From: Minisyncoccota bacterium
Lineage (GTDB): Bacteria; Patescibacteriota; Minisyncoccia; JAHIHE01; JAGLIN01
Direction: 5' to 3'
Assembly (NCBI GenBank): GCA_028691985.1
Contig: JAQUYG010000005.1
Span: forward strand, 1 to 58,539
DNA: 58,539 nucleotides
Below are positions 1-58,539 of this stretch, piece after piece. Position 1 is the first letter of the stretch. Each line of letters opens with the position of its first letter. The notes under the pieces are model-generated. The model was not told the origin of the DNA. It ran no database searches and saw nothing but the letters and a program-made list of their open reading frames with translations. The position numbers were made by a program, and so were the translations under genes.

Positions 1-195
1 TTTTGTGAGATTTAAAACTATCAGGACCGAGTCTTAAGACCACGCTCCTGCGTTAGTACGGTAGCCAGGTATCACTATTAGATAATTCCGAGGTCTGGCT
101 TTTAGGTGATTAAGGGCGGGCTTCTGTCATGAGTGCCAGAAATATTGCACTTTCAAAGAATTTCTTAATAAGATGAGAGAGGTCAAGCTTCTCTA
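1..195. other. Unassigned noncoding left edge with short palindromes
   Basis: I see no convincing open reading frame or recognisable RNA gene here. The stretch contains the 10-base palindrome GTCTTAAGAC near position 30, a 6-bp stem AGCCAG/CTGGCT (about 63-102) followed by a short T-run, and the imperfect hairpin AGAGA/TCTCT near 175-194. It could be the tail of an upstream RNA or a terminator of a gene outside the window. Confidence 0.3.
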
Positions 196-224
196 TTGTC
201 ATTAAAATATAAAAATTGTATAAT
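196..224 (+). promoter_or_regulatory. Sigma-70-type promoter for the regulator-ftsA-like operon
   Basis: TTGTCA (196-201) and TATAAT (219-224) are separated by exactly 17 bases, a near-consensus housekeeping promoter. Transcription would begin near 231, which excludes the upstream in-frame ATG at 216 as a start and supports the ATG at 255 for the first gene. Confidence 0.75.
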
Positions 225-254
225 AAGGGGAGAATTCGTTTTAGTATTTTTTCT

Positions 255-839
255 ATGTCTGAAATTCTGGAAAAACTGTTTCATTCCAAAGCGGAGGTAA
301 AGATTATTCGTCTGTTTTTGAATGACACGGAAAATGATTATTCCATGAGCGATATCTCTTCTAAAACGAAGGAGAGCGTTTTGGTTGCCAAGAAGGAAGT
401 CCTAAACCTTGAAAAAATAGGTTTTCTGTCTTTAATCAAGAAAGACAAAAAAATATCTTACAAAATCAATGCCAACTTTCCATTGCATGAAGATTTAAAG
501 AAGTTGTTTTTTAAAGCGAGCCCCGCTTCTTCTGATAAAATAAAATCCAGAATTGAGAAAATCGGACAAGTTCGGCTGGTTCTGATTTCAGGATCCCTCA
601 TAAATTCGGATAAAGGCAGGGTTGATATTTTGATAGTAGGTGACAGTATTAACAAAAATAAACTGATTGATTTTCTTTCCGACATAGAAGCTGAGGTCGG
701 TAGAAATATCAGATATGTATACATGACCCATGATGAATTCAAGTATAGGAAAAATATGTTTGATAAATTTATAATTGATATTCTGGAAGGACCTAATAAG
801 ATATTGATTGATAAGTTGGGTTCAAGCGGCAGGATTTAA
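255..839 (+). CDS. Winged-helix regulator with nucleotidyltransferase-like C-terminal domain
   Basis: A 194-aa protein whose first 70 residues look like a winged helix (a helix-rich segment with SDISSKTK, then a recognition-like helix and a basic strand pair). The C-terminal half, with the strands LVLISGSL and VDILIVGD, resembles the nucleotidyltransferase-like domain often fused to winged helices in CPR bacteria and archaea. The start at 255 is chosen because the predicted -10 box covers 219-224. It is first in an apparent operon with an FtsA/PilM-like ATPase 19 bases downstream, so it may regulate that operon, which is inference. No Shine-Dalgarno is visible. The catalytic competence of the nucleotidyltransferase fold is unknown. 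Confidence 0.7.
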   Translation: MSEILEKLFHSKAEVKIIRLFLNDTENDYSMSDISSKTKESVLVAKKEVLNLEKIGFLSLIKKDKKISYKINANFPLHEDLKKLFFKASPASSDKIKSRIEKIGQVRLVLISGSLINSDKGRVDILIVGDSINKNKLIDFLSDIEAEVGRNIRYVYMTHDEFKYRKNMFDKFIIDILEGPNKILIDKLGSSGRI

Positions 840-858
840 AAAATCTTTTTCAAACATA

Positions 859-2106
859 ATGAATATTTTCGAAAAAATTACAAAAAAGAAAAACAAAAAT
901 AAGTATATTCTGTCTCTAGATTTAGGCACAAAGTTTGTAAAAGCCCTTGTGTCATATGTCGATTATGAAGAAGATAAGGTGGTGAATCTGGGTGTAGGCA
1001 AGTCGGGACAAAAGAATGGTAATGTCGTCGGTGGAAGGATTTTGAATGTTGAGGGGGTTATAGAATCTTGTAGGATTGCAATCGAAGAGGCTTCGAAGAT
1101 GGCGGACTATCTTCCTAATGAAGCGATTATAGGTTTTTCAGGCAACACTGTGAGGATCAGCACTAATTCTTTTGAAATTCAACGGGAAAATCCTGATAAA
1201 AAAATCGAACCCGCAGAGCTTAAGAAAATAATAAGGAGCGCCTATTCACGGGCGATGGATGTCATAGACTCTGAGCTGAGTTTTCGGGAAAAACAAGTCG
1301 GTGTGAATCTTATAAGCGCGGATGTCGCTGATTTCAATATAGACGGTTATCGGATCATCAATCCATTGAATTTTAAAGGGCACAAGATAAAAATTAGTAC
1401 CTCTAGCTCTTTTGTACTTTCCTCTGATTTCGAAATGATAAATAAAATAGCGGAGGGGCTTAACCTTCGGTTAGTAAAAATAGCCTATGGACCGTATGCA
1501 GTCTTGAAAGCTGTAGGGGGGCAGGATTCTTTTAACTTCAATGCGGTTATGATAGATGTGGGCGGCAATATCACTGATGTGGTTGTAGTTAAAAACGGAA
1601 ATATTGAAAAGGCTGATATGTTCGTTTTGGGAGGAAATATTTTTACAAAAAGGATTGCTAATCGTTTGAAAGTCTCGGAGGCGAAGGCAGAAGAAATAAA
1701 AATAAACTTTTCCAAGAAAAAACTCGACGATAAATCCGCTCAGACTGTCGAGGATATTTTTGTCGAAGACATCGATTTGTGGCGTTCCGGGGTTGAACTG
1801 GTTTTGGAAGAATATTCTAAAGAATCCCTTTCTCCTTCTCTTATTCTTTTCTATGGCGGCGGGAGCCAGCTTCCCGGTTTGGCATCTTCTTTGAATGAAC
1901 TTTCAAAATCTCCTATCTCTTTTTTCGGGAAAATAAAACTGGATTTTCTAAATATGGGATATATCTCTGATAATGAGGACCGGACCAAGAAACTGGATAA
2001 TTTTCAGGATATCACTATTCTCGCTCTCTCGCATATGATTTCAGACTCAATCAATGCAGAAGATACGCCTAATGTTTTTTTGGAAGAAATATTTTTTAAT
2101 AAATAA
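859..2106 (+). CDS. FtsA/PilM-like actin-fold ATPase
   Basis: A 415-aa protein of the FtsA/PilM branch of the actin superfamily. The phosphate-1 loop is LSLDLGTKF at about residues 18-26, the phosphate-2 motif MIDVGGNITDVV is near 231, and the adenosine motif FYGGGSQLPGL is near 330. Family members bind ATP and either tether FtsZ to the membrane (FtsA) or form the cytoplasmic ring of type IV pilus assembly (PilM). I cannot separate these two roles from sequence alone. No FtsZ, PilN or PilO gene is next to it; the neighbour instead encodes a membrane-anchored protein with a J-like exterior domain. The ATG at 859 is preferred over an upstream TTG-like start inside the preceding gene. Confidence 0.8.
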   Translation: MNIFEKITKKKNKNKYILSLDLGTKFVKALVSYVDYEEDKVVNLGVGKSGQKNGNVVGGRILNVEGVIESCRIAIEEASKMADYLPNEAIIGFSGNTVRISTNSFEIQRENPDKKIEPAELKKIIRSAYSRAMDVIDSELSFREKQVGVNLISADVADFNIDGYRIINPLNFKGHKIKISTSSSFVLSSDFEMINKIAEGLNLRLVKIAYGPYAVLKAVGGQDSFNFNAVMIDVGGNITDVVVVKNGNIEKADMFVLGGNIFTKRIANRLKVSEAKAEEIKINFSKKKLDDKSAQTVEDIFVEDIDLWRSGVELVLEEYSKESLSPSLILFYGGGSQLPGLASSLNELSKSPISFFGKIKLDFLNMGYISDNEDRTKKLDNFQDITILALSHMISDSINAEDTPNVFLEEIFFNK

Positions 2107-2116
2107 ATTGGATAAA

Positions 2117-4078
2117 ATGGAGGAAAGAAACATACAAAATTTGATAAGTGTCAATAAAGAAGATGACATCGTTGATATCGTCGATAAAATAAGGGAAAGT
2201 GAGGAGGCGAAATTAACTCTTCTGATCCCTGTCGGCGCTGTCGTCCTTCAGGATGTTATTAATTTGAAGATCCTACAAAAAAAAGCAGAAGAGTTCGGCA
2301 AAGAAGTCTCCATTTCTAGGGTCGAAGAAGGTTCTGCTCGTTTTGCTGTGTCGGAAGACGCAGTCGTTTCTAACATACAGAGAGAAGATGTTACTGTCGA
2401 CACTCAGCCCGATAATAAAACAAAAATTTCACGCAGTAGAAACATATTGCATTCTAAATCGGGAAAGAGAGTTTCTGATATAATCAGGAGAGGTGGGGTT
2501 GTAGATTTAAGGAAAGTTAATACGCACAAAGGTCACGAAGATGAAAATGCTACTGACTTGAGTGATGTAAGAGATAAGGATATCAGGGAAAGTAATGGCG
2601 CATCCGAAAGTCGCAGTGTTATAAAGGAAGAGAATCTTGGTAATGATAAAGTCGGTATTGCAGAGAAAGAGGATGTTTTTGCCAGGGAATTTTCCCAAGA
2701 GAAGGAAAATATTGATCGTAGGGAGAATAATCCTTTCTGGAAAGAGCTTCATTCTTCTGCTCCAGTAGAGGAGAAAGAGACTGTTGTTGAAGAAAAGGAA
2801 GAAATGAGAGGTTTCTTTGAGAAAAATGACAGAAGAAAAGACATAAGTATCGGTAATGAAGAAGGCTTACATAGCATATCAAGCGAGAAACCAAAAAAGA
2901 AAAAAAGAGGCAGTATTTTGCCTTCATTAAGTGCGAGATTCTTTGCGATTTTCATATTATTCTGTATCCTAACTGCTTCGCTTTCATTGTATTTTATCTT
3001 GCCGAAGGCTGATATTGCCGTTGCTCTCAAAAGAGAGAGCGTTGAGGGGGAATTTGATTTTCTTCTCGGGGTTGATTCTGATCCTGACGAAGCCAATGTG
3101 ATTCCTGTAGAAAAAACTGAAATTGTCAGCGAAGAGAAGCAGATATTTATTGCGGAAAGTAAAAAACAAGTCAGTGAAAAAGCAACTGGGGAGATTATAA
3201 TTTATAATGAGTGTTCGACTGGATCACAGACCTTGGTTGCTAGTACGAGATTTATGGCGACTGACAGCGGGAAAATATTTCAGATTGAGGAAGGCGTGGT
3301 GATCCCAGGATTTAGTAAACCGGAAGACGAGACGATTCCAGGGGAGATCAGAGTTTCAGTGGTTGCTGAAGGCGTGGGGGAAAGTTATAACATCGGCGCT
3401 TCGTCTTTTACGATTCCGAAATTGCAGGAGTTGGGAAGTTGGAAATATTCCTGTCTATACGCAAAATCTCAAGGTGAGATGTCTGGTGGTATGGATAAGG
3501 AAGTCACTTATGTTGCTGAGAGTGATTATAAGAAAGCAGCGGATTCTCTTGCTAATCTTGCTAAGGCGGACATAGAAAAGAGGCTTTTGGAAAGGGGAGA
3601 TGGTACGATTATTTTTAACGATGAGAATAGTGAAGATATTGTATCCTCGAGTAGTTCGGTTGAGGTGGGTGGTATGGCCGAAGAGTTTGAAGTAACTACG
3701 ACCGTAAAAAGAGAAGTCTACTCGGTAGACAAGGCAGTTTTGGAAACCGTTCTCTCTGGGAAAATAAAGGAATCTGCTAATTCCGATTCTGCTGAGGCAG
3801 TTTCTGACAGTCTTGTCTATGAGATCGGTGATGTTTTTGAGAAAAACGGCGATTATTTCGTTAAAATCTCTATTTTGCAGGATTTTGTATTCAATATCAG
3901 CGAAGACAAACTTCGTAAGGATGTTGCTGGCAAAAATGAGCAGGAACTAGGGGAATATTTCGGCAATATGAGCGGTGTGAAGTCTGTAGATATTAATCTC
4001 TGGCCGTTCTGGGTCAAGGAGGTACCTGAATCGCCGGATAAGATAAATATAACTGTTGACATAAATGATTCCATATAG
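2117..4078 (+). CDS. Membrane-anchored baseplate-J-like protein
   Basis: A 653-aa protein in three parts. Residues about 14-78 form a compact domain (with LTLLIPVGAVVLQDV) seen at the N-terminus of similar CPR proteins. Residues about 79-270 are acidic, low-complexity and probably disordered. One transmembrane helix (about 272-296, FAIFILFCILTASLSLYF) is followed by about 355 extracytoplasmic residues, which contain a region like the phage baseplate J/gp47 fold (TGEIIIYNE, then GVGESYNIG). It lies 10 bases after the FtsA/PilM-like gene, so the two products probably work together across the membrane, much as PilM works with its bitopic partners. The role is unknown. The start at 2117 avoids overlap with the preceding gene. 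Confidence 0.65.
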   Translation: MEERNIQNLISVNKEDDIVDIVDKIRESEEAKLTLLIPVGAVVLQDVINLKILQKKAEEFGKEVSISRVEEGSARFAVSEDAVVSNIQREDVTVDTQPDNKTKISRSRNILHSKSGKRVSDIIRRGGVVDLRKVNTHKGHEDENATDLSDVRDKDIRESNGASESRSVIKEENLGNDKVGIAEKEDVFAREFSQEKENIDRRENNPFWKELHSSAPVEEKETVVEEKEEMRGFFEKNDRRKDISIGNEEGLHSISSEKPKKKKRGSILPSLSARFFAIFILFCILTASLSLYFILPKADIAVALKRESVEGEFDFLLGVDSDPDEANVIPVEKTEIVSEEKQIFIAESKKQVSEKATGEIIIYNECSTGSQTLVASTRFMATDSGKIFQIEEGVVIPGFSKPEDETIPGEIRVSVVAEGVGESYNIGASSFTIPKLQELGSWKYSCLYAKSQGEMSGGMDKEVTYVAESDYKKAADSLANLAKADIEKRLLERGDGTIIFNDENSEDIVSSSSSVEVGGMAEEFEVTTTVKREVYSVDKAVLETVLSGKIKESANSDSAEAVSDSLVYEIGDVFEKNGDYFVKISILQDFVFNISEDKLRKDVAGKNEQELGEYFGNMSGVKSVDINLWPFWVKEVPESPDKINITVDINDSI

Positions 4079-4200
4079 TACACTAGGGAAGTAAATAAAG
4101 TCATTCTTAATTTTTACTGTCTAGATTAAGAAAATAGGCTGGCCTTTTGGCTCTAGTTATTGTTTTTTTATCTCGTCATTAAAAGACTAATTTTTCTTGA

Positions 4201-4410
4201 ATGAAAGAAATCGTACAATTAGATGGGGTTGTCATAGAGACTTTGCCTGGTGCCAAGTTTAGGGTTAAAGTTGAGGGCGATCATGAAGTTTTGGCGCATA
4301 TTTCAGGAAAGATGAGAATGAATTATATAAAGATCCTGCCTGGAGACAAAGTAATACTTGAAGTAAGCCCATATGATCTCACTAAGGGTAGAATTGTCAG
4401 GAGGGGCTAA
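4201..4410 (+). CDS. infA: Translation initiation factor IF-1
   Basis: A 69-aa single OB-fold protein that binds the A site of the 30S subunit and helps IF-2 and IF-3 select the initiator tRNA. The sequence follows the family closely ([38 protein letters not shown]) and the length is close to the usual 72 residues. It heads the alpha-type operon, directly before rpmJ. There is no Shine-Dalgarno sequence. The 122-base gap upstream has no strong promoter that I can defend. Confidence 0.97.
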
Positions 4411-4436
4411 GATTAATAATTTTGCATAAAAATAAT

Positions 4437-4550
4437 ATGAAAGTAAGAGCTTCAGTAAAAAAAATGTGCGACAATTGCAAAGTAGTCCGTAGAAAAGGCA
4501 AAGTTTTTGTTATTTGTGCCAATCCGAAACACAAACAAAGACAGGGATAG
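4437..4550 (+). CDS. rpmJ: 50S ribosomal protein L36
   Basis: A 37-aa gene, easily missed because of its size. It carries the zinc-binding pattern Cys11, Cys14, Cys27, His32 and the family start [12 protein letters not shown]36 sits near the peptidyl-transferase side of the large subunit and stabilises 23S rRNA folding. It lies between infA and rpsM as in most bacteria. The start context is AATAATATG with no Shine-Dalgarno. Confidence 0.97.
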
Positions 4551-4591
4551 TTTGTCATTTTTTTATAATAAATTTTTGATTTAGAAAAAAT

Positions 4592-4978
4592 ATGTTGAGA
4601 ATCTTAGGAGTCAATCTTCCGGAGGAAAAAAGAATAGAGATTGCTTTGACTTATATCAAGGGGGTAGGTCTTCACAGGAGCAGAAAGATTTTGAGTGCGC
4701 TGGAAATCAGTCCTGATAAACGCGGAAAAGAAATAACTTCTGAGGAAGTCGGTAAAATCCAGAAATTCATTGAAGGTAACTACAAAGTGGAAGGTGAACT
4801 CAACAGAGTCATAATGATGAATATTAAGCGTCTTAAAGAAATAAACTGCTATCGTGGTTCAAGACATGCGAAGGGGCTTCCTTCCAGAGGACAGAGAACC
4901 AAGACTAATAGTAGGACCGTGAGAGGAAATATCAGAAGGACAGCCGGAAGCGGAAAGAGAAAAGTTGAGAAGACCTGA
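4592..4978 (+). CDS. rpsM: 30S ribosomal protein S13
   Basis: A 128-aa protein of the small-subunit head that contacts the P-site tRNA and forms bridges to L5. Family hallmarks are the start RILGVNLPEEKRIEIALTYI, the helix-two-turn-helix around YIKGVGLHRSRKIL, and the basic tail with GLPSRGQRTKTNSRT. It ends with TGA, which shows that TGA is a stop in this genome. Confidence 0.98.
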   Translation: MLRILGVNLPEEKRIEIALTYIKGVGLHRSRKILSALEISPDKRGKEITSEEVGKIQKFIEGNYKVEGELNRVIMMNIKRLKEINCYRGSRHAKGLPSRGQRTKTNSRTVRGNIRRTAGSGKRKVEKT

Positions 4979-5017
4979 TCTGTTTGCACTTATTATTTTT
5001 ATTAGTATTCAAATAAA

Positions 5018-5461
5018 ATGGGAAAAAGAAGAGTTATAACAATTGGAGATAAGGAAAGTGGTTCAGGAAAGAAACAATCTGTTTCTATGGCGCCGAAGGG
5101 AACCAAACGAAGAAATCTTACAAAAGGGCAGATTCATATAAAATCCACCTATAACAATACAATCGTCACTTTGACTGATTTGAACGGTGGCGTCATTTCT
5201 TGGTCAAGCGCGGGACTTTTGGGTTTTAAGGGGGCAAAGAAAGCTACTCCTTATGCTGCGACCAATATCGTGAATTCACTTTTGGAAAAGACCAAAAAAG
5301 TCGGACTTAAGGAAGTGGAAGTTTTTGTCAAAGGCATCGGAAGTGGCAGAGACTCTGCAATCAGAGCAATCGCGGCTAACGGACTTGGGATAGTCTCTAT
5401 TTCGGATACTACTTCAATCCCTCACAATGGTTGCCGTCCTCCAAAACCGAGAAGGGTATAA
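5018..5461 (+). CDS. rpsK: 30S ribosomal protein S11
   Basis: A 147-aa platform protein of the small subunit. The conserved core begins at about residue 35 (GQIHIKSTYNNTIVTLTD) and ends with the usual HNGCRPPKPRRV. The N-terminus is about 20 residues longer than the typical 129-aa protein and is basic (GKKQSVSMAPKGTKRR). The start is AAATAAAATG, one of only two ribosomal-protein starts here with A rather than T at -1. Confidence 0.98.
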   Translation: MGKRRVITIGDKESGSGKKQSVSMAPKGTKRRNLTKGQIHIKSTYNNTIVTLTDLNGGVISWSSAGLLGFKGAKKATPYAATNIVNSLLEKTKKVGLKEVEVFVKGIGSGRDSAIRAIAANGLGIVSISDTTSIPHNGCRPPKPRRV

Positions 5462-5494
5462 CAAACAAATTTTTGTAAATAATAATAAAGAATT

Positions 5495-6121
5495 ATGGCC
5501 AGAATTTTAACTCCAAAATGCAAGCAATGCAGAAGGGAAGGCAAGAAGCTCTTCCTTAAAGGCGAACGCTGCTATAGCGTAAAATGCGCTATGGTTAAGA
5601 GGCCTTATGCTCCTGGGCAGCATGGACAAGACAGGAGAATGAGAGCTTCAGAGTATTGCGTGCAGCTTAGGGAGAAGCAGAAAGTCAAGAGAATGTACGG
5701 AATTTTGGAAAAGCAGTTTAGAAAATATTACGAAGAAGCTGTCAGGATCAAAGGGAATACCGGTAGTTTGTTGGTAGTCCTCTTGGAAAGAAGACTGGAT
5801 AATGTCGTTTATCGACTGGGGTTCGCTCCTTCGAGAAATCAAGCGAGACAGTTGGTCAATCACGGACATTTCTTGGTTAACGGAAAGAAAGTTGATATTC
5901 CTTCTTTTATGGTAAAAGAAGGTGATATCGTTTCTATAAAGAAAGATAAGGCAGGTTGTTTCCAGAATCTGAAAGAGAATTTGAAGGGCGCACAGGCTCC
6001 TTCCTGGTTGAGTTTGGATGAAAAAAAGCTTGAAGGAACGGTCAGTTCTTCCCCAAGCGAGAAAGAAGCTGATTTGGATGTTAATATCCATCTTGTTATC
6101 GAATATTATGCCAAGATATAA
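5495..6121 (+). CDS. rpsD: 30S ribosomal protein S4
   Basis: A 208-aa primary 16S rRNA-binding protein. The N-terminal segment keeps a four-cysteine zinc motif (Cys9, Cys12, Cys26, Cys31), and the S4 RNA-binding domain is RLDNVVYRLGFAPSRNQARQ onwards (about residues 99-150). It precedes rpoA as in the classical alpha operon, where S4 is often the autoregulator; I saw no clear pseudoknot leader upstream of rpsM. Confidence 0.98.
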   Translation: MARILTPKCKQCRREGKKLFLKGERCYSVKCAMVKRPYAPGQHGQDRRMRASEYCVQLREKQKVKRMYGILEKQFRKYYEEAVRIKGNTGSLLVVLLERRLDNVVYRLGFAPSRNQARQLVNHGHFLVNGKKVDIPSFMVKEGDIVSIKKDKAGCFQNLKENLKGAQAPSWLSLDEKKLEGTVSSSPSEKEADLDVNIHLVIEYYAKI

Positions 6122-6160
6122 TCCCGTGTCGGGGATTTAAACTCTAACTAAATAAAAATT

Positions 6161-7159
6161 ATGCAACAAATTACATTACCGGAAAGACCTATTGTCGCCA
6201 AGCAGGAAGACAATTATGCTGTTTTTGAGGTCAAGGCTTGCTATCCCGGATATGGAATGACTTTAGGTAACGCTCTGAGGAGGGTTTTGCTTTCAAGTCT
6301 GCAAGGGGCTGCAATCACCTCTTTCAAACTTTCTGGAGTGAATCATGAATTTTCTGTCGTTCCGGGTGTTTTGGAAGATGTAGTAGAAATCATGCTTAAT
6401 TTGAAAAAAGTTAGATTCAAAATGTATTCTGAGGATCCGGTTAAGTTGAATATTAAATTTAACAAGGAGGGCGAAGTTACTGCCAGAGATATCGAAAAAG
6501 CTGATAATATCGAAGTAGTAAACCAAAATGCTCACATCGCTACCGTTACCGATAAGAAAGCTGCTTTTGAAATGGAGATTGTTGTTGAAAAAGGAGTAGG
6601 ATATCTGCCTGTTGAACAGCGAGAAGAGGAAAAGACTGAAATCGGAACCATCGGTGTTGATGCTATTTTTACTCCAGTCAAATCCGTCAACTATAAGGTT
6701 GAGAATATGCGTGTCGGAAAGATGACTAACTATGATAAGCTGGTTTTAGAGATAGAAACCGACGGAAGCAGAACACCGGAAGATGCCTTCAAAGAAGCTG
6801 CCGTTCTGTTGGTTCAACACTTCGACTTGTTCGGTGAATTTGCACAGGCCAAAGAAAAGGAAGAAGTGATCAAGGCCGAGTTTTTTGAAGAAGTTGACGA
6901 AAAGAAAGAAGAGAGCAAGGTTGAAAAATTAGAGGCAATCGCTGAGGAAAAGAAACAGGATGTTTTAAAGACTCCGATTGAAGAATTTAATATATCATCT
7001 AGGGTTATAAAAGTTTTACATGAGAATAAGATTAAGACCGTATCTAAGGTCATCACGAAGACGGAAGACGATCTTAAGAACCTTCCTGGAATGGGAGACA
7101 AGGGGATCAAGGAAATCAAGAAGGCAATCGGAAAATTAGGACTCACGCTGAAGAAGTAA
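6161..7159 (+). CDS. rpoA: RNA polymerase alpha subunit
   Basis: A 332-aa alpha subunit. The N-terminal assembly domain includes GYGMTLGNALRRVLLSSLQG, the signature used to dimerise and bind beta and beta-prime. After an acidic linker (about 225-265, rich in E and K) the C-terminal domain keeps its helix-hairpin-helix (LPGMGDKGIKEIKKAIGKL), so UP-element and activator contacts are probably retained. The linker is longer and more charged than in E. coli. It lies between rpsD and rplQ. Confidence 0.98.
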   Translation: MQQITLPERPIVAKQEDNYAVFEVKACYPGYGMTLGNALRRVLLSSLQGAAITSFKLSGVNHEFSVVPGVLEDVVEIMLNLKKVRFKMYSEDPVKLNIKFNKEGEVTARDIEKADNIEVVNQNAHIATVTDKKAAFEMEIVVEKGVGYLPVEQREEEKTEIGTIGVDAIFTPVKSVNYKVENMRVGKMTNYDKLVLEIETDGSRTPEDAFKEAAVLLVQHFDLFGEFAQAKEKEEVIKAEFFEEVDEKKEESKVEKLEAIAEEKKQDVLKTPIEEFNISSRVIKVLHENKIKTVSKVITKTEDDLKNLPGMGDKGIKEIKKAIGKLGLTLKK

Positions 7160-7189
7160 CATTTTAAAATTTACAGTTAAATAACAGGT

Positions 7190-7537
7190 ATGAATCATAA
7201 AGTTAGAGGAAGAAAATTTAAAAGGGACAGTGCTCAGAGGAAGGCTCTGATGATTAGTCTGGCTGAATCTATTATTACACGAGAAAGGATCAAGACTACC
7301 ACTGCTAAAGCGAAAGAGTTGTCTCCATTCATTGAGAAGCTGATAACCCGCGCTAAGGTCAGCGATCTTTCTGCTGCCAAGGCTATTCATGGCACCTTGT
7401 CTGATGTTTCTGCTAAAAAACTTTTAGGAGAAATAGCAAAGAAATATGAAAAAAGGAATGGTGGTTACACTAGGATTGTGAAGGTAGGTGAGAGACAGGG
7501 GGATGCGGCAGAGATGTCAATTATTGAATTTGTTTAG
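7190..7537 (+). CDS. rplQ: 50S ribosomal protein L17
   Basis: A 115-aa protein located near the exit tunnel. The start MNHKVRGRKFKRDSAQRKAL and the core SLAESIITRERIKTT match the family. It follows rpoA by 30 bases, the normal order. No Shine-Dalgarno; the start context is CAGGTATG. Confidence 0.98.
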   Translation: MNHKVRGRKFKRDSAQRKALMISLAESIITRERIKTTTAKAKELSPFIEKLITRAKVSDLSAAKAIHGTLSDVSAKKLLGEIAKKYEKRNGGYTRIVKVGERQGDAAEMSIIEFV

Positions 7538-7562
7538 AAAATTTTAAATTTATGAAGAATAT

Positions 7563-7970
7563 ATGAGTCAAGGCAATGATAAAATAGAGAGAAAATGGCA
7601 TTTGATTGACGCCAGCAAGGAAAATTTCGGCAGGCTGTCGACCAAAGCGGCTACTCTTTTGAGAGGAAAACATAAGGTTGATTTTGTACACCATATTGAT
7701 GCGGGGGACAATGTTGTTGTTATCAATTCTGATAATGTTAAATTTTCTGGCAAGAAAGAGGATGGAAAAATCTATTATTCCCACAGTGGTTATCTCGGAG
7801 GACTAAAGTCGATTAGCTTAGGTGACCAGATTAACAAGGATTCTAGAGAAGTAATCAATAAAGCTGTTTTCGGGATGCTTCCTAAGAATAAGCTCCGCAA
7901 CGAAATGATGAAAAGGCTCAGGGTTTATAAGAGCGCAGAGCATCCTTATGAGGATAAAATCGAGAAGTAA
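7563..7970 (+). CDS. rplM: 50S ribosomal protein L13
   Basis: A 135-aa early-assembly large-subunit protein. Family features are KWHLIDASKENFGRLSTKAA, HIDAGDNVVVIN and the C-terminal MLPKNKLRNEMMKRLRVY followed by HPY. It is paired with rpsI as almost everywhere in bacteria, here attached to the alpha operon. Confidence 0.97.
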   Translation: MSQGNDKIERKWHLIDASKENFGRLSTKAATLLRGKHKVDFVHHIDAGDNVVVINSDNVKFSGKKEDGKIYYSHSGYLGGLKSISLGDQINKDSREVINKAVFGMLPKNKLRNEMMKRLRVYKSAEHPYEDKIEK

Positions 7971-7989
7971 TTTTTTATAATTTTTTGAT

Positions 7990-8400
7990 ATGGTAAATAA
8001 CAAAGAAAGATATTTCTATGCCACTGGCAGGAGAAAAACCGCAGTCGCCAAGGTCAGGGTTTTTGAGAAGGGCGAGAAAGCTGGCATTATGATCAACGAC
8101 TTGGTTTGTGAAGAATATTTTGATGACAATAAAGTCCTAGTCGAGAAAGCTTATTCTCCTCTTGACTTATTCAGTCTCAAAGATAAGTATTTCGTTTCTG
8201 TGAAAGTTTTGGGTGGAGGAAGTACGGGACAGGCTGAAGCTGTCAGACTGGGTATCTCCAGGGCGCTTCTTAAAATTCAAGAAGATTTTAAGAAAGATCT
8301 CAAAGATAAAGGTTATCTTACAAGGGATCCACGAGAGGTTGAAAGAAAGAAACCGGGACTCAAAAAAGCAAGAAGAGCTCCACAGTGGAAGAAGAGATAG
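7990..8400 (+). CDS. rpsI: 30S ribosomal protein S9
   Basis: A 136-aa small-subunit head protein whose basic C-terminal tail reaches the P-site tRNA; the tail here ends RRAPQWKKR rather than the more common QFSKR. Family features are FYATGRRKTAVAKVRV and GGGSTGQAEAVRLGISRAL. It is the last gene of the operon and is followed by an intrinsic terminator. Confidence 0.97.
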   Translation: MVNNKERYFYATGRRKTAVAKVRVFEKGEKAGIMINDLVCEEYFDDNKVLVEKAYSPLDLFSLKDKYFVSVKVLGGGSTGQAEAVRLGISRALLKIQEDFKKDLKDKGYLTRDPREVERKKPGLKKARRAPQWKKR

Positions 8401-8433
8401 ATTCTATTCTATAACATATTCGTTCATAAAAAA

Positions 8434-8461
8434 GCAGACCCGATTTTACGGTCTGTTTTTT
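8434..8461 (+). terminator. Intrinsic terminator of the alpha/rplM-rpsI operon
   Basis: The stem CAGACC (8435-8440) pairs with GGTCTG (8450-8455) and is followed directly by six T residues. It lies 34 bases after the rpsI stop and closes the infA-rpsI operon. Confidence 0.85.
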
Positions 8462-8496
8462 GTTGCAAATATGACTTTTCATCAGTGCCTTATGCA

Positions 8497-8709
8497 CCTA
8501 AAAAGATAGTTCTTGTGATGAACGATAATATGGCAACTAGCTATTTTTTAGGTCTACTTCGATATTGTTTTTTATCATTGACTTGTGGGCTTTACATGTA
8601 TAACAGAGTGAAGTCAAAGTGAGATAAGGCGCATCATATCCCAGACCAATCTTGGAATGGCGAGAGCTAGATTGGTCTCTGCTTATCTAGCTTCTCTCTA
8701 CTGTGAAGC
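8497..8709 (+). ncRNA. Candidate structured RNA region (serial hairpins)
   Basis: The gene-free gap 8462-8755 contains several stems in series. Hairpin A: CCTAAAAA (8497-8504) pairs with TTTTTAGG (8545-8552), and TAGTT (8507-8511) with AACTA (8535-8539). Hairpin B: TTGACTT (8578-8584) pairs with AAGTCAA (8611-8617). Hairpin C: outer AGATAAG (8622-8628) with CTTATCT (8682-8688), enclosing a perfect 10-bp stem AGACCAATCT (8643-8652) with AGATTGGTCT (8669-8678). Hairpin D: GCTTC (8690-8694) with GAAGC (8705-8709). I recognise none of tmRNA, SRP RNA, RNase P RNA or a known riboswitch. The strand is a guess based on a promoter-like sequence at 8578-8604. Confidence 0.35.
8578..8604 (+). promoter_or_regulatory. 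Possible promoter inside the structured intergenic region
   Basis: TTGACT (8578-8583) and TATAAC (8599-8604) resemble -35 and -10 boxes but are only 15 bases apart. A transcript from here would start near 8611 and carry hairpins C and D. The same bases can also form RNA stem B, so the promoter reading is uncertain. Confidence 0.3.
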
Positions 8710-8755
8710 CAGTCCATCGACATTCGGTATGTGAAATCTTAGGAGAAGACTTCTC

Positions 8756-10186
8756 TTATTCCTCCACAAGATCTATCTCTTTAAGTTTACCTTCCTCGAC
8801 AAAATATAAAATATTGTTGCTTCGGGAGTAGAAGGTTAACTCCGTTTCATTTTTCAGCAGATTAAATATGTTTCGTTTGTCTCTGCTGTCTAACTCGGCG
8901 AATTTTAGCGCGCTGCCTTCGCGATAGATGATATGTTCCTCGTCTTGATATATTTGGACATTATTCAGGTCGGCGCTGAATCTGTTTATGAGTTCATTGT
9001 CGCCTTTTTCTTTTTCAGGCTGAGACAATTTATCTTCTGTATAATAGAGCCATATTTCGTGGTTATTAAAATAAATTATCCTTTTACCATTGTTGAAAAA
9101 ATGGGCTTCGTTGACATTTGAATTAATTTTTTGGACGGTGGCATCCCTGTCTATGAGATAGAGCGAATTATCGGCAATCAGTATGAAGCGATTGCTTTCT
9201 TTCTTCGTAGTAAAGCCTTCTGTTTTTACATATCCATCCGGCATTTCAGCAATCTTCGTTTCATAGTTTAAATTGTTCAGATTGAGCGAAAAGAGTCCTC
9301 TGTTTGATTCTTCTGTTTTGAAGAAATAAACGCTGTCTTGAAATTTGCAGAAACTTGTCACTCCCTCGGTTATCTTTCTGGTTTGCTTGTCTTTGTAATT
9401 GAAAGAATATATAGAATTTTGGCTAAGAAAAATTATGAAATCTTCAAATACATAAAAAGGCTCTCCTTCCGTGGATTTTACAGCTTCTGCGACCGAATTT
9501 GTAATCAGGTAAATTCGATTTTCTTCTTCTGGGTCTACTAGATAGTATCTTTCAGTCTCGCCGTCCAGGGCTTTGACAATCAGCTCTTTTTCTCCATCCG
9601 ACCATTCTACGCTCTGGATTTCTCCGATTAAAGCTAATTTTTGTTCGTTTGCCACGAGTTTTCTTTCTTCGGCTTCTATATCCACGACAAAAAGGCCGCT
9701 TTCTGCAGGATCAGCGTCTTTGTGAAGAAAGGCGATCATTTTTCCGTCCCTTGTTTTCCATAGTCCGTTGTCCGTATAAACCGCTTCTTCAAAAACATTA
9801 TTGGATTCATATGATGTCTTGATAAGCACTATGCTGCTAAATTGAAGCTGACTAGCGGATACTTCTATATTTTTTTCCCAATCATAATAGCCATCTTTTT
9901 TTACTTTTATATTATAGACGCCCAAATCCAGCCCCTCTATTTTTACGGAGTTTGAAAATAGATTTGTTAAAAAACCGTTTTGTTTCACTATTTCTCCATT
10001 CTTTTCCACACTGACATCACTTAGAGTGGTTTGAAGGACGATGGCTCCTGTCTGTACGGTTTTTCCGGTATTGGGGTCGTATTTATACCCGAGACTGTAA
10101 TACATAACGACTCCCAGTAAAACAAAGAATACGAGTATGCAGAAATAAAGGTAGATTTTGAACTTGCTTTGTCTGATTTTCAACAT
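8756..10186 (-). CDS. Membrane-anchored PEGA-domain protein with propeller-like repeats
   Basis: A 476-aa protein with a short basic N-terminus, one transmembrane helix at about residues 12-34 (FCILVFFVLLGVVMYYSLGY), then a PEGA-like domain at about 47-118 (GLDLGVYNIKVKKDGYYDWE). The rest is a series of short beta-strand units with WSDG- and YFFKTEE-like turns, which suggests a TolB/WD40-like propeller outside the membrane. PEGA domains are common in surface-associated proteins. It is transcribed divergently from the MreB paralogue, separated by 152 bases. Its function is unknown; an envelope or surface role is inference. Confidence 0.65.
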   Translation of the reverse strand: MLKIRQSKFKIYLYFCILVFFVLLGVVMYYSLGYKYDPNTGKTVQTGAIVLQTTLSDVSVEKNGEIVKQNGFLTNLFSNSVKIEGLDLGVYNIKVKKDGYYDWEKNIEVSASQLQFSSIVLIKTSYESNNVFEEAVYTDNGLWKTRDGKMIAFLHKDADPAESGLFVVDIEAEERKLVANEQKLALIGEIQSVEWSDGEKELIVKALDGETERYYLVDPEEENRIYLITNSVAEAVKSTEGEPFYVFEDFIIFLSQNSIYSFNYKDKQTRKITEGVTSFCKFQDSVYFFKTEESNRGLFSLNLNNLNYETKIAEMPDGYVKTEGFTTKKESNRFILIADNSLYLIDRDATVQKINSNVNEAHFFNNGKRIIYFNNHEIWLYYTEDKLSQPEKEKGDNELINRFSADLNNVQIYQDEEHIIYREGSALKFAELDSRDKRNIFNLLKNETELTFYSRSNNILYFVEEGKLKEIDLVEE

Positions 10187-10282
10187 TTTTTTGGTTTATT
10201 TTTTGAACTTTTTTGACACTGCCTTAATCTAAAGAAATGCTTAAAACAGGTACTAGCTCAATTCTAGCAAAGGGTTTTGAAA

Positions 10283-10311
10283 TTGACAATCAGGGTGGTA
10301 AAAGATAGAAT
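10283..10311 (+). promoter_or_regulatory. Strong promoter for the mreB paralogue operon
   Basis: TTGACA (10283-10288) and TAGAAT (10306-10311) are separated by exactly 17 bases. Transcription would begin near 10318, giving a leader of about 21 bases before the mreB-like ATG. Confidence 0.8.
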
Positions 10312-10338
10312 GAAATCAGTATAAAAATAAGATAAAAT

Positions 10339-11346
10339 ATGTTTGTAAAGAAAATCGGCATAGACTTGGGAACTGCCAATATTTTAGTTTTTGTCCCTCA
10401 AAAAGGGGTAGTTGTTAATGAACCTTCCGTGGTTGCGGTTTCTATAGCTGAGAACCGGATTTTGGCTGTCGGGAATGAGGCAAAGAAGATGTTGGGAAAA
10501 ACGCCCGATAGCATAGTTGCGAGTCGTCCAGTCAAGAACGGAGTTATCGCGGACTATAGGGTCACGGAGGCGATGATCAGGTATTTTGTGGAGAAGGTAA
10601 GCGGGAAGATGAGAATTTTTAAACCGGATATAATAATTTCTGTGCCTGCTGGCATAACCTCTACGGAGCGCAGAGCTGTTATTGATGCTGCTTTGCAAGC
10701 CGGGGCCAAAGCCGCTTATGTGGTCAAGGAGCCTATCCTAGCGGCGATTGGTGCGGGAATTGCCATAAACACTCCTTGTGGGAACATGATCATAGATATC
10801 GGCGGAGGGACTTCGGAAGTCGCGGTAATTTCTTTGGGCGGGATAGTGGCCTTTTCTTCAGTCAGAGTCGGCGGGGACAAATTTGATGAGGCTATTGCGG
10901 AATATATAAGAAAGAAGCACGGTGTTTCTGTTGGAGAGAAAAATGCTGAGGATATAAAAATAAAAATCGGAAGCGCGACTCCCTTGGAAGAGGATCAGCT
11001 TATGGAGGTGCGGGGAAGAGATCTTGTCAGCGGACTGCCTAAAACTATTCAGATTAGTTCAAACGAGATAACCGAGGCGTTAAAAGATGAGCTTTCGGAA
11101 ATCATAAAAGGCGTCAAAAGTGTTTTGCAAGAGACTCCTCCTGAGCTTTCCTCGGATGTTATTGATAGAGGAATGGTGCTTTCCGGTGGAGGAGCTCTTC
11201 TTCGCAATCTGGATAGACTGCTCTCTGAAGCTACCGGCGTGCCATGCTATGTTGCGGACGATCCATTACTTTGTGTTGTCAGGGGAACGGGCATAATCCT
11301 GGACAATCTTGATGTATATAAGAGAAATCTGATTTCAAATAAATAA
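10339..11346 (+). CDS. mreB: MreB-family actin, paralogue 1
   Basis: A 335-aa bacterial actin. The phosphate-1 motif GIDLGTANILVF is at residues 7-18, phosphate-2 IDIGGGTSEVAVISLGGIV near 152, and the adenosine motif VLSGGGALLRNLDRLL near 280. MreB filaments steer the cell-wall elongation complex. Compared with the second mreB at 19639 it lacks the N-terminal amphipathic extension (it starts directly MFVKKIGIDLG), so its membrane attachment may differ. It is followed by two GT4 glycosyltransferases rather than mreC/mreD, so it may serve a separate envelope process; that is inference from position. Confidence 0.93.
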   Translation: MFVKKIGIDLGTANILVFVPQKGVVVNEPSVVAVSIAENRILAVGNEAKKMLGKTPDSIVASRPVKNGVIADYRVTEAMIRYFVEKVSGKMRIFKPDIIISVPAGITSTERRAVIDAALQAGAKAAYVVKEPILAAIGAGIAINTPCGNMIIDIGGGTSEVAVISLGGIVAFSSVRVGGDKFDEAIAEYIRKKHGVSVGEKNAEDIKIKIGSATPLEEDQLMEVRGRDLVSGLPKTIQISSNEITEALKDELSEIIKGVKSVLQETPPELSSDVIDRGMVLSGGGALLRNLDRLLSEATGVPCYVADDPLLCVVRGTGIILDNLDVYKRNLISNK

Positions 11347-11358
11347 TCCGCCTTGAAT

Positions 11359-12453
11359 ATGAAGATAGGAATAGACGCTTCCAGAGCATTCGTTTCCGAG
11401 AGAACGGGAACCGAGGAATATTCCTATCAGCTTATAAGACATTTGGCTGAAATCGACACTGGCGGCAGCGAGTTCGTGCTCTATACAAAAAAAGGAAGCG
11501 ACATAGATTTTGAGTTGCCTGATAATTTCTCTCTGAGGGAGTTAGAGGGCAATTTTCTTTGGACGCAGATAGTTCTCTCTTTGGAGATGTTAAAAAAACG
11601 GATTGATGTGCTTTTTGTTCCTTCTCATTCAATACCATTCATCCATCCGCGAAAGACGGTCCTTACCGTCCATGGTTTGGAATATAAAAATTGTTCCGAG
11701 TGTTATTCTTTGAAAGAGAGATTTGTGATCGATTTTAATGTCAGGGTGTCTCTTAGATGGGCCAAGCGGATTATCGTTCCGTCTTGGGGTACGAAGAAAG
11801 ATCTACAGAGAATATACGGCGTGGCGGAAGAAAAAATAGCCGTCGTTCATCACGGAGCGGAGAAAGAAAAATCGCCAGTGAGAGGTGACGATTGTGATAA
11901 AGAATCTTTTGATATATTGTTCATAGGCAGGCTAGAGAAGCGTAAGAATGTTTTGGGAGCCGTGGAGGCTTTCGATTTATTTATGAAGAAGATAGGGGGC
12001 GGCGCCAATCCTGATAAAAGTATCAGATTAGTCCTGGCGGGCAAGAAAGGCTTCGGCTATGAAGAGATAGAAAAAAGAATTTCCGTTTCTCCTTATAAAA
12101 ATAATATTCGCGTTGAGGGTTTCGTCTCTACGGAGAAGAAGCAAGAGCTTTATCTCAGTTCTAGCCTTTTTATCTTTCCATCTTTCTGCGAGGGTTTCGG
12201 CATCCCCGTTTTGGAGGCGATGGGTTATGGTGTGCCGGTTTTGTGTTCTCGTATTCCTTCTCTTGCCGAAGTCGCAGGGGGAGCCGCGCTTTTGGTCGAT
12301 CCGGCAAATGTAGAAGAAATTGCGCATGGAATCGAAAAATTTTATAGTGATGAAGATTTTAAAAAAAAGATGATCATTTCCGGTTTTGACAACTTGCAAA
12401 AGTTTGATTGGAAAAAATGCGCAAAAGAAACTTTCGATATGATAAAAAAATAA
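11359..12453 (+). CDS. Glycosyltransferase family 4
   Basis: A 364-aa GT-B fold enzyme expected to transfer a sugar from a nucleotide donor to an envelope glycan. The N-terminal acceptor domain starts MKIGIDASRAFVSERTGTEE. The C-terminal donor domain shows the E-x7-E signature EGFGIPVLE at about residues 278-286, followed by AMGYGVPVLCS. The ATG at 11359 is preferred over the in-frame TTG at 11353. It follows the mreB paralogue by 12 bases and is followed by a second GT4 gene after 8 bases, so the three probably form one transcript. Confidence 0.9.
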   Translation: MKIGIDASRAFVSERTGTEEYSYQLIRHLAEIDTGGSEFVLYTKKGSDIDFELPDNFSLRELEGNFLWTQIVLSLEMLKKRIDVLFVPSHSIPFIHPRKTVLTVHGLEYKNCSECYSLKERFVIDFNVRVSLRWAKRIIVPSWGTKKDLQRIYGVAEEKIAVVHHGAEKEKSPVRGDDCDKESFDILFIGRLEKRKNVLGAVEAFDLFMKKIGGGANPDKSIRLVLAGKKGFGYEEIEKRISVSPYKNNIRVEGFVSTEKKQELYLSSSLFIFPSFCEGFGIPVLEAMGYGVPVLCSRIPSLAEVAGGAALLVDPANVEEIAHGIEKFYSDEDFKKKMIISGFDNLQKFDWKKCAKETFDMIKK

Positions 12454-12461
12454 TATTTTTT

Positions 12462-13592
12462 ATGAGTGATGAAAAGAAAATCAAGGTTGCTATCGTTCAT
12501 GATTTTTTGACATATTTCGGTGGCGCTGAACAGGTTTTAAAATCTATGCACAATCTCTATCCTGAAGCGCCCATATACACCTTGCTCTATGATGAAACTG
12601 TGATGAAAAAATATTTTCCTGAAGCTAAAATCAAGGCGTCTTTTTTGAACAAGCTGCCGAAATTTATTAGAAAAAGAAAAAAATTCATGCTCCCTCTCTT
12701 CTCAACGGCGATTGAAACTTTTGATTTGAGCGGATACGATCTTGTGCTTTCCAGCTCCAGCTCTTTCGCTAAGGGGGTCATTGTCCGGCCCAGGACTGTA
12801 CATCTCTGCTATTGTCACGCTCCCGCCAGATTCCTTTGGGACTGGTATTACAATTATTTGGCTGAGAATAAAATTGGCGGAATAAAAAAAATCTTTGTAA
12901 TCTCTTTTCTCCATTTCTTGCGAATCTGGGATCGTTCCGCTTCGGATAGAGTTGATTTTTATATTGCCAACTCGAAGAATACTTCCCGCAAAATCAAAAA
13001 ATTTTACGGAAGGGATAGTGTTGTTATCTACCCGCCAGTGGATCAAGGAGGGGTCTCCAATAAAAAAATGGATATCAAGATGCCAGAAGGCTACTATCTC
13101 ATAGTGTCGAGACTCAGTCCTTACAAGAAGATAGATGTTGCTATCAAAGCTTTTAATAAGTTAGGGCTTCCTCTCGTTATCATAGGCGAAGGAAGCGACC
13201 GTAAACGCCTTGAAAAGATGGCGGGCGCGAATATAACTTTCATCGGTTTTCAATCGGAAGAGGTCCTGTCCTCATATTATGCTAATTGCAGAGCTTTTGT
13301 ATTTCCTGGCGAAGATGATTTTGGGATTACGATCGTTGAGGCTATGTCATTCGGAAAGCCTGTGCTCGCCTACAGAAAGGGTGGGGTCCTAGAGACTGTC
13401 ATTGAGGGGGAAACGGGTGAATTTTTCGATGCTGTTGTTCCAGAAATATTGGCTGATGGCATAAGAAAACTCAATAAAAACATCGGGGGATATGATGCGG
13501 AAAAGATAAAAAACAGGGCTGAAAGATTTTCCAGAAAAAGATTTGAAACTGATCTGCGAGATTTTATAGAAAGCTCTGCTTCTGGATCGTAA
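12462..13592 (+). CDS. Glycosyltransferase family 4
   Basis: A 376-aa GT-B enzyme with the N-terminal segment VAIVHDFLTYFGGAEQVL typical of GT4 enzymes of polysaccharide synthesis, and the C-terminal donor site DDFGITIVEAMSFGKPVLAY, in which the first acidic residue of the usual E-x7-E pair is Asp. The start MSDEKKIKVA at 12462 avoids a 46-base overlap with the preceding gene that the longer frame would need. It is the last gene of the mreB-paralogue operon. The sugar and acceptor cannot be deduced; a mannosyltransferase is plausible. Confidence 0.9.
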   Translation: MSDEKKIKVAIVHDFLTYFGGAEQVLKSMHNLYPEAPIYTLLYDETVMKKYFPEAKIKASFLNKLPKFIRKRKKFMLPLFSTAIETFDLSGYDLVLSSSSSFAKGVIVRPRTVHLCYCHAPARFLWDWYYNYLAENKIGGIKKIFVISFLHFLRIWDRSASDRVDFYIANSKNTSRKIKKFYGRDSVVIYPPVDQGGVSNKKMDIKMPEGYYLIVSRLSPYKKIDVAIKAFNKLGLPLVIIGEGSDRKRLEKMAGANITFIGFQSEEVLSSYYANCRAFVFPGEDDFGITIVEAMSFGKPVLAYRKGGVLETVIEGETGEFFDAVVPEILADGIRKLNKNIGGYDAEKIKNRAERFSRKRFETDLRDFIESSASGS

Positions 13593-13613
13593 ATCGCATT
13601 CCTGGGCTTCCAT

Positions 13614-13642
13614 TTGATTTTAGCTGCTTTTTATGGTAGTTT
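13614..13642 (+). promoter_or_regulatory. Candidate promoter for holB
   Basis: TTGATT (13614-13619) and TAGTTT (13637-13642) with 17-base spacing lie just upstream of the delta-prime-like gene. Both boxes are imperfect, so this is a moderate call. Confidence 0.45.
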
Positions 13643-13665
13643 AAAGAGGTAGTAACACAACTCAT

Positions 13666-14568
13666 ATGTTTTGCAGAGAAAATTTTATAGGGAATAGGAG
13701 AGTGGTAAATCTCTTAAATAAGAACCTTGAGAGAGGGAATATTTCTCAGGCTTATCTTTTTGAAGGCCCCAAACACATAGGCAAGACCACCCTGGCTATC
13801 GACCTTGCTGTTAATCTTTTGGAGGAGGATTTTGAAACGATATATAAGAATCCGGATTTTATTTCCATATCTCCGGATCCCGAGAGTGGGCAGATAGAGG
13901 CAGATATGATCCGAGGGTTGCAAAAAGATCTCAGTCTTTTCCCCTTCAAATCGAAATACAAGATTGCGCTGATTGAGGAGGCCCAGCTTATGAATTCTAC
14001 GGCAGCGAACGCCCTTCTTAAGACGCTTGAAGAGCCGGGGCGCACTTCGCTGATCATTTTGGTCTCATCTGACGCGAGTAATATATTGGAAACTATAAGG
14101 TCCAGATGTCAGATTGTGAGTTTTGTTGCTGTCGGAAGAAAAACCTTGTCTGATGGCATAAAATTGCTCGGTATCGATTCTAAGGAAAAGGATGAAGCCG
14201 TTTCGTTCATCGAAACGCCCGGTGCGCTAATAAACCTTTTTGGTAATGTTGAAGAACTTTCTATGCACATCGAGGGAGGTGATAAGATAAAAAAAATTTT
14301 GAATGGTAATCATTTTGATAGGCTTGATGTTGCCTCGCTGACAGGTATCCTGGATAAAAAGGAAATGATGAATATTTTAGACCTGTGGATTTTGGTTTCT
14401 CGACAAAAACTCCGTGCGCTTATGCAGGACAGTCGGGATGGCAGCGGCATCAAAGAAATAGCAAGGTTGAAAAATATAATAGAAAATATAATCACGGTTA
14501 AGGAAGACATCTTCGGCAAGAATGTGAATATAAAATTGGCGATAGATAGTCTCTGTCTAAAATTTTAA
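13666..14568 (+). CDS. holB: DNA polymerase III delta-prime-like clamp-loader subunit
   Basis: A 300-aa AAA+ protein. The Walker A-like loop is GPKHIGKTT (residues 34-42), the Walker B region KIALIEEAQLM, the sensor 1 region TSLIILVSSD, and the SRC motif that supplies the arginine finger (ETIRSRCQIVSF). The clamp loader opens the sliding clamp for replication. The gamma/tau zinc-module cysteines are absent, which fits delta-prime, and the protein is somewhat short. It is followed by a lipoprotein gene after 17 bases. A different clamp-loader-like AAA protein remains possible. Confidence 0.85.
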   Translation: MFCRENFIGNRRVVNLLNKNLERGNISQAYLFEGPKHIGKTTLAIDLAVNLLEEDFETIYKNPDFISISPDPESGQIEADMIRGLQKDLSLFPFKSKYKIALIEEAQLMNSTAANALLKTLEEPGRTSLIILVSSDASNILETIRSRCQIVSFVAVGRKTLSDGIKLLGIDSKEKDEAVSFIETPGALINLFGNVEELSMHIEGGDKIKKILNGNHFDRLDVASLTGILDKKEMMNILDLWILVSRQKLRALMQDSRDGSGIKEIARLKNIIENIITVKEDIFGKNVNIKLAIDSLCLKF

Positions 14569-14585
14569 TCTTTTACTTTCCCAGT

Positions 14586-15743
14586 ATGAAAGAACTTTTA
14601 AGAAAAACAACCTTGTCTGTCCTGATCGGTTTTATCGCTGTTTCTTTTTCCGGTTGTTTGGGGATCCCTCTTCCGGGGCAAGGTACGAGCGATAAAAAGG
14701 AACAAACTGCACCAGAAAGAAATGACTCTCAGGGGGTTTTTAAGTCCGTTGATGGTGGAGCTACTTGGGAGCATAAGGTTACGATAGAAAATAGCGAGTC
14801 TTTTCTTGATCAAGTAGTGATTTCCAGCATGGCTATGGACCCGCAGAACAATCAGGTGCTGTTTCTCGGGACTGCAGGGGGCGGATTATATAAGACTGAA
14901 AATGGAGCGGACTCTTGGTTCAAAGTGACAGACGAGAATGGCAAGATGAGAGATGCGTCAAGTATTTATGATATAGCAATCGAGGAAGGCAATTCGGACA
15001 TCATATATCTGGCAACTTTGAATGATAATCGTGGAGTTCTTCTTAAATCTGACGATGGTGGGAAAAGTTGGTCAGAACAGTATATAAGCACTGAGTTAGG
15101 CAAGGCGGTTAATCGGGTGCAGATAGACCCGATTCGTAAAAATATTGTTTATATCGGGACTGAGCAGGGGGGGTTTATAAAAAGTGAAGATAGAGGGTAT
15201 AGCTGGATTGAGGTTAAGTGGTTTCCCAACGCTGTAAGGAATTTTGTCATTGATTTTAACAATACCAATGGAATAATACTCTTGACGGCTGATAAGATTT
15301 TTAAGACTACGGACGGTGGTGCTAATGAAGAAACAAGCTGGGAGGAGTTGAATAAAACCATTATAACGAGTCTGAATTTTAAGATAGGTTTCGATGCTGT
15401 TAATTCTATCACCATCGATAACGATAATCCTTTGATAGTCTATATGACCTACAAGAACCTTGTTTTGGTAACTAGGGATGGAGGATATGCTTGGGGCAAA
15501 CTTGATACGATTACCCCCTCGCTAACTCCACTAAACGCTGCGCCGCAGATAAAGCAGATAGGCATGATAGACAGTTCAATATATTACGGCGCTGGAAATG
15601 CTTTATATAAAAGTGCAAATAAAGGATATTCCTGGTCAAGTTTTGACATACCTATACTGGGTGATGTAAGATATACTGTCAGTGATCATACGGACCCAAA
15701 CATCATATATGTGGGATCTTACTATGTTAAGCCCAAAAAGTAA
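14586..15743 (+). CDS. Lipoprotein with Asp-box (BNR-like) beta-propeller repeats
   Basis: A 385-aa secreted lipoprotein. The signal peptide has a hydrophobic core at about residues 9-20 and a lipobox FSGC with Cys24 as the lipidated residue. The mature part shows repeated Asp-box turns of the form D-x-G-x-x-W: VDGGATWE, DDGGKSWSE, EDRGYSWIE, RDGGYAWGK and NKGYSWSS. This repeat spacing is typical of six- or seven-bladed propellers of the sortilin/Ycf48 type. Such propellers usually bind partners or glycans, but no catalytic residues can be named. It sits between holB and frr, where no functional link is evident. Confidence 0.8.
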   Translation: MKELLRKTTLSVLIGFIAVSFSGCLGIPLPGQGTSDKKEQTAPERNDSQGVFKSVDGGATWEHKVTIENSESFLDQVVISSMAMDPQNNQVLFLGTAGGGLYKTENGADSWFKVTDENGKMRDASSIYDIAIEEGNSDIIYLATLNDNRGVLLKSDDGGKSWSEQYISTELGKAVNRVQIDPIRKNIVYIGTEQGGFIKSEDRGYSWIEVKWFPNAVRNFVIDFNNTNGIILLTADKIFKTTDGGANEETSWEELNKTIITSLNFKIGFDAVNSITIDNDNPLIVYMTYKNLVLVTRDGGYAWGKLDTITPSLTPLNAAPQIKQIGMIDSSIYYGAGNALYKSANKGYSWSSFDIPILGDVRYTVSDHTDPNIIYVGSYYVKPKK

Positions 15744-15772
15744 TAATTAGATATCAGTAATTTATTAAAATT

Positions 15773-16321
15773 ATGGACATAGATCTATTAAAAGAAAATT
15801 TAGAAAAGAACTTCATTTTTTTCAAGGGGGAACTCTCTACTCTGAGTGTCGGCAGAGCAACTCCGCATTTGGTGGAGGACATCGAAGTGGCATATTATGG
15901 AACGCCTACTCCACTTAAGCAGCTTGCTACAATCGGGATCCCTGACCCGAGAACGATAACTATTCAGCCTTTTGATAAAACTCAGCTCAGGGAAATTGAG
16001 AAGGCAATTAATCTGGCAAATCTTGGGCTTAATCCGAATAACAATGGAGAGCTTATTAGAATAGCGGTTCCTCAGCCGACCGAAGAGAGGAGAAAGGAAC
16101 TTGTGAAATTGATTAACAAGATTTTGGAAAATGCCCGCATAGGTGTGCGTAATATAAGAGAAGATGCAATGAAGGAAATCAAGAACCTTGAAAAAGATGG
16201 GGGTATCAGTGAAGATGACAAATTCGCTCAACAAGAAGAGATACAGAAAGTTGTGAAAGAGGCTAATACAAAGTTGGAAGAAGAGACAAAAAAGAAAGAG
16301 GACGAGATAATGAAGATATGA
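15773..16321 (+). CDS. frr: Ribosome recycling factor
   Basis: A 182-aa protein that splits post-termination ribosomes with EF-G. The family features are the central GRATPHLVEDIEVAYYGT, the loop PDPRTITIQPFDK, the segment NLGLNPNNNGELIRIAVPQPT, and the long C-terminal coiled-coil helix with RKELVKLI. The length is normal. It ends with TGA. It is usually near pyrH and tsf, but neither is adjacent here. Confidence 0.98.
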   Translation: MDIDLLKENLEKNFIFFKGELSTLSVGRATPHLVEDIEVAYYGTPTPLKQLATIGIPDPRTITIQPFDKTQLREIEKAINLANLGLNPNNNGELIRIAVPQPTEERRKELVKLINKILENARIGVRNIREDAMKEIKNLEKDGGISEDDKFAQQEEIQKVVKEANTKLEEETKKKEDEIMKI

Positions 16322-16367
16322 TTTTTCAGACGAGTCGCATAACTAAAAATAAATAATAAAAAAATAA

Positions 16368-17480
16368 ATGACAATCTCAACCATAATTATTTTTCTTCTG
16401 ATCTTGGGCGTGATCGTTTTTATTCACGAGCTAGGACATTTTGTCACGGCGAAATTTTTTGATGTAAAAGTTGAGGAATTCGGGCTCGGCTTTCCCCCTA
16501 AAATTTTCGGGAAGAAAAAGGGGGAGACTGAATATACTTTGAACTGGATTCCCCTTGGGGGGTTCGTTAAAATCGCGGGTGAAGACGGAGAAAACCGTGA
16601 TGATCCTAGAAGTTTTGGCGCCAAACCGGTTTGGCAGAGAGCGCTCATTCTTTCTGCCGGAGTCATTATGAACTTTTTTTTGGCGGCGGCACTTTTCAGT
16701 TTCGTTTTATTTGCCAAATTTCCTCAAGACATTTCCGGCGTTGCTGATAATAATCTTCCGGCGAATATCGATGAAATCTATGTGCAGGTCAATAGCGTGG
16801 TTGCTGGTAGTCCTGCAGAAGAGGCGGGATTGGAAGCGACGGACCGCATTTTGAAAATAGGGGATATCGAGGTTGATGATACGGATGATTTTGAAAGCTA
16901 TACTAAATTACATCCAGACAGTGTTGCGGCTATCACCATTCAAAGAGGCAGCGAAACGATTGATAAGGAAATATTTGTCAGGGGTAATCCTCCTGAAGGA
17001 CAGGGGGCCACTGGAATCTCTATCTCAAGATTGGCAGTAGTGCAATATTCTGCGTTGGGGGCGATCAGGGAAGGCTTTGTCTATACTGCAGATATGGCAT
17101 ATTTGATCATTCTTTCTTTTGTTGCCCTTTTTAGGGAACTTCTTTATACAGGGGGGACTTCGATGGAAGTGTCCGGTCCGGTCGGGATGGTTTCGATGAC
17201 ACAGCAGGCGGCACAGTTGGGAGTTTTGGTGCTCATAAATTTTACCGCGCTTATCAGTATCAATCTGGCGATTCTTAATATCCTTCCGCTTCCCGCACTT
17301 GATGGAGGAAGAATCGTGTTCTTGATTGCGGAAAAAATCAAGGGAAGACCGATCAGTCAGGAATTCGAAGCAAAAATCCATAACGCAGGTTTTATGCTCT
17401 TGATGTTATTGATGGTGATTGTCACTTTCAAAGACATCGCGCGTTTGGGGATTTGGGAGCGGATTGTGGGAATGTTTTAA
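16368..17480 (+). CDS. rseP: Site-2 zinc metalloprotease RseP
   Basis: A 370-aa intramembrane M50 protease. The zinc motif HELGH is at residues 20-24 inside the first membrane helix, a PDZ domain lies at about 125-205 (VVAGSPAEEAGLEATDRIL), and the second active-site motif LPLPALDGGRI is near 305. It cleaves membrane-bound regulators or leftover signal peptides in the bilayer. The order frr-rseP is common in bacteria. The start is AAATAAATG without a Shine-Dalgarno. Confidence 0.95.
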   Translation: MTISTIIIFLLILGVIVFIHELGHFVTAKFFDVKVEEFGLGFPPKIFGKKKGETEYTLNWIPLGGFVKIAGEDGENRDDPRSFGAKPVWQRALILSAGVIMNFFLAAALFSFVLFAKFPQDISGVADNNLPANIDEIYVQVNSVVAGSPAEEAGLEATDRILKIGDIEVDDTDDFESYTKLHPDSVAAITIQRGSETIDKEIFVRGNPPEGQGATGISISRLAVVQYSALGAIREGFVYTADMAYLIILSFVALFRELLYTGGTSMEVSGPVGMVSMTQQAAQLGVLVLINFTALISINLAILNILPLPALDGGRIVFLIAEKIKGRPISQEFEAKIHNAGFMLLMLLMVIVTFKDIARLGIWERIVGMF

Positions 17481-17507
17481 AGTTCTTTGTAAATTATATC
17501 GGTGCGC

Positions 17508-17544
17508 GGAGTAGCAGACTTCAGTCTGCGCTGCTATCCAACGC
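17508..17544. repeat. Dispersed palindromic repeat, copy 1
   Basis: The segment starts GGAGTAGCAGACTTCAG and contains the perfect hairpin GCAGAC-TTCA-GTCTGC. A nearly identical 37-base unit occurs at 30920-30956. It lies in the 389-base gap between rseP and the minus-strand peptide gene; apart from repeats I see nothing else in 17481-17808. Confidence 0.75.
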
Positions 17545-17663
17545 AAGAAAAAGAAAAAGTATGCGACTCTCTCTATTTTGGAGCATAACTTGTGTGTGAT
17601 AATCCTCGCTAATTCCGTTGTCACAAAACACTGATAGCTGGACATACAAAATAAGACTTTTTC

Positions 17664-17787
17664 ATTCCGAGCTTGTCGAGGAATCGCTTCATTACGATTA
17701 TTTATACTATTCTATTCTTATAGCAACTTTTATATCTAGTGAAGAGATCCTTCGGCTCCGCTCTCACTCCGTTCAGGACGACAGATG
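17664..17787. repeat. Dispersed ATTCC-type repeat modules
   Basis: ATTCCGAGCTTGTCGAGGAA (17664-17683) and a second module with GATCCTTCGGCTCCGCTC and GGACGACAGATG (17746-17787) belong to a family also seen at 19499-19526 and 24011-24244. They look like degenerate inverted repeats and lie only between genes. Confidence 0.6.
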
Positions 17788-17808
17788 AAAAAAACAGAAA
17801 ATTGAGAC

Positions 17809-17859
17809 AAAAAAGAAAGGCCGTTTTTCAAATCCGTTTTTTAGGATTAATTAGCCTTT
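17809..17859 (-). terminator. Intrinsic terminator of the 43-aa peptide gene
   Basis: Read on the minus strand, AAAGGC (17854-17859) pairs with GCCTTT (17816-17821), enclosing an inner stem AATCC/GGATT, and is followed by CTTTTTT (forward A-run 17809-17814). It lies just after the peptide gene's stop. Confidence 0.6.
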
Positions 17860-17869
17860 TTGGAGCGGT

Positions 17870-18001
17870 TTATTTCACTATTACCACTCCAGTTACTTTT
17901 TTCATGTGAGCTTCTTTTATTTCCGGAAGCTCCTTTCTCTCTTCTCTTGGAGTGGTGGTCATTTCTACTCCCTCTTTTTTTCTTATCTCTTTAGTTGCCA
18001 C
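17870..18001 (-). CDS. 43-aa hydrophilic peptide of unknown function
   Basis: A short GTG-initiated frame encoding 43 residues that begin MATKEIRKKEG and end KKVTGVVIVK. It is highly charged up to a short hydrophobic tail and has no signal peptide or membrane segment. The call rests on its expression signals rather than on homology: a Shine-Dalgarno GGGAGGTGA (18007-18015) spaced 5 bases from the GTG, a near-consensus promoter (18057-18085), and a terminator after the stop. Such a clear Shine-Dalgarno is unusual in this window. I do not recognise the peptide; a leader, a small regulatory protein or a modified-peptide precursor are all possible, but none is shown. Confidence 0.6.
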   Translation of the reverse strand: MATKEIRKKEGVEMTTTPREERKELPEIKEAHMKKVTGVVIVK

Positions 18002-18056
18002 TTTTCTCACCTCCCTTTATTTTTTTTATTTTTTCTTTGAGAAAAGTTAACTTTGA

Positions 18057-18085
18057 ACTATACTATATAAATCAAAATTTGTCAA
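18057..18085 (-). promoter_or_regulatory. Near-consensus promoter for the 43-aa peptide gene
   Basis: On the minus strand, TTGACA (18080-18085) and TATAGT (18057-18062) are separated by exactly 17 bases. Transcription would start near 18050 and run away from proS, leaving an AT-rich leader of about 50 bases before the GTG. Confidence 0.75.
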
Positions 18086-18101
18086 TACCTAATAAATCTC
18101 T

Positions 18102-19349
18102 ATGAAACAATCTAAATTATTCGGAAAAACAATATATGAAGTGCCTAAGGACGAGGTGAGTAAGAATGCTCAGCTTCTTATTCGTGGCGGTTTTGTTGAT
18201 AAACTGATGGCGGGCGTCTATTATTATTTGCCACTTGGAAAACGGGTGCTTTCGAAGATTGAAAACATTGTCCGTGAAGAAATGAACGCAATCGGTGGGC
18301 AGGAGATTTTGATGAGCGCGCTTCAGAAAAAAGAAGACTGGCAGACGACCGGTCGTTGGGATATCGATGTGATGATGAAAGTCCAGACAAATCTGGACAA
18401 GGAATTTGGGTTGGGGTGGACGCACGAAGAAGCAGTGACGCCGCTTGCTAAAAAATATGTTAGGTCATACAAAGATTTTCCGTTTTCACTATATCAGATT
18501 CAGACGAAGTTCCGCAACGAGAAGCGAGCCAAGTCAGGAATCTTGCGTGGACGCGAATTTGTGATGAAAGATTTATATTCATTCCACACCAGCGAAGAAA
18601 GCTTGGATGAATTTTACTTGCAAGCTAAAGACGCATATTCCAAAGTTTTCAAAAGAGTCGGGCTCGGCGATAAGACATATTTCACTTATGCTTCAGGTGG
18701 TGATTTCAGCAAATACTCACATGAGTTTCAGACCTTGACCGATGCCGGAGAAGATAATATCCATATCTGCGATAAATGCGGCATCGCCATTAATGAGGAA
18801 GTAGTTGAGGAGCTAGATGGAAAATGTCCCGAGTGCGGCAGTAGCGATTTACATGTCGAAAAAGCAGTAGAGGTCGGAAATATTTTCAAGCTCAAAAATC
18901 GTTTTACTGATCCTTTCAATTTTAAATTTTTGGATAGTGATGGAAAAGAAAAGACGGTTATGATGGGCTGTTATGGAATCGGACCAAGTCGTTTGATGGG
19001 AACAGTAGTAGAAATTCTAAGTGATGAAAAGGGGGTTGTTTGGCCGAAAGAAATTGCACCTTATCAAATTCATTTAGTGTCGCTTGGGAATAGCGATGAA
19101 GTGAAAAACAAAGCCGAAGAAATTTATAACGATTTGCAGCAGCAGAAGGTTGAAGTTTTGTTTGATGACCGTGGTGAGTCAGCGGGTGTAAAACTCAAAG
19201 ATTCTGACTTGATCGGCATCCCTCTCCGTGTCGTAGTGAGTGCTAAGACATTAGGGCAGGACGGAGTCGAAATCAAGAAGCGAAGTGAGGAGGGCTTTGA
19301 AATCATAAAGCTCGGAGATTTGCAGCATTATCTAAAAAACTTTATCTAA
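18102..19349 (+). CDS. proS: Prolyl-tRNA synthetase, short form without editing insert
   Basis: A 415-aa class II synthetase that charges tRNA-Pro. Motif 2 is in KFRNEKRAKSGILRGREF, motif 3 is in MMGCYGIGPSRLMG, and the C-terminal anticodon-binding domain starts near residue 320 (PYQIHLVSLG). Typical bacterial ProRS has about 570 residues with a YbaK-like editing domain between motifs 2 and 3. Here that place holds only a short treble-clef-like segment with Cys223, Cys226, Cys242 and Cys245, which probably binds zinc. Misacylated Ala-tRNA-Pro would therefore need a separate editing protein. It is monocistronic and is followed by a strong terminator. Confidence 0.96.
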   Translation: MKQSKLFGKTIYEVPKDEVSKNAQLLIRGGFVDKLMAGVYYYLPLGKRVLSKIENIVREEMNAIGGQEILMSALQKKEDWQTTGRWDIDVMMKVQTNLDKEFGLGWTHEEAVTPLAKKYVRSYKDFPFSLYQIQTKFRNEKRAKSGILRGREFVMKDLYSFHTSEESLDEFYLQAKDAYSKVFKRVGLGDKTYFTYASGGDFSKYSHEFQTLTDAGEDNIHICDKCGIAINEEVVEELDGKCPECGSSDLHVEKAVEVGNIFKLKNRFTDPFNFKFLDSDGKEKTVMMGCYGIGPSRLMGTVVEILSDEKGVVWPKEIAPYQIHLVSLGNSDEVKNKAEEIYNDLQQQKVEVLFDDRGESAGVKLKDSDLIGIPLRVVVSAKTLGQDGVEIKKRSEEGFEIIKLGDLQHYLKNFI

Positions 19350-19359
19350 AGGTTTATAT

Positions 19360-19387
19360 AGCAGCAGATTCGAGTCTGCTGCTTTTT
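19360..19387 (+). terminator. Intrinsic terminator after proS
   Basis: AGCAGCAGA (19360-19368) pairs perfectly with TCTGCTGCT (19375-19383) around a 6-base loop, followed by a T-run. The hairpin resembles the core of the dispersed AGCAGAC repeat. Confidence 0.85.
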
Positions 19388-19498
19388 GTGGTAATTTTTT
19401 GTAATACTATCTTAAAAACTGTGTCATGTTGAACTTTTTAATATCTTAAGCTATATAGCGTAAATGCTAAAAAATAGAGTAAAATGTAAAATGACACA

Positions 19499-19526
19499 GA
19501 TTCCGGCTCGGAGGCCGGAATGACAG
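19499..19526. repeat. Dispersed ATTCCGGC palindrome
   Basis: ATTCCGGC (19500-19507) pairs with GCCGGAAT (19514-19521) around TCGGAG, and is followed by GACAG. It is a clean member of the intergenic repeat family seen also at 17664-17787 and 24011-24244. Confidence 0.7.
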
Positions 19527-19570
19527 ATGAAAACATATTTTTGTAAAACCTCTGAAAGAAGCGGCATTTT

Positions 19571-19598
19571 TTGCCATTTCCTCCTTTTATGCTATACT
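19571..19598 (+). promoter_or_regulatory. Promoter of the mreBCD-mrdA operon
   Basis: TTGCCA (19571-19576) and TATACT (19593-19598) are 16 bases apart and sit 40 bases upstream of the mreB ATG. Confidence 0.6.
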
Positions 19599-19638
19599 AG
19601 AAGCTGAGAGATTTTTACTTGTAATAATTTGAATTTTT

Positions 19639-20691
19639 ATGTTTAATAAATTATTCGGCTATTTCAGTCACAATATCGGGATCGATTTGGGGACGGCAAA
19701 TACGCTTGTTTATGTGGAGGGAAAAGGGATCGTAATCAATGAACCTTCTGTAGTGGCGGTTAACAAAAAAACTGGAAAAATTTTGGCAATCGGGAAGGAA
19801 GCGAAAAAAATGGTCGGTAAGACTCCGGGACATATCGTAGCAACCAGACCTCTCGTTGACGGAGTTATCTCGGACTTTGAAGTTACGGAGCAGATGCTTA
19901 AATATTTTATTGATAAAGTTCATCAACAATCATTCTCGATTTTTCCCAGACCGCGCGTGGTTGTTGGTGTTCCGTCAGGAGTTACTGAGGTGGAAAAGAA
20001 GGCTGTCATAGATGCGACTATCAGTGCCGGTGCTCGTGAAGCATATCTTATCGAGGAGCCGATGGCAGCGGCAATCGGAGTCCGTCTTCCGGTGCAGGAT
20101 GCGGCGGGAAACATGATCGTCGATATAGGAGGCGGTACTACTGAAGTTGCAGTCATATCGCTCGGTGGAATCGTTGCCAGCAGGAGTCTTCGTATCGCCG
20201 GTGATGAACTTAGTGAAAATGTTATACAGTTTGCGCGTGACGAATTCAATTTGCTTCTTGGCGAAAAAACAGCAGAGGAAATTAAAATTGCAATCGGTTC
20301 CGCTTATCCTTTGGAGGAGAAACTTGAGATGCCGATGCGAGGAAGAGACTTGGTCACCGGTCTTCCGAAAGAGGTCATAGTCACCGATGAACATGTGCGT
20401 CGAGCCCTTTCCCGTTCCGTGAAAATTCTCGTGGATAATATAAAGGCGACAATCGAAGAAACACCTCCTGAGTTAGTCGCTGATATTATGAGTAAAGGAA
20501 TCGTTCTTATTGGGGGAGGTGGAATGCTTAAGGGGCTTGATAAATTGGTCAGTGAACAGACCAAGATGCCGGTAAAAGTTGCCGACGATCCGCTGACGGC
20601 AGTGGCGCGAGGAGCCGGAATCGTTTTGGAAGACATAGACAAACTGAAAGAAGTCCTGGTTTCAATGAAAAACGAGAAATCTCCTATCTAG
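19639..20691 (+). CDS. mreB: Rod-shape-determining actin MreB, paralogue 2
   Basis: A 350-aa MreB. An amphipathic N-terminal segment (MFNKLFGYFSHN) precedes the phosphate-1 loop GIDLGTANTLVY; phosphate-2 is VDIGGGTTEVAVISLGGIV and the adenosine motif is LIGGGGMLKGLDKLV. It assembles membrane-bound filaments that organise lateral wall synthesis. Because it heads mreC-mreD-mrdA it is the canonical elongasome MreB, in contrast to the paralogue at 10339. Confidence 0.97.
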   Translation: MFNKLFGYFSHNIGIDLGTANTLVYVEGKGIVINEPSVVAVNKKTGKILAIGKEAKKMVGKTPGHIVATRPLVDGVISDFEVTEQMLKYFIDKVHQQSFSIFPRPRVVVGVPSGVTEVEKKAVIDATISAGAREAYLIEEPMAAAIGVRLPVQDAAGNMIVDIGGGTTEVAVISLGGIVASRSLRIAGDELSENVIQFARDEFNLLLGEKTAEEIKIAIGSAYPLEEKLEMPMRGRDLVTGLPKEVIVTDEHVRRALSRSVKILVDNIKATIEETPPELVADIMSKGIVLIGGGGMLKGLDKLVSEQTKMPVKVADDPLTAVARGAGIVLEDIDKLKEVLVSMKNEKSPI

Positions 20692-20703
20692 TAAGAACTT
20701 GTT

Positions 20704-21525
20704 ATGCAAAAGAAAGTTATTGATTTTAAAACCCTGTTTTTCTTGTTCATAATCCTTTTTATTATGATTTTTCTTGATAGACAGGGATATATGCAGAGCG
20801 CTAAAGGCGCGCTTTTCTCTTTTTTTTCGCCAATACAATCTAGGCTATATTCTTCTTCCAGCGGCGTAGTGAATTTTTTTAAGACACTGGAGGATATCGG
20901 CGATTTCAAGGAGGAGAATGAAAAGTTGCAGGCAGAGAATATCCGACTTACTTTTGAACTTTCAAAATTACAGGAGGTAGACAGGGAAAATGAGCTCTTG
21001 AATAAACAGCTCAAATTCAAGGAAGACCTATGCGGCGAGGATGACTGTCTGACTTTCAAAGAGGGATCAGTCATAAGTCGGAGTCCTGATAGTTATGAAA
21101 AATCCGTTGTTATAAATCTTGGCAGTGCGGACGGTGTCGAAAAGAATAGCGCTGTTACTATCGCGGGAGGAGTAATGATCGGAAAGGTGTCAGAAGTTTT
21201 TGAAGACTATTCGAAAGTCATTCTTCTCACTTCACCGCAAAGCTCTGTGAATTGTCTTTCTCAGACGACGCGTGCGAACGGACTTGTTAAGGGGCAATAT
21301 GGAACGGGCGTGGAGCTGGAGATGATCGATCAGAGCGAAGAGCTTATAAAAGGTGACCTTATCATCACTTCCGGTTTCGAGGAAGGAATTCCGGGCGGTC
21401 TTATCCTTGGAAGGATTGCTGAAATAGAAGAGTCTCCTAATGTGGTTTTTAAGAGCGCGGAAATAGAACTTTTTTCGGATTTTAGCAGGCTTGAAGAAAT
21501 ATTTTTGGTCACAAAAAATGAATAA
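20704..21525 (+). CDS. mreC: Rod-shape-determining protein MreC
   Basis: A 273-aa bitopic protein: a transmembrane helix at about residues 9-26 (LFFLFIILFIMIFLD), a coiled coil at about 58-100 (EENEKLQAENIRLTFELSKL), then the beta-barrel MreC domain with NLGSADGVEKNSAVTIAGG and GDLIITSGFEEGIPGG. It links MreB filaments with PBP2 in the periplasm or outer wall zone. The gene overlaps mreD by 8 bases, so the two are translationally coupled. Confidence 0.95.
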   Translation: MQKKVIDFKTLFFLFIILFIMIFLDRQGYMQSAKGALFSFFSPIQSRLYSSSSGVVNFFKTLEDIGDFKEENEKLQAENIRLTFELSKLQEVDRENELLNKQLKFKEDLCGEDDCLTFKEGSVISRSPDSYEKSVVINLGSADGVEKNSAVTIAGGVMIGKVSEVFEDYSKVILLTSPQSSVNCLSQTTRANGLVKGQYGTGVELEMIDQSEELIKGDLIITSGFEEGIPGGLILGRIAEIEESPNVVFKSAEIELFSDFSRLEEIFLVTKNE

Positions 21526-22000
21526 CGAAGTGAATTATTATAAATTGGTAATCATCCTGCTGGCCGCATTTTTTTTGCAGACGACATTGTTCGGTCAGCT
21601 TCTTGGTTTTTTCTCTCCCAATCTAATCTTGATGATTCTGGTTGCTGGTGCTTTTCTTTCCTGTGACTCCGATTTTTTGATAGTAGCCTTTCTATCTGGG
21701 GTGGTTCTTGATATTTTTTCTTCTTCGGGTTTCGGGATATTTCCGTTTTGTTTTTTAATGACCCTGCTCTTCGTCTGCTTCTTAAAAGCTAAATTCATCA
21801 AAGAGAGGAATTTTGCAAAAATAATTATTTTTGCTGCGCTTGCGGCTATTTTCTGTAATCTCCTGTATTTTTTTATTTTTTATTTCGTTTTTAGCGCGGA
21901 GATCGGCCCTGACTATGGTTTTCTTCTGCAAAGGACCGCCTGGGATTTGATTTTATCCGCAATTTTTGTCCATCCTTTTATTCGTATGATTTCCAAATAA
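21518..22000 (+). CDS. mreD: Rod-shape-determining protein MreD
   Basis: A 160-aa integral membrane protein with about five hydrophobic helices (for example LVIILLAAFFLQTTLF and LILMILVAGAFL). Sequence alone is only weakly conserved in this family, but its position between mreC and the PBP2 gene makes the call firm. The ATG at 21518 overlaps the end of mreC by 8 bases; a longer upstream frame is possible but would overlap more. Confidence 0.88.
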   Translation: MNNEVNYYKLVIILLAAFFLQTTLFGQLLGFFSPNLILMILVAGAFLSCDSDFLIVAFLSGVVLDIFSSSGFGIFPFCFLMTLLFVCFLKAKFIKERNFAKIIIFAALAAIFCNLLYFFIFYFVFSAEIGPDYGFLLQRTAWDLILSAIFVHPFIRMISK

Positions 22001-22003
22001 GCG

Positions 22004-23920
22004 ATGTCTTCATATTTTATAAAAAAGAAAAAAGCTGAAATCGAGTTCGAAGAGATACTTCTTGATTCTAGGAACAAGAGCAGCGTAAAAATAGATAACT
22101 ATTTTGACAACAAAAAAATAAAGGACCTGCAGAAGGTTTTCGTTTTGGTGTTTGCAGTCTTTTTCTTCCAGCTTTTCTATCTGCAGATAATAAAAAGTGA
22201 TTATTATTCTTCCATCTCCGAGAAAAATTATATTCGTACTGTGAAGATCAAATCTTCTCGCGGAATCATTTATGATCGTAATATGACTCAGGTCGTATAT
22301 AATATTCCGGTCTTTGATTTGGTAATGATTCCGGCGGATTTTTTCAAGAACAGAGAAGACATCGATACGAAGGTCGCTGAGCTTGCTTGGATCATAGGAG
22401 AGAGTGAAGAATCCTTTGCCCAAAAGATTGAAGGCGTGACCCCGAACTCTTATGAGGCTTTTCCCATTATGAGTAATATAGACAAGGAAAAGGCTCTGGT
22501 TATTGATGAGAAGATAAAGGATATGGGTGGTGTCGAGCTTGAAAATAGCGCAATTCGTGACTATATCGACGGCGAATATTTTTCTCCCATCATCGGATAT
22601 AGCGGCAAGATAAGCCAATCGGAGTTGGAAAAATACCCCGACTATCTACTTACGGACATTGTAGGAAAAGACGGGTTGGAACTGTCCTATGAGGAAGAGA
22701 TGCGTGGCATCTATGGAACGGAAGAGATGGAGGTAGACTCTCTGGGGAGAGTGAATCGCGTGGTTGGAAAAGCGGAGCCGGTTTCTGGAAATAATCTTGT
22801 TCTGAATATAGATGCAGAATTGCAGAAGCGTCTTTATGGCGAGGTGGCAGCAGCAGTTGAGAAGTTCAAAGGTACAGGAGGTTCTGTTGTCGCCATCGAC
22901 CCAAGAAATGGTGCGGTACTTGCCTTGGTCAGTTACCCTTCTTTTAATAACAATCTTTTTGCGGGTGGTATAAGTACTTCTGAATATGATGCAATTATCA
23001 AAAATCCCAATAATCCTCTCTTTAATCGTCCGATTGAAGGAGAATATCCTCCAGGCTCGACTTTCAAGCCGATGATGGCAGCAGCCACTTTGCAGGAGAA
23101 TATAATATCTCCGACTCGTCAGATCACAGATGTCGGCTATATAGGTCTCGGCGGCTGGACCTTTGTTGACTGGAAGGCACACGGGCAGGTTAACCTGGTA
23201 AAAGCGATTGCTCAATCCTGCAATGTATATTTCTATACTGTCGGTGGCGGTTATGGCGACATAACGGGCCTTGGTGTGGATAGGATCAAGAAATATGCCA
23301 ATTTGTTCGGGATGGGTGAATTGACGGGCATCGATATTCCAGGCGAGCAGACGGGACTTATCCCTGACACAGTGTGGAAAAGGGAAGTGAAGGATGAACC
23401 TTGGTATATCGGTGACACTTATCATATGTCAATCGGGCAGGGTGATGTTTTGGCGACTCCGCTCCAAATCGCGAATTACACTGCAGCGATTGCTAACGGT
23501 GGAACCTTATATGTACCGCAAATCGTTGATAAGATTGTCGACTCGAAGGGCAATGTGGTCAGGGATATAGAAAGTGAAGTCATTCGCGAAGATTTTATAG
23601 ATGCGGAAAATATTGAATGGGTGCAAAAGGGAATGAGGGAAAATGTGATCTCCGGCTCGGGACTTTCCCTTTCCGTTCTGGAAGTCGAATCAGCGGGAAA
23701 AACCGGAACTGCGCAGTATGCCGGCAATACAAAATCTCATGCGTGGTATACGGTTTATGCGCCTTATGAGAATCCGGAAATTGTGATGGCAATTATGATT
23801 GAAGGAGGAGGGGAAGGACATTACGCTTCCGTTCCGATTGCAAAAGAAATCCTGAGTTGGTATTACGGAGAAAGATTGACGGGGGAGAATCCAAAGGAGG
23901 CTACGACTGCGACGCCGTAA
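22004..23920 (+). CDS. mrdA: Penicillin-binding protein 2, elongation transpeptidase
   Basis: A 638-aa class B PBP that cross-links peptidoglycan in the elongasome. A cytoplasmic N-terminus is followed by a membrane helix near residues 43-63 (VFVLVFAVFFFQLFYLQII). A pedestal domain comes next, then the transpeptidase domain with SxxK (Ser352-Thr-Phe-Lys355), SxN (Ser405-Cys-Asn407) and KTG (566-568). The catalytic triad is intact. It follows mreD by 3 bases. The partner glycosyltransferase RodA is not in the window. Confidence 0.96.
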   Translation: MSSYFIKKKKAEIEFEEILLDSRNKSSVKIDNYFDNKKIKDLQKVFVLVFAVFFFQLFYLQIIKSDYYSSISEKNYIRTVKIKSSRGIIYDRNMTQVVYNIPVFDLVMIPADFFKNREDIDTKVAELAWIIGESEESFAQKIEGVTPNSYEAFPIMSNIDKEKALVIDEKIKDMGGVELENSAIRDYIDGEYFSPIIGYSGKISQSELEKYPDYLLTDIVGKDGLELSYEEEMRGIYGTEEMEVDSLGRVNRVVGKAEPVSGNNLVLNIDAELQKRLYGEVAAAVEKFKGTGGSVVAIDPRNGAVLALVSYPSFNNNLFAGGISTSEYDAIIKNPNNPLFNRPIEGEYPPGSTFKPMMAAATLQENIISPTRQITDVGYIGLGGWTFVDWKAHGQVNLVKAIAQSCNVYFYTVGGGYGDITGLGVDRIKKYANLFGMGELTGIDIPGEQTGLIPDTVWKREVKDEPWYIGDTYHMSIGQGDVLATPLQIANYTAAIANGGTLYVPQIVDKIVDSKGNVVRDIESEVIREDFIDAENIEWVQKGMRENVISGSGLSLSVLEVESAGKTGTAQYAGNTKSHAWYTVYAPYENPEIVMAIMIEGGGEGHYASVPIAKEILSWYYGERLTGENPKEATTATP

Positions 23921-24010
23921 TTAAACTAAGTTTTTTGATATTGGCTAATACTGTTTTTTGAAATTTTAGTACTTCTGTTTTGTCAGAATCCCTCTTGTCG
24001 GTATCCTCGG

Positions 24011-24244
24011 CCTTGTCATTCCGGAATTTTGGTACTCCAAAATATCCGGAATCCCGTGACCATATTTCACCAAACTCCACCTGTGTCACTCCGGGCTCGA
24101 TCCGGAATCTGTGATATTTAACGAAAAAATGTTAATGTTAAAGTATTAACGAAATGAAGGGATTCTTCGACTCCGCCTTGCTCCGCTAAGAATGACAGAA
24201 GCTTTCTTTTTCTGTTATTCTGAAATGAGCATAGCGACCCTGGA
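24011..24244. repeat. Cluster of dispersed palindromic repeat modules
   Basis: The 356-base gap 23921-24276 holds no gene but at least four repeat modules. One is a long palindrome, ATTCCGGAATTTTGG (24018-24032) against CCAAAATATCCGGAAT (24037-24052), with one bulged base. A second is CACTCCGGGCTCGATCCGGA (24087-24106). A third starts GATTCTTCGACTCCGCC and ends AAGAATGACAG (24161-24198). A fourth, CTGTTATTCTGAAATGAG, starts near 24212. They match the units at 17664-17787 and 19499-19526. Confidence 0.65.
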
Positions 24245-24276
24245 GTTTGGGAAAGAGTTTATAGGCTTTAAAAGAT

Positions 24277-24828
24277 ATGTTTATGAACAATACAAGTAAG
24301 ATAGACACAAAAATAAAATTAATAAAAGAATGGTATGAGGTTAATCGAAAAACAATCATCGCTTCTTTTGTTATTCTTTTTGTTGTGTCATTTTTTGTAG
24401 ATATAAATTATATTTTTGCAGTTATCTTCTTTTTCTCTAATGGCGTAGTGTATCTGCTAACGGAGTTATATGAAGTATCTGACAATCCTTCTGTGGCAGC
24501 TTTTTGGGGTGCTTTTTTTGCCTTCATTCTTGTGTGTCTTAGGGATTTTTTAGAAAAGAGAAGGATTAATAAGGGATATTTAACCTCAATAAAGAAATCA
24601 TTGGAGATGTATTTTGATGATTTGAATAATAATATTCAATATTTAGATACTCAGATTTATCATATGCAGGAACATAAGGCTCTGGGTTGTGCTCTAACGG
24701 ATCCTCTTTTTTATTTTGATTATATTGACATGGAGAGCATACTTAAGATAAAAGACAAGGATATACAAGAAAAACTTTTTATAGTAAAAAAAGACAAAGA
24801 ATCAATAATCAATCTTTTGAAATATTGA
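24277..24828 (+). CDS. Unknown membrane protein, possibly interrupted by a frameshift
   Basis: A 183-aa frame with two or three hydrophobic helices at about residues 29-68 (IIASFVILFVVSFFVDINYI onwards) and 73-90 (VAAFWGAFFAFILVCL), then a charged helical cytoplasmic part. I do not recognise the family. The frame stops at 24826, but a coding-like stretch continues in the -1 frame to 24989, and the two meet at a run of seven A (24786-24792). The intact product may therefore be about 237 aa. It lies downstream of the repeat cluster and its codon use is more AT-rich than that of neighbouring core genes. Confidence 0.55.
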   Translation: MFMNNTSKIDTKIKLIKEWYEVNRKTIIASFVILFVVSFFVDINYIFAVIFFFSNGVVYLLTELYEVSDNPSVAAFWGAFFAFILVCLRDFLEKRRINKGYLTSIKKSLEMYFDDLNNNIQYLDTQIYHMQEHKALGCALTDPLFYFDYIDMESILKIKDKDIQEKLFIVKKDKESIINLLKY

Positions 24829-24989
24829 ATAGATTTTTTACTGATAAAGATGTGAGTTTTTCTGGCGAGGACTTTATCTATAGGGGGAAGAATAAGAGTC
24901 TCTTGGATATGGAAAGGGCGGTTATATCCATTATAAAAGACACTAAAGAATTGTCTGAAGAAGTAAAAAAAGTTATTGTTTTGATGTAG
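24792..24989 (+). pseudogene. Minus-1-frame continuation of the preceding membrane protein
   Basis: An open stretch of 65 codons with no good start codon at its head, reading on as FEILNRFFTDKDVSFSG and ending VKKVIVLM before TAG. It follows directly from the A7 tract in the gene above. It could be the true C-terminus separated by a one-base indel (mutation or assembly error), or be reached by -1 slippage at A-AAA-AAA. Confidence 0.45.
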
Positions 24990-25007
24990 AAATATTTTTT
25001 ATAATCT

Positions 25008-25391
25008 ATGACCCACGAAGAAATATGTCGGCTAATTTTTGAACACGCTTGTCGAACTCTTAAGATGAAGGGTTTTACTTTTCAGCCCAAGGTTGTGCGG
25101 GCGGGGGATGGCTATGTTCGGTCATATAAACTTGGATATACTAACCTCGCATCTAAACTAGTGGTAATCGATATCTATACGCAGAAATTGAAGAAGCCGA
25201 AAAAGTATAGCAGTATCTTGGCTGTGATTGCGCACGAACTAGCTCATCATCAGAAAAAGCCATATCGGCAGTTGGATCTTCGGCGTCGGAAATGGATTAA
25301 CCGCATCCATTATCCGGAATTTTACCAGCAATGTAATAAGAACATCGATAAATTCAAGAAGGATAAAGTGCTGCGCGAGTTCTATAAATAA
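25008..25391 (+). CDS. Small putative zinc metalloprotease (HExxH, YgjP/SprT-like)
   Basis: A 127-aa soluble protein with the zincin motif HELAH at residues 76-80 and a candidate third ligand His101 in HYPEFYQQC, the spacing seen in YgjP/SprT-like gluzincins (where the equivalent segment reads HSPEFW or similar). The family includes DNA-protein crosslink proteases and uncharacterised small peptidases. It lies 15 bases before mnmA, probably in one transcript. The substrate is unknown. Confidence 0.6.
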   Translation: MTHEEICRLIFEHACRTLKMKGFTFQPKVVRAGDGYVRSYKLGYTNLASKLVVIDIYTQKLKKPKKYSSILAVIAHELAHHQKKPYRQLDLRRRKWINRIHYPEFYQQCNKNIDKFKKDKVLREFYK

Positions 25392-25406
25392 TCTAAAAGA
25401 ATAATT

Positions 25407-26516
25407 ATGGAGGAAGGAAAAAACAGGAAAGTCATTGTCGGGCTTTCGGGGGGTGTTGATTCCGCCGTCACTGCGATGCTTCTTAAAAAAAAGGGTTACG
25501 ATGTTATCGGAGTTTATATGAAGCTCTGGCGGGAAAAAGATTCTCTCGCGGAGAAAAACTCGGAGAGAGAAGAAGAGAATGCCAGAAAAGTCGCCGAAGC
25601 AGTTGGCGTGAAATTTCTCGTTTGGAATATGAAGAACGATTTTAAGAAGGAAGTGGTAAAATATTTTTTGGATGAATATGCTGCGGGGCGGACCCCGAAT
25701 CCCTGTGTGAAGTGCAACCGTGATATCAAGTTCGGAGTCTTCGTCGAGAAGGCGCTTAAATCTGGAGCGGATTTTGTCGCGACCGGGCATTACGCGAGAA
25801 TTAAAGAAGAGGTTTCTGTCGGCGATGCGGGAAGAAAAAAACATTCTTACAAACTTTTTAAAGCGAAAGATGACAATAAGGATCAATCATATTTTTTGTA
25901 TAACCTAGACCAAAAGACGCTGAAGAAAATTATTTTTCCGCTGGGCGATTTTACAAAAGACGAGGTGCGCGAAATCGCTCGCAAGGAAGGCTTATTCGTT
26001 TATAATAAACTCGAGAGCCAAGAAGTCTGCTTTATCGGGGAGAAATATTATGGTGATTTTTTGAAACGGCAAAAGGTGAAAATGAAAGAAGGTGACATTG
26101 TGGACGAAGCGGGTAATGTTTTCGGAAAGCATCGCGGTCTTCCTTTCTATACCTTGGGGCAAAGGCGAGATATCCGCATCGGTGGTACGGGTCCATATTT
26201 CGTGATAGGCATAGATTATGAGAATAACAGATTGATTGTCAGCAACGAGACGGACAGTGAAAAATTATTGGCGCGTGAGTTCACTCTCTGCGAGGCGCAC
26301 TGGATTGACGGAAAAGCGCCGGAATTCCCTGCTAAGGTTAAAGCGAAAATCAGATATCGTATGGAAGAAATTCCGGCGACAATCCTGAAAAAAAAGAATA
26401 AGATTTTCGTGAGGCTTTCAAAAAAGAGTCGTGCCGTGATGCCCGGGCAGTCGGCGGTTTTCTACCAGCGTGATTGGGTGTTGGGCGGAGGTGTTATCGA
26501 CGAAGTTTTGGATTAG
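25407..26516 (+). CDS. mnmA: tRNA-specific 2-thiouridylase MnmA
   Basis: A 369-aa enzyme that places sulfur on U34 of Lys, Glu and Gln tRNAs. The ATP pyrophosphatase loop is GLSGGVDS (residues 12-19). The catalytic cysteines are Cys103 in PNPCVKCNRDIKFG and Cys207 in SQEVCFIGE. The C-terminal beta domains follow (KHRGLPFYTLGQRRDIRIGG). The length is standard. It needs a sulfur donor such as a cysteine desulfurase, which is not encoded in the window. Confidence 0.96.
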   Translation: MEEGKNRKVIVGLSGGVDSAVTAMLLKKKGYDVIGVYMKLWREKDSLAEKNSEREEENARKVAEAVGVKFLVWNMKNDFKKEVVKYFLDEYAAGRTPNPCVKCNRDIKFGVFVEKALKSGADFVATGHYARIKEEVSVGDAGRKKHSYKLFKAKDDNKDQSYFLYNLDQKTLKKIIFPLGDFTKDEVREIARKEGLFVYNKLESQEVCFIGEKYYGDFLKRQKVKMKEGDIVDEAGNVFGKHRGLPFYTLGQRRDIRIGGTGPYFVIGIDYENNRLIVSNETDSEKLLAREFTLCEAHWIDGKAPEFPAKVKAKIRYRMEEIPATILKKKNKIFVRLSKKSRAVMPGQSAVFYQRDWVLGGGVIDEVLD

Positions 26517-26566
26517 CGTATCGCATAACCTCGTGCGTATACATTTTAAAATTTTTTTAGCAGAAG

Positions 26567-27505
26567 ATGAATCCATATTTTTTTATTTTTGAACTCGGCG
26601 CTATTTTTTTGTTTCTTATGATTTTTTTTCATGAGAGAAAGAATCAAGACATCAGGGAAGTTCTCCTTCTCTCTTTTGCATATGGAATAATTTTGGAGGC
26701 ACTGAATATCTATATGTCTAAACAGTTTTATGTTTATAATTCCGGTTTCGCGTTGGAAATTCTGGGTGTACCTTTGGCAATCGGTGCGGGCTGGGCGGTT
26801 GCCTATTATCTTTCTTCTGAAATTGTCGGCAGATTTGATTTTGTCTGGTGGCAGTCGCCGTTTTTGATGGCGCTGGTCGCTTTTCTTTACGACCTATCCA
26901 TGGATGTTATCGCCATTCGTGCCGGTTTCTGGAGTTGGCAGATTGCGCTTGATGAACAGTGGTTCGGCGTTCCTTATGGCAATTTCTTCGGTTGGCTGGC
27001 AGTCGTCTGGACTTTTGCGCTTTTTATAAATCTGAGTCGTCAGGATTTCATAAAACCCGGCTTTCAGAAAATGATCCGCTTTGCCGCCCCTTTTACATCC
27101 GCCCTTCTCCTCGGAATGCAGATTATGATTTTTACCGATCTTTCCGCGGCTCTCTCTGGCGCTTCCAGTCTTGGCGGGACGATAAAACTTTTTGCCAAGC
27201 AGGATTATTCCTATGCTAATATGCCAGGGGTGCAGGCGATGCAGGGCTATGTACTGCTGGCGATAATTTTAATTTTTTCATATTTATTTTTTAAGGGAGT
27301 TAGGGATAAAAAATTTGTTGGAAAGATAAATAAATTTGTCTTGTTTTGCTCTATTTCCATTCATCTTTTTTTCTTATTTATGCTGTTTACTATGGACATA
27401 TATCGTGATTTGCCGGTTTTGTTCCTCGCATCAATAGTAGCTTTGGCTCTCGATCTTTTTTTTGAGACATATCCACTCGGTTCTTTTGAAAAAAATGAAT
27501 ATTGA
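26567..27505 (+). CDS. CruF/DUF422-like carotenoid-biosynthesis membrane protein
   Basis: A 312-aa polytopic membrane protein with about eight hydrophobic helices. The segment QWFGVPYGNFFGWLAVVWTF resembles the conserved G-x-P-x-x-N-x-x-G-W region of DUF422 proteins, which include the carotenoid hydratase CruF. No other carotenoid gene (phytoene synthase, desaturase or lycopene cyclase) is in the window, so a carotenoid role is not supported by context. The family assignment comes from motif memory and is moderate. Confidence 0.6.
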   Translation: MNPYFFIFELGAIFLFLMIFFHERKNQDIREVLLLSFAYGIILEALNIYMSKQFYVYNSGFALEILGVPLAIGAGWAVAYYLSSEIVGRFDFVWWQSPFLMALVAFLYDLSMDVIAIRAGFWSWQIALDEQWFGVPYGNFFGWLAVVWTFALFINLSRQDFIKPGFQKMIRFAAPFTSALLLGMQIMIFTDLSAALSGASSLGGTIKLFAKQDYSYANMPGVQAMQGYVLLAIILIFSYLFFKGVRDKKFVGKINKFVLFCSISIHLFFLFMLFTMDIYRDLPVLFLASIVALALDLFFETYPLGSFEKNEY

Positions 27506-27530
27506 CATTCGGACATTATGGATGTATGAT
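27502..27530 (+). promoter_or_regulatory. Promoter for the CPA2 antiporter gene
   Basis: TTGACA (27502-27507) and TATGAT (27525-27530) are separated by 17 bases. The -35 box overlaps the stop codon of the upstream gene. Confidence 0.7.
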
Positions 27531-27571
27531 ATAATTCGTTCTAAAAAACTTTTAAAAAATTAATCAAAACA

Positions 27572-28885
27572 ATGTTAAAAAAGAAAAGTCTGTGGTCAGC
27601 GATTATTGTTCTCTCTGTGGCTTTGATGCCGCTAAGTTCATATGCGAGTTCGGCAGAGTCGGCTGAAGGTGCTGTGCCGATAGATCAAGTTTTATTGGCC
27701 TTGGTTATTATCTTGTTTGCTGCGAAAATCGGTGGGGAGCTTTTTGAAAAAATGAAGCAGCCTGCAGTGTTGGGAGAACTTATTTTCGGTATCATCATTG
27801 GTAATTTTGCTCTTTTGTCTGGAGGCGCTTTTTCTTTCGGACATCTTTTTGATAATGAAATCATAAGCACTTTGGCTGAACTTGGTGTTATGATTTTACT
27901 TTTCCAGGTAGGACTTGAATCAAACATAAGAGATTTGATGAAGGTCGGAGTTTCTTCTTTGCTGGTTGCTGTCATTGGTGTAGCTGCTCCTATGGTTTTG
28001 GGATATTATGTCAGTAGCTGGATTTTGCCAGAAGCAGGATTTAACACTTGGCTTTTTATAGGTGCTACTTTGACGGCGACTTCAGTCGGAATTACCGCTC
28101 GAGTTTTGAAGGATTTGGGCAAACTATCAACTCCTGAGGCAAAAATAATCCTGGGAGCTGCGGTTGTTGATGATGTTCTCGGTCTTATAATTCTTTCTAT
28201 CGTTAGCGGTATCATTGTTTCTGGATCTATAAGCATGGGTTCTATTGCTTATACCAGTTCTATTTCTTTGGCATTTCTAGCAGGCTCTGTCATTATCGGT
28301 CTCTGGTCTGCTCCAAAAATCGGAGCTTGGGTTTCTAAGATGCATGTAGAAGGAATGAAAATTGTAACAGCATTTCTTTTTATGTTCGTGATGGCTTACT
28401 TGGCAATTGAAGTAGGATTGGCGGCGATTGTCGGTGCGTTTGCTGCCGGGCTCGTGTTGGATGATGTTATCTTCGTAAATAAGAAAGAGCACCCAATCGA
28501 TGATTTGGTAAAACCTCTTTATTGTATTTTCGTCCCTATCTTTTTTGTACTGATGGGAATCCAAGTTGATATGTCAGTGTTTTTTGATATGCAGGTCATT
28601 TTGATTGCCTTGGGAATTACTGCAGCCTCTATTATCGGCAAACAAGCCTGTTCTGCCGGAGTAAGATGCCCTGAAGCAAATAAGTTGATTGTCGGCATCG
28701 GAATGATTTCCAGAGGTGAAGTCGGACTTATCTTTGCCAGTGTCGGAAAGGGACTCGGTGTTATTAACGATGCAGTCTTCGGAGCTATCGTTATTATGGT
28801 TATTTTAACTACTTTAGTCACTCCACCACTTTTAAAATGGAGCATTCAAAGGAAAGATAAGATGGTTGCGGAAGGCGCGAAGTAA
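27572..28885 (+). CDS. Cation:proton antiporter (CPA2 family)
   Basis: A 437-aa protein with a signal-peptide-like N-terminus (hydrophobic core at about 8-22 ending LSSYASS), followed by about 12 membrane helices. Typical CPA2 features are MKQPAVLGELIFGIIIGNF, TATSVGITARVLKDLG and the ion-site region AAVVDDVLGLIIL, which has the two adjacent Asp residues. It should exchange Na+ or K+ for protons across the cell membrane. There is no C-terminal TrkA-N regulatory domain. It is monocistronic, with its own promoter and terminator. Confidence 0.9.
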   Translation: MLKKKSLWSAIIVLSVALMPLSSYASSAESAEGAVPIDQVLLALVIILFAAKIGGELFEKMKQPAVLGELIFGIIIGNFALLSGGAFSFGHLFDNEIISTLAELGVMILLFQVGLESNIRDLMKVGVSSLLVAVIGVAAPMVLGYYVSSWILPEAGFNTWLFIGATLTATSVGITARVLKDLGKLSTPEAKIILGAAVVDDVLGLIILSIVSGIIVSGSISMGSIAYTSSISLAFLAGSVIIGLWSAPKIGAWVSKMHVEGMKIVTAFLFMFVMAYLAIEVGLAAIVGAFAAGLVLDDVIFVNKKEHPIDDLVKPLYCIFVPIFFVLMGIQVDMSVFFDMQVILIALGITAASIIGKQACSAGVRCPEANKLIVGIGMISRGEVGLIFASVGKGLGVINDAVFGAIVIMVILTTLVTPPLLKWSIQRKDKMVAEGAK

Positions 28886-28915
28886 GAGTCGGTTTTCAAT
28901 CTATTATATAAAAAC

Positions 28916-28939
28916 AGGGGATTAATTCTCCTATTTTTT
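28916..28939 (+). terminator. Intrinsic terminator after the antiporter gene
   Basis: AGGGGA (28916-28921) pairs with TCTCCT (28927-28932, one G-T pair) around TTAAT, followed by six T residues. Confidence 0.7.
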
Positions 28940-28992
28940 GTACCCTTTACAAATATGTTTTGATGTGGTTTATTGTGTTTAGGTGAGAACTT

Positions 28993-29532
28993 GTGAGCTT
29001 AGATCAAGCTGTTGACTCAAGCCGAATGAGTCTGTTTGGTAAATTATTAACAGGGGTGCCTTTGGAAGAGTCAAAAACATCATTAACATGGGAGGAAAAA
29101 GAACGACTGGAAGCTACAGAACAAAAGCTTAAAAAAGAGAAGAGAAGAAGGGGATATCAGTCCAAGATATTTGTTTGGTATGAGAAATATGAAACTAACG
29201 AAGAAAAATGCAAAAATATAGAATTGCCCAATAATGAAGAAGAAAAAATAAAAATAGGAATACAGTTTTTTAATGTCTTGGCTGATCAGTTTATCACTTT
29301 TGGCCCCGAAGCTTCAATGTCTCTCAAAGGAAATACATCCGTAACTTTTTTGGATATTTTGGAAGGGCTGCCTTTTTATATTTTTTTTGGGAAAAGCCAA
29401 AAGGATCAAAAAAGGGTGACAGATATGTCTAAAGAAGGGGAGGGGGCAAAGAGAGCGCGTGAAAAATTTGTTGTGGAAATGAGAATGGCCATGACAATCA
29501 ATGGATTGGTAGATACAAGGATTAAAAATTAA
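28993..29532 (+). CDS. Hypothetical cytosolic protein with GTG start
   Basis: A 179-aa soluble, charged protein with a coiled-coil-prone segment at about 35-55 (KERLEATEQKLKKEKRRRGY) and no membrane helix or signal peptide. I do not recognise it. The GTG start at 28993 is supported by AGGTGAG at 28981-28987, one of the few Shine-Dalgarno-like sequences in this window. It stands alone between two terminators, and its AT-rich codon use resembles other accessory genes here. Confidence 0.6.
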   Translation: MSLDQAVDSSRMSLFGKLLTGVPLEESKTSLTWEEKERLEATEQKLKKEKRRRGYQSKIFVWYEKYETNEEKCKNIELPNNEEEKIKIGIQFFNVLADQFITFGPEASMSLKGNTSVTFLDILEGLPFYIFFGKSQKDQKRVTDMSKEGEGAKRAREKFVVEMRMAMTINGLVDTRIKN

Positions 29533-29533
29533 G

Positions 29534-29570
29534 ATAGAAAATTTTAAGAAATATAAAATTTCTATTTGAT
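29534..29570 (+). terminator. AT-rich intrinsic terminator
   Basis: ATAGAAAATTTT (29534-29545) pairs with AAAATTTCTAT (29555-29565), with one bulge, and T-rich sequence follows. The stem is A/T-only apart from one pair, so its efficiency is uncertain. Confidence 0.45.
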
Positions 29571-29639
29571 TTTTACCTTGTTTTTTTATTTCAAAAAAAA
29601 TGATATAATGAAAACATAACGAAAAATAAAAAACAATAA

Positions 29640-30836
29640 ATGATCAAAAAAATTATGGCAAAGTTAAAAGGTAAAAAATATGAGGCGCTGACAGGAGGCG
29701 CTGCGGTTGCTGAGGCGATGAGGCAAATTGATCCGGATGTGGTGGCGGCCTATCCTATTACGCCGCAGACTCCGATTATTGAGACCTTTGCGCAGTTTGT
29801 GGCAGACGGCAAAGTCAGTACGGAGCTTATCGATGTTGAATCGGAGCATAGCGCGCTTTCTGCTGTTGTGGGAGCATCCGCTGCTGGTGGAAGGGCGATG
29901 ACGGCGACTTCCTCTCAGGGTTTGGCTCTGATGGCGGAAATTGTTTATGTCGCTTCCGGTTCCAGACTTCCGATTTTGATGGCAATTTCTAATCGTGCAC
30001 TTTCGGCCCCGATAAACATCCATTGCGATCACAACGATTCAATGTTTTTGCGTGATGCTTCTTGGATGCAGTTTTATAGTGAGAATGCACAGGAGGTTTA
30101 TGATAACACTTTGATTGCGCTCAAAGTTGCGGAGAACAAAAAAGTGCAATTGCCAGTGATGGTAATGCAAGACGGATTTATCACTTCGCATAATGTGGAG
30201 AATGTTTTGATTCTTGCCGATAAGAAAGTGAAAAGTTTTGTGGGAAAATACGAACCGGAATATCCTCTTCTCAATCTTGAAAAACCTGTGACGGTCGGAC
30301 CGCTTGATCTTTTCGATTATTTCTTTGAACATAAATATCAGCAGATAGAAGCGATGGAAGAATCTCGAAAAGTAATCAAAGAAGTTGATAAAGAATTTTA
30401 TAAACTTACGGGCAGAAAATACGATTTCATAGAAAAATACAAAACCGTTGATGCAGATTTCGTAATCGTGGCACTTTCTTCGACTTGTGGTACGGCAAAG
30501 ATGGTCGTCGATGATTTACGCAAGAAGGGAAAGAAGGTCGGGCTTTTGAAAATCAGAGTGATGCGTCCATTTCCCGAACAGGAGATTGCCAAAGCGTTGG
30601 AGGGAAAAAAAGCGGTAGCAGTTTTAGACAGGTCCAATTCTTACGGATCCACCAGCCCGGTTTTCACAGAGGTTCGGTCGGCGCTTTATAATCTTAAGAA
30701 GAGACCGAAATTGCAGAACTATGTGTATGGACTAGGAGGTAGAAACATCGGACTCAAAGACATAGAGAAGGTTTTTGAGGAATTGATAAAGGGTCAAGTT
30801 TCGGATAATATCAAATACATCGGGCTGAGGAAATAG
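29640..30836 (+). CDS. porA: 2-oxoacid:ferredoxin oxidoreductase alpha subunit (PorA-like)
   Basis: A 398-aa subunit. The N-terminal pyrimidine-binding domain includes AYPITPQTPIIETFAQF and VESEHSALSAVVGASAAGGR, and domain II/III follows with PVMVMQDGFITSH and FVIVALSSTCGTAK. In PFOR this subunit pairs with the TPP-binding beta subunit and the gamma/delta ferredoxin-type subunits to convert pyruvate to acetyl-CoA with reduced ferredoxin. Those partners are not adjacent: a terminator and a palindromic repeat follow. They may lie elsewhere. A second in-frame ATG lies at 29655. Confidence 0.9.
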   Translation: MIKKIMAKLKGKKYEALTGGAAVAEAMRQIDPDVVAAYPITPQTPIIETFAQFVADGKVSTELIDVESEHSALSAVVGASAAGGRAMTATSSQGLALMAEIVYVASGSRLPILMAISNRALSAPINIHCDHNDSMFLRDASWMQFYSENAQEVYDNTLIALKVAENKKVQLPVMVMQDGFITSHNVENVLILADKKVKSFVGKYEPEYPLLNLEKPVTVGPLDLFDYFFEHKYQQIEAMEESRKVIKEVDKEFYKLTGRKYDFIEKYKTVDADFVIVALSSTCGTAKMVVDDLRKKGKKVGLLKIRVMRPFPEQEIAKALEGKKAVAVLDRSNSYGSTSPVFTEVRSALYNLKKRPKLQNYVYGLGGRNIGLKDIEKVFEELIKGQVSDNIKYIGLRK

Positions 30837-30875
30837 ATTTAAAAAGGTTAGATACTTTCCCTAGGGGCAAAGCAG

Positions 30876-30913
30876 GGACAGTCCTTTTGATTCTGTAAGG
30901 ATAGTCCTTTTTT
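30876..30913 (+). terminator. Strong intrinsic terminator after porA
   Basis: GGACAGTCCTT (30876-30886) pairs with AAGGATAGTCC (30897-30907), ten pairs with one mismatch, followed by six T residues. It shows that porA is not co-transcribed with downstream genes. Confidence 0.8.
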
Positions 30914-30919
30914 GTACAT

Positions 30920-31025
30920 GGAGTAGCAGACTTCAGTCTGCGCTGCTGTCCTACGCGGGAATAACCAACTCATATGTCGCATTTTTCGGCTTAGGATAGC
31001 CGCGTAGGTTGGAATCAGCTACTCC
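30920..31025. repeat. 106-base palindromic element with inverted ends
   Basis: The element begins GGAGTAGC (30920-30927) and ends GCTACTCC (31018-31025), a perfect 8-bp inverted pair. Inside, CCTACGCGG (30950-30958) pairs with CCGCGTAGG (31000-31008), and the left arm holds the hairpin GCAGAC-TTCA-GTCTGC. The left 37 bases repeat at 17508-17544. It has no coding capacity and resembles a REP- or MITE-like unit. Confidence 0.7.
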
Positions 31026-31106
31026 CGCACAATATTTTTTTCATTTGCTCAATTGTCTTTATCGTGCTAAATTATAAAAAGTTAATAAATTTTTATATTG
31101 CTATTT

Positions 31107-31793
31107 ATGAAAAAAGGAAGTACTTATATTTTGTCGCTCGGCGGTTCGCTCATTGTTCCTGAAGAGGTTGATCACAAATTTTTGAAAAGTTTTATTGAAC
31201 TTATAACAAAGCGCACAGAGCAGGGGGATCGGTTTATTATCGTTTGTGGCGGCGGGGGATTGAATCGCAAATATAATAATGCGGCACAGCAGATTCGCAA
31301 GATGTCTAACGAGGAATTGGATTGGCTTGGAATCCATGCCACGCGTTATAACGCCCATCTCGTGCGAATAATATTCGGCAAACTTGCCTATAAAGATATC
31401 ATCGTTAATCCTTATGAGAAAGTGAAAACTGCCAAGCCGATCATAGTCGGTGCCGGTTATGAACCGGGATGGTCAAGTGACTATGACGCGGTCTATCTTG
31501 CCAACACCTACAAGATAAAAAATGTCGCTAATCTTTCCAATATTGATTATGCTTATGATAAGGATCCGAGAGAATTTCCGGATGCTAAAAAGATTAAAGA
31601 TATTTCCTGGGCAGATTTCCGCAAAATCGTGGGTGACAAGTGGGAGCCGCGAATGAGCAAACCTTTCGACCCCATCGCCAGCCGCGAAGCAGAAAAACTC
31701 GGGCTTGAAGTTGCAATTATGAATGGTAAGAAACTTAAGAATCTGGAGAAATATCTGAACGGGGAAAAGTTTGCAGGGACGGTGATAAAATAG
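31107..31793 (+). CDS. pyrH: UMP kinase-like amino-acid-kinase family protein (archaeal type)
   Basis: A 228-aa protein of the amino acid kinase fold. The substrate and phosphate loops are LSLGGSLI and IIVCGGGGLNRKY, with the lid region NIDYAYDKDPREFPDAKKI, the pattern of archaeal-type UMP kinases. It would phosphorylate UMP to UDP for RNA and nucleotide-sugar synthesis. ATG 31107 is preferred over the in-frame TTG at 31098. It is not near frr or tsf, the common bacterial partners. Another small-molecule kinase of the same fold cannot be excluded. Confidence 0.82.
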   Translation: MKKGSTYILSLGGSLIVPEEVDHKFLKSFIELITKRTEQGDRFIIVCGGGGLNRKYNNAAQQIRKMSNEELDWLGIHATRYNAHLVRIIFGKLAYKDIIVNPYEKVKTAKPIIVGAGYEPGWSSDYDAVYLANTYKIKNVANLSNIDYAYDKDPREFPDAKKIKDISWADFRKIVGDKWEPRMSKPFDPIASREAEKLGLEVAIMNGKKLKNLEKYLNGEKFAGTVIK

Positions 31794-31816
31794 GGTAGGA
31801 AAATATATTTTTAGTC

Positions 31817-31850
31817 AAACAGGAAATAAACATTGTTATTTTCTGTTTTT
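31817..31850 (+). terminator. Intrinsic terminator after the UMP-kinase-like gene
   Basis: AAACAGGAAATAA (31817-31829) pairs over 13 positions (one G-T) with TTATTTTCTGTTT (31836-31848), and the T-run continues to 31850. Confidence 0.75.
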
Positions 31851-31860
31851 GTGTTATATT
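31833..31860 (+). promoter_or_regulatory. Candidate promoter overlapping the terminator
   Basis: TTGTTA (31833-31838) and TATATT (31855-31860) are 16 bases apart, and a clear Shine-Dalgarno lies about 15 bases further on. The -35 box falls inside the preceding terminator hairpin. Confidence 0.4.
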
Positions 31861-31889
31861 TCTAAAAAAAGACATAGGAGGCAGATCTT

Positions 31890-32303
31890 TTGCAAAATGT
31901 TTCAGGGGAGATTTCCCCAATAGTAGGCTTGGCTTTTGTTATTTCTTATGTTCTTGCTTTGTATATAGGTAGGATATTATTACAAACCAAGAGGGGAGAT
32001 AGATTTTTCTCAGTATTTTTTAGGAGGACAGAAAAAGAATGCAAAAAGCGTTCGGGTGATCTCAATATAGGGAAAAGTTTTACTGTCCATTTTAGCAGAA
32101 AAAGAGAGCTATTGTTTATATTTGCTTGCCTTATACTAGTAGGCATATCATATTTAGTAAGCACACTTTTTTTATCTATTGCGTTAGGGATGTCCTTTGG
32201 CATGATCCATGTAACAGATATGATTATTGCTTACCAAGAAGCAGAGCTTATCTATAAAATAATACCTGAAAAAGATTTTCATTACATCAGCTCTAAAAGA
32301 TAA
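31890..32303 (+). CDS. Small membrane protein with TTG start and full Shine-Dalgarno
   Basis: A 137-aa protein with hydrophobic helices at about 11-30 (VGLAFVISYVLALYIGRILL), 74-92 (LLFIFACLILVGISYLV) and 93-112 (LFLSIALGMSFGMI), and a basic loop between the first two. I do not recognise it. The TTG at 31890 is supported by a perfect AGGAGG at 31876-31881, 8 bases upstream. It stands alone between the UMP-kinase-like gene and tsaC and has its own promoter-like sequence. Confidence 0.6.
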   Translation: MQNVSGEISPIVGLAFVISYVLALYIGRILLQTKRGDRFFSVFFRRTEKECKKRSGDLNIGKSFTVHFSRKRELLFIFACLILVGISYLVSTLFLSIALGMSFGMIHVTDMIIAYQEAELIYKIIPEKDFHYISSKR

Positions 32304-32343
32304 TTATCTTCCAGAGCCTCTTTTTTTGTGCTAAAATATACTC

Positions 32344-33000
32344 ATGAAAGAAATAAGATTGGACGAGAATAATCCAGAGACAATCGAAGCAGTAGCAGAA
32401 AAATCCCGCGAGGTTTTGGAAACCGGAGGCGTGATCGTTTTTCCTACGGACACGATTTATGGACTGGGCGTGAATGCTTTCGATGAAAACGCAATTTCAA
32501 GGATATATAAAATCAAAAAGCGCAATCAGAATAAGCCGATTTCTATTTTGGTGCGTGATATGGAGATGGCAAAGAGAGTCGCTTGTATTGATTCACGCGC
32601 AGAAGTGATACTGAACCGTTTTTGGCCAGGACCAGTTACGGTCATATTGCGCAAGAAGGATAAGATTTCTTATGTGCTGACTGCTGACACGGAAAATATT
32701 GCAGTCCGTATCCCAGACAGTAAATTTATCAAAAAACTGTTTGAAAAAATCGATTTTCCAATAACGGCGACCAGCGCTAATATTTCCGGTGAGGAAAACT
32801 CCTTGTCTGTTTCCGAGATAAAAGAAAAGTTTGCCGAGGCGGGGATTCTGCCCGATCTGATTATAGACGCAGGCGCGCTTGAAGACCCGACCCCGTCGGT
32901 AATCATAAATCTGACGGATGTCAGTCATCCTAAACTGGTCCGGATGGGCTCTGTCGGCAAAGATAAATTCGAAGATTTTTTAAGAAAATTTATCGGTTGA
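32344..33000 (+). CDS. tsaC: L-threonylcarbamoyladenylate synthase (YrdC/Sua5 family)
   Basis: A 218-aa YrdC-domain protein that makes threonylcarbamoyl-AMP for the t6A37 modification of tRNAs reading ANN codons. Features are GVIVFPTDTIYGLGVNA, the KRNQNKPISILV substrate loop and ATSANISGEENS. The length fits the YrdC domain with a short C-terminal extension and no Sua5 domain. It ends with TGA. TsaB, TsaD and TsaE are not in the window. Confidence 0.94.
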   Translation: MKEIRLDENNPETIEAVAEKSREVLETGGVIVFPTDTIYGLGVNAFDENAISRIYKIKKRNQNKPISILVRDMEMAKRVACIDSRAEVILNRFWPGPVTVILRKKDKISYVLTADTENIAVRIPDSKFIKKLFEKIDFPITATSANISGEENSLSVSEIKEKFAEAGILPDLIIDAGALEDPTPSVIINLTDVSHPKLVRMGSVGKDKFEDFLRKFIG

Positions 33001-33005
33001 TTTTT

Positions 33006-34190
33006 ATGATGGATTTTGCACGCAAATACTATATGAAACACAACTTGCAGCAGCAAATCAAAGAGTTGTATTTTTCCATAACGGTTCGGAATCTCGCGAT
33101 TTCGATGATTTCGATTTTCGAACCGATCTATCTCTATCGGCTTTATGGGTCCATACAGGTTGTTTTTCTTTTTTATACGATTTTGTATCTCCTATATTTT
33201 TTTACTATACCTCTTGGTGCCAAGGCGGCGGCCAGATATGGTTTTGAACATTGCATTTTCTATAGCACCCCCTTCTTGATAATGTACTATCTATCTCTTT
33301 CTCTGTTGGAAACTACTCCCAATCTTATCTTTTTTGCCCTTCTTTGTATCGTCGCCGACAAGACGCTTCTTCGCCCCGCTTATCACGCGGATATGTCACA
33401 TTATGGCAAGACCGGTTATCGCGGTAGGGAAGTCGGCGCACTTTCTTTCTTGGAGTCGTTTTCTGGGATGCTGGGTCCGGTAATCGGAGGTATATTGCTA
33501 ACAATTTTTGGATTCAAAGCCTTGTTTGTGCTGGTCTCTTTGATTATTCTTTTGTCGACTGTTCCGATGCTTTTAACTAAAGAGAAATTTAAGTCCGTCG
33601 AATTTTCCTATTGGGAGGCGATGAAAAATTTTTTGAAACCGCGCGGTATATACAAAAGAAGGGATTCTATGTCTTTCGCGGGATATGGAGAAGAGCTGAT
33701 TGTTTCTGAGGGTTGGCCGATTTTTATCTCACTTTTTCTAGTCGGTCTCCATACTATCGGTTTTGTTGTCAGTGTCGCTTCCGTGCTGGTCGCGCTTGTA
33801 AAACTTTACGCAGGTAGGATTTCTGATAAACTTACAAGAGAGAAGAAAAGAAAATGGGTTGCATACAATTCCGCACTTTATGCCGGGCTAAATTTTTGTC
33901 GTCCTTTTGTTAATAACTGGTTTGGTGTGCTTTCTGTAAATTTTCTCTCTAACACTTTAAAATCGGGAATCATATACCCTTATTTTACTTTTGTTTATAG
34001 CGCAGCGGGAACTAATAAGAGCTTTTTAAAGTACGCTGTTTTCTATGAAATGTCTCTCGCTTTTGGAAAATTTGTTGTCGGTTCCAGTTTGCTGCTCCTA
34101 TCCTTATCTTTTACAGGTCTAGGTTTCTGGTATGTCGCTTTTATCCTTGCCGGTCTTTGGTCTCTACTCTTTTCTTTATTAAAATTCTAA
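33006..34190 (+). CDS. MFS-like transporter
   Basis: A 394-aa protein with about 12 hydrophobic helices and the basic inter-helix loops typical of the major facilitator fold (for example RPAYHADMSHYGKTGYRGRE after helix 4 and GRISDKLTREKKRKW near the middle). The substrate is unknown. The ATG at 33006 starts 5 bases after tsaC ends; an upstream TTG would overlap tsaC. It is followed by uppP after 10 bases, so tsaC-MFS-uppP look like one transcript. Confidence 0.75.
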   Translation: MMDFARKYYMKHNLQQQIKELYFSITVRNLAISMISIFEPIYLYRLYGSIQVVFLFYTILYLLYFFTIPLGAKAAARYGFEHCIFYSTPFLIMYYLSLSLLETTPNLIFFALLCIVADKTLLRPAYHADMSHYGKTGYRGREVGALSFLESFSGMLGPVIGGILLTIFGFKALFVLVSLIILLSTVPMLLTKEKFKSVEFSYWEAMKNFLKPRGIYKRRDSMSFAGYGEELIVSEGWPIFISLFLVGLHTIGFVVSVASVLVALVKLYAGRISDKLTREKKRKWVAYNSALYAGLNFCRPFVNNWFGVLSVNFLSNTLKSGIIYPYFTFVYSAAGTNKSFLKYAVFYEMSLAFGKFVVGSSLLLLSLSFTGLGFWYVAFILAGLWSLLFSLLKF

Positions 34191-34200
34191 ACGAAATAAA

Positions 34201-35019
34201 ATGGAAATTTTACAGGCGATTGTTTTGGGCATTATTCAGGGGCTAGGGGAATTTTTACCTATTTCAAGTTCGGGACATTTGGTCGTGCTTCCCAAGCTTT
34301 TCGGTTGGGGCGATCAGGGTCTAGCTTTTGATGTTGCCCTTCATTTTGGAACACTGATGGCAATCCTTATATATTTTTATAAAGATTGGAGAAAAATTAT
34401 TAGCAAATCATATTTTTTGAGGCAGACTGGAAGGATTTTTATAAATAGGGACCGAGAGTTTTTCAAAATAAAGAAAATAAAAAAAGATCCTTTAGTTATC
34501 ATCGGGCTTGCAACCATACCTGGAGTTTTGGCAGGACTTTTCTTGGATGATTACGCCGAAAGCATCTTTCGCAATCCGCTCTTGGTAGGATTTGCACTCC
34601 TTTTCGGGGCGGTACTTCTTTTCTTTGCGGACAAGACTGGTAAGAAAAAAATCGGCGAGAAGGATATTATCCTTAAGACGGGAGTCATCATCGGACTCTT
34701 TCAGGCTCTTGCTATCATTCCTGGAATGTCCCGAAGCGGCATCACAATAACTGCCGCGCTGTTTTTGGGCTTAAATCGAACTGCAGCGGCAAGATTTTCT
34801 TTTCTTCTGGCAACCCCGATCATTTTAGGGGCGACTATCAAAGAGTTCCCGGTCTTCATGGAGTCTCTTGATACCAGCCTCGTCGTCGGTGTTTTATCGG
34901 CGTTCGCAAGCGGTTACCTGGCAATAAAATACATGCTCAAATATCTTGAAAGACAGAGTTACCAGATTTTTGTTATTTACAGAATATTATTGGCGCTTGC
35001 GATATTTTTAGTTTTTTAG
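34201..35019 (+). CDS. uppP: Undecaprenyl-diphosphatase UppP/BacA
   Basis: A 272-aa polytopic enzyme that removes a phosphate from undecaprenyl pyrophosphate and so recycles the lipid carrier of wall and polysaccharide synthesis. Both signature motifs are present: GEFLPISSSGHLVV near residues 17-30 and PGMSRSGITI near 176-185. The length is standard. It supports the elongasome and glycosyltransferases encoded nearby. Confidence 0.96.
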   Translation: MEILQAIVLGIIQGLGEFLPISSSGHLVVLPKLFGWGDQGLAFDVALHFGTLMAILIYFYKDWRKIISKSYFLRQTGRIFINRDREFFKIKKIKKDPLVIIGLATIPGVLAGLFLDDYAESIFRNPLLVGFALLFGAVLLFFADKTGKKKIGEKDIILKTGVIIGLFQALAIIPGMSRSGITITAALFLGLNRTAAARFSFLLATPIILGATIKEFPVFMESLDTSLVVGVLSAFASGYLAIKYMLKYLERQSYQIFVIYRILLALAIFLVF

Positions 35020-35038
35020 CACGATATATCTGGCTTAA

Positions 35039-35067
35039 TTATCGTTTGTCGTTTTCTTAAATATAAT
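35039..35067 (+). promoter_or_regulatory. Candidate promoter for the SET-domain gene
   Basis: TTATCG (35039-35044) and a perfect TATAAT (35062-35067) are 17 bases apart. The ATG follows 20 bases after the -10 box. Confidence 0.5.
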
Positions 35068-35086
35068 TTTATAAAATAAGAATTAT

Positions 35087-35503
35087 ATGTCAGTAGAAGA
35101 ATCGGTGGGCAAATTGCCACATAGCGGTGTTTATGTGAGGCTAGGTCGTTCCAAGATTCATGGTGTCGGGATTTTTGCCATTAGAGATATTCCTAAGGGT
35201 ACAAATGTTTTTGGCGATGACAATAGAGAGCCTTTTTTGGTAGATAAAGAAGCTATCGTCGACCTTGATGAAGATACAAAGAGGCTTTATGAAGATTTTT
35301 GCGCCATAGAAGATGGTAAATACTGCTGTCCTGAAAGTTTTAACGATTTGACTGTCGCCTGGTACATCAATGAGTCAAAAGAGCCGAATACAGTTTCCAA
35401 TGGCTATGAATTTTATGCCTTGTGCGATATTCCCAAGGGAGAGGAATTGACGGTTGATTATTCGACTTTTAGTGAAGAGGAAGATATATATAAAGAAAAT
35501 TAA
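35087..35503 (+). CDS. SET-domain protein (putative protein lysine methyltransferase)
   Basis: A 138-aa stand-alone SET domain. The N-terminal SAM-binding strand is SKIHGVGIFAIRDIPKGT (about residues 24-41). The pseudoknot motif is WYINESKEPNT, in place of the usual N-H-S-C-x-P-N, and the closing motif is GEELTVDYSTF with the catalytic Tyr. The post-SET cysteines are absent. SET enzymes methylate protein lysines; bacterial ones are few and the substrate cannot be deduced. It lies alone about 740 bases upstream of tuf. Confidence 0.75.
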   Translation: MSVEESVGKLPHSGVYVRLGRSKIHGVGIFAIRDIPKGTNVFGDDNREPFLVDKEAIVDLDEDTKRLYEDFCAIEDGKYCCPESFNDLTVAWYINESKEPNTVSNGYEFYALCDIPKGEELTVDYSTFSEEEDIYKEN

Positions 35504-35739
35504 CTCTTTGCGGAATTAAAATGTAAAAATTAATAAAACAGAACATTTGCCTAAAATAGCTTGTTGGGTCATTCCTTATAAAGAGTAATCTTATGAAACA
35601 ATCGAGAATCATAAGGAAAAGGGTGGTGGGGGGTCACTGTTTTAAAAATGAATGCAGATTCTTGTGCTCTTAGCGCATTTTAGCTTGACAAGAGAAATAA
35701 TTATGGTAAGCTGTATTGGTCTTGATATAATCTTTTTTT

Positions 35740-36024
35740 ATGACGGAAAGTAGCTTCGACAAGGTCAAAAAACTTATGAAGATCATTGGAGGTAAAGCTA
35801 TTATAGTGGAAGACGAAAAACCTGCTTTTGTTATAATAAATGTGGATGAATATCTGGATTTTGAGGACACTAAAAACTCTATCGGCTCCGAAATGGCCCT
35901 TTTGGACAAAATTAACCGGGATATAAATGTCTGGAAGAATAAGCAGAGGGACAGGGAAATTTCTCAGATGGAGAAAGATTTTATTGAAGATAAGGCCAAA
36001 AAGAGGCTTATCGAGATTGTCTAA
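35740..36024 (+). CDS. Small Phd/YefM-like protein
   Basis: A 94-aa charged soluble protein. The segment GGKAIIVEDEKPAFVIINVD resembles the N-terminal fold of Phd/YefM antitoxins, in which a strand pair ends in an L/V-rich K-P-x-x-V-I-I element, and the C-terminal part is a long charged helix. No toxin gene is next to it, so if it is an antitoxin-fold protein it is solitary and may be a plain regulator. The upstream region has TTGACA at 35685-35690 but no good -10 box at the right distance. Confidence 0.5.
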   Translation: MTESSFDKVKKLMKIIGGKAIIVEDEKPAFVIINVDEYLDFEDTKNSIGSEMALLDKINRDINVWKNKQRDREISQMEKDFIEDKAKKRLIEIV

Positions 36025-36046
36025 GAGGAGATCAAAAGTACCATAG

Positions 36047-36074
36047 TTGACATCGATATTTTTGATGTTATAAT
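36047..36074 (+). promoter_or_regulatory. Strong tuf promoter P1
   Basis: Perfect TTGACA (36047-36052) and perfect TATAAT (36069-36074) boxes with 16-base spacing. It gives a tuf leader of about 160 bases. Confidence 0.85.
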
Positions 36075-36085
36075 AATATTACCTT

Positions 36086-36116
36086 TTTTGGTAGAGGTAC
36101 TTGCCAAAATTTTTTT
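36086..36116 (+). terminator. Terminator-like hairpin in the tuf leader
   Basis: TTTTGG (36086-36091) pairs with CCAAAA (36104-36109), followed by seven T residues. It lies just after the P1 start point, so it could attenuate P1 transcripts. The stem is short and mostly A-T. Confidence 0.35.
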
Positions 36117-36128
36117 ATGTGCTAGAAT
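36101..36128 (+). promoter_or_regulatory. Candidate second tuf promoter P2
   Basis: TTGCCA (36101-36106) and TAGAAT (36123-36128) are 16 bases apart. The -35 box overlaps the hairpin in the P1 leader. Confidence 0.5.
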
Positions 36129-36239
36129 GTTTAGGTGCCTATTTTTGTTTTGTTGTTTTGATTTTTTTAATATATCATTTTTTACTAATTTAATTTCTAA
36201 AGTAATACTGAGTTATTACTAAAAAAGGAGAATAAAAAA

Positions 36240-37439
36240 ATGGCAGAAGTATTTGATAGATCTAAATCTCATGTCAATGTTGGAACCATTGGTCATGTTG
36301 ATCACGGGAAAACCACTTTGACCGCAGCTTTGCTTTCTTGTTTGTCTGCAAAGGGTATGTCCGCTACAAAAAAAGGCGTTGCTGATATTGATAGCGCTCC
36401 AGAAGAAAAAGAGCGAGGTATTACCATTGCTACTTCTCACCAGGAGTATGAATCAGAAAAGAGACATTATGCCCATGTTGACTGTCCTGGACACGCCGAC
36501 TATATCAAGAACATGATTACAGGTGCCGCTCAGATGGACGGTGCTATCTTGGTTGTGGCTGCCACTGATGGACCTATGCCTCAGACTCGAGAGCATATCC
36601 TTTTGGCTTATCAAGTGGGCGTGCCAGAAATTGTTGTTTTTATAAACAAGGTTGACCAGGTTGATGATCCAGAACTTATAGATTTGGTTGAAGAAGAAAT
36701 TAGAGAACTCCTTACTAAATATAAGTTTGACGGAGCAAATGCCATTGTTATTAGAGGCTCAGCTTTGAAAGCCTTGGAATGCTCTTGCGGAAAAGAAGAT
36801 TGTGAAAGTTGTAAACCGATTTATGATTTGGTAAAGGCCCTTGATGAAAAAATTCCTGAACCAAAAAGAGACATCGATAAACCTTTCTTGATGCCGATTG
36901 AAGACATCTTCTCAATTGAAGGTAGAGGAACTGTCGTTACTGGAAGAATCGAAAGAGGTGTTATAAATATTAACAATGAAGTTGAATTGGTCGGGATCAG
37001 AGATACTAGAAAAGTTGTTGTCACTGGAATTGAGATGTTTAACAAACAGTTGGATAAAGGACAGGCTGGAGACAACGCTGGAGTCCTCCTTAGAGGTATT
37101 AAAAAAGAAGAAGTTGAAAGAGGTCAAGTTTTGGCCGCAATTGGATCAATTACTCCTCATAATGAATTCGAAAGTGAAGTATATATATTGACCAAAGAAG
37201 AAGGTGGAAGACACACTCCATTCTTCTCAGGATACAAGCCTCAATTCTATATCCGAACTACTGATGTTACCGGAGATGTATTCCTTCCTGAAGGAACTGA
37301 AATGGTTATGCCTGGAGATACAGTAAAATTGACTATTAAGTTGATTTCACCTGTAGCTATGGAAGATGGAATGAGATTTGCTATCAGAGAGGGTGGGCAT
37401 ACTGTCGGAGCCGGAGTTGTGACCAAGATTATAAAATAA
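36240..37439 (+). CDS. tuf: Elongation factor Tu with a four-cysteine insertion
   Basis: A 399-aa GTPase that brings aminoacyl-tRNA to the ribosome. The P-loop is GHVDHGKT (18-25), switch regions include [10 protein letters not shown] and DCPGHADY, and the base-specificity motif is NKVD. After GSALKALE an insertion carries Cys181, Cys183, Cys188 and Cys191 (C-x-C-x4-C-x2-C), a likely metal site near the end of the G domain. It has a good Shine-Dalgarno, AGGAG, about 9 bases before the ATG, unlike the ribosomal genes that follow. A terminator-like hairpin overlaps its stop. Confidence 0.97.
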
Positions 37440-37461
37440 GGAGTTAGCTCTTCTTATTTTT
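37435..37461 (+). terminator. Terminator or attenuator between tuf and rpsJ
   Basis: AATAAG (37435-37440) pairs with CTTATT (37453-37458), extended by GAG/CTC, followed by a T-run. It overlaps the tuf stop codon. It could separate abundant tuf transcripts from the S10 cluster. Confidence 0.5.
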
Positions 37462-37502
37462 CGTTTACCATTTTTGTTAATTAAAGATTATTATATATCG
37501 CA

Positions 37503-37841
37503 ATGGTAGAAAAACAGGAAAATGAGAATGATTCTAGTAAGCAGAAGATTAGGATCAAGATAAAAGCGTATGACCACAAAGTCATTGATCAATCTGCCAA
37601 GCAGATTGTTGAAACCGCGCTTAGGAATGGAGCATCAGTCAGGGGCCCAGTGCCTTTGCCTACCAGTGTGAGCAAATTTACGGTAAACAGGTCTACTTTT
37701 GTTCACAAGGATGCCAGAGAGCAGTTTGAGATGAGAGTTCATAAGAGATTAGTTGACATAGTCGACTTAAACCCGAAGATCATAGACGCTCTTACGAATC
37801 TAAACCTTCCAGCAGGCGTGTTCGTGGAGATAAAAATGTAG
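37503..37841 (+). CDS. rpsJ: 30S ribosomal protein S10
   Basis: A 112-aa protein of the small-subunit head and an elongation partner of NusB in antitermination. The family core begins [27 protein letters not shown] and [20 protein letters not shown] match. There is a charged N-terminal extension of about 14 residues. It is bracketed by two terminator-like hairpins, after tuf and before rplC. Confidence 0.97.
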
Positions 37842-37923
37842 ACAATAAAATGTTTTTTGCTAGTTTAAGTACTTATAGTATAAATACTTTACGGGAAAGT
37901 TAAGTATACTGAATTAGCCAATA

Positions 37924-37971
37924 AATCGGATATTATAATCGATTAGTTGGTTGATAATATTCGATTTTTTT
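37924..37971 (+). terminator. Strong terminator/attenuator between rpsJ and rplC
   Basis: AATCGGATATTAT (37924-37936) pairs over 13 positions (one G-T) with ATAATATTCGATT (37954-37966) around a 17-base loop, and seven T residues follow (37965-37971). A TATACT -10-like box (37905-37910) lies just upstream without a good -35. No promoter is visible between the hairpin and rplC, so S10-cluster transcription probably has to pass it. Confidence 0.7.
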
Positions 37972-37995
37972 GTTTGTTAAGCTTATAAAAATAGT

Positions 37996-38604
37996 ATGAA
38001 GTTTATTTTAGGAAAAAAGTTGGGGATGAGTCAGATTTTTATCGCAGAAGATAAGAAGGTTGTTCCTGTGACTGTGGTTGAAGCGGAACCTTGCTATGTC
38101 ACACAGATTAAGAGTGTTGGCAGAGACGGTTATGAGGCTGTTCAACTTGGTTTTGAAGAAAGCAAAAGAGCAAACAAACCTATGGCGGGACATTTGAACG
38201 CTGTTGGCAAATTCTTTAAATTTTTGAGGGAATTCAGGGTTGAATCGGCCGATATGCCGAGTGGAAGCACTATTGATGTTTCTATGTTTGAAGCCGGGGA
38301 TAAAATAAAAGTTACTGGAATCTCCAAGGCTAAAGGTTTTCAGGGAACGATGAAGAGACATAATTTTAGCGGTGGACCGGCTACTCACGGGCAGAAGCAC
38401 AGTAAAAGAAAAGTAGGATCGATCGGTGCCACTTATCCTGAAAGGGTTATTAAGGGAAAGAGGATGGCAGGAAGGATGGGCGGCGAGCAGGTTACACAAT
38501 TGGGACTTGAGGTCGTTGAGGTTAGAAAAGAACAGAATCTGATACTTATAAAAGGAGCAGTTCCTGGAAATAATGGATCTCTTCTGAAGATCGTTTCTGA
38601 ATAA
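37996..38604 (+). CDS. rplC: 50S ribosomal protein L3
   Basis: A 202-aa early-assembly protein near the peptidyl-transferase centre. Features are LGKKLGMSQIF, the central loop FSGGPATHGQKHSKRKVGSI and MAGRMGGEQVT. The loop Gln that is methylated in some bacteria is present (HGQKH). It begins the S10 block after the attenuator-like hairpin. Confidence 0.98.
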   Translation: MKFILGKKLGMSQIFIAEDKKVVPVTVVEAEPCYVTQIKSVGRDGYEAVQLGFEESKRANKPMAGHLNAVGKFFKFLREFRVESADMPSGSTIDVSMFEAGDKIKVTGISKAKGFQGTMKRHNFSGGPATHGQKHSKRKVGSIGATYPERVIKGKRMAGRMGGEQVTQLGLEVVEVRKEQNLILIKGAVPGNNGSLLKIVSE

Positions 38605-38636
38605 GGTAGCAATTTAAGAAAATTTGTTTCAATATT

Positions 38637-39269
38637 ATGAAAATCAAAGTTTACAATCTAGAAGGTCAAGAATCAGGACAGATGGATCTTTCCGAAAGGA
38701 TTTTTGATGTTCCAGTCAATGAAGATCTGATTCATCAGGTGGTAGTTTCGCAGATGGCAAATTCCAGAGTGGCCATAGCCGATACCAAAGACAGAGGAGA
38801 AGTCAGCGGTGGAGGTAAGAAGCCTTGGAAGCAGAAAGGTACGGGAAGAGCGCGACACGGTTCAAGCAGGTCTCCGATTTGGAAGGGTGGAGGAGTGACT
38901 TTCGGACCTACTAGTGATAGGAATTTCAGTAAGAAAGTTAATAAGAAAATGAAGGCGAAAGCTTTGTTCATGATTCTTACTGATAAGTTGAAAGAGAACA
39001 AGATAATGGTTTTTGAGAAAATGGAGTTGGAAAAACCGTCAACCAAGAAGATGATCAGTTTTTTGGATAAGATGTCAGTAAAAAGCAAAGCTTTGATGGC
39101 ACTGGGAGAAAAAGATAGGAATATGATAAAATCGGTAAACAATATTTCAAATGTTTCTACCATCGCCGGAGATTCTGTCAATGTAGTGGATCTTATGAAA
39201 AACGATATCTTGATAGTCAGCAAAGAAGGTATCAAGAAGATTGAAGAGACTTATAAATATGAATTTTAA
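38637..39269 (+). CDS. rplD: 50S ribosomal protein L4
   Basis: A 210-aa protein that lines the exit tunnel. The long tunnel loop contains GGGKKPWKQKGTGRARHG and SRSPIWKGGG. In E. coli L4 represses its own operon through a leader attenuator; the hairpin upstream of rplC is a candidate for similar control here, which is inference. Confidence 0.97.
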   Translation: MKIKVYNLEGQESGQMDLSERIFDVPVNEDLIHQVVVSQMANSRVAIADTKDRGEVSGGGKKPWKQKGTGRARHGSSRSPIWKGGGVTFGPTSDRNFSKKVNKKMKAKALFMILTDKLKENKIMVFEKMELEKPSTKKMISFLDKMSVKSKALMALGEKDRNMIKSVNNISNVSTIAGDSVNVVDLMKNDILIVSKEGIKKIEETYKYEF

Positions 39270-39281
39270 TTAGGAAAAGAT

Positions 39282-39710
39282 ATGAGTATTTTGAATAAGA
39301 TTATAAAAAAAGACGAAGAAGAGGTTAAGGCTTCTGTCGGAAAGGAAGGCAAGAAATCTGTCGTAAGAAAGGCGACCCCAAAGCCTGCAGTCGTGAAAAG
39401 GGAAAAAAGCGGAGTGATTCCTATACATTTCTTTGAGATTATAGAGCGTCCTTATATTTCTGAAAAAGCTTTTTCTTCAAATGAGCTCGGACAGTATGTG
39501 TTCGTGGTTTCGGCTTCATCGAACAAATCCGAAATCAAGAAAGCTGTGGAAAAATTTTATAAGGTTTCTGTTGAGAGTGTCAATATAACTAAGGCTCACA
39601 GCAAGCCGAAGAGATATAAAGGTATCGAGAATACTAGAAGCGGATTTAAGAAAGCGGTTGTGACTCTGAAAAAAGGAAGCTCCATAGATGTTATGGAAGG
39701 GGCTAAATAA
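39282..39710 (+). CDS. rplW: 50S ribosomal protein L23 with N-terminal extension
   Basis: A 142-aa protein at the tunnel exit, where SRP and trigger factor dock. The conserved domain starts at about residue 48 (EIIERPYISEKAF). The 47-residue N-terminal extension is rich in K, E and V (KASVGKEGKKSVVRKA), beyond the usual length of about 95-100. TAGGAAAAG before the ATG is a weak Shine-Dalgarno. Confidence 0.96.
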   Translation: MSILNKIIKKDEEEVKASVGKEGKKSVVRKATPKPAVVKREKSGVIPIHFFEIIERPYISEKAFSSNELGQYVFVVSASSNKSEIKKAVEKFYKVSVESVNITKAHSKPKRYKGIENTRSGFKKAVVTLKKGSSIDVMEGAK

Positions 39711-39742
39711 AGTAAATAATTTTTGAATTATAATAGAGCAGT

Positions 39743-40549
39743 ATGGCAACAATAAAAAAATACAAACCAACATCGCCAGGAAGAAGAGGGATGACCGTCA
39801 ATGATTTTTCAGTTTTGGACAAGAAGGCGCCAGAGAAGAGTCTATTGGCACCTATGACCAGTAAATCTGGAAGAGGAAGTGCCGGAACGATTACTACCAG
39901 GCACAGGGGTGGTGCAGTCAAAAGGAGATTTCGAATCATCGATTTCAAGATGAACAAGATCGATATTCCTGCTCGAGTAGAGTCTATAGAATATGATCCG
40001 AATAGATCGGCTTTCATCGCGCTGCTTGTTTTTGCCGACGGAGAAAAAAGATATGTACTTGCTACCGATGGACTCAAAAAAGATGATAGCATCATTTTTT
40101 CAGAGAAAGCTCCGATCAGGAATGGAAACCGTTTGCCGCTTAGGAAGATTCCTTTGGGAACTACAATTTGTAATTTTGAACTTTTCCCAGGAAAGGGAGC
40201 TCAAGTTGCCAGGTCTGCCGGATCTTCTGCAAAGCTGACTGCGCTTGATGCCGGATACGCACACATAAGTCTTCCTTCGGGTGTCGTGAAAATCGTTTCT
40301 GAAGAAGCATATGCGACTGTAGGCCAAGTGAGTAATGTCAACTATAACAAGATTGTCATAGGAAAGGCTGGAAGAGCGAGATGGATGGGTAAGCGACCGG
40401 AAGTCCGTGGAAGCGCCATGAACCCTTGTGATCATCCGCACGGTGGAGGAGAAGGATGTCAACCTATCGGACTCAAGCACCCTAAGACTCCTTGGGGAAA
40501 ACCTGCTCTCGGATACAAGACCAGCAGAAAGAAGAAGAACAAAAAATAG
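39743..40549 (+). CDS. rplB: 50S ribosomal protein L2
   Basis: A 268-aa protein needed for subunit association and peptidyl-transfer. Features are KSGRGSAGTITTRHRGG, the catalytic-region histidine in MNPCDHPHGGGEG, and the C-terminal PWGKPALGYKTSRKKKNKK. The length is near normal. Confidence 0.98.
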   Translation: MATIKKYKPTSPGRRGMTVNDFSVLDKKAPEKSLLAPMTSKSGRGSAGTITTRHRGGAVKRRFRIIDFKMNKIDIPARVESIEYDPNRSAFIALLVFADGEKRYVLATDGLKKDDSIIFSEKAPIRNGNRLPLRKIPLGTTICNFELFPGKGAQVARSAGSSAKLTALDAGYAHISLPSGVVKIVSEEAYATVGQVSNVNYNKIVIGKAGRARWMGKRPEVRGSAMNPCDHPHGGGEGCQPIGLKHPKTPWGKPALGYKTSRKKKNKK

Positions 40550-40580
40550 TTAGAATCGAGATAATTAATTTTTACATATT

Positions 40581-40883
40581 ATGTCAAGATCGTTAAAGAA
40601 AGGTCCTTTCGTGGATCCTAAACTTCTCAAAAAAGTCAGCAACCTGAAGCAGGGAGACAAGACAGTCATCAAGACCTGGTCCAGGGGTTCGACGATTTCG
40701 CCTGAAATGGTTGGTTTCGTTTTCGGCGTACACAATGGTAGGGCGCATATTGAGGTTGTTATTACCGAGGATATGGTCGGACACAAGCTTGGAGAATTCT
40801 CTCCTACGAAGAAATTTACAAGACACGGTGGAAAGATGCAAAAGGATCAGGAGACTAAAGCTGCTGCAACCGTAAAAAAATAG
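40581..40883 (+). CDS. rpsS: 30S ribosomal protein S19
   Basis: A 100-aa head protein that binds with S13. [27 protein letters not shown] and [17 protein letters not shown] are family landmarks. Start context TATTATG, no Shine-Dalgarno. Confidence 0.98.
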
Positions 40884-40913
40884 TTTTTAAATTAGAAAAG
40901 TAAGATTATAAAT

Positions 40914-41378
40914 ATGCAAGTTAGCGCAAAATTGAAAAATTTAAGAATTTCGCCCAGAAAGGTCAGATTGATGGCTAATGTTGTCAGGGGGAAAGATATT
41001 CAGAGAGCTAAAATCCAGCTTCAGTTTTCAACCAAGAAATCTTCTGGTAATATCTTAACTCTTCTAAATTCTGCCGTTGCCAATGCGAAGAATAATTTTA
41101 ATCTTGATGAGGATAGCCTTTTTATTTCAAATATAATCGTCAACGAGGGACCTACTCTCAAAAGATGGAGACCAAGGGCGATGGGAAGAGCGTCAGCTAT
41201 TCACAAGAGGACTTGCACGATAGAAATTTTTCTTGATGAGAAAGAGTCTGGCAAGAAAGAAGAGGCAAAGGCTTCTCCTGAAAAAAAGGGAATAAAAAAG
41301 GAAGAAAAACCGGCAGATATGGACGAGACGATGGATCAGGCAGAGCCTAAAAAAGAAGAAGCGAAAGCCGGAAAATAA
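40914..41378 (+). CDS. rplV: 50S ribosomal protein L22 with charged C-terminal tail
   Basis: A 154-aa protein that lines the exit tunnel. The core (SAKLKNLRISPRKVRLMANV, then the tunnel loop RWRPRAMGRASAIHKRTC) ends at about residue 108. The remaining 45 residues are a K/E/A-rich low-complexity tail (EEAKASPEKKGIKKEEKPAD) not needed for the ribosomal fold. Confidence 0.97.
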   Translation: MQVSAKLKNLRISPRKVRLMANVVRGKDIQRAKIQLQFSTKKSSGNILTLLNSAVANAKNNFNLDEDSLFISNIIVNEGPTLKRWRPRAMGRASAIHKRTCTIEIFLDEKESGKKEEAKASPEKKGIKKEEKPADMDETMDQAEPKKEEAKAGK

Positions 41379-41412
41379 TAGGTAAAAATAAATTCTAAAT
41401 TAAGAAAATAAT

Positions 41413-42057
41413 ATGGGACACAAAGTAAATCCATTTGTACATAGGCTGGGAGTCATTAGAACCTGGAAGTCCAACTGGTTCAATATGAAAAATTATAAAG
41501 AATATCTGCAAAACGATGTTGAAGTCAGGACTTATCTGGAAAAAAAGCTTGCAAAGGCGGCCGTTGAAAATATTGTCATTGAGAGATCTTCGAATAGTAT
41601 AATCATCAATATCCACACTGCCCGTCCTGGAGTCGTTATCGGAAGAGGTGGAACTGGAGCTGAAGATTTGAAAGCTGACATTGCAAAAAGAGTCAAACCG
41701 GAAAGGACCGATGTCAAAGTAAATATTATCGAAGTCAGAAATCCGGAAATTAGCGCTATGCTTGTTGCGCAATCAATTGCAGAAAGTTTGGAGAAGAGAT
41801 CTCCTTTTAGAAGAACTATCAAACAGGCGATTGAAAGAACGATGCAGAATAAGGCTGCTCAGGGAGTAAAGGTTGCGGTTTCGGGTAGATTGGACGGTGC
41901 GGAAATGGCACGAGCTGAGTGGTTGAGTGAAGGAAAGATTCCTCTTCAGACCCTTAGGGCAGATGTAGATTTCGCAAAATACAGTGCCAACACTACATAT
42001 GGAGTCATAGGTATAAAAGTCTGGATTTATAAGGGTGAGATTTTTGCAGAAAGATAA
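41413..42057 (+). CDS. rpsC: 30S ribosomal protein S3
   Basis: A 214-aa protein at the mRNA entry channel. The start GHKVNPFVHRLGVIRTWKS, the KH motif VVIGRGGTGAEDLKADI and the C-terminal YGVIGIKVWIYKGE match the family. Length is standard. Confidence 0.98.
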   Translation: MGHKVNPFVHRLGVIRTWKSNWFNMKNYKEYLQNDVEVRTYLEKKLAKAAVENIVIERSSNSIIINIHTARPGVVIGRGGTGAEDLKADIAKRVKPERTDVKVNIIEVRNPEISAMLVAQSIAESLEKRSPFRRTIKQAIERTMQNKAAQGVKVAVSGRLDGAEMARAEWLSEGKIPLQTLRADVDFAKYSANTTYGVIGIKVWIYKGEIFAER

Positions 42058-42081
42058 TAATTTCAAATTAAGACAAAGTTT

Positions 42082-42492
42082 ATGTTAATGCCAAAGAAAA
42101 TTAAGCACAGAAAGCAGATGAAAGGCAGAATCCGTGGCAAAGCGCAACGAGGAAACGCTATAGCTTTTGGTTCTTTCGCTCTTAAAACTGTTGACTCTTC
42201 GCTTATAACCAGTCGTCAGATTGAGGCTGCCAGACGAGCCATGACTCGTTATATTCAAAGAGGCGGAAAAATTTGGATCAGAATTTTTCCTGATAAGCCT
42301 ATAACACTCAAGCCAGCTGAAGTTCCTATGGGTAGTGGAAAGGGAAGTCTTGATCATTTCTCTGCGGTAGTCAAATCGGGCAAAATACTCTTTGAGATGG
42401 ACGGTGTTAAAGAAGACATCGCAAGAGAGGCCATGAGATTGGCAAGTCACAAATTGCCAGTCAAGACAAGATTTGTCATAAAAGAGAAATAG
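42082..42492 (+). CDS. rplP: 50S ribosomal protein L16
   Basis: A 136-aa protein near the A-site tRNA elbow. [39 protein letters not shown] and [12 protein letters not shown] are diagnostic. Two ATGs are possible (42082 and 42088); the first gives the usual MLMPK start. Confidence 0.97.
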
Positions 42493-42516
42493 GATCATTT
42501 TATAATAACTTTGCAT

Positions 42517-42714
42517 ATGAAGACAAAAGAAATAAGAGAAAAATCAGACAAGGAGTTGCAAGGCGTCGTGAGAGAGGGAAAAGAAACCCTGAAGAAATTA
42601 AGATTCTCATTGGCAAATAGACAGCTCAAGGGAAGTCACGAGATAAAGGTCGCTAAGAAAGATATTGCTATAGCCAAGACCATTTTGAGCGAGAGGGCTA
42701 TGGAAAAAGAATAA
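42517..42714 (+). CDS. rpmC: 50S ribosomal protein L29
   Basis: A 65-aa two-helix protein at the tunnel exit next to L23. KTKEIREKSDKELQGVVREG and LRFSLANRQLKGSHEI fit the family. ATG 42517 is chosen over an in-frame TTG at 42511. Confidence 0.94.
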   Translation: MKTKEIREKSDKELQGVVREGKETLKKLRFSLANRQLKGSHEIKVAKKDIAIAKTILSERAMEKE

Positions 42715-42733
42715 ATTAATTTTTATATAAGCT

Positions 42734-43003
42734 ATGAACAGCAAAAGTAATCAGGATGTTGCTTCCGTAAAAGTAGGAAGCAAAAAAGTAGGTACGGTGG
42801 TAAGCGACAAGATGGACAAGACCATCGTGGTTGAAATCGTTACCTTGAAGTCACATCCGAAATATAAGAAAAGATACAAAGTGAGTAAGAGATATAAGGC
42901 TCACGATGAGAAAAACAAATTCAAGGTTGGAGATAAGGTGGCTATCGTTGAGGGCAGGCCTATGAGCAAGGACAAGAGATGGGTGGCATCTTCGGCTGAA
43001 TAG
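42734..43003 (+). CDS. rpsQ: 30S ribosomal protein S17
   Basis: An 89-aa OB-fold 16S-binding protein. [39 protein letters not shown] and [18 protein letters not shown] are diagnostic. Confidence 0.97.
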
Positions 43004-43029
43004 TTTTATAAGTTTACTAAATTATTTAT

Positions 43030-43401
43030 ATGATTCAAGAAGGAACTAAATTGATGGTTGCGGACAACTCCGGCGCAAAGCTGGCGAAATGCATCAAGGT
43101 GCTCGGTGGAAGTAGAAGAAGATACGCCGGCATTGGAGATGTTATCGTAGTTGCCATAAAAGCTTCTGAACCGCGCGGACAGGTCAAGAAGGGAGAGGTT
43201 GCCAAGGCCGTTATCGTAAGACAGAAAAAAGCTTTACGAAGAAAAGATGGTTCATATATAAGATTCGATGATAATGCTGTCATTATTGTCGATAAAGACA
43301 ATATGACACCTAAAGGGAGCCGTGTTTTTGGCCCGATTGCCAGAGAGCTTAGAGATAAGGGTTTTATGAAGCTCGTTTCGTTGGCACCTGAAGTTTTGTA
43401 A
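43030..43401 (+). CDS. rplN: 50S ribosomal protein L14
   Basis: A 123-aa protein at the subunit interface. [33 protein letters not shown] and [20 protein letters not shown] match the family closely. Standard length. Confidence 0.98.
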
Positions 43402-43435
43402 ATTTTCCAAGATAATATAAGTTTAAAACATAGTT

Positions 43436-43765
43436 ATGAAAATCAAGACTAATGACAAAGTAAAAATAACAACTGGCAAAGACAAGGGAAAGAGCGGGAA
43501 AGTTACAAGAGTCGTTGCAGCGGATTCAAAAGTCGTGGTGGAAGGGTTGAATGTTGTCAAAAAACATATAAAATCCGGAAAAGACAGCGGCAAAGGGCAG
43601 CGCATTGAAGTAGCTATGCCTCTTAATGTTTCTAATGTAACCCTGGTTTGCCCGAATTGTAGCAAAGAAACCAGAGTAGAGTATATGATCTTGGAAAGCG
43701 GAGAAAAACACAGGATTTGCAAAAAATGCAAACAGACGATTGATTCAAAGGTTAAAGATAAATAA
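43436..43765 (+). CDS. rplX: 50S ribosomal protein L24
   Basis: A 109-aa assembly-initiator protein with the KOW motif KVKITTGKDKGKSGKVTRV. The C-terminal part keeps two C-x2-C pairs (CPNC and CKKC), the zinc-ribbon-like feature found in some L24 proteins. Confidence 0.97.
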   Translation: MKIKTNDKVKITTGKDKGKSGKVTRVVAADSKVVVEGLNVVKKHIKSGKDSGKGQRIEVAMPLNVSNVTLVCPNCSKETRVEYMILESGEKHRICKKCKQTIDSKVKDK

Positions 43766-43787
43766 GTAAAGAAGTTAAAATATTCTT

Positions 43788-44348
43788 ATGTACAAGTCAA
43801 GATTAAAGGAAAAATATACAAAAGAGGTAGCTCCAGATTTGAAAAAAGCACTCAATTATTCTAGTGTAATGGCCGTTCCAAAAGTGGAAAAGGTTGTCGT
43901 TAATGTAGGGTTGGGTACTATCCTCAGGAATGGAGACGAGGATTTGAAAAATATACTCGGCGACATCGAAGGTATTGTCGGACAAAAGCCGGTAATCACC
44001 AAATCCAGAAAAGCGGTTGCGGGATTCAAGATCAGAGAAGGTGTTCCGGTGGGAGCTATGGTTACACTGAGAGGAGAAAAGATGTATGAATTTATGGATC
44101 GTCTTGTAAATGTCGTTCTTCCTCAAGTTAGGGACTTTCGTGGTGTTAAAAGAAAGGCTTTTGATGGTAAAGGGAACTATAACATCGGACTCAAAGAACA
44201 GATTGTTTTTCCGGAAATAACAAGAGATAATATCAAAACCATCTTCGGAATGGAGGTCAGTATCATAACCAGCGCCAAGACGAATGATGAGGGGTATGAA
44301 CTCCTGAAAAGGCTTGGTTTCCCAATCGTAGATAAAATCAGTCAATAA
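43788..44348 (+). CDS. rplE: 50S ribosomal protein L5
   Basis: A 186-aa 5S rRNA-binding protein that bridges to S13. The segments [40 protein letters not shown] and [20 protein letters not shown] are diagnostic. Standard length. Confidence 0.98.
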
Positions 44349-44374
44349 TATTAAACAAATCAAGAATAATTATT

Positions 44375-44560
44375 ATGGCAAGAACAGCGTTAATAGTAAA
44401 ATCACAAAAAAAGCCGAAATTTTCAACTCGTACGATAAGTCGATGCTGGAAATGCGGAAGAAACCATGGTTTCTTCAGAAAGTTCGGTATTTGTAGAATT
44501 TGTTTTCGGGAACTGGCAAGTAAAGGGGAGCTTCCTGGAATCAAGAAAAGTAGCTGGTAA
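44375..44560 (+). CDS. rpsN: 30S ribosomal protein S14, zinc (type Z) form
   Basis: A 61-aa short S14 with the four zinc ligands Cys24, Cys27, Cys40 and Cys43. The C-terminus [16 protein letters not shown] is typical of the zinc type. It replaces the longer zinc-free form of proteobacteria. Confidence 0.97.
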
Positions 44561-44607
44561 TTTCATTTTAGAGGGTGTGTTTTTATAAATAATGTTAATT
44601 TTTTGAT

Positions 44608-45003
44608 ATGACTATGACAGATCCAATAGCGGATATGCTCACTCGGATAAGGAATGCGCAAGGAGCTAACCACACCAAAGTACAGATGCCTTCTTCCAAA
44701 TTCAAATTGGCAGTCGCCAAGATTTTGAAGAGAGAAGGATATATCGATGATGTAGTTCAATACAAAAAGGGTTTCAAGGTAACCTTGGAAATCGTGCTTA
44801 AGAAGCTCGAGGACAAATATGCCATTTCTGAAATCCAGAGAATCAGCAAACCTGGACAGAGAGTATATGCTCGCAAGAACAAAATGCCGAAGATTTTGAA
44901 CGGCTACGGACTGGCGATAATCTCTACTTCAAAAGGTCTTATGACTGATTTGGAAGCCAAAGAGCAGGGTCTCGGAGGAGAGGTTGTTTTTAAGGTTTGG
45001 TAG
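44608..45003 (+). CDS. rpsH: 30S ribosomal protein S8
   Basis: A 131-aa 16S-binding protein. TDPIADMLTRIRNAQGANHT, SKFKLAVAKILKREGYI and the C-terminal LGGEVVFKVW match. A second in-frame ATG lies at 44614. Confidence 0.97.
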   Translation: MTMTDPIADMLTRIRNAQGANHTKVQMPSSKFKLAVAKILKREGYIDDVVQYKKGFKVTLEIVLKKLEDKYAISEIQRISKPGQRVYARKNKMPKILNGYGLAIISTSKGLMTDLEAKEQGLGGEVVFKVW

Positions 45004-45044
45004 ACAATATTTAAAAATAACTTTAATTGCTAGATATTATAAAT

Positions 45045-45587
45045 ATGAGTAAGGTAGGAAAAAAACCGATAGTCGTTCCAGCAAATGTGAATGTTACCGT
45101 CGGAGACAATAAAATAACCGTCAAAGGGCCGAAGGGCGAGCTGGCTTTCGTGTTTAATCCTGAGATTATTGTGGAATTCAAAGAAAACCAGGTTTTGGTT
45201 TCTCCAAAGAAGGATATCAATAGGCTTTACGCTTTCTGGGGGCTTACCAGAAGCATCATTTTCAACATGGTGGAAGGAGTAGAGAAAGGCTATGAGAAGA
45301 AGCTGGAATTGCAAGGAGTCGGATATAAAGTTGCTCTAAAGGGCAAAGATTTAGATTTGAGTTTGGGATTTTCTCATCCAGTTCTTTTCAAGGCGCCAGA
45401 AGGAGTAGAATTTGTGGTTGAAAAGAATATTATAACTATTTCAGGTATAGACAAGAAGTTAGTGGGCCAGGTTGCCGCGGATATAAGAAAGATCAGAAAA
45501 CCAGAACCGTATAAAGGTAAAGGCGTCAGATATGTTGGAGAGCAGGTGAGAAGAAAAGCTGGAAAGAAAGTCGGTTCAGGTTCGTAA
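45045..45587 (+). CDS. rplF: 50S ribosomal protein L6
   Basis: A 180-aa protein near the sarcin-ricin loop with two repeated domains. SKVGKKPIVVPANVNVTVGD, VKGPKGELAF and the C-terminal KIRKPEPYKGKGVRYVGEQV are diagnostic. ATG 45045 gives the standard start; an upstream in-frame start would add six residues. Confidence 0.97.
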   Translation: MSKVGKKPIVVPANVNVTVGDNKITVKGPKGELAFVFNPEIIVEFKENQVLVSPKKDINRLYAFWGLTRSIIFNMVEGVEKGYEKKLELQGVGYKVALKGKDLDLSLGFSHPVLFKAPEGVEFVVEKNIITISGIDKKLVGQVAADIRKIRKPEPYKGKGVRYVGEQVRRKAGKKVGSGS

Positions 45588-45632
45588 GTTTTCAAATAAT
45601 TCAGTTAAATTTAGATAATCTTAAATATAAAT

Positions 45633-45989
45633 ATGGTAGATAAAGAAAAAGCCAAAAGAGATGCTAGGATCAGAAGGCACAATAAGGTGCGATCCCAGGT
45701 TTCAGGTACAGCTGAAGTTCCTCGTCTGAATGTTTTCAGAGGAAACAAAGGGCTCTTTGTCCAACTTATCGATGACTTGGAAGGTAAAACTTTGGCAAGC
45801 GTGAGCGATGCCGAGATAAAAGATGCTAAGACTAAGATTGAAGTTGCCAAGGAAGCCGGCAAGATGATTGCCAAGAAAGCTCAAGAAAAGAACATCAAAA
45901 GAGCCGTGTTTGATAGAGGTGGATACAGGTATCACGGAAGAGTAAAGGCGGTTGCTGATGGTGCTAGAGAAGGCGGATTGGAATTTTAA
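45633..45989 (+). CDS. rplR: 50S ribosomal protein L18
   Basis: A 118-aa 5S rRNA-binding protein. RDARIRRHNKVRSQVSGTAE, LNVFRGNKGLFVQLIDD and FDRGGYRYHGRVKAVADGAR are diagnostic. Confidence 0.97.
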   Translation: MVDKEKAKRDARIRRHNKVRSQVSGTAEVPRLNVFRGNKGLFVQLIDDLEGKTLASVSDAEIKDAKTKIEVAKEAGKMIAKKAQEKNIKRAVFDRGGYRYHGRVKAVADGAREGGLEF

Positions 45990-46017
45990 TTTATTTAATA
46001 ATCTTTGTTTTTAAAAT

Positions 46018-46689
46018 ATGATAAAGAAAGACGATAAAGAAAGAAACAAGAGGCCGGCTTCTCGTGGGAGAAGGAAAGAAAAAAGCGAGTTTGACCAGAA
46101 GGTTATAGACATCGCCCGTGTGACTCGTGTTGTTAAGGGAGGAAAGAGATTCAGCTTCAGAACGACTATTGTAATCGGTGACAGAAAAGGAAGAGTCGGA
46201 GTTGGAATTGCCAAGGGGCCAGATATGAAAGTTTCTACCGAGAAATCTTTTGCGCAGGCTAAAAAGGCTATGATCAAGATCGGTTTTACTGGGAATACCA
46301 TCCCTTATCAGGTGGAGCAAAAGATTGGAAGCGCCAAAATATTGCTAAAACCTGCTGACAAAGGACGAGGAATTGTTGCCGGTGGTGCTGTCCGTGCTGT
46401 TGTAAGCCTCGTTGGTATCAGTGATATCAGTGCCAAGATGCTTGGCTCTAAAAACAAGCTAAACAATGCTAGGGCTACGATAAAAGCATTGGAGAAATTT
46501 TCATCAAAGACAGTCGGTGAAGTAAAAAAGGCCGAGGAGCAGGGAAAAACCAAGGAAGCTGAGAAGGCAGTTAATGAAAAGACTGCTAAAAAAGAGGAAA
46601 AGAAAACGGCAGTTGTTTCTGAAAAAAAAGTTGTAAAAGAAAAAGCCGAAAAGTCGGCGGTCAAGAAGGCTCCTAAAAAGGACGAATAA
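46018..46689 (+). CDS. rpsE: 30S ribosomal protein S5 with charged C-terminal tail
   Basis: A 223-aa decoding-fidelity protein. The core has FDQKVIDIARVTRVVKGGKR, RTTIVIGDRKGRVGVGIAKG and GRGIVAGGAVRAVVSLVGI. From about residue 165 a K/E/A-rich tail of about 60 residues (EEQGKTKEAEKAVNEK and onwards) extends beyond the usual 165 residues. rpmD (L30), normally next, is absent: rplO follows after 32 bases. Confidence 0.97.
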   Translation: MIKKDDKERNKRPASRGRRKEKSEFDQKVIDIARVTRVVKGGKRFSFRTTIVIGDRKGRVGVGIAKGPDMKVSTEKSFAQAKKAMIKIGFTGNTIPYQVEQKIGSAKILLKPADKGRGIVAGGAVRAVVSLVGISDISAKMLGSKNKLNNARATIKALEKFSSKTVGEVKKAEEQGKTKEAEKAVNEKTAKKEEKKTAVVSEKKVVKEKAEKSAVKKAPKKDE

Positions 46690-46721
46690 AAGATATTAAT
46701 TTAGATAAAGTTTTTAATAAT

Positions 46722-47165
46722 ATGCAGCTACATCAATTAAAGCCGAACAAAAAGGCGAAGAAGAAGCGGATTGGAAGAGGTGGGTCCCACGGAACAACTG
46801 CAACTAGAGGAACAAAAGGGCAAAAGTCCAGATCTGGTGGTGGAAAAGGGGCAAACTTCGAAGGAAATAAAATTCCTCTTTTCAGGAGAACTCCGAAATT
46901 GAGAGGTTTTAAGAGCCTGGCTTTGAAAAACCTGGTGGTCAATATTTCTCAGATTGAAAAGTATTTTGAAAATGGCGAAATTGTTAATCCTCTCACTTTG
47001 CTAGGCAAAGGATTAATTGTCAAAAGCAAGGCGTCTGTGAAAATTCTTGGTAACGGCGAGGTGAAGAAAAAACTCGTTTTTGAAGATTGTTTAGTTTCTA
47101 AGACTGCCGAAGAAAAGATCAAGAAAGTCGGCGGGGAAGTTCGTGCGATAATATCGGAAAAATAA
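46722..47165 (+). CDS. rplO: 50S ribosomal protein L15
   Basis: A 147-aa late-assembly protein. LHQLKPNKKAKKKRIGRGG, GTKGQKSRSGGGKGANFEG and the C-terminal KIKKVGGEVRAI match the family. It precedes secY as in the spc operon. Confidence 0.97.
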   Translation: MQLHQLKPNKKAKKKRIGRGGSHGTTATRGTKGQKSRSGGGKGANFEGNKIPLFRRTPKLRGFKSLALKNLVVNISQIEKYFENGEIVNPLTLLGKGLIVKSKASVKILGNGEVKKKLVFEDCLVSKTAEEKIKKVGGEVRAIISEK

Positions 47166-47184
47166 AATCTAAAGCAAATTTTCT

Positions 47185-48456
47185 ATGTTGAAAAAGGTAA
47201 AACAAATCTTAGGAGACAGGGAGCTTAGGGGCAAGATTCTGTTTGTGACCGCCATGCTTCTGGTTTTTCGTCTTATGGCGCATATCCCGATTCCTATTGT
47301 GGACTCGGCAAAATTAGATGCTCTTTTTCGTAGCAATCAGCTTTTGGGAATGATGAATGTGCTGACAGGAAGTGGTATGGAAAATTTCTCTCTGGTCATG
47401 CTAGGGGTTGGTCCCTACATCACCGCGTCAATCATCATGCAACTTTTCACTATGATTTCTCCGAAGATTAAAGAGATGTATCATGAATCCGGCGAGGAAG
47501 GCAGGAGAAAATTCAATCAGATCACTAGACTTATGACTGTTCCTTTGGCACTTTTGTCTGGTTTCGGAATGATCACGCTTCTTCGGAGCAAGGCTGTTAT
47601 TGATGCGAGTGTGGGAAATTTTGATATAGCGGTGACCTTGATATTGATAACTGCAGGAACAGTCCTTCTTGTGTGGTTGGGCGAGCTTATAACGGAAAAG
47701 AGTATTGGAAATGGAATCTCTCTTATAATCTTTGCAGGTATAGTTTCTGGATTGCCTATGTCTGCTCAACAGACTTTGAATAGCGCTATCCCTTTACCAA
47801 CCGTTGTGGGGTTGGCTTCTATGGCTGTTATCGTGGTTATGGGGGTTGTCTTTATAACCGAAGCTCAGAGGAATATCCCTATTTCCTATGCCAAAAGAAC
47901 CTCCGGAGGCAGGACTACTCAGGGGAATATTTCGACTTTTCTTCCACTTAGGGTCAACTCTGCCGGAATGATTCCGATTATTTTCGCTATGTCTATCATG
48001 CTTTTTCCAGGAATAATCGCATCTTTTCTGGTTGGTAATTCAAATCCGGATATAGCTTCGGCTGCCGCATATGTTAGTAATTTGTTCAGCAATCAGACTT
48101 TCTATTCCAGTATGTATTTTGTAATGGTATTCCTATTCACTTATTTCTATACTTCTATCGTTTTTGATCCGCAGAATGTGGCGGAAAATTTGCAGAAGCA
48201 TGGAGGATTTGTTCCCGGAATAAGACCCGGCAGGAATACGGCCGAGTATCTGGAGAAGGTACTGAGCAGAATAACCTTTGTTGGTGCTATTTTCTTGGCA
48301 TCGGTGGCTGTCCTTCCTCAACTGGTAGAAGCCGTGACTTATAATAGTACATTCTCAGTGGGCGGGGCTTCAGTTCTGATCGTTGTAGGTGTGGTACTGG
48401 ACACTATAAGACAGATAGACTCTCAACTTACGATGAGAGATTACGAGCAACTATAG
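47185..48456 (+). CDS. secY: Preprotein translocase subunit SecY
   Basis: A 423-aa, ten-helix protein-conducting channel. FRLMAHIPIPIVD, VMLGVGPYITASIIMQL and ERNIPISYAKR-type cytoplasmic loop (here AQRNIPISYAKRTSGGRTTQ) are diagnostic. The C-terminal gate region GIRPGRNTAEYLEKVLSRIT is present. A terminator follows. Confidence 0.98.
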   Translation: MLKKVKQILGDRELRGKILFVTAMLLVFRLMAHIPIPIVDSAKLDALFRSNQLLGMMNVLTGSGMENFSLVMLGVGPYITASIIMQLFTMISPKIKEMYHESGEEGRRKFNQITRLMTVPLALLSGFGMITLLRSKAVIDASVGNFDIAVTLILITAGTVLLVWLGELITEKSIGNGISLIIFAGIVSGLPMSAQQTLNSAIPLPTVVGLASMAVIVVMGVVFITEAQRNIPISYAKRTSGGRTTQGNISTFLPLRVNSAGMIPIIFAMSIMLFPGIIASFLVGNSNPDIASAAAYVSNLFSNQTFYSSMYFVMVFLFTYFYTSIVFDPQNVAENLQKHGGFVPGIRPGRNTAEYLEKVLSRITFVGAIFLASVAVLPQLVEAVTYNSTFSVGGASVLIVVGVVLDTIRQIDSQLTMRDYEQL

Positions 48457-48470
48457 TATCTTTAAAAACC

Positions 48471-48501
48471 AAAGCGGTCGGAAAGGGCCGTTTTAGTTTT
48501 T
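48471..48501 (+). terminator. Intrinsic terminator after secY
   Basis: CGGTC (48475-48479) pairs with GGCCG (48486-48490, one G-T) around GGAAAG, followed by TTTT and a second T-run. It probably ends or attenuates the spc transcript before the kinase genes. Confidence 0.6.
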
Positions 48502-48552
48502 GGCAAATCGGTGTAGAATGAAATTGTCGGTTGTTAAAATAGTAAAAAGATT

Positions 48553-49194
48553 ATGAAAACGCCAATAAATATTCTGCTTGTAGGACCATCGGGGGCGGGA
48601 AAGGGAACTCAGGCGAAATTGTTAGCCGAGAGATATGATCTCAGACATTTGCAGAGCGGTGAACTACTGAGAAAGATAGTTGCCAAGGATGATGAATTCG
48701 GCAGGAAGGTAAAAGATGCGATGCAAAAAGGCTTCGTGCCTTCGGAGTGGATATTTAAGATGATTAAAGAGGAATTTTCAAGGTTGGGCAATACCGGAGT
48801 TGTGATTGACGGTTTTTCTCGGAAACTTCCTGAGATAGAAATGCTTTATGATGTTTTGGGCGAACACGAGAGAAAGCTTAATTATATTTTTCTTTTGGAG
48901 CTTGATGATGAGAAAGTAATAGACAGGCTGATTAATCGCCGTGTCTGCAGTGCTTGTAAAAAAGTGTTTGATTCCAGAAGTCTTAAAGATAAAAATATCT
49001 GCCCTTTGTGCGGCGAACAGGTGTACACAAGAGAAGATGATAATTTGGAGAGTATCAAAAATAGATTGGGCGATTATAAGACAGAAACCTCTAAGGTTAT
49101 AGATTTTATAAAAAATCGTGATTCAATCATTGTCATAGACGGAGATCGTTCTATCAATGAAGTTTTTGAGGATATTTGTGATAAAATCAAATAA
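48553..49194 (+). CDS. adk: Adenylate kinase, paralogue 1
   Basis: A 213-aa nucleoside monophosphate kinase. The P-loop is GPSGAGKGT (11-19). The NMP-site strand reads VVIDGFSRKLPE, where typical adenylate kinases have D-G-F-P-R. The LID holds two C-x2-C pairs (CSACKKVFD and CPLC), a zinc site found in long-LID adenylate kinases. It lies after secY, the usual adk position. A tandem paralogue follows 12 bases downstream. Confidence 0.9.
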   Translation: MKTPINILLVGPSGAGKGTQAKLLAERYDLRHLQSGELLRKIVAKDDEFGRKVKDAMQKGFVPSEWIFKMIKEEFSRLGNTGVVIDGFSRKLPEIEMLYDVLGEHERKLNYIFLLELDDEKVIDRLINRRVCSACKKVFDSRSLKDKNICPLCGEQVYTREDDNLESIKNRLGDYKTETSKVIDFIKNRDSIIVIDGDRSINEVFEDICDKIK

Positions 49195-49206
49195 AGGAAA
49201 TAAACA

Positions 49207-49881
49207 ATGATCATGAACAAGAGAAATATAGGTGTTATCATTATGGGTTCGCAGGGTTCTGGGAAGGGAACTCAGGCAAAGCTTATCGCCCAAGAATATG
49301 ATCTTCAGCATTTGGAGACCGGTGGAATCTTGAGAAATATTGCGAAGGAAGATAGTGAAATCGGAAATGTTGTAAATGATCTGATCAATAAGAAGGGGGA
49401 GTTTGTTCCTTGGGAAATTGTCAAGGATGTGCTTAATGAAACGGTCGAGGATTTTGATCCAGAAAGGGGAATTGTGTTTGATGGAACACCGAGAAGGATG
49501 GAAGAAGTTAGCTATTGGGAGAAAAAGTTGCAAGAGCTCGGTAGAAGGTTTGATTTTATATTTTTTATAAGACTGCCTGGGGAAGAATCTATTCGGAGAA
49601 TTTCCAGCAGGCGTATATGTGAAAAAGGAGGACATCCTTTGATTATGGGCAAGGATGTACAGTCCGATGAGGATAAGTGTCCTATTTGTGGCGGTGATAT
49701 TTATAGGAGAGAAGATGACGCTCCTGAAAAAGTTTTAAAAAGGCTTACTTGGAGTAAAGAAATCTTAGGACCGGTCATAGAACACTATAAAGAGAAGGGG
49801 AAACTTGTTGAAATAGATGGAACTGGTAGTATACAAGAGGTGTTCGAAAAAATCAAAAAATATATAAATGATAGGATATGA
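49207..49881 (+). CDS. Adenylate kinase-like, paralogue 2
   Basis: A 224-aa nucleoside monophosphate kinase with P-loop GSQGSGKGT. The NMP-site strand reads VFDGTPRRMEE, which replaces the Phe of D-G-F-P-R with Thr. The LID has one clear C-x2-C pair (CPIC), while the first reads CEKGGH, so zinc binding is altered. It could be specific for another nucleotide or act with paralogue 1. The start ATG 49207 has the weak Shine-Dalgarno AAAGGAAA. It overlaps map by four bases (ATGA). Confidence 0.8.
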   Translation: MIMNKRNIGVIIMGSQGSGKGTQAKLIAQEYDLQHLETGGILRNIAKEDSEIGNVVNDLINKKGEFVPWEIVKDVLNETVEDFDPERGIVFDGTPRRMEEVSYWEKKLQELGRRFDFIFFIRLPGEESIRRISSRRICEKGGHPLIMGKDVQSDEDKCPICGGDIYRREDDAPEKVLKRLTWSKEILGPVIEHYKEKGKLVEIDGTGSIQEVFEKIKKYINDRI

Positions 49882-50672
49882 GTTTCAATCGGATAAATTT
49901 AAAAAGCAGGAGCGAGATTGATCTTATGGCAGAGAGCGGCAAATTTTTGTCTGAGCTTCTGCAGATTATATCTGAGAAAATAGCTCCCGGAGTATATGGC
50001 GACGAGCTGGAAGAAGTCGCTCAGGATTATGTTAAAAAAAACAATCTAATTGCTTCTTTTGATCATTATAGGGTTGATCGTAATATCGATCCTTTTCCTG
50101 CTGCCATCTGTTTCTCTGTGAATGATGAAATCGTGCACGGCTTTCCTTTTGGCAAATTCATTAAAGATGGCGATTTGGTCAGTATAGATGCTGGTATAAA
50201 ATATAAGGGTTTTCATTCTGATAGTGCGGTTACTATCGGAGCGGGTAAGGTTAGTGATTTGAACAAGAGACTAATTGATACGACTCAGCAGGCGCTTTAT
50301 GAAGGGATAAAACAGGTGGCACCAGGAAAGCATCTCGGGGATATAGGAGATGCCGTTCAGTCTTATGTTGAAGCTCAGGGTTTTTCGGTTGTGCGTGATA
50401 TGGTCGGACACGGGGTAGGCAGATCTATCCACGAAGCTCCCGAAGTTCCGAATTACGGCAAACCTGGTAAAGGCTTAAAACTTTATCCCGGGATGGTAAT
50501 CGCGATCGAGCCGATGGTTAACGAAGGTGTCTATGATATAAAGGTTGATGACGATGACTGGACTATCAGGACCAAGGATGGTAAATTATCTGCACATTTT
50601 GAACATACCATTGCCGTTACCAGTGAGGGCTATCGAGTGCTTACTTTGAGAAAAGGAGAACAAGTAAAATAG
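49878..50672 (+). CDS. map: Methionine aminopeptidase type I
   Basis: A 264-aa enzyme that removes the initiator Met. All five metal ligands can be placed: Asp in SIDAGIKYKGF, Asp in FHSDSAVTIG, His in MVGHGVGRSIHEAP, Glu in IAIEPMVNEG and Glu in HFEHTIAVT. The four-base overlap with the kinase gene implies coupling. In many bacteria infA follows map, but here ruvX follows. Confidence 0.96.
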   Translation: MSFNRINLKSRSEIDLMAESGKFLSELLQIISEKIAPGVYGDELEEVAQDYVKKNNLIASFDHYRVDRNIDPFPAAICFSVNDEIVHGFPFGKFIKDGDLVSIDAGIKYKGFHSDSAVTIGAGKVSDLNKRLIDTTQQALYEGIKQVAPGKHLGDIGDAVQSYVEAQGFSVVRDMVGHGVGRSIHEAPEVPNYGKPGKGLKLYPGMVIAIEPMVNEGVYDIKVDDDDWTIRTKDGKLSAHFEHTIAVTSEGYRVLTLRKGEQVK

Positions 50673-50677
50673 AAAAT

Positions 50678-51082
50678 ATGGGGGTATATCTTGGAATAGA
50701 TTTTGGAGACAAGAGAGTGGGTCTGGCGCTTTCCGATCCGGAAAAGAAGCTTGCCCGCCGTTTTATGACGCTTGAGAATTCTCCCCGGCTTATGGCTGAA
50801 TTGGAAGAAAAGATCAAGAGTGAAAATGTCGAAAAGATAATTATGGGGATTCCCTTGGCGGCGAAAGGGGAGACCGAGCAGACAAAGAAAGTCAGAAGAT
50901 TCATATCCGATTTTGAGAAGGGGGTAGATGTCCCTATTGAAGGGATGAATGAGATTATGACCTCCAAGATGGCACGGGAAAATCTTATTGGATCCGGGGT
51001 GAAGGATGTCAAAGCAGTTCTTGATCAGGAGGCGGCGAGGATTATTTTGCAGGATTATATGGACTTTGAGAAAAGGGAATAA
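50678..51082 (+). CDS. ruvX: Putative Holliday junction resolvase RuvX/YqgF
   Basis: A 134-aa RNase H-fold nuclease. The first acidic motif is LGIDFGDKRVGLALSD, the central one GIPLAAKGETEQTKKVRRF, and the last is AVLDQEAARIILQDYMD. In E. coli YqgF is linked to 16S rRNA maturation as well as junction resolution. It lies 5 bases after map, in the same transcript. Confidence 0.92.
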   Translation: MGVYLGIDFGDKRVGLALSDPEKKLARRFMTLENSPRLMAELEEKIKSENVEKIIMGIPLAAKGETEQTKKVRRFISDFEKGVDVPIEGMNEIMTSKMARENLIGSGVKDVKAVLDQEAARIILQDYMDFEKRE

Positions 51083-51085
51083 AAT

Positions 51086-52139
51086 ATGGAATCATCTATT
51101 TACAAAAAATTTCTATCTTTTCTTGAGAACGAAAGATACTATCCGTATTTCGTTTTAATGCTTGGTGTTTTTGTTATTTTTTTCAATTGTACGGTTCCTT
51201 GGGTGCAGGGGACGAAGTGATATATGTTCGGGTCGCTAGGGAAACTTTGGCAAGGGGCGAGTGGATGATTCTGTACTTTTGTGATAATCTCTGGTTTGAG
51301 AAGCCTCCTCTGGTCATCTGGCTCACAATGGTTTCGCTTAAAATTTTTGGTTTTAGTGAGTTAACTGTGTGGTTTTTTCCTGCCCTTGCCGGAGTATTTT
51401 CTCTTTTGGGAATTTATTTTCTAGGCAAAAAAATATTCAATAGTAAAATAGGTATTTTGGCTTTTTTCGCTCTTTTAATGACTCCGCACTTCCTACTTAT
51501 GTCCAGAAATAATATGATGGATATCTTTTTTTTGTTTCCTGGTTTTTTCAATGTTATTTTTCGTGAGAGCTATCTTGGAAGAAAAAATCTGGTCTGGTCT
51601 TTTTTCCTTTTAGGTTGTGCCTTTATGTTCAAAAGCGTGGTCGCCTTGCTGATATTGCCAGTTTTTCTCTATCATATGTATCTATATGATAACTGGCACC
51701 TGTTGAAAAGCAGATATTTTTATCGAGGTCTGGCAGTTTTTTTCTCATAGTTTTACCTTGGCATATCTTTATGACGGTCGGGTTCGGACAAGCATTCTGG
51801 CGGGATTATCTGGGTTATCATGTCTTGCAAAGATATTCAAGTGATATTCTTTCCACCGGCAGCGCGGAAGACCTGTTCTTCTATTTTTTTAAGGTCCTTC
51901 TTGAAAGGCCAGGATCTTGGTATTTTGTTCTCCTTTCGCTTTTTCCTGTGATATACTGTAGCTATAGGGCAAAGGAGAATAAAAAAGAAATCAAGCTCTT
52001 TTTTTCTAGGCAATTTTTTTTCGTATTTTTTAGTCTGTCCGCTACCAAACTGCATCACTATATTTTTCCTTTTTACACCCCCTTTTCTCTCATCAAGAAT
52101 ATGGACTATGATATTTTTCCCTGTAGTGTTGCGGAATGA
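51086..52139 (+). pseudogene. Disrupted membrane glycosyltransferase (ArnT/PMT, GT39/GT83-like)
   Basis: Three consecutive frames join into one protein: residues from ATG 51086 (frame 1), the segment starting YGSLGAGDEVIYVRVARETL (frame 2, to 51750) and the segment with LPWHIFMTVGFGQAFW (frame 3, to 52139). The join points are a T7 run (51177-51183) and a second T7 run (51737-51743). The second frame has the family features DEVIYVRVARE (catalytic Asp region), FEKPPLVIWL and LLMSRNNMMDIF; the third has ATKLHHYIFPFYTP. The C-terminus is short compared with the usual 500 residues or more. Family members move lipid-linked sugars onto lipid A or proteins. Confidence 0.75.
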
Positions 52140-52164
52140 GTTTAAATTTTAAGCTATTTTTATT

Positions 52165-52893
52165 ATGGGAGAATATAAAGATAAAATCGGCGTATCTGTG
52201 GTGGTTCCCGCTTTCAACGAAGAAGCTTGTATCGAGAAAACTTTGAGGAGCATAGGTTCCTTTCTGAAGAGTAGTGAAGAAGGCTATGAGATCATCGTTG
52301 TTGATGATTGTTCTTATGACGGAACTTCTGATATTCTCGGGAAGATGGAAGGCGAGGGCTTTCCTGTTGTGATAATCAAGAACGAAGAGAACCGCGGAAA
52401 AGGCTTTTCTGTCAGGCGAGGATGCCTGGCGGCGAGAGGCAAAGTGGTGGGTTTTATGGATGCTGACAGTTCTGTGGTTGCGGAGGAAATAGAAAAATTC
52501 GTGTCGGTCATAAAAAGTGGCGAGTTTGATCTGACAATAGCCAGCAGAAAAGAAGAAGAAAGTCGTATCCTGAAAAGCCAGGCATGGTACCGAGAAAAGT
52601 TAGGGGCTGCCGGAAATGGACTGGTCAGGTCTCTTTTGAAAATTGACATAAAAGATACTCAGTGCGGTTTTAAGTTTTTTTCTTGCAGATTTGTTGAAGA
52701 TATTTTCCCCCAGCTGTCGGTGGACAGGTGGCTTTTTGATGTCGAAATATTGAAGGCGGCGGAGAAATATAAATATGGCATAAAGGTTCTTCCAGTAGAT
52801 TGGACCCATATCGACGGAAGCAGTGTCAATCTGGGGTCTTATCTGGGTGCACTGAGAGATGTGTTGAAAATAAGAAAGAAATGGCTTTCTTAA
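52165..52893 (+). CDS. Glycosyltransferase family 2 (dolichyl-phosphate sugar synthase-like)
   Basis: A 242-aa GT-A enzyme. The nucleotide-binding start is VSVVVPAFNEEACIEKTL, followed by EIIVVDDCSYDGTSDI, the DxD-like MDADSSV and the acceptor-side DTQCGFKFFS, as in Alg5/DPM-type polyprenyl-phosphate glycosyltransferases. No membrane helix is present. It lies 26 bases after the broken ArnT/PMT-like gene, whose likely donor, a polyprenyl-phosphate sugar, this enzyme would make. Confidence 0.85.
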   Translation: MGEYKDKIGVSVVVPAFNEEACIEKTLRSIGSFLKSSEEGYEIIVVDDCSYDGTSDILGKMEGEGFPVVIIKNEENRGKGFSVRRGCLAARGKVVGFMDADSSVVAEEIEKFVSVIKSGEFDLTIASRKEEESRILKSQAWYREKLGAAGNGLVRSLLKIDIKDTQCGFKFFSCRFVEDIFPQLSVDRWLFDVEILKAAEKYKYGIKVLPVDWTHIDGSSVNLGSYLGALRDVLKIRKKWLS

Positions 52894-53058
52894 AGCTGAT
52901 CAGGCGGTATGTTTAGAAAAATACTACTCTCGATTCAGAATACTGGAATGGCGCGTTTTCTCACGGATTTTTTCTTACGAGATGTTTTCCATAATTGTCT
53001 TTTTGTATTATTATAATAGTATAGAGACATGGATTTGGATCTTAAGCTATAAAATCTT

Positions 53059-54096
53059 ATGAAAAATAAAATGAAAAAAAACAGTAATACTTTTTCCGAA
53101 CTGCGTCGCGATTTGGTGAGTGGTACTTGGGTGGCTTTTTCCACCAAGAGGAGAGCGCGTCCGGATTTCCATAAGGCCACTCCTCGAGTTTCTGACAATT
53201 ATGATAATCCGAAAGATTGTCTTTTTTGCAGAGAAAATTTTGATAAGCAAAAACAGGAAAAGGACACTCTGATGTATCTTAATAAGAATGGCGATTGGAC
53301 TATCAGGGTTTTTCCTAATAAATTTCCAATCTTTTCTTCCACAATAAGCGGTCTGAACAGGCGGGATGAGGGGCCTTTTGAAATTATGGACGGTGTCGGT
53401 TATCACGAAGTATTGGTTGCGGCCGATCACAGGAAAAATTTTCCTGACTTGGAGATTCCTCAGATTGTGGAAGTCTTCGATGCTTATCAAGAAAGATATC
53501 TGGCATTAATGAACAAAAGAAATGTAAAATATATTTCCATATTCAAAAATTATGGCAGTACTGCTGGAGCCTCGATTGTTCACCCGCATAATCAGATAGT
53601 TGCAATGCCGATCATAGATCCGGATGTTGCTCGGAGTCTTGATGGTAGCGCGCGCTATTTTCAAGCCCATAAAGAATGTGTACATTGTGTAATGTTGAAA
53701 TGGGAGATAGAAAAAGGCGAGAGGATTATTTTTGAAAACGAGGATTTTGTCGTACTTTGTCCTTTTGTTTCTCGGGTGAGTTTCGAGATAAGGATTTATC
53801 CTAAGAAGCACCTTTCTTATTTCGAGAGAATAACCAAGAATCAGAAAATAAAACTTTCTGAAGCTGTGAGAGCCGCACTTCGAAAAGTAAAATATAACCT
53901 CGATGATCCTGATTATAATATGTTTTTGCATACTGCACCTTGTGACGGACAAACCTATGATCATTACCATTGGCATTTCGAGATTTTTCCTAAGACCAAT
54001 ATCTGGGCTGGACTGGAACTCAGCACCGGCATAGAGGTCTGCTCGATTCTTCCCGAAGAGGCCGCGAAGATACTGAAAAAGAAAAGTAAGAATTAA
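53059..54096 (+). CDS. galT: Galactose-1-phosphate uridylyltransferase-like protein
   Basis: A 345-aa HIT-superfamily nucleotidyltransferase. The zinc pair Cys54-x2-Cys57 (CLFC) and the active-site triad H-x-H-x-Q appear as HPHNQ (175-179), and the C-terminal YDHYHWHFEIFP matches. A second C-x2-C pair (CVHC, 207-210) is an oddity. It transfers UMP between hexose phosphates; related enzymes act on ADP-glucose or Ap4A, so the substrate is not certain. No galK or galE lies next to it. Confidence 0.88.
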   Translation: MKNKMKKNSNTFSELRRDLVSGTWVAFSTKRRARPDFHKATPRVSDNYDNPKDCLFCRENFDKQKQEKDTLMYLNKNGDWTIRVFPNKFPIFSSTISGLNRRDEGPFEIMDGVGYHEVLVAADHRKNFPDLEIPQIVEVFDAYQERYLALMNKRNVKYISIFKNYGSTAGASIVHPHNQIVAMPIIDPDVARSLDGSARYFQAHKECVHCVMLKWEIEKGERIIFENEDFVVLCPFVSRVSFEIRIYPKKHLSYFERITKNQKIKLSEAVRAALRKVKYNLDDPDYNMFLHTAPCDGQTYDHYHWHFEIFPKTNIWAGLELSTGIEVCSILPEEAAKILKKKSKN

Positions 54097-54101
54097 AAAC
54101 T

Positions 54102-54578
54102 ATGGATTTCTCTTTTTTGTCACAATACCTTTCTCCAGAGGCAGTCACTTTCATCGTATCAATGCTTCCTGTCTCGGAATTACGAGGAGCGATTCCTTTG
54201 GCAATCGGTGTCTATAATATCGATCCTATAAAAGCTTATGTCATTTCTGTGGTCGGGAATATGGTTCCGGTGTTTTTTCTTTTGCTCCTTGTGGACAAGG
54301 TATCTGCCGCCCTTTCAAAAGAAAGCACCTTGTTCGAGCGTTTTTTCAGGTGGCAATTTGAACACACTCGCAGGAAAAATGCTGATAAATTTCAGAAGTG
54401 GGGCAGCCTTGCGCTAGTGGTTTTTGTCGCGATTCCGCTTCCTGTAACCGGCGCTTGGAGCGGATCTATCGCCGCCTTCGTTTTTGGGATTCCTTTTAAA
54501 AAGGCCTTTCCCCTTATCTTTGCAGGAGTTTTGATTGCCGGATTGATAGTGAGCGGACTTACTCTGGGCATATTATAA
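54102..54578 (+). CDS. Small multidrug export protein family (COG2426-like) membrane protein
   Basis: A 158-aa protein with about four membrane helices. MLPVSELRGAIPLAIGVYNI and FVAIPLPVTGAWSGSIAAFV match the small export protein family. Its transport substrate is not established. It starts 5 bases after galT and is followed by thiI after 16 bases. Confidence 0.8.
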   Translation: MDFSFLSQYLSPEAVTFIVSMLPVSELRGAIPLAIGVYNIDPIKAYVISVVGNMVPVFFLLLLVDKVSAALSKESTLFERFFRWQFEHTRRKNADKFQKWGSLALVVFVAIPLPVTGAWSGSIAAFVFGIPFKKAFPLIFAGVLIAGLIVSGLTLGIL

Positions 54579-54594
54579 ATTCAAAAAATCTGAA

Positions 54595-55779
54595 ATGTAC
54601 GGATCCGTTGTTGTAAAATATGAGGAGATTTCCCTTAAAAAAGGTAAGCGAGCTTTTTTTGAAAGAATACTTTTGGAAAATATAAAAAAAGCGCTGGAAC
54701 CTTTGAAATACGAAAATATAAAAAAAGAATACGGAAGGATCGTCATTGAATTTGATGACACAGATGTCAGCGAAAAGGATTTTGCCGGTTTTCTGGAAAA
54801 AGTTCCTGGGATTTCAAACTTCTCTTTCGTTCTCAATGCCGATAGAAATATGATTTCTATCAGAGAAAAAGTTTTGGAAGCGATTGATGCGGATAACCGG
54901 AATGGTAAAACTTTTAAGATACAAGCAAAAAGAATAGATAAGAGTTTTGGCGTAAAATCTATGGATATGAATGCCGAAATAGGAGAATTCGTGATGAAAG
55001 AGAGAGGACTTGCCGTCGATGTAAAAAACCCCGACCTCCGGATCAGGATCGATATTTTGAGGGAGAGGTGTCTTATCTATACGGGTAAAGCTAAGGGCGT
55101 CGGAGGCCTTCCTGTAGGCTCAAGCGGCAAACTTGTGAGCATGATATCCGGAGGCATAGACAGTCCGGTTGCCGGCTTTATGATGGCTAAGAGGGGAGCG
55201 AAGGTCATCTTTGCGCATTTTCAAAATATGGCGGAATATGGCGAAAACAAGAACTGCGAGAAGATAGAGAAGTTGGTATCACAGATTGCAAAATTTCAGG
55301 GGGAATCAAGGCTTTATGTCGTGCCATTTGAAAAAGTGCAGGAAGAAGTGTTGTCCAAAGCTCCGCACAAACAGAGTATGCTTCTTTTTAAGAGGGCGAT
55401 GTTTCGCATTGTAAATGAAATCGCCAGAAGGGAGGGGGCGAAAGGTTTTGTGATGGGAGATAGTTTAAGTCAAGTTGCTTCACAGACGCTGGAAAACGCT
55501 AATGTTATTTATGATGCCGCTGAATTTCCCGTATTTTCACCGCTTATCGGTATGAACAAAACGGAAATCATCGAGATTGCGAGAAAGATAGGAACCTTCG
55601 ACATCTCTTCCGAGCCTTATTACGACTGCTTTCTTTATAAACTGCCCAAACATCCCGAGACCAAGGCTGACCTGGAAGACATTGAAAAAATGGAGGAAAA
55701 GCTGGATCTAAATCCTATAATTTCGGGAATTATTGCCGACCTCCAACCTCTTTTGATCAGGCCTGTAATGCGTGGATAG
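54595..55779 (+). CDS. thiI: tRNA 4-thiouridine synthetase ThiI
   Basis: A 394-aa enzyme that thiolates U8 of tRNA. A ferredoxin-like plus THUMP region covers about residues 1-165, and the PP-loop is SGGIDSP (185-191). The C-terminal rhodanese domain is absent, as in the B. subtilis form, so the sulfur must come from a dedicated cysteine desulfurase that is not in this window. A Cys in YYDCFLYKLPKHP near the C-terminus lies at the place of the conserved C-terminal motif. Confidence 0.95.
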   Translation: MYGSVVVKYEEISLKKGKRAFFERILLENIKKALEPLKYENIKKEYGRIVIEFDDTDVSEKDFAGFLEKVPGISNFSFVLNADRNMISIREKVLEAIDADNRNGKTFKIQAKRIDKSFGVKSMDMNAEIGEFVMKERGLAVDVKNPDLRIRIDILRERCLIYTGKAKGVGGLPVGSSGKLVSMISGGIDSPVAGFMMAKRGAKVIFAHFQNMAEYGENKNCEKIEKLVSQIAKFQGESRLYVVPFEKVQEEVLSKAPHKQSMLLFKRAMFRIVNEIARREGAKGFVMGDSLSQVASQTLENANVIYDAAEFPVFSPLIGMNKTEIIEIARKIGTFDISSEPYYDCFLYKLPKHPETKADLEDIEKMEEKLDLNPIISGIIADLQPLLIRPVMRG

Positions 55780-55792
55780 AAATTAAAAAATG

Positions 55793-55821
55793 TTGATTTT
55801 TAGGCTTTTTTATGATAAAAT
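55793..55821 (+). promoter_or_regulatory. Candidate promoter for the 535-aa membrane protein
   Basis: TTGATT (55793-55798) and TAAAAT (55816-55821) are exactly 17 bases apart, 39 bases before the ATG. Confidence 0.5.
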
Positions 55822-55859
55822 GCAAAGATCAGTTTCCTCTTAAAAAGTAATATATCGTA

Positions 55860-57467
55860 ATGCCAAATGGTAACCTTTCCAAAGAAACCCAAGAGCTCCT
55901 AGATGCCTATAAAAAGGCTATAGAACTGGAGAAAAAGTATAACGACACAGAGGAGGATAAGATAACCGTCCATCAGGTCTCGGGTAAGATTGCTTTTTTA
56001 TATGAGAAATTCAGAAACACTATCGATTACAAGGAAGAGCACCTTCTTCGTAAGAATGCGATTGAGAGGATTCTGAAGCGCAGGATAATGACCGAGAAGA
56101 CCGAGTCTGATGTCGCGAAATTCTTGGTCTATGAACTTATAAGAGCGAGATATCTCCCGAATAAGAAAATCCCCGAAAGTAGAATAAAAGAAATCGAGGA
56201 AATCGTGGGGAAATATACTTTTTTATTGAATAAGATTCCTGAGAGCGAAGACGGCAGAAGCCGAGAAGGCGTTTTTGACTGGATAATAGGCGTTGCCTCT
56301 TGTGAAATTGAGGAAAAAATTGTTCCTCACGGCAGGGAGAATGCCATGGTAGCTTTTACCAGAGAGATCGTCGAGAAGAAGGTGACGCTGAAAGAGGATA
56401 TCAGAATAACTCCGCAAGAAAGAAAAAATCTTATTTACGCCGCAGTCTTGAAAAATTTGATCAAGTCTGATCTTTCGATGATAAGGTATCGTCTTTTTAT
56501 AATGAAACATTCAGAATGGGTTTTTGCTCCATCAGAGGAAACCATCGCAAGATTAGCACTCATCATAAATTCCGTCACTTCCGAAATAGATGGCGTGATC
56601 AATCATACCTATAGCGATAATTTTTCCAGAGCGGTGAAGAAAAATATCGCCTATTTTACGACGCTACAGGATGTTATAGACGGGCATATCGATGACATCG
56701 ACTATGTTTTTTCTCATCATTTTCATATAGAAGATTCCATCAAGGAAACTTGTGTCAAAAAATATAAAAGGGCGAAGACAAAACTGAATCGGGCGGCGAT
56801 GAGAAGCATCACTTATATTTTTATAACCAAGGTCATCCTCGCTCTTATCATCGAGCTTCCATTCGACAAGTATATCGTTGGGGAGGTGAATTACTTCGCG
56901 CTAGGAGTCAATATCCTTTTTCCGCCTCTTCTGATGGCACTGGTCGTCCTGACTATCAAAGTTCCGAGCAAGAAGAACACCGATCTTATCGTTACGGGAG
57001 TGAAAGATATGATCTACGGCAAATACGAGGGGTCTCCTTTTATAGTCAAGGGAATCTCTTCTAGGACTTCGCTTTTTGCCAGAGTTTTTAAACTTTTGTA
57101 TCTGATCGTGTTCGTTATTTCTTTCGGAGGTATTATCTTCATCTTGCATAAATTCGGTTTTAACTTCATCAGCATCGGGCTGTTCCTATTCTTCATCAGC
57201 GTCGTCAGTTATTTTGGTATCCGCATCCGTCAGAACACCCGTGAGCTCCTCGTCACTCAGAAAAAAGAGGGGATAGTAGGTTTTGCCGCCGACCTGTTCT
57301 CCATCCCCATCATCCAAGTCGGGCATTGGCTCTCGGTCAAGATGTCGAACATCAATGTCTTTGTCTATGTGATGGACTTCATCATCGAAGCCCCATTCAA
57401 AACTTTTGTAGATATTTTTGAGGAGTGGATTTATTATATTAAGGAGGAAAAAGATAAGATTGAGTGA
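55860..57467 (+). CDS. Large unknown membrane protein with helical cytosolic domain
   Basis: A 535-aa protein. Residues 1-310 are charged and mostly helical, with a histidine/acid cluster near 285-300 (DDIDYVFSHHFHIED) that could bind metal. Hydrophobic helices lie at about 318-338, 348-370, 411-430 and 432-455, and the C-terminal 70 residues contain another amphipathic helix. I recognise no family. It has its own promoter and terminator and sits between thiI and an Abi-alpha-like gene. Confidence 0.65.
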   Translation: MPNGNLSKETQELLDAYKKAIELEKKYNDTEEDKITVHQVSGKIAFLYEKFRNTIDYKEEHLLRKNAIERILKRRIMTEKTESDVAKFLVYELIRARYLPNKKIPESRIKEIEEIVGKYTFLLNKIPESEDGRSREGVFDWIIGVASCEIEEKIVPHGRENAMVAFTREIVEKKVTLKEDIRITPQERKNLIYAAVLKNLIKSDLSMIRYRLFIMKHSEWVFAPSEETIARLALIINSVTSEIDGVINHTYSDNFSRAVKKNIAYFTTLQDVIDGHIDDIDYVFSHHFHIEDSIKETCVKKYKRAKTKLNRAAMRSITYIFITKVILALIIELPFDKYIVGEVNYFALGVNILFPPLLMALVVLTIKVPSKKNTDLIVTGVKDMIYGKYEGSPFIVKGISSRTSLFARVFKLLYLIVFVISFGGIIFILHKFGFNFISIGLFLFFISVVSYFGIRIRQNTRELLVTQKKEGIVGFAADLFSIPIIQVGHWLSVKMSNINVFVYVMDFIIEAPFKTFVDIFEEWIYYIKEEKDKIE

Positions 57468-57477
57468 GATTAAGAAA

Positions 57478-57501
57478 GACAGTTGGCAACGACTGTTTTT
57501 T
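57478..57501 (+). terminator. Intrinsic terminator after the 535-aa gene
   Basis: ACAGT (57479-57483) pairs with ACTGT (57492-57496) around TGGCAACG, followed by six T residues. Confidence 0.6.
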
Positions 57502-57623
57502 AGTTCGTTGTGAATCCTTATGATATAAGAGAATTTATTAAGAAAAACATTTTATGTGTTAGGGCGTGTTAAATATTGAATTTTGTTTTTAGAGGATTTT
57601 TAATGAAGTAAAATTATAAAATT

Positions 57624-58478
57624 ATGCCAGGAGAGGAAACAATAGCGGGAGTTATAATAACAAAGGAAAATATTAGTGATTTTTATAAAGACGCTGCTCA
57701 GCCTTCCGTCCGCGTTGTCGGCAAGGCTTTGGCTCAGTGTGTTTCCCTCTTTGCTACTCCTGTGGGAAGAATGTCTGAAATTTTTGAGAAAAATATACAA
57801 AAGTATTTGGATAAACTTGAGGGTCTAGAAGAAAAGGAGATGATTTCTCCAGACACAAGAATTCTAGTTCCGATTTTGGAGAAGCTTAGATATACAGAAG
57901 ATGATGTAGTTGCCAACTATTACGCTGAAATTTTGGCAATGGCTTCCATGAAGCAACATGCAAAGAAAGTTATTATAACTTTTATAGAGATATTAAATAG
58001 GTTAAGTGCAGACGAGATTAGGATGTTAGAACATATTAACTCGAAAGATAATGTAATCAAAATTGATTCAGCCACTGAGGCTGAGATAGAAGAATATAAT
58101 ATAATTCCTAGAGATAACATTTTTAGATTGAGGAATGCCTTTCCTGTTATAGATATTAATAGAAAAACTGATGTTGCCTCATATAAAGTATTAAAAAAGA
58201 ATTTTAATATTTTGGATGAAAAAATACAATTAAACGATCCAGAGAACATTGATTTGTATATAGATAACATGAGTTCTTTGGGGCTGTTAGAGAGAGAATA
58301 TTTTAAATCTTATGCTTTTAAAAAGGTTTATGATCATCTTGAAAAACACCATGCCGTAGAGAAACTTAAGAAGGACCTAGGTGAGGATGAAGCAGCTAAA
58401 ATATATTTTGATAGAGGAAAAATAGAAATTACATATCTGGGAAAGAAACTCTTAGAGCTTTGCGCTAGAAAAAAGTAA
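57624..58478 (+). CDS. Abi-alpha (DUF4393)-like protein
   Basis: A 284-aa protein whose N-terminal 125 residues resemble the Abi-alpha/DUF4393 family: FYKDAAQPSVRVVGKALAQC, then a hydrophobic ATPVGRMSEIFEKNIQKYLD, then ILVPILEKLRYTEDDVVANY and YAEILAMASMKQHAKKV, followed by RLSADEIRMLEHI. The family is named for abortive phage infection. The C-terminal 150 residues are less conserved. If correct, this is the only defence-type gene in the window, and no partner is adjacent. The identification rests on remembered family patterns. Confidence 0.6.
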   Translation: MPGEETIAGVIITKENISDFYKDAAQPSVRVVGKALAQCVSLFATPVGRMSEIFEKNIQKYLDKLEGLEEKEMISPDTRILVPILEKLRYTEDDVVANYYAEILAMASMKQHAKKVIITFIEILNRLSADEIRMLEHINSKDNVIKIDSATEAEIEEYNIIPRDNIFRLRNAFPVIDINRKTDVASYKVLKKNFNILDEKIQLNDPENIDLYIDNMSSLGLLEREYFKSYAFKKVYDHLEKHHAVEKLKKDLGEDEAAKIYFDRGKIEITYLGKKLLELCARKK

Positions 58479-58539
58479 AGCGCGCTACATTCCTACAGGG
58501 GGAAGCCTATAATGAGAAAATAATTGAATGTCGCACAAG

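Follow-up and report, generated by a model that had tools for sequence, protein, structure and literature searches.

The 43-codon open reading frame at positions 18001–17870 on the minus strand appears to be a true gene for a small protein, transcribed independently of its neighbors, and to be this species' occupant of a slot beside proS that is shared by its family. A probability of about 70% is given to this reading. The sequence analysed, termed the window, is a 58,539 nt stretch of a Minisyncoccota genome. The sequence-only reading of the window had proposed a complete stand-alone unit for one small protein, and comparison with related genomes bears this out in part: the slot recurs, its promoter is mostly kept and the open reading frames of relatives are under selection, but the 43-aa frame itself is unconserved.

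The small gene is situated between two plus-strand genes and is divergent from the second of these. The first (positions 16368–17480) encodes an rseP-type M50 protease with a PDZ domain (Pfam Peptidase_M50 and PDZ). The second, proS (positions 18102–19349), encodes a 415 aa class II (prolyl) tRNA synthetase (Pfam tRNA-synt_2b and HGTP_anticodon). Much of the rest of the rseP–proS gap at 17481–17810 consists of dispersed repeats, with two pieces (approximately 17507–17556 and 17660–17785) that are also present at about 20 further genomic locations.

Expression signals and reading frame of the small gene

The predicted promoter is of the sigma-70 type. It is on the minus strand and consists of a −35 element, TTGACA, at 18085–18080 and a −10 element, TATAGT, at 18062–18057, separated by a 17 nt spacer. 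It matches the consensus at 11 of 12 positions, and the near-consensus promoter of 17-base spacing that had been described before is therefore present. Judged from the sequence, the gene has a promoter of its own at a position common to the relatives. On the plus strand, a candidate proS promoter, TTGAGA-16-TATACT, is found at 18037–18064 (10 of 12 matches) and overlaps the promoter of the small gene. A perfect 12 bp palindrome, AAAGTTAACTTT, at 18043–18054 coincides with the expected transcript start and is operator-like. It may be due to chance, as there are 17 such palindromes within the window.

The Shine-Dalgarno (SD) sequence, GGGAGGTGA, at 18015–18007 (minus strand) has an 8 nt exact match to the anti-SD, and the spacing from the end of GGAGG to the GTG at 18001 is 8 nt. 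The 3′ end of the host 16S rRNA, ...GGATCACCTCCTTT, carries an intact anti-SD. The predicted duplex between the two is −17.8 kcal/mol, the strongest tested. The median for 65 window genes is −1.1 kcal/mol and the best is −10.2 kcal/mol, which upholds the description of this SD as strong; it also exceeds the SD of every slot open reading frame in the relatives. The accompanying statement that core genes avoid SD sequences holds within the window, where 4 of 67 open reading frames have an anti-SD match of at least 5 nt at the chosen start, but other strong SDs exist in the genome; these SD statistics are based on the window and on pattern searches.

The reading frame has a GTG start and a TAA stop, as had been reported, and its product is (V/M)ATKEIRKKEGVEMTTTPREERKELPEIKEAHMKKVTGVVIVK. 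The codon-usage score is 0.376 bits/codon. Real gene pieces have a 5–95% range of 0.016–0.434 bits/codon, which includes this value, and noncoding frames have a 95th percentile of 0.088 bits/codon, which it exceeds. A ribosome-binding site and a coding-like frame are thus found together. A perfect 9 bp inverted repeat, ACCACTCCA/TGGAGTGGT, is located within the small open reading frame at 17883–17891 and 17948–17956 and perhaps forms a hairpin in the mRNA.

The leader of the predicted transcript can fold into a 10 bp hairpin. The 5′ arm, ACTTTTCTCA, is at 18047–18038, near the expected transcript start, and the 3′ arm, TGAGAAAAGT, at 18009–18000, overlaps the tail of the SD as well as the G and T that begin the start codon (both minus strand). 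The SD is therefore on the loop side of the hairpin, with the arm extending into the start codon. The folding energy is −9.3 kcal/mol (z = −2.84).

Two other in-frame starts are present. A GTG upstream at 18010 gives a 46 aa product and sits within the SD. An ATG at 17962, which is 39 nt downstream of GTG 18001, gives a 30 aa product with an SD duplex of −9.5 kcal/mol. The ATG could be the true start, because two of the three bases of the GTG are taken up by the leader stem. In addition, a G-rich element is found 41 nt from the −10 element in the window as compared with 40 nt for the hairpin element of the relatives, and this correspondence is consistent with a start at ATG 17962.

The transcript would end at a terminator-like hairpin, AAAGGC...GCCTTT, followed by CTTTTTTGT (17859–17807, minus strand), which is weak and has a long loop. 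Folding places the hairpin at 17859–17816, at about −10 kcal/mol; its inner part is long, and CTTTTTT comes after it. The terminator region has a z of −1.4, and a simple terminator scan at the small gene found nothing. The terminator claimed earlier corresponds to this hairpin with its T-run and is marginal. The stop codon of the small gene is 10 nt ahead of the hairpin.

Each of these elements alone can arise by chance in AT-rich DNA, the marginal terminator in particular, and the unit might be no more than sequences that happen to resemble a promoter, an SD and a terminator. This is highly improbable. Promoter sites with 11 or more matches number seven distinct cases in the whole window (58.5 kb on both strands, i.e. 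117 kb of strand). Among 600 random 18-mers none equals the SD, the best reaching −12.8 kcal/mol, and the position and direction of the slot are kept in 13 genomes.

No homologue of the 43 aa peptide was found in 54 relatives, 384 genomes of the class, GTDB genome contigs, IMG/VR viral contigs, phages or plasmids. The 48-codon open frame around the peptide likewise gave no homologue in these sets. Conservation of the frame in relatives, which had been put forward as a homology test, is therefore not seen. The comparison covers a host genus with no second species in the genome collection, so truly close relatives are absent from it. The 43-aa frame is accordingly judged to be coding from its signals, from its codon usage and by comparison with what the slot holds in other genomes. 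A link of the peptide to one group of slot products (group C, see below) was considered and set aside; the alignment with the G009 product (z = 3.8) spans about 15 residues, which is too short to count.

The slot beside proS in related genomes

The proS gene was found in 18 of 18 relatives. The family sample consists of 14 genomes, with proS found in 13, and all 13 have a small divergent open reading frame (43–136 aa) beside it. These lie on the strand opposite to proS and begin 51–119 nt from its ATG, and a hairpin and T-run follow the stop codon in 13 of 13. The same arrangement is present in G016, which belongs to another family of the same order. Inspection of more distant loci revealed no conserved small divergent gene beside proS. 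Genomes of genus g5 have a gene other than rseP upstream and still carry the small gene beside proS; thus the small gene stays with proS.

G015, from another family of the order, has a 123 aa frame divergent from proS (L017, positions 1068–1439, minus strand). This frame displays a signal-peptide-like start, a TTGACA-16-TATAAT promoter, a AGGGGGTGAT SD and short internal repeats (W..ET.HSNF).

The TTGA of the −35 element is invariant in the 14-genome alignment, and the complete TTGACA is invariant in the 8-genome long-leader set. Automatic promoter choice gave no convincing site in G002 and G004, where the alignment shows TTGACG and TTGATT at the shared −35 position. A divergent promoter is therefore claimed for most genomes and not for all. 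Five slot open reading frames (G002, G004, G006, G008 and G016) are without an SD.

In most genomes the −35 box is 1–16 nt from the proS ATG. This closeness, the overlap with the candidate proS promoter and the persistence of the small gene beside proS in g5 would fit a role in cis-regulation, in which transcription from the small gene's promoter would reduce that of proS, or the region common to both would be repressed by the small protein. However, the products are too variable to have one common DNA target, and promoter competition alone leaves selection on the open reading frames unexplained. Such regulation is considered unlikely as the explanation of the unit.

Leader sequences are shared as well. 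A 13 bp hairpin is found at the expected transcript 5′ end in five relatives' genomes, and the 3′ arm in the window has a position analogous to an arm of this hairpin. In the alignment of the 13 bp hairpin 98.5% of cells are paired, with wobble changes and one double change; covariation in these few sequences is not significant when compared with shuffles (101/500). The SD-bearing motif TCCTGGAGGGGAT or a near copy is present in the leaders of six genomes. Of 18 genomes searched, four contain the exact motif, each as a single copy located at the slot. A covariance model of the leader gives strong matches at the slot locus only. Outside of the family it gives eight weak matches (E = 0.008–0.1) in other genomes of the class; the match in G012 (E = 0.089) did not resemble the slot locus and was taken as chance. 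The Rfam search gave nothing above chance, the best match having an E-value of 0.89 and 17.5 bits against a gathering threshold of 56.

Where slot open reading frames can be compared, dN/dS is 0.34 (G001/G005), 0.30 (G006/G016) and 0.42 (G003/G009), these being simple Nei-Gojobori counts with the synonymous side near saturation in the latter two pairs. By this measure the open reading frames of the relatives are coding and under purifying selection. For the window frame this provides backing by analogy only.

A leader that is structured and, together with the promoter, better conserved than most of the open reading frames, combined with a window frame that has no homologues, might indicate a unit whose promoter, leader hairpin and terminator produce a functional RNA, the frame being incidental. 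The dN/dS values of the relatives argue against an RNA-only unit, as do their 66–136 aa open reading frames, which fill the unit. The window frame moreover combines gene-like codon usage with the strongest SD tested, and there is no Rfam match. An RNA function of this type is quite unlikely.

At 43 aa, the window frame is the shortest occupant of the slot (the others are 66–136 aa), and the nearest relative, G002, has a 117 aa frame in this position. The frame may thus be viewed as a truncated leftover from the decay of a normal 70–130 aa occupant. This is very unlikely, however, given an SD stronger than in any relative, codon usage that is gene-like, a stop codon placed just ahead of the terminator hairpin, and a sequence that contains no recognizable fragment of any relative's product.

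Turnover of slot products and comparison with known systems

The slot products fall into group A (G001 and G005), group B (G006, G008 and G016) and group C (G003 and G009, perhaps also G013 and G007); the remaining products are single cases. Host relatedness does not predict the type of product. G009 and G011 are of the same genus and have proS proteins of 91% aa identity, and G007 and G013 have 97% identity over the 153 proS residues available, yet in both pairs the open reading frames have no meaningful BLAST similarity. Conversely, G006 and G016 are from different families and show 72% identity in proS, but their slot products are 54% identical. In G001 and G009 the leader and promoter have 84% DNA identity as compared with 49% for the open reading frames, which is the level of unrelated open reading frames here.

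The open reading frames beneath the leader are thus either exchanged or diverging extremely fast. Exchange is favored by the sharing of group B across families; the group B product was not found outside of the slot in 384 genomes of the class. On the other hand, alignment of products across groups gives a weak signal (mean z of 0.86, as compared with 0.03 with reversed partners), and a similar order of helices and strands is seen across products when read by eye. These two properties favor fast divergence for part of the set, and the alignments suggest that some product groups may be very diverged homologues and not replacements.

Searches of Pfam, NCBIfam and PHROGs with the slot products gave only scattered sub-threshold matches. 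The group A product (L029) has a predicted helix-strand-helix-strand-helix-strand fold (pLDDT of 70, from a single sequence), and comparison of this fold with the PDB gave no match better than E = 0.13. Products of groups A and C were not found in viral contigs.

A moron is defined as a promoter-gene-terminator unit. Moron loci of phages and prophages are expressed independently of their neighbors, in many cases from a promoter of their own, differ between close relatives and are often highly expressed (PMC7067206). The slot resembles these in that it appears to form a self-contained unit of promoter, gene and terminator-like hairpin whose content differs from one close relative to another. 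It differs in being chromosomal and fixed beside proS with no adjacent phage genes, and in having a leader that persists while the product changes. Identity with a moron locus was rejected, as the small gene lies between rseP and proS and has no phage, plasmid or viral-contig homologue.

The nearest class is that of orphan small-protein genes. Like these, the slot products are short and lineage-specific, and nothing in Pfam, NCBIfam or PHROGs matches them convincingly. The orphan genes described so far mostly come from loci that have no relation to one another, whereas a single slot, conserved and equipped with expression signals of its own, carries an orphan here that depends on the species. 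What is unusual is that the slot is conserved and the cargo changes. No earlier description of such genes in Patescibacteria was found among the titles and abstracts of an open-access library.

A tentative interpretation, to which less than even odds are given, is that the proS slot is a fixed cassette (promoter, 5′ hairpin leader, strong SD and terminator) in which small, highly expressed proteins are repeatedly swapped between species of the family. The slot would then correspond to a moron site that is chromosomal and takes one gene at a time, and the 43 aa gene would be one of its cargoes. Changing cargo under kept signals is commonly seen among accessory genes that take part in biological conflict or in interactions specific to a species. 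A role of this type for the slot products is suggested by turnover alone and is rather doubtful.

Gene finders easily miss the small genes of CPR/Patescibacteria, and only a few of these organisms are culturable. A slot defined by its neighbor and by expression signals offers a way to find small genes that does not depend on protein homology, and its 14 natural variants can serve to study the function of a small protein that changes fast. If exchange is the correct explanation, the slot also illustrates how small genes may originate or replace one another where a promoter and leader are already in place.

Proposed expression of the small gene

The arrangement of the leader is similar to that of the ompA/aprE-type mRNA leaders, in which the 5′ end forms, or is close to, a hairpin and a strong ribosome-binding site comes next. 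Bacterial mRNAs are stabilized by such 5′-proximal hairpins and ribosome-binding sites (PMC3997798). The likeness is one of arrangement. A difference is that the stem in the window touches the start codon, so that gating of initiation would be as possible as stabilization.

In the proposed mechanism, RNA polymerase would produce a short mRNA of about 240 nt, and the 5′ hairpin would either protect this mRNA or gate initiation. The strong SD would give a high level of translation, and the product would be an abundant, soluble small protein. The slot open reading frame would be exchanged or evolve fast while the expression signals are kept, since products are unrelated or unrecognizably diverged even in congeneric species.

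The SD sequence of the small gene also precedes two pilin genes in the same genome, a T4SS/TrbC-type pilin gene (L131, positions 1501–1870) and an N-methyl (type IV) pilin gene (L135, positions 1501–1891). Pilins are usually abundant, and the SD probably gives high translation of these as well. High expression of the small gene is hinted at by the shared SD, and abundant surface proteins may perhaps be marked by strong SDs in this mostly SD-free genome.
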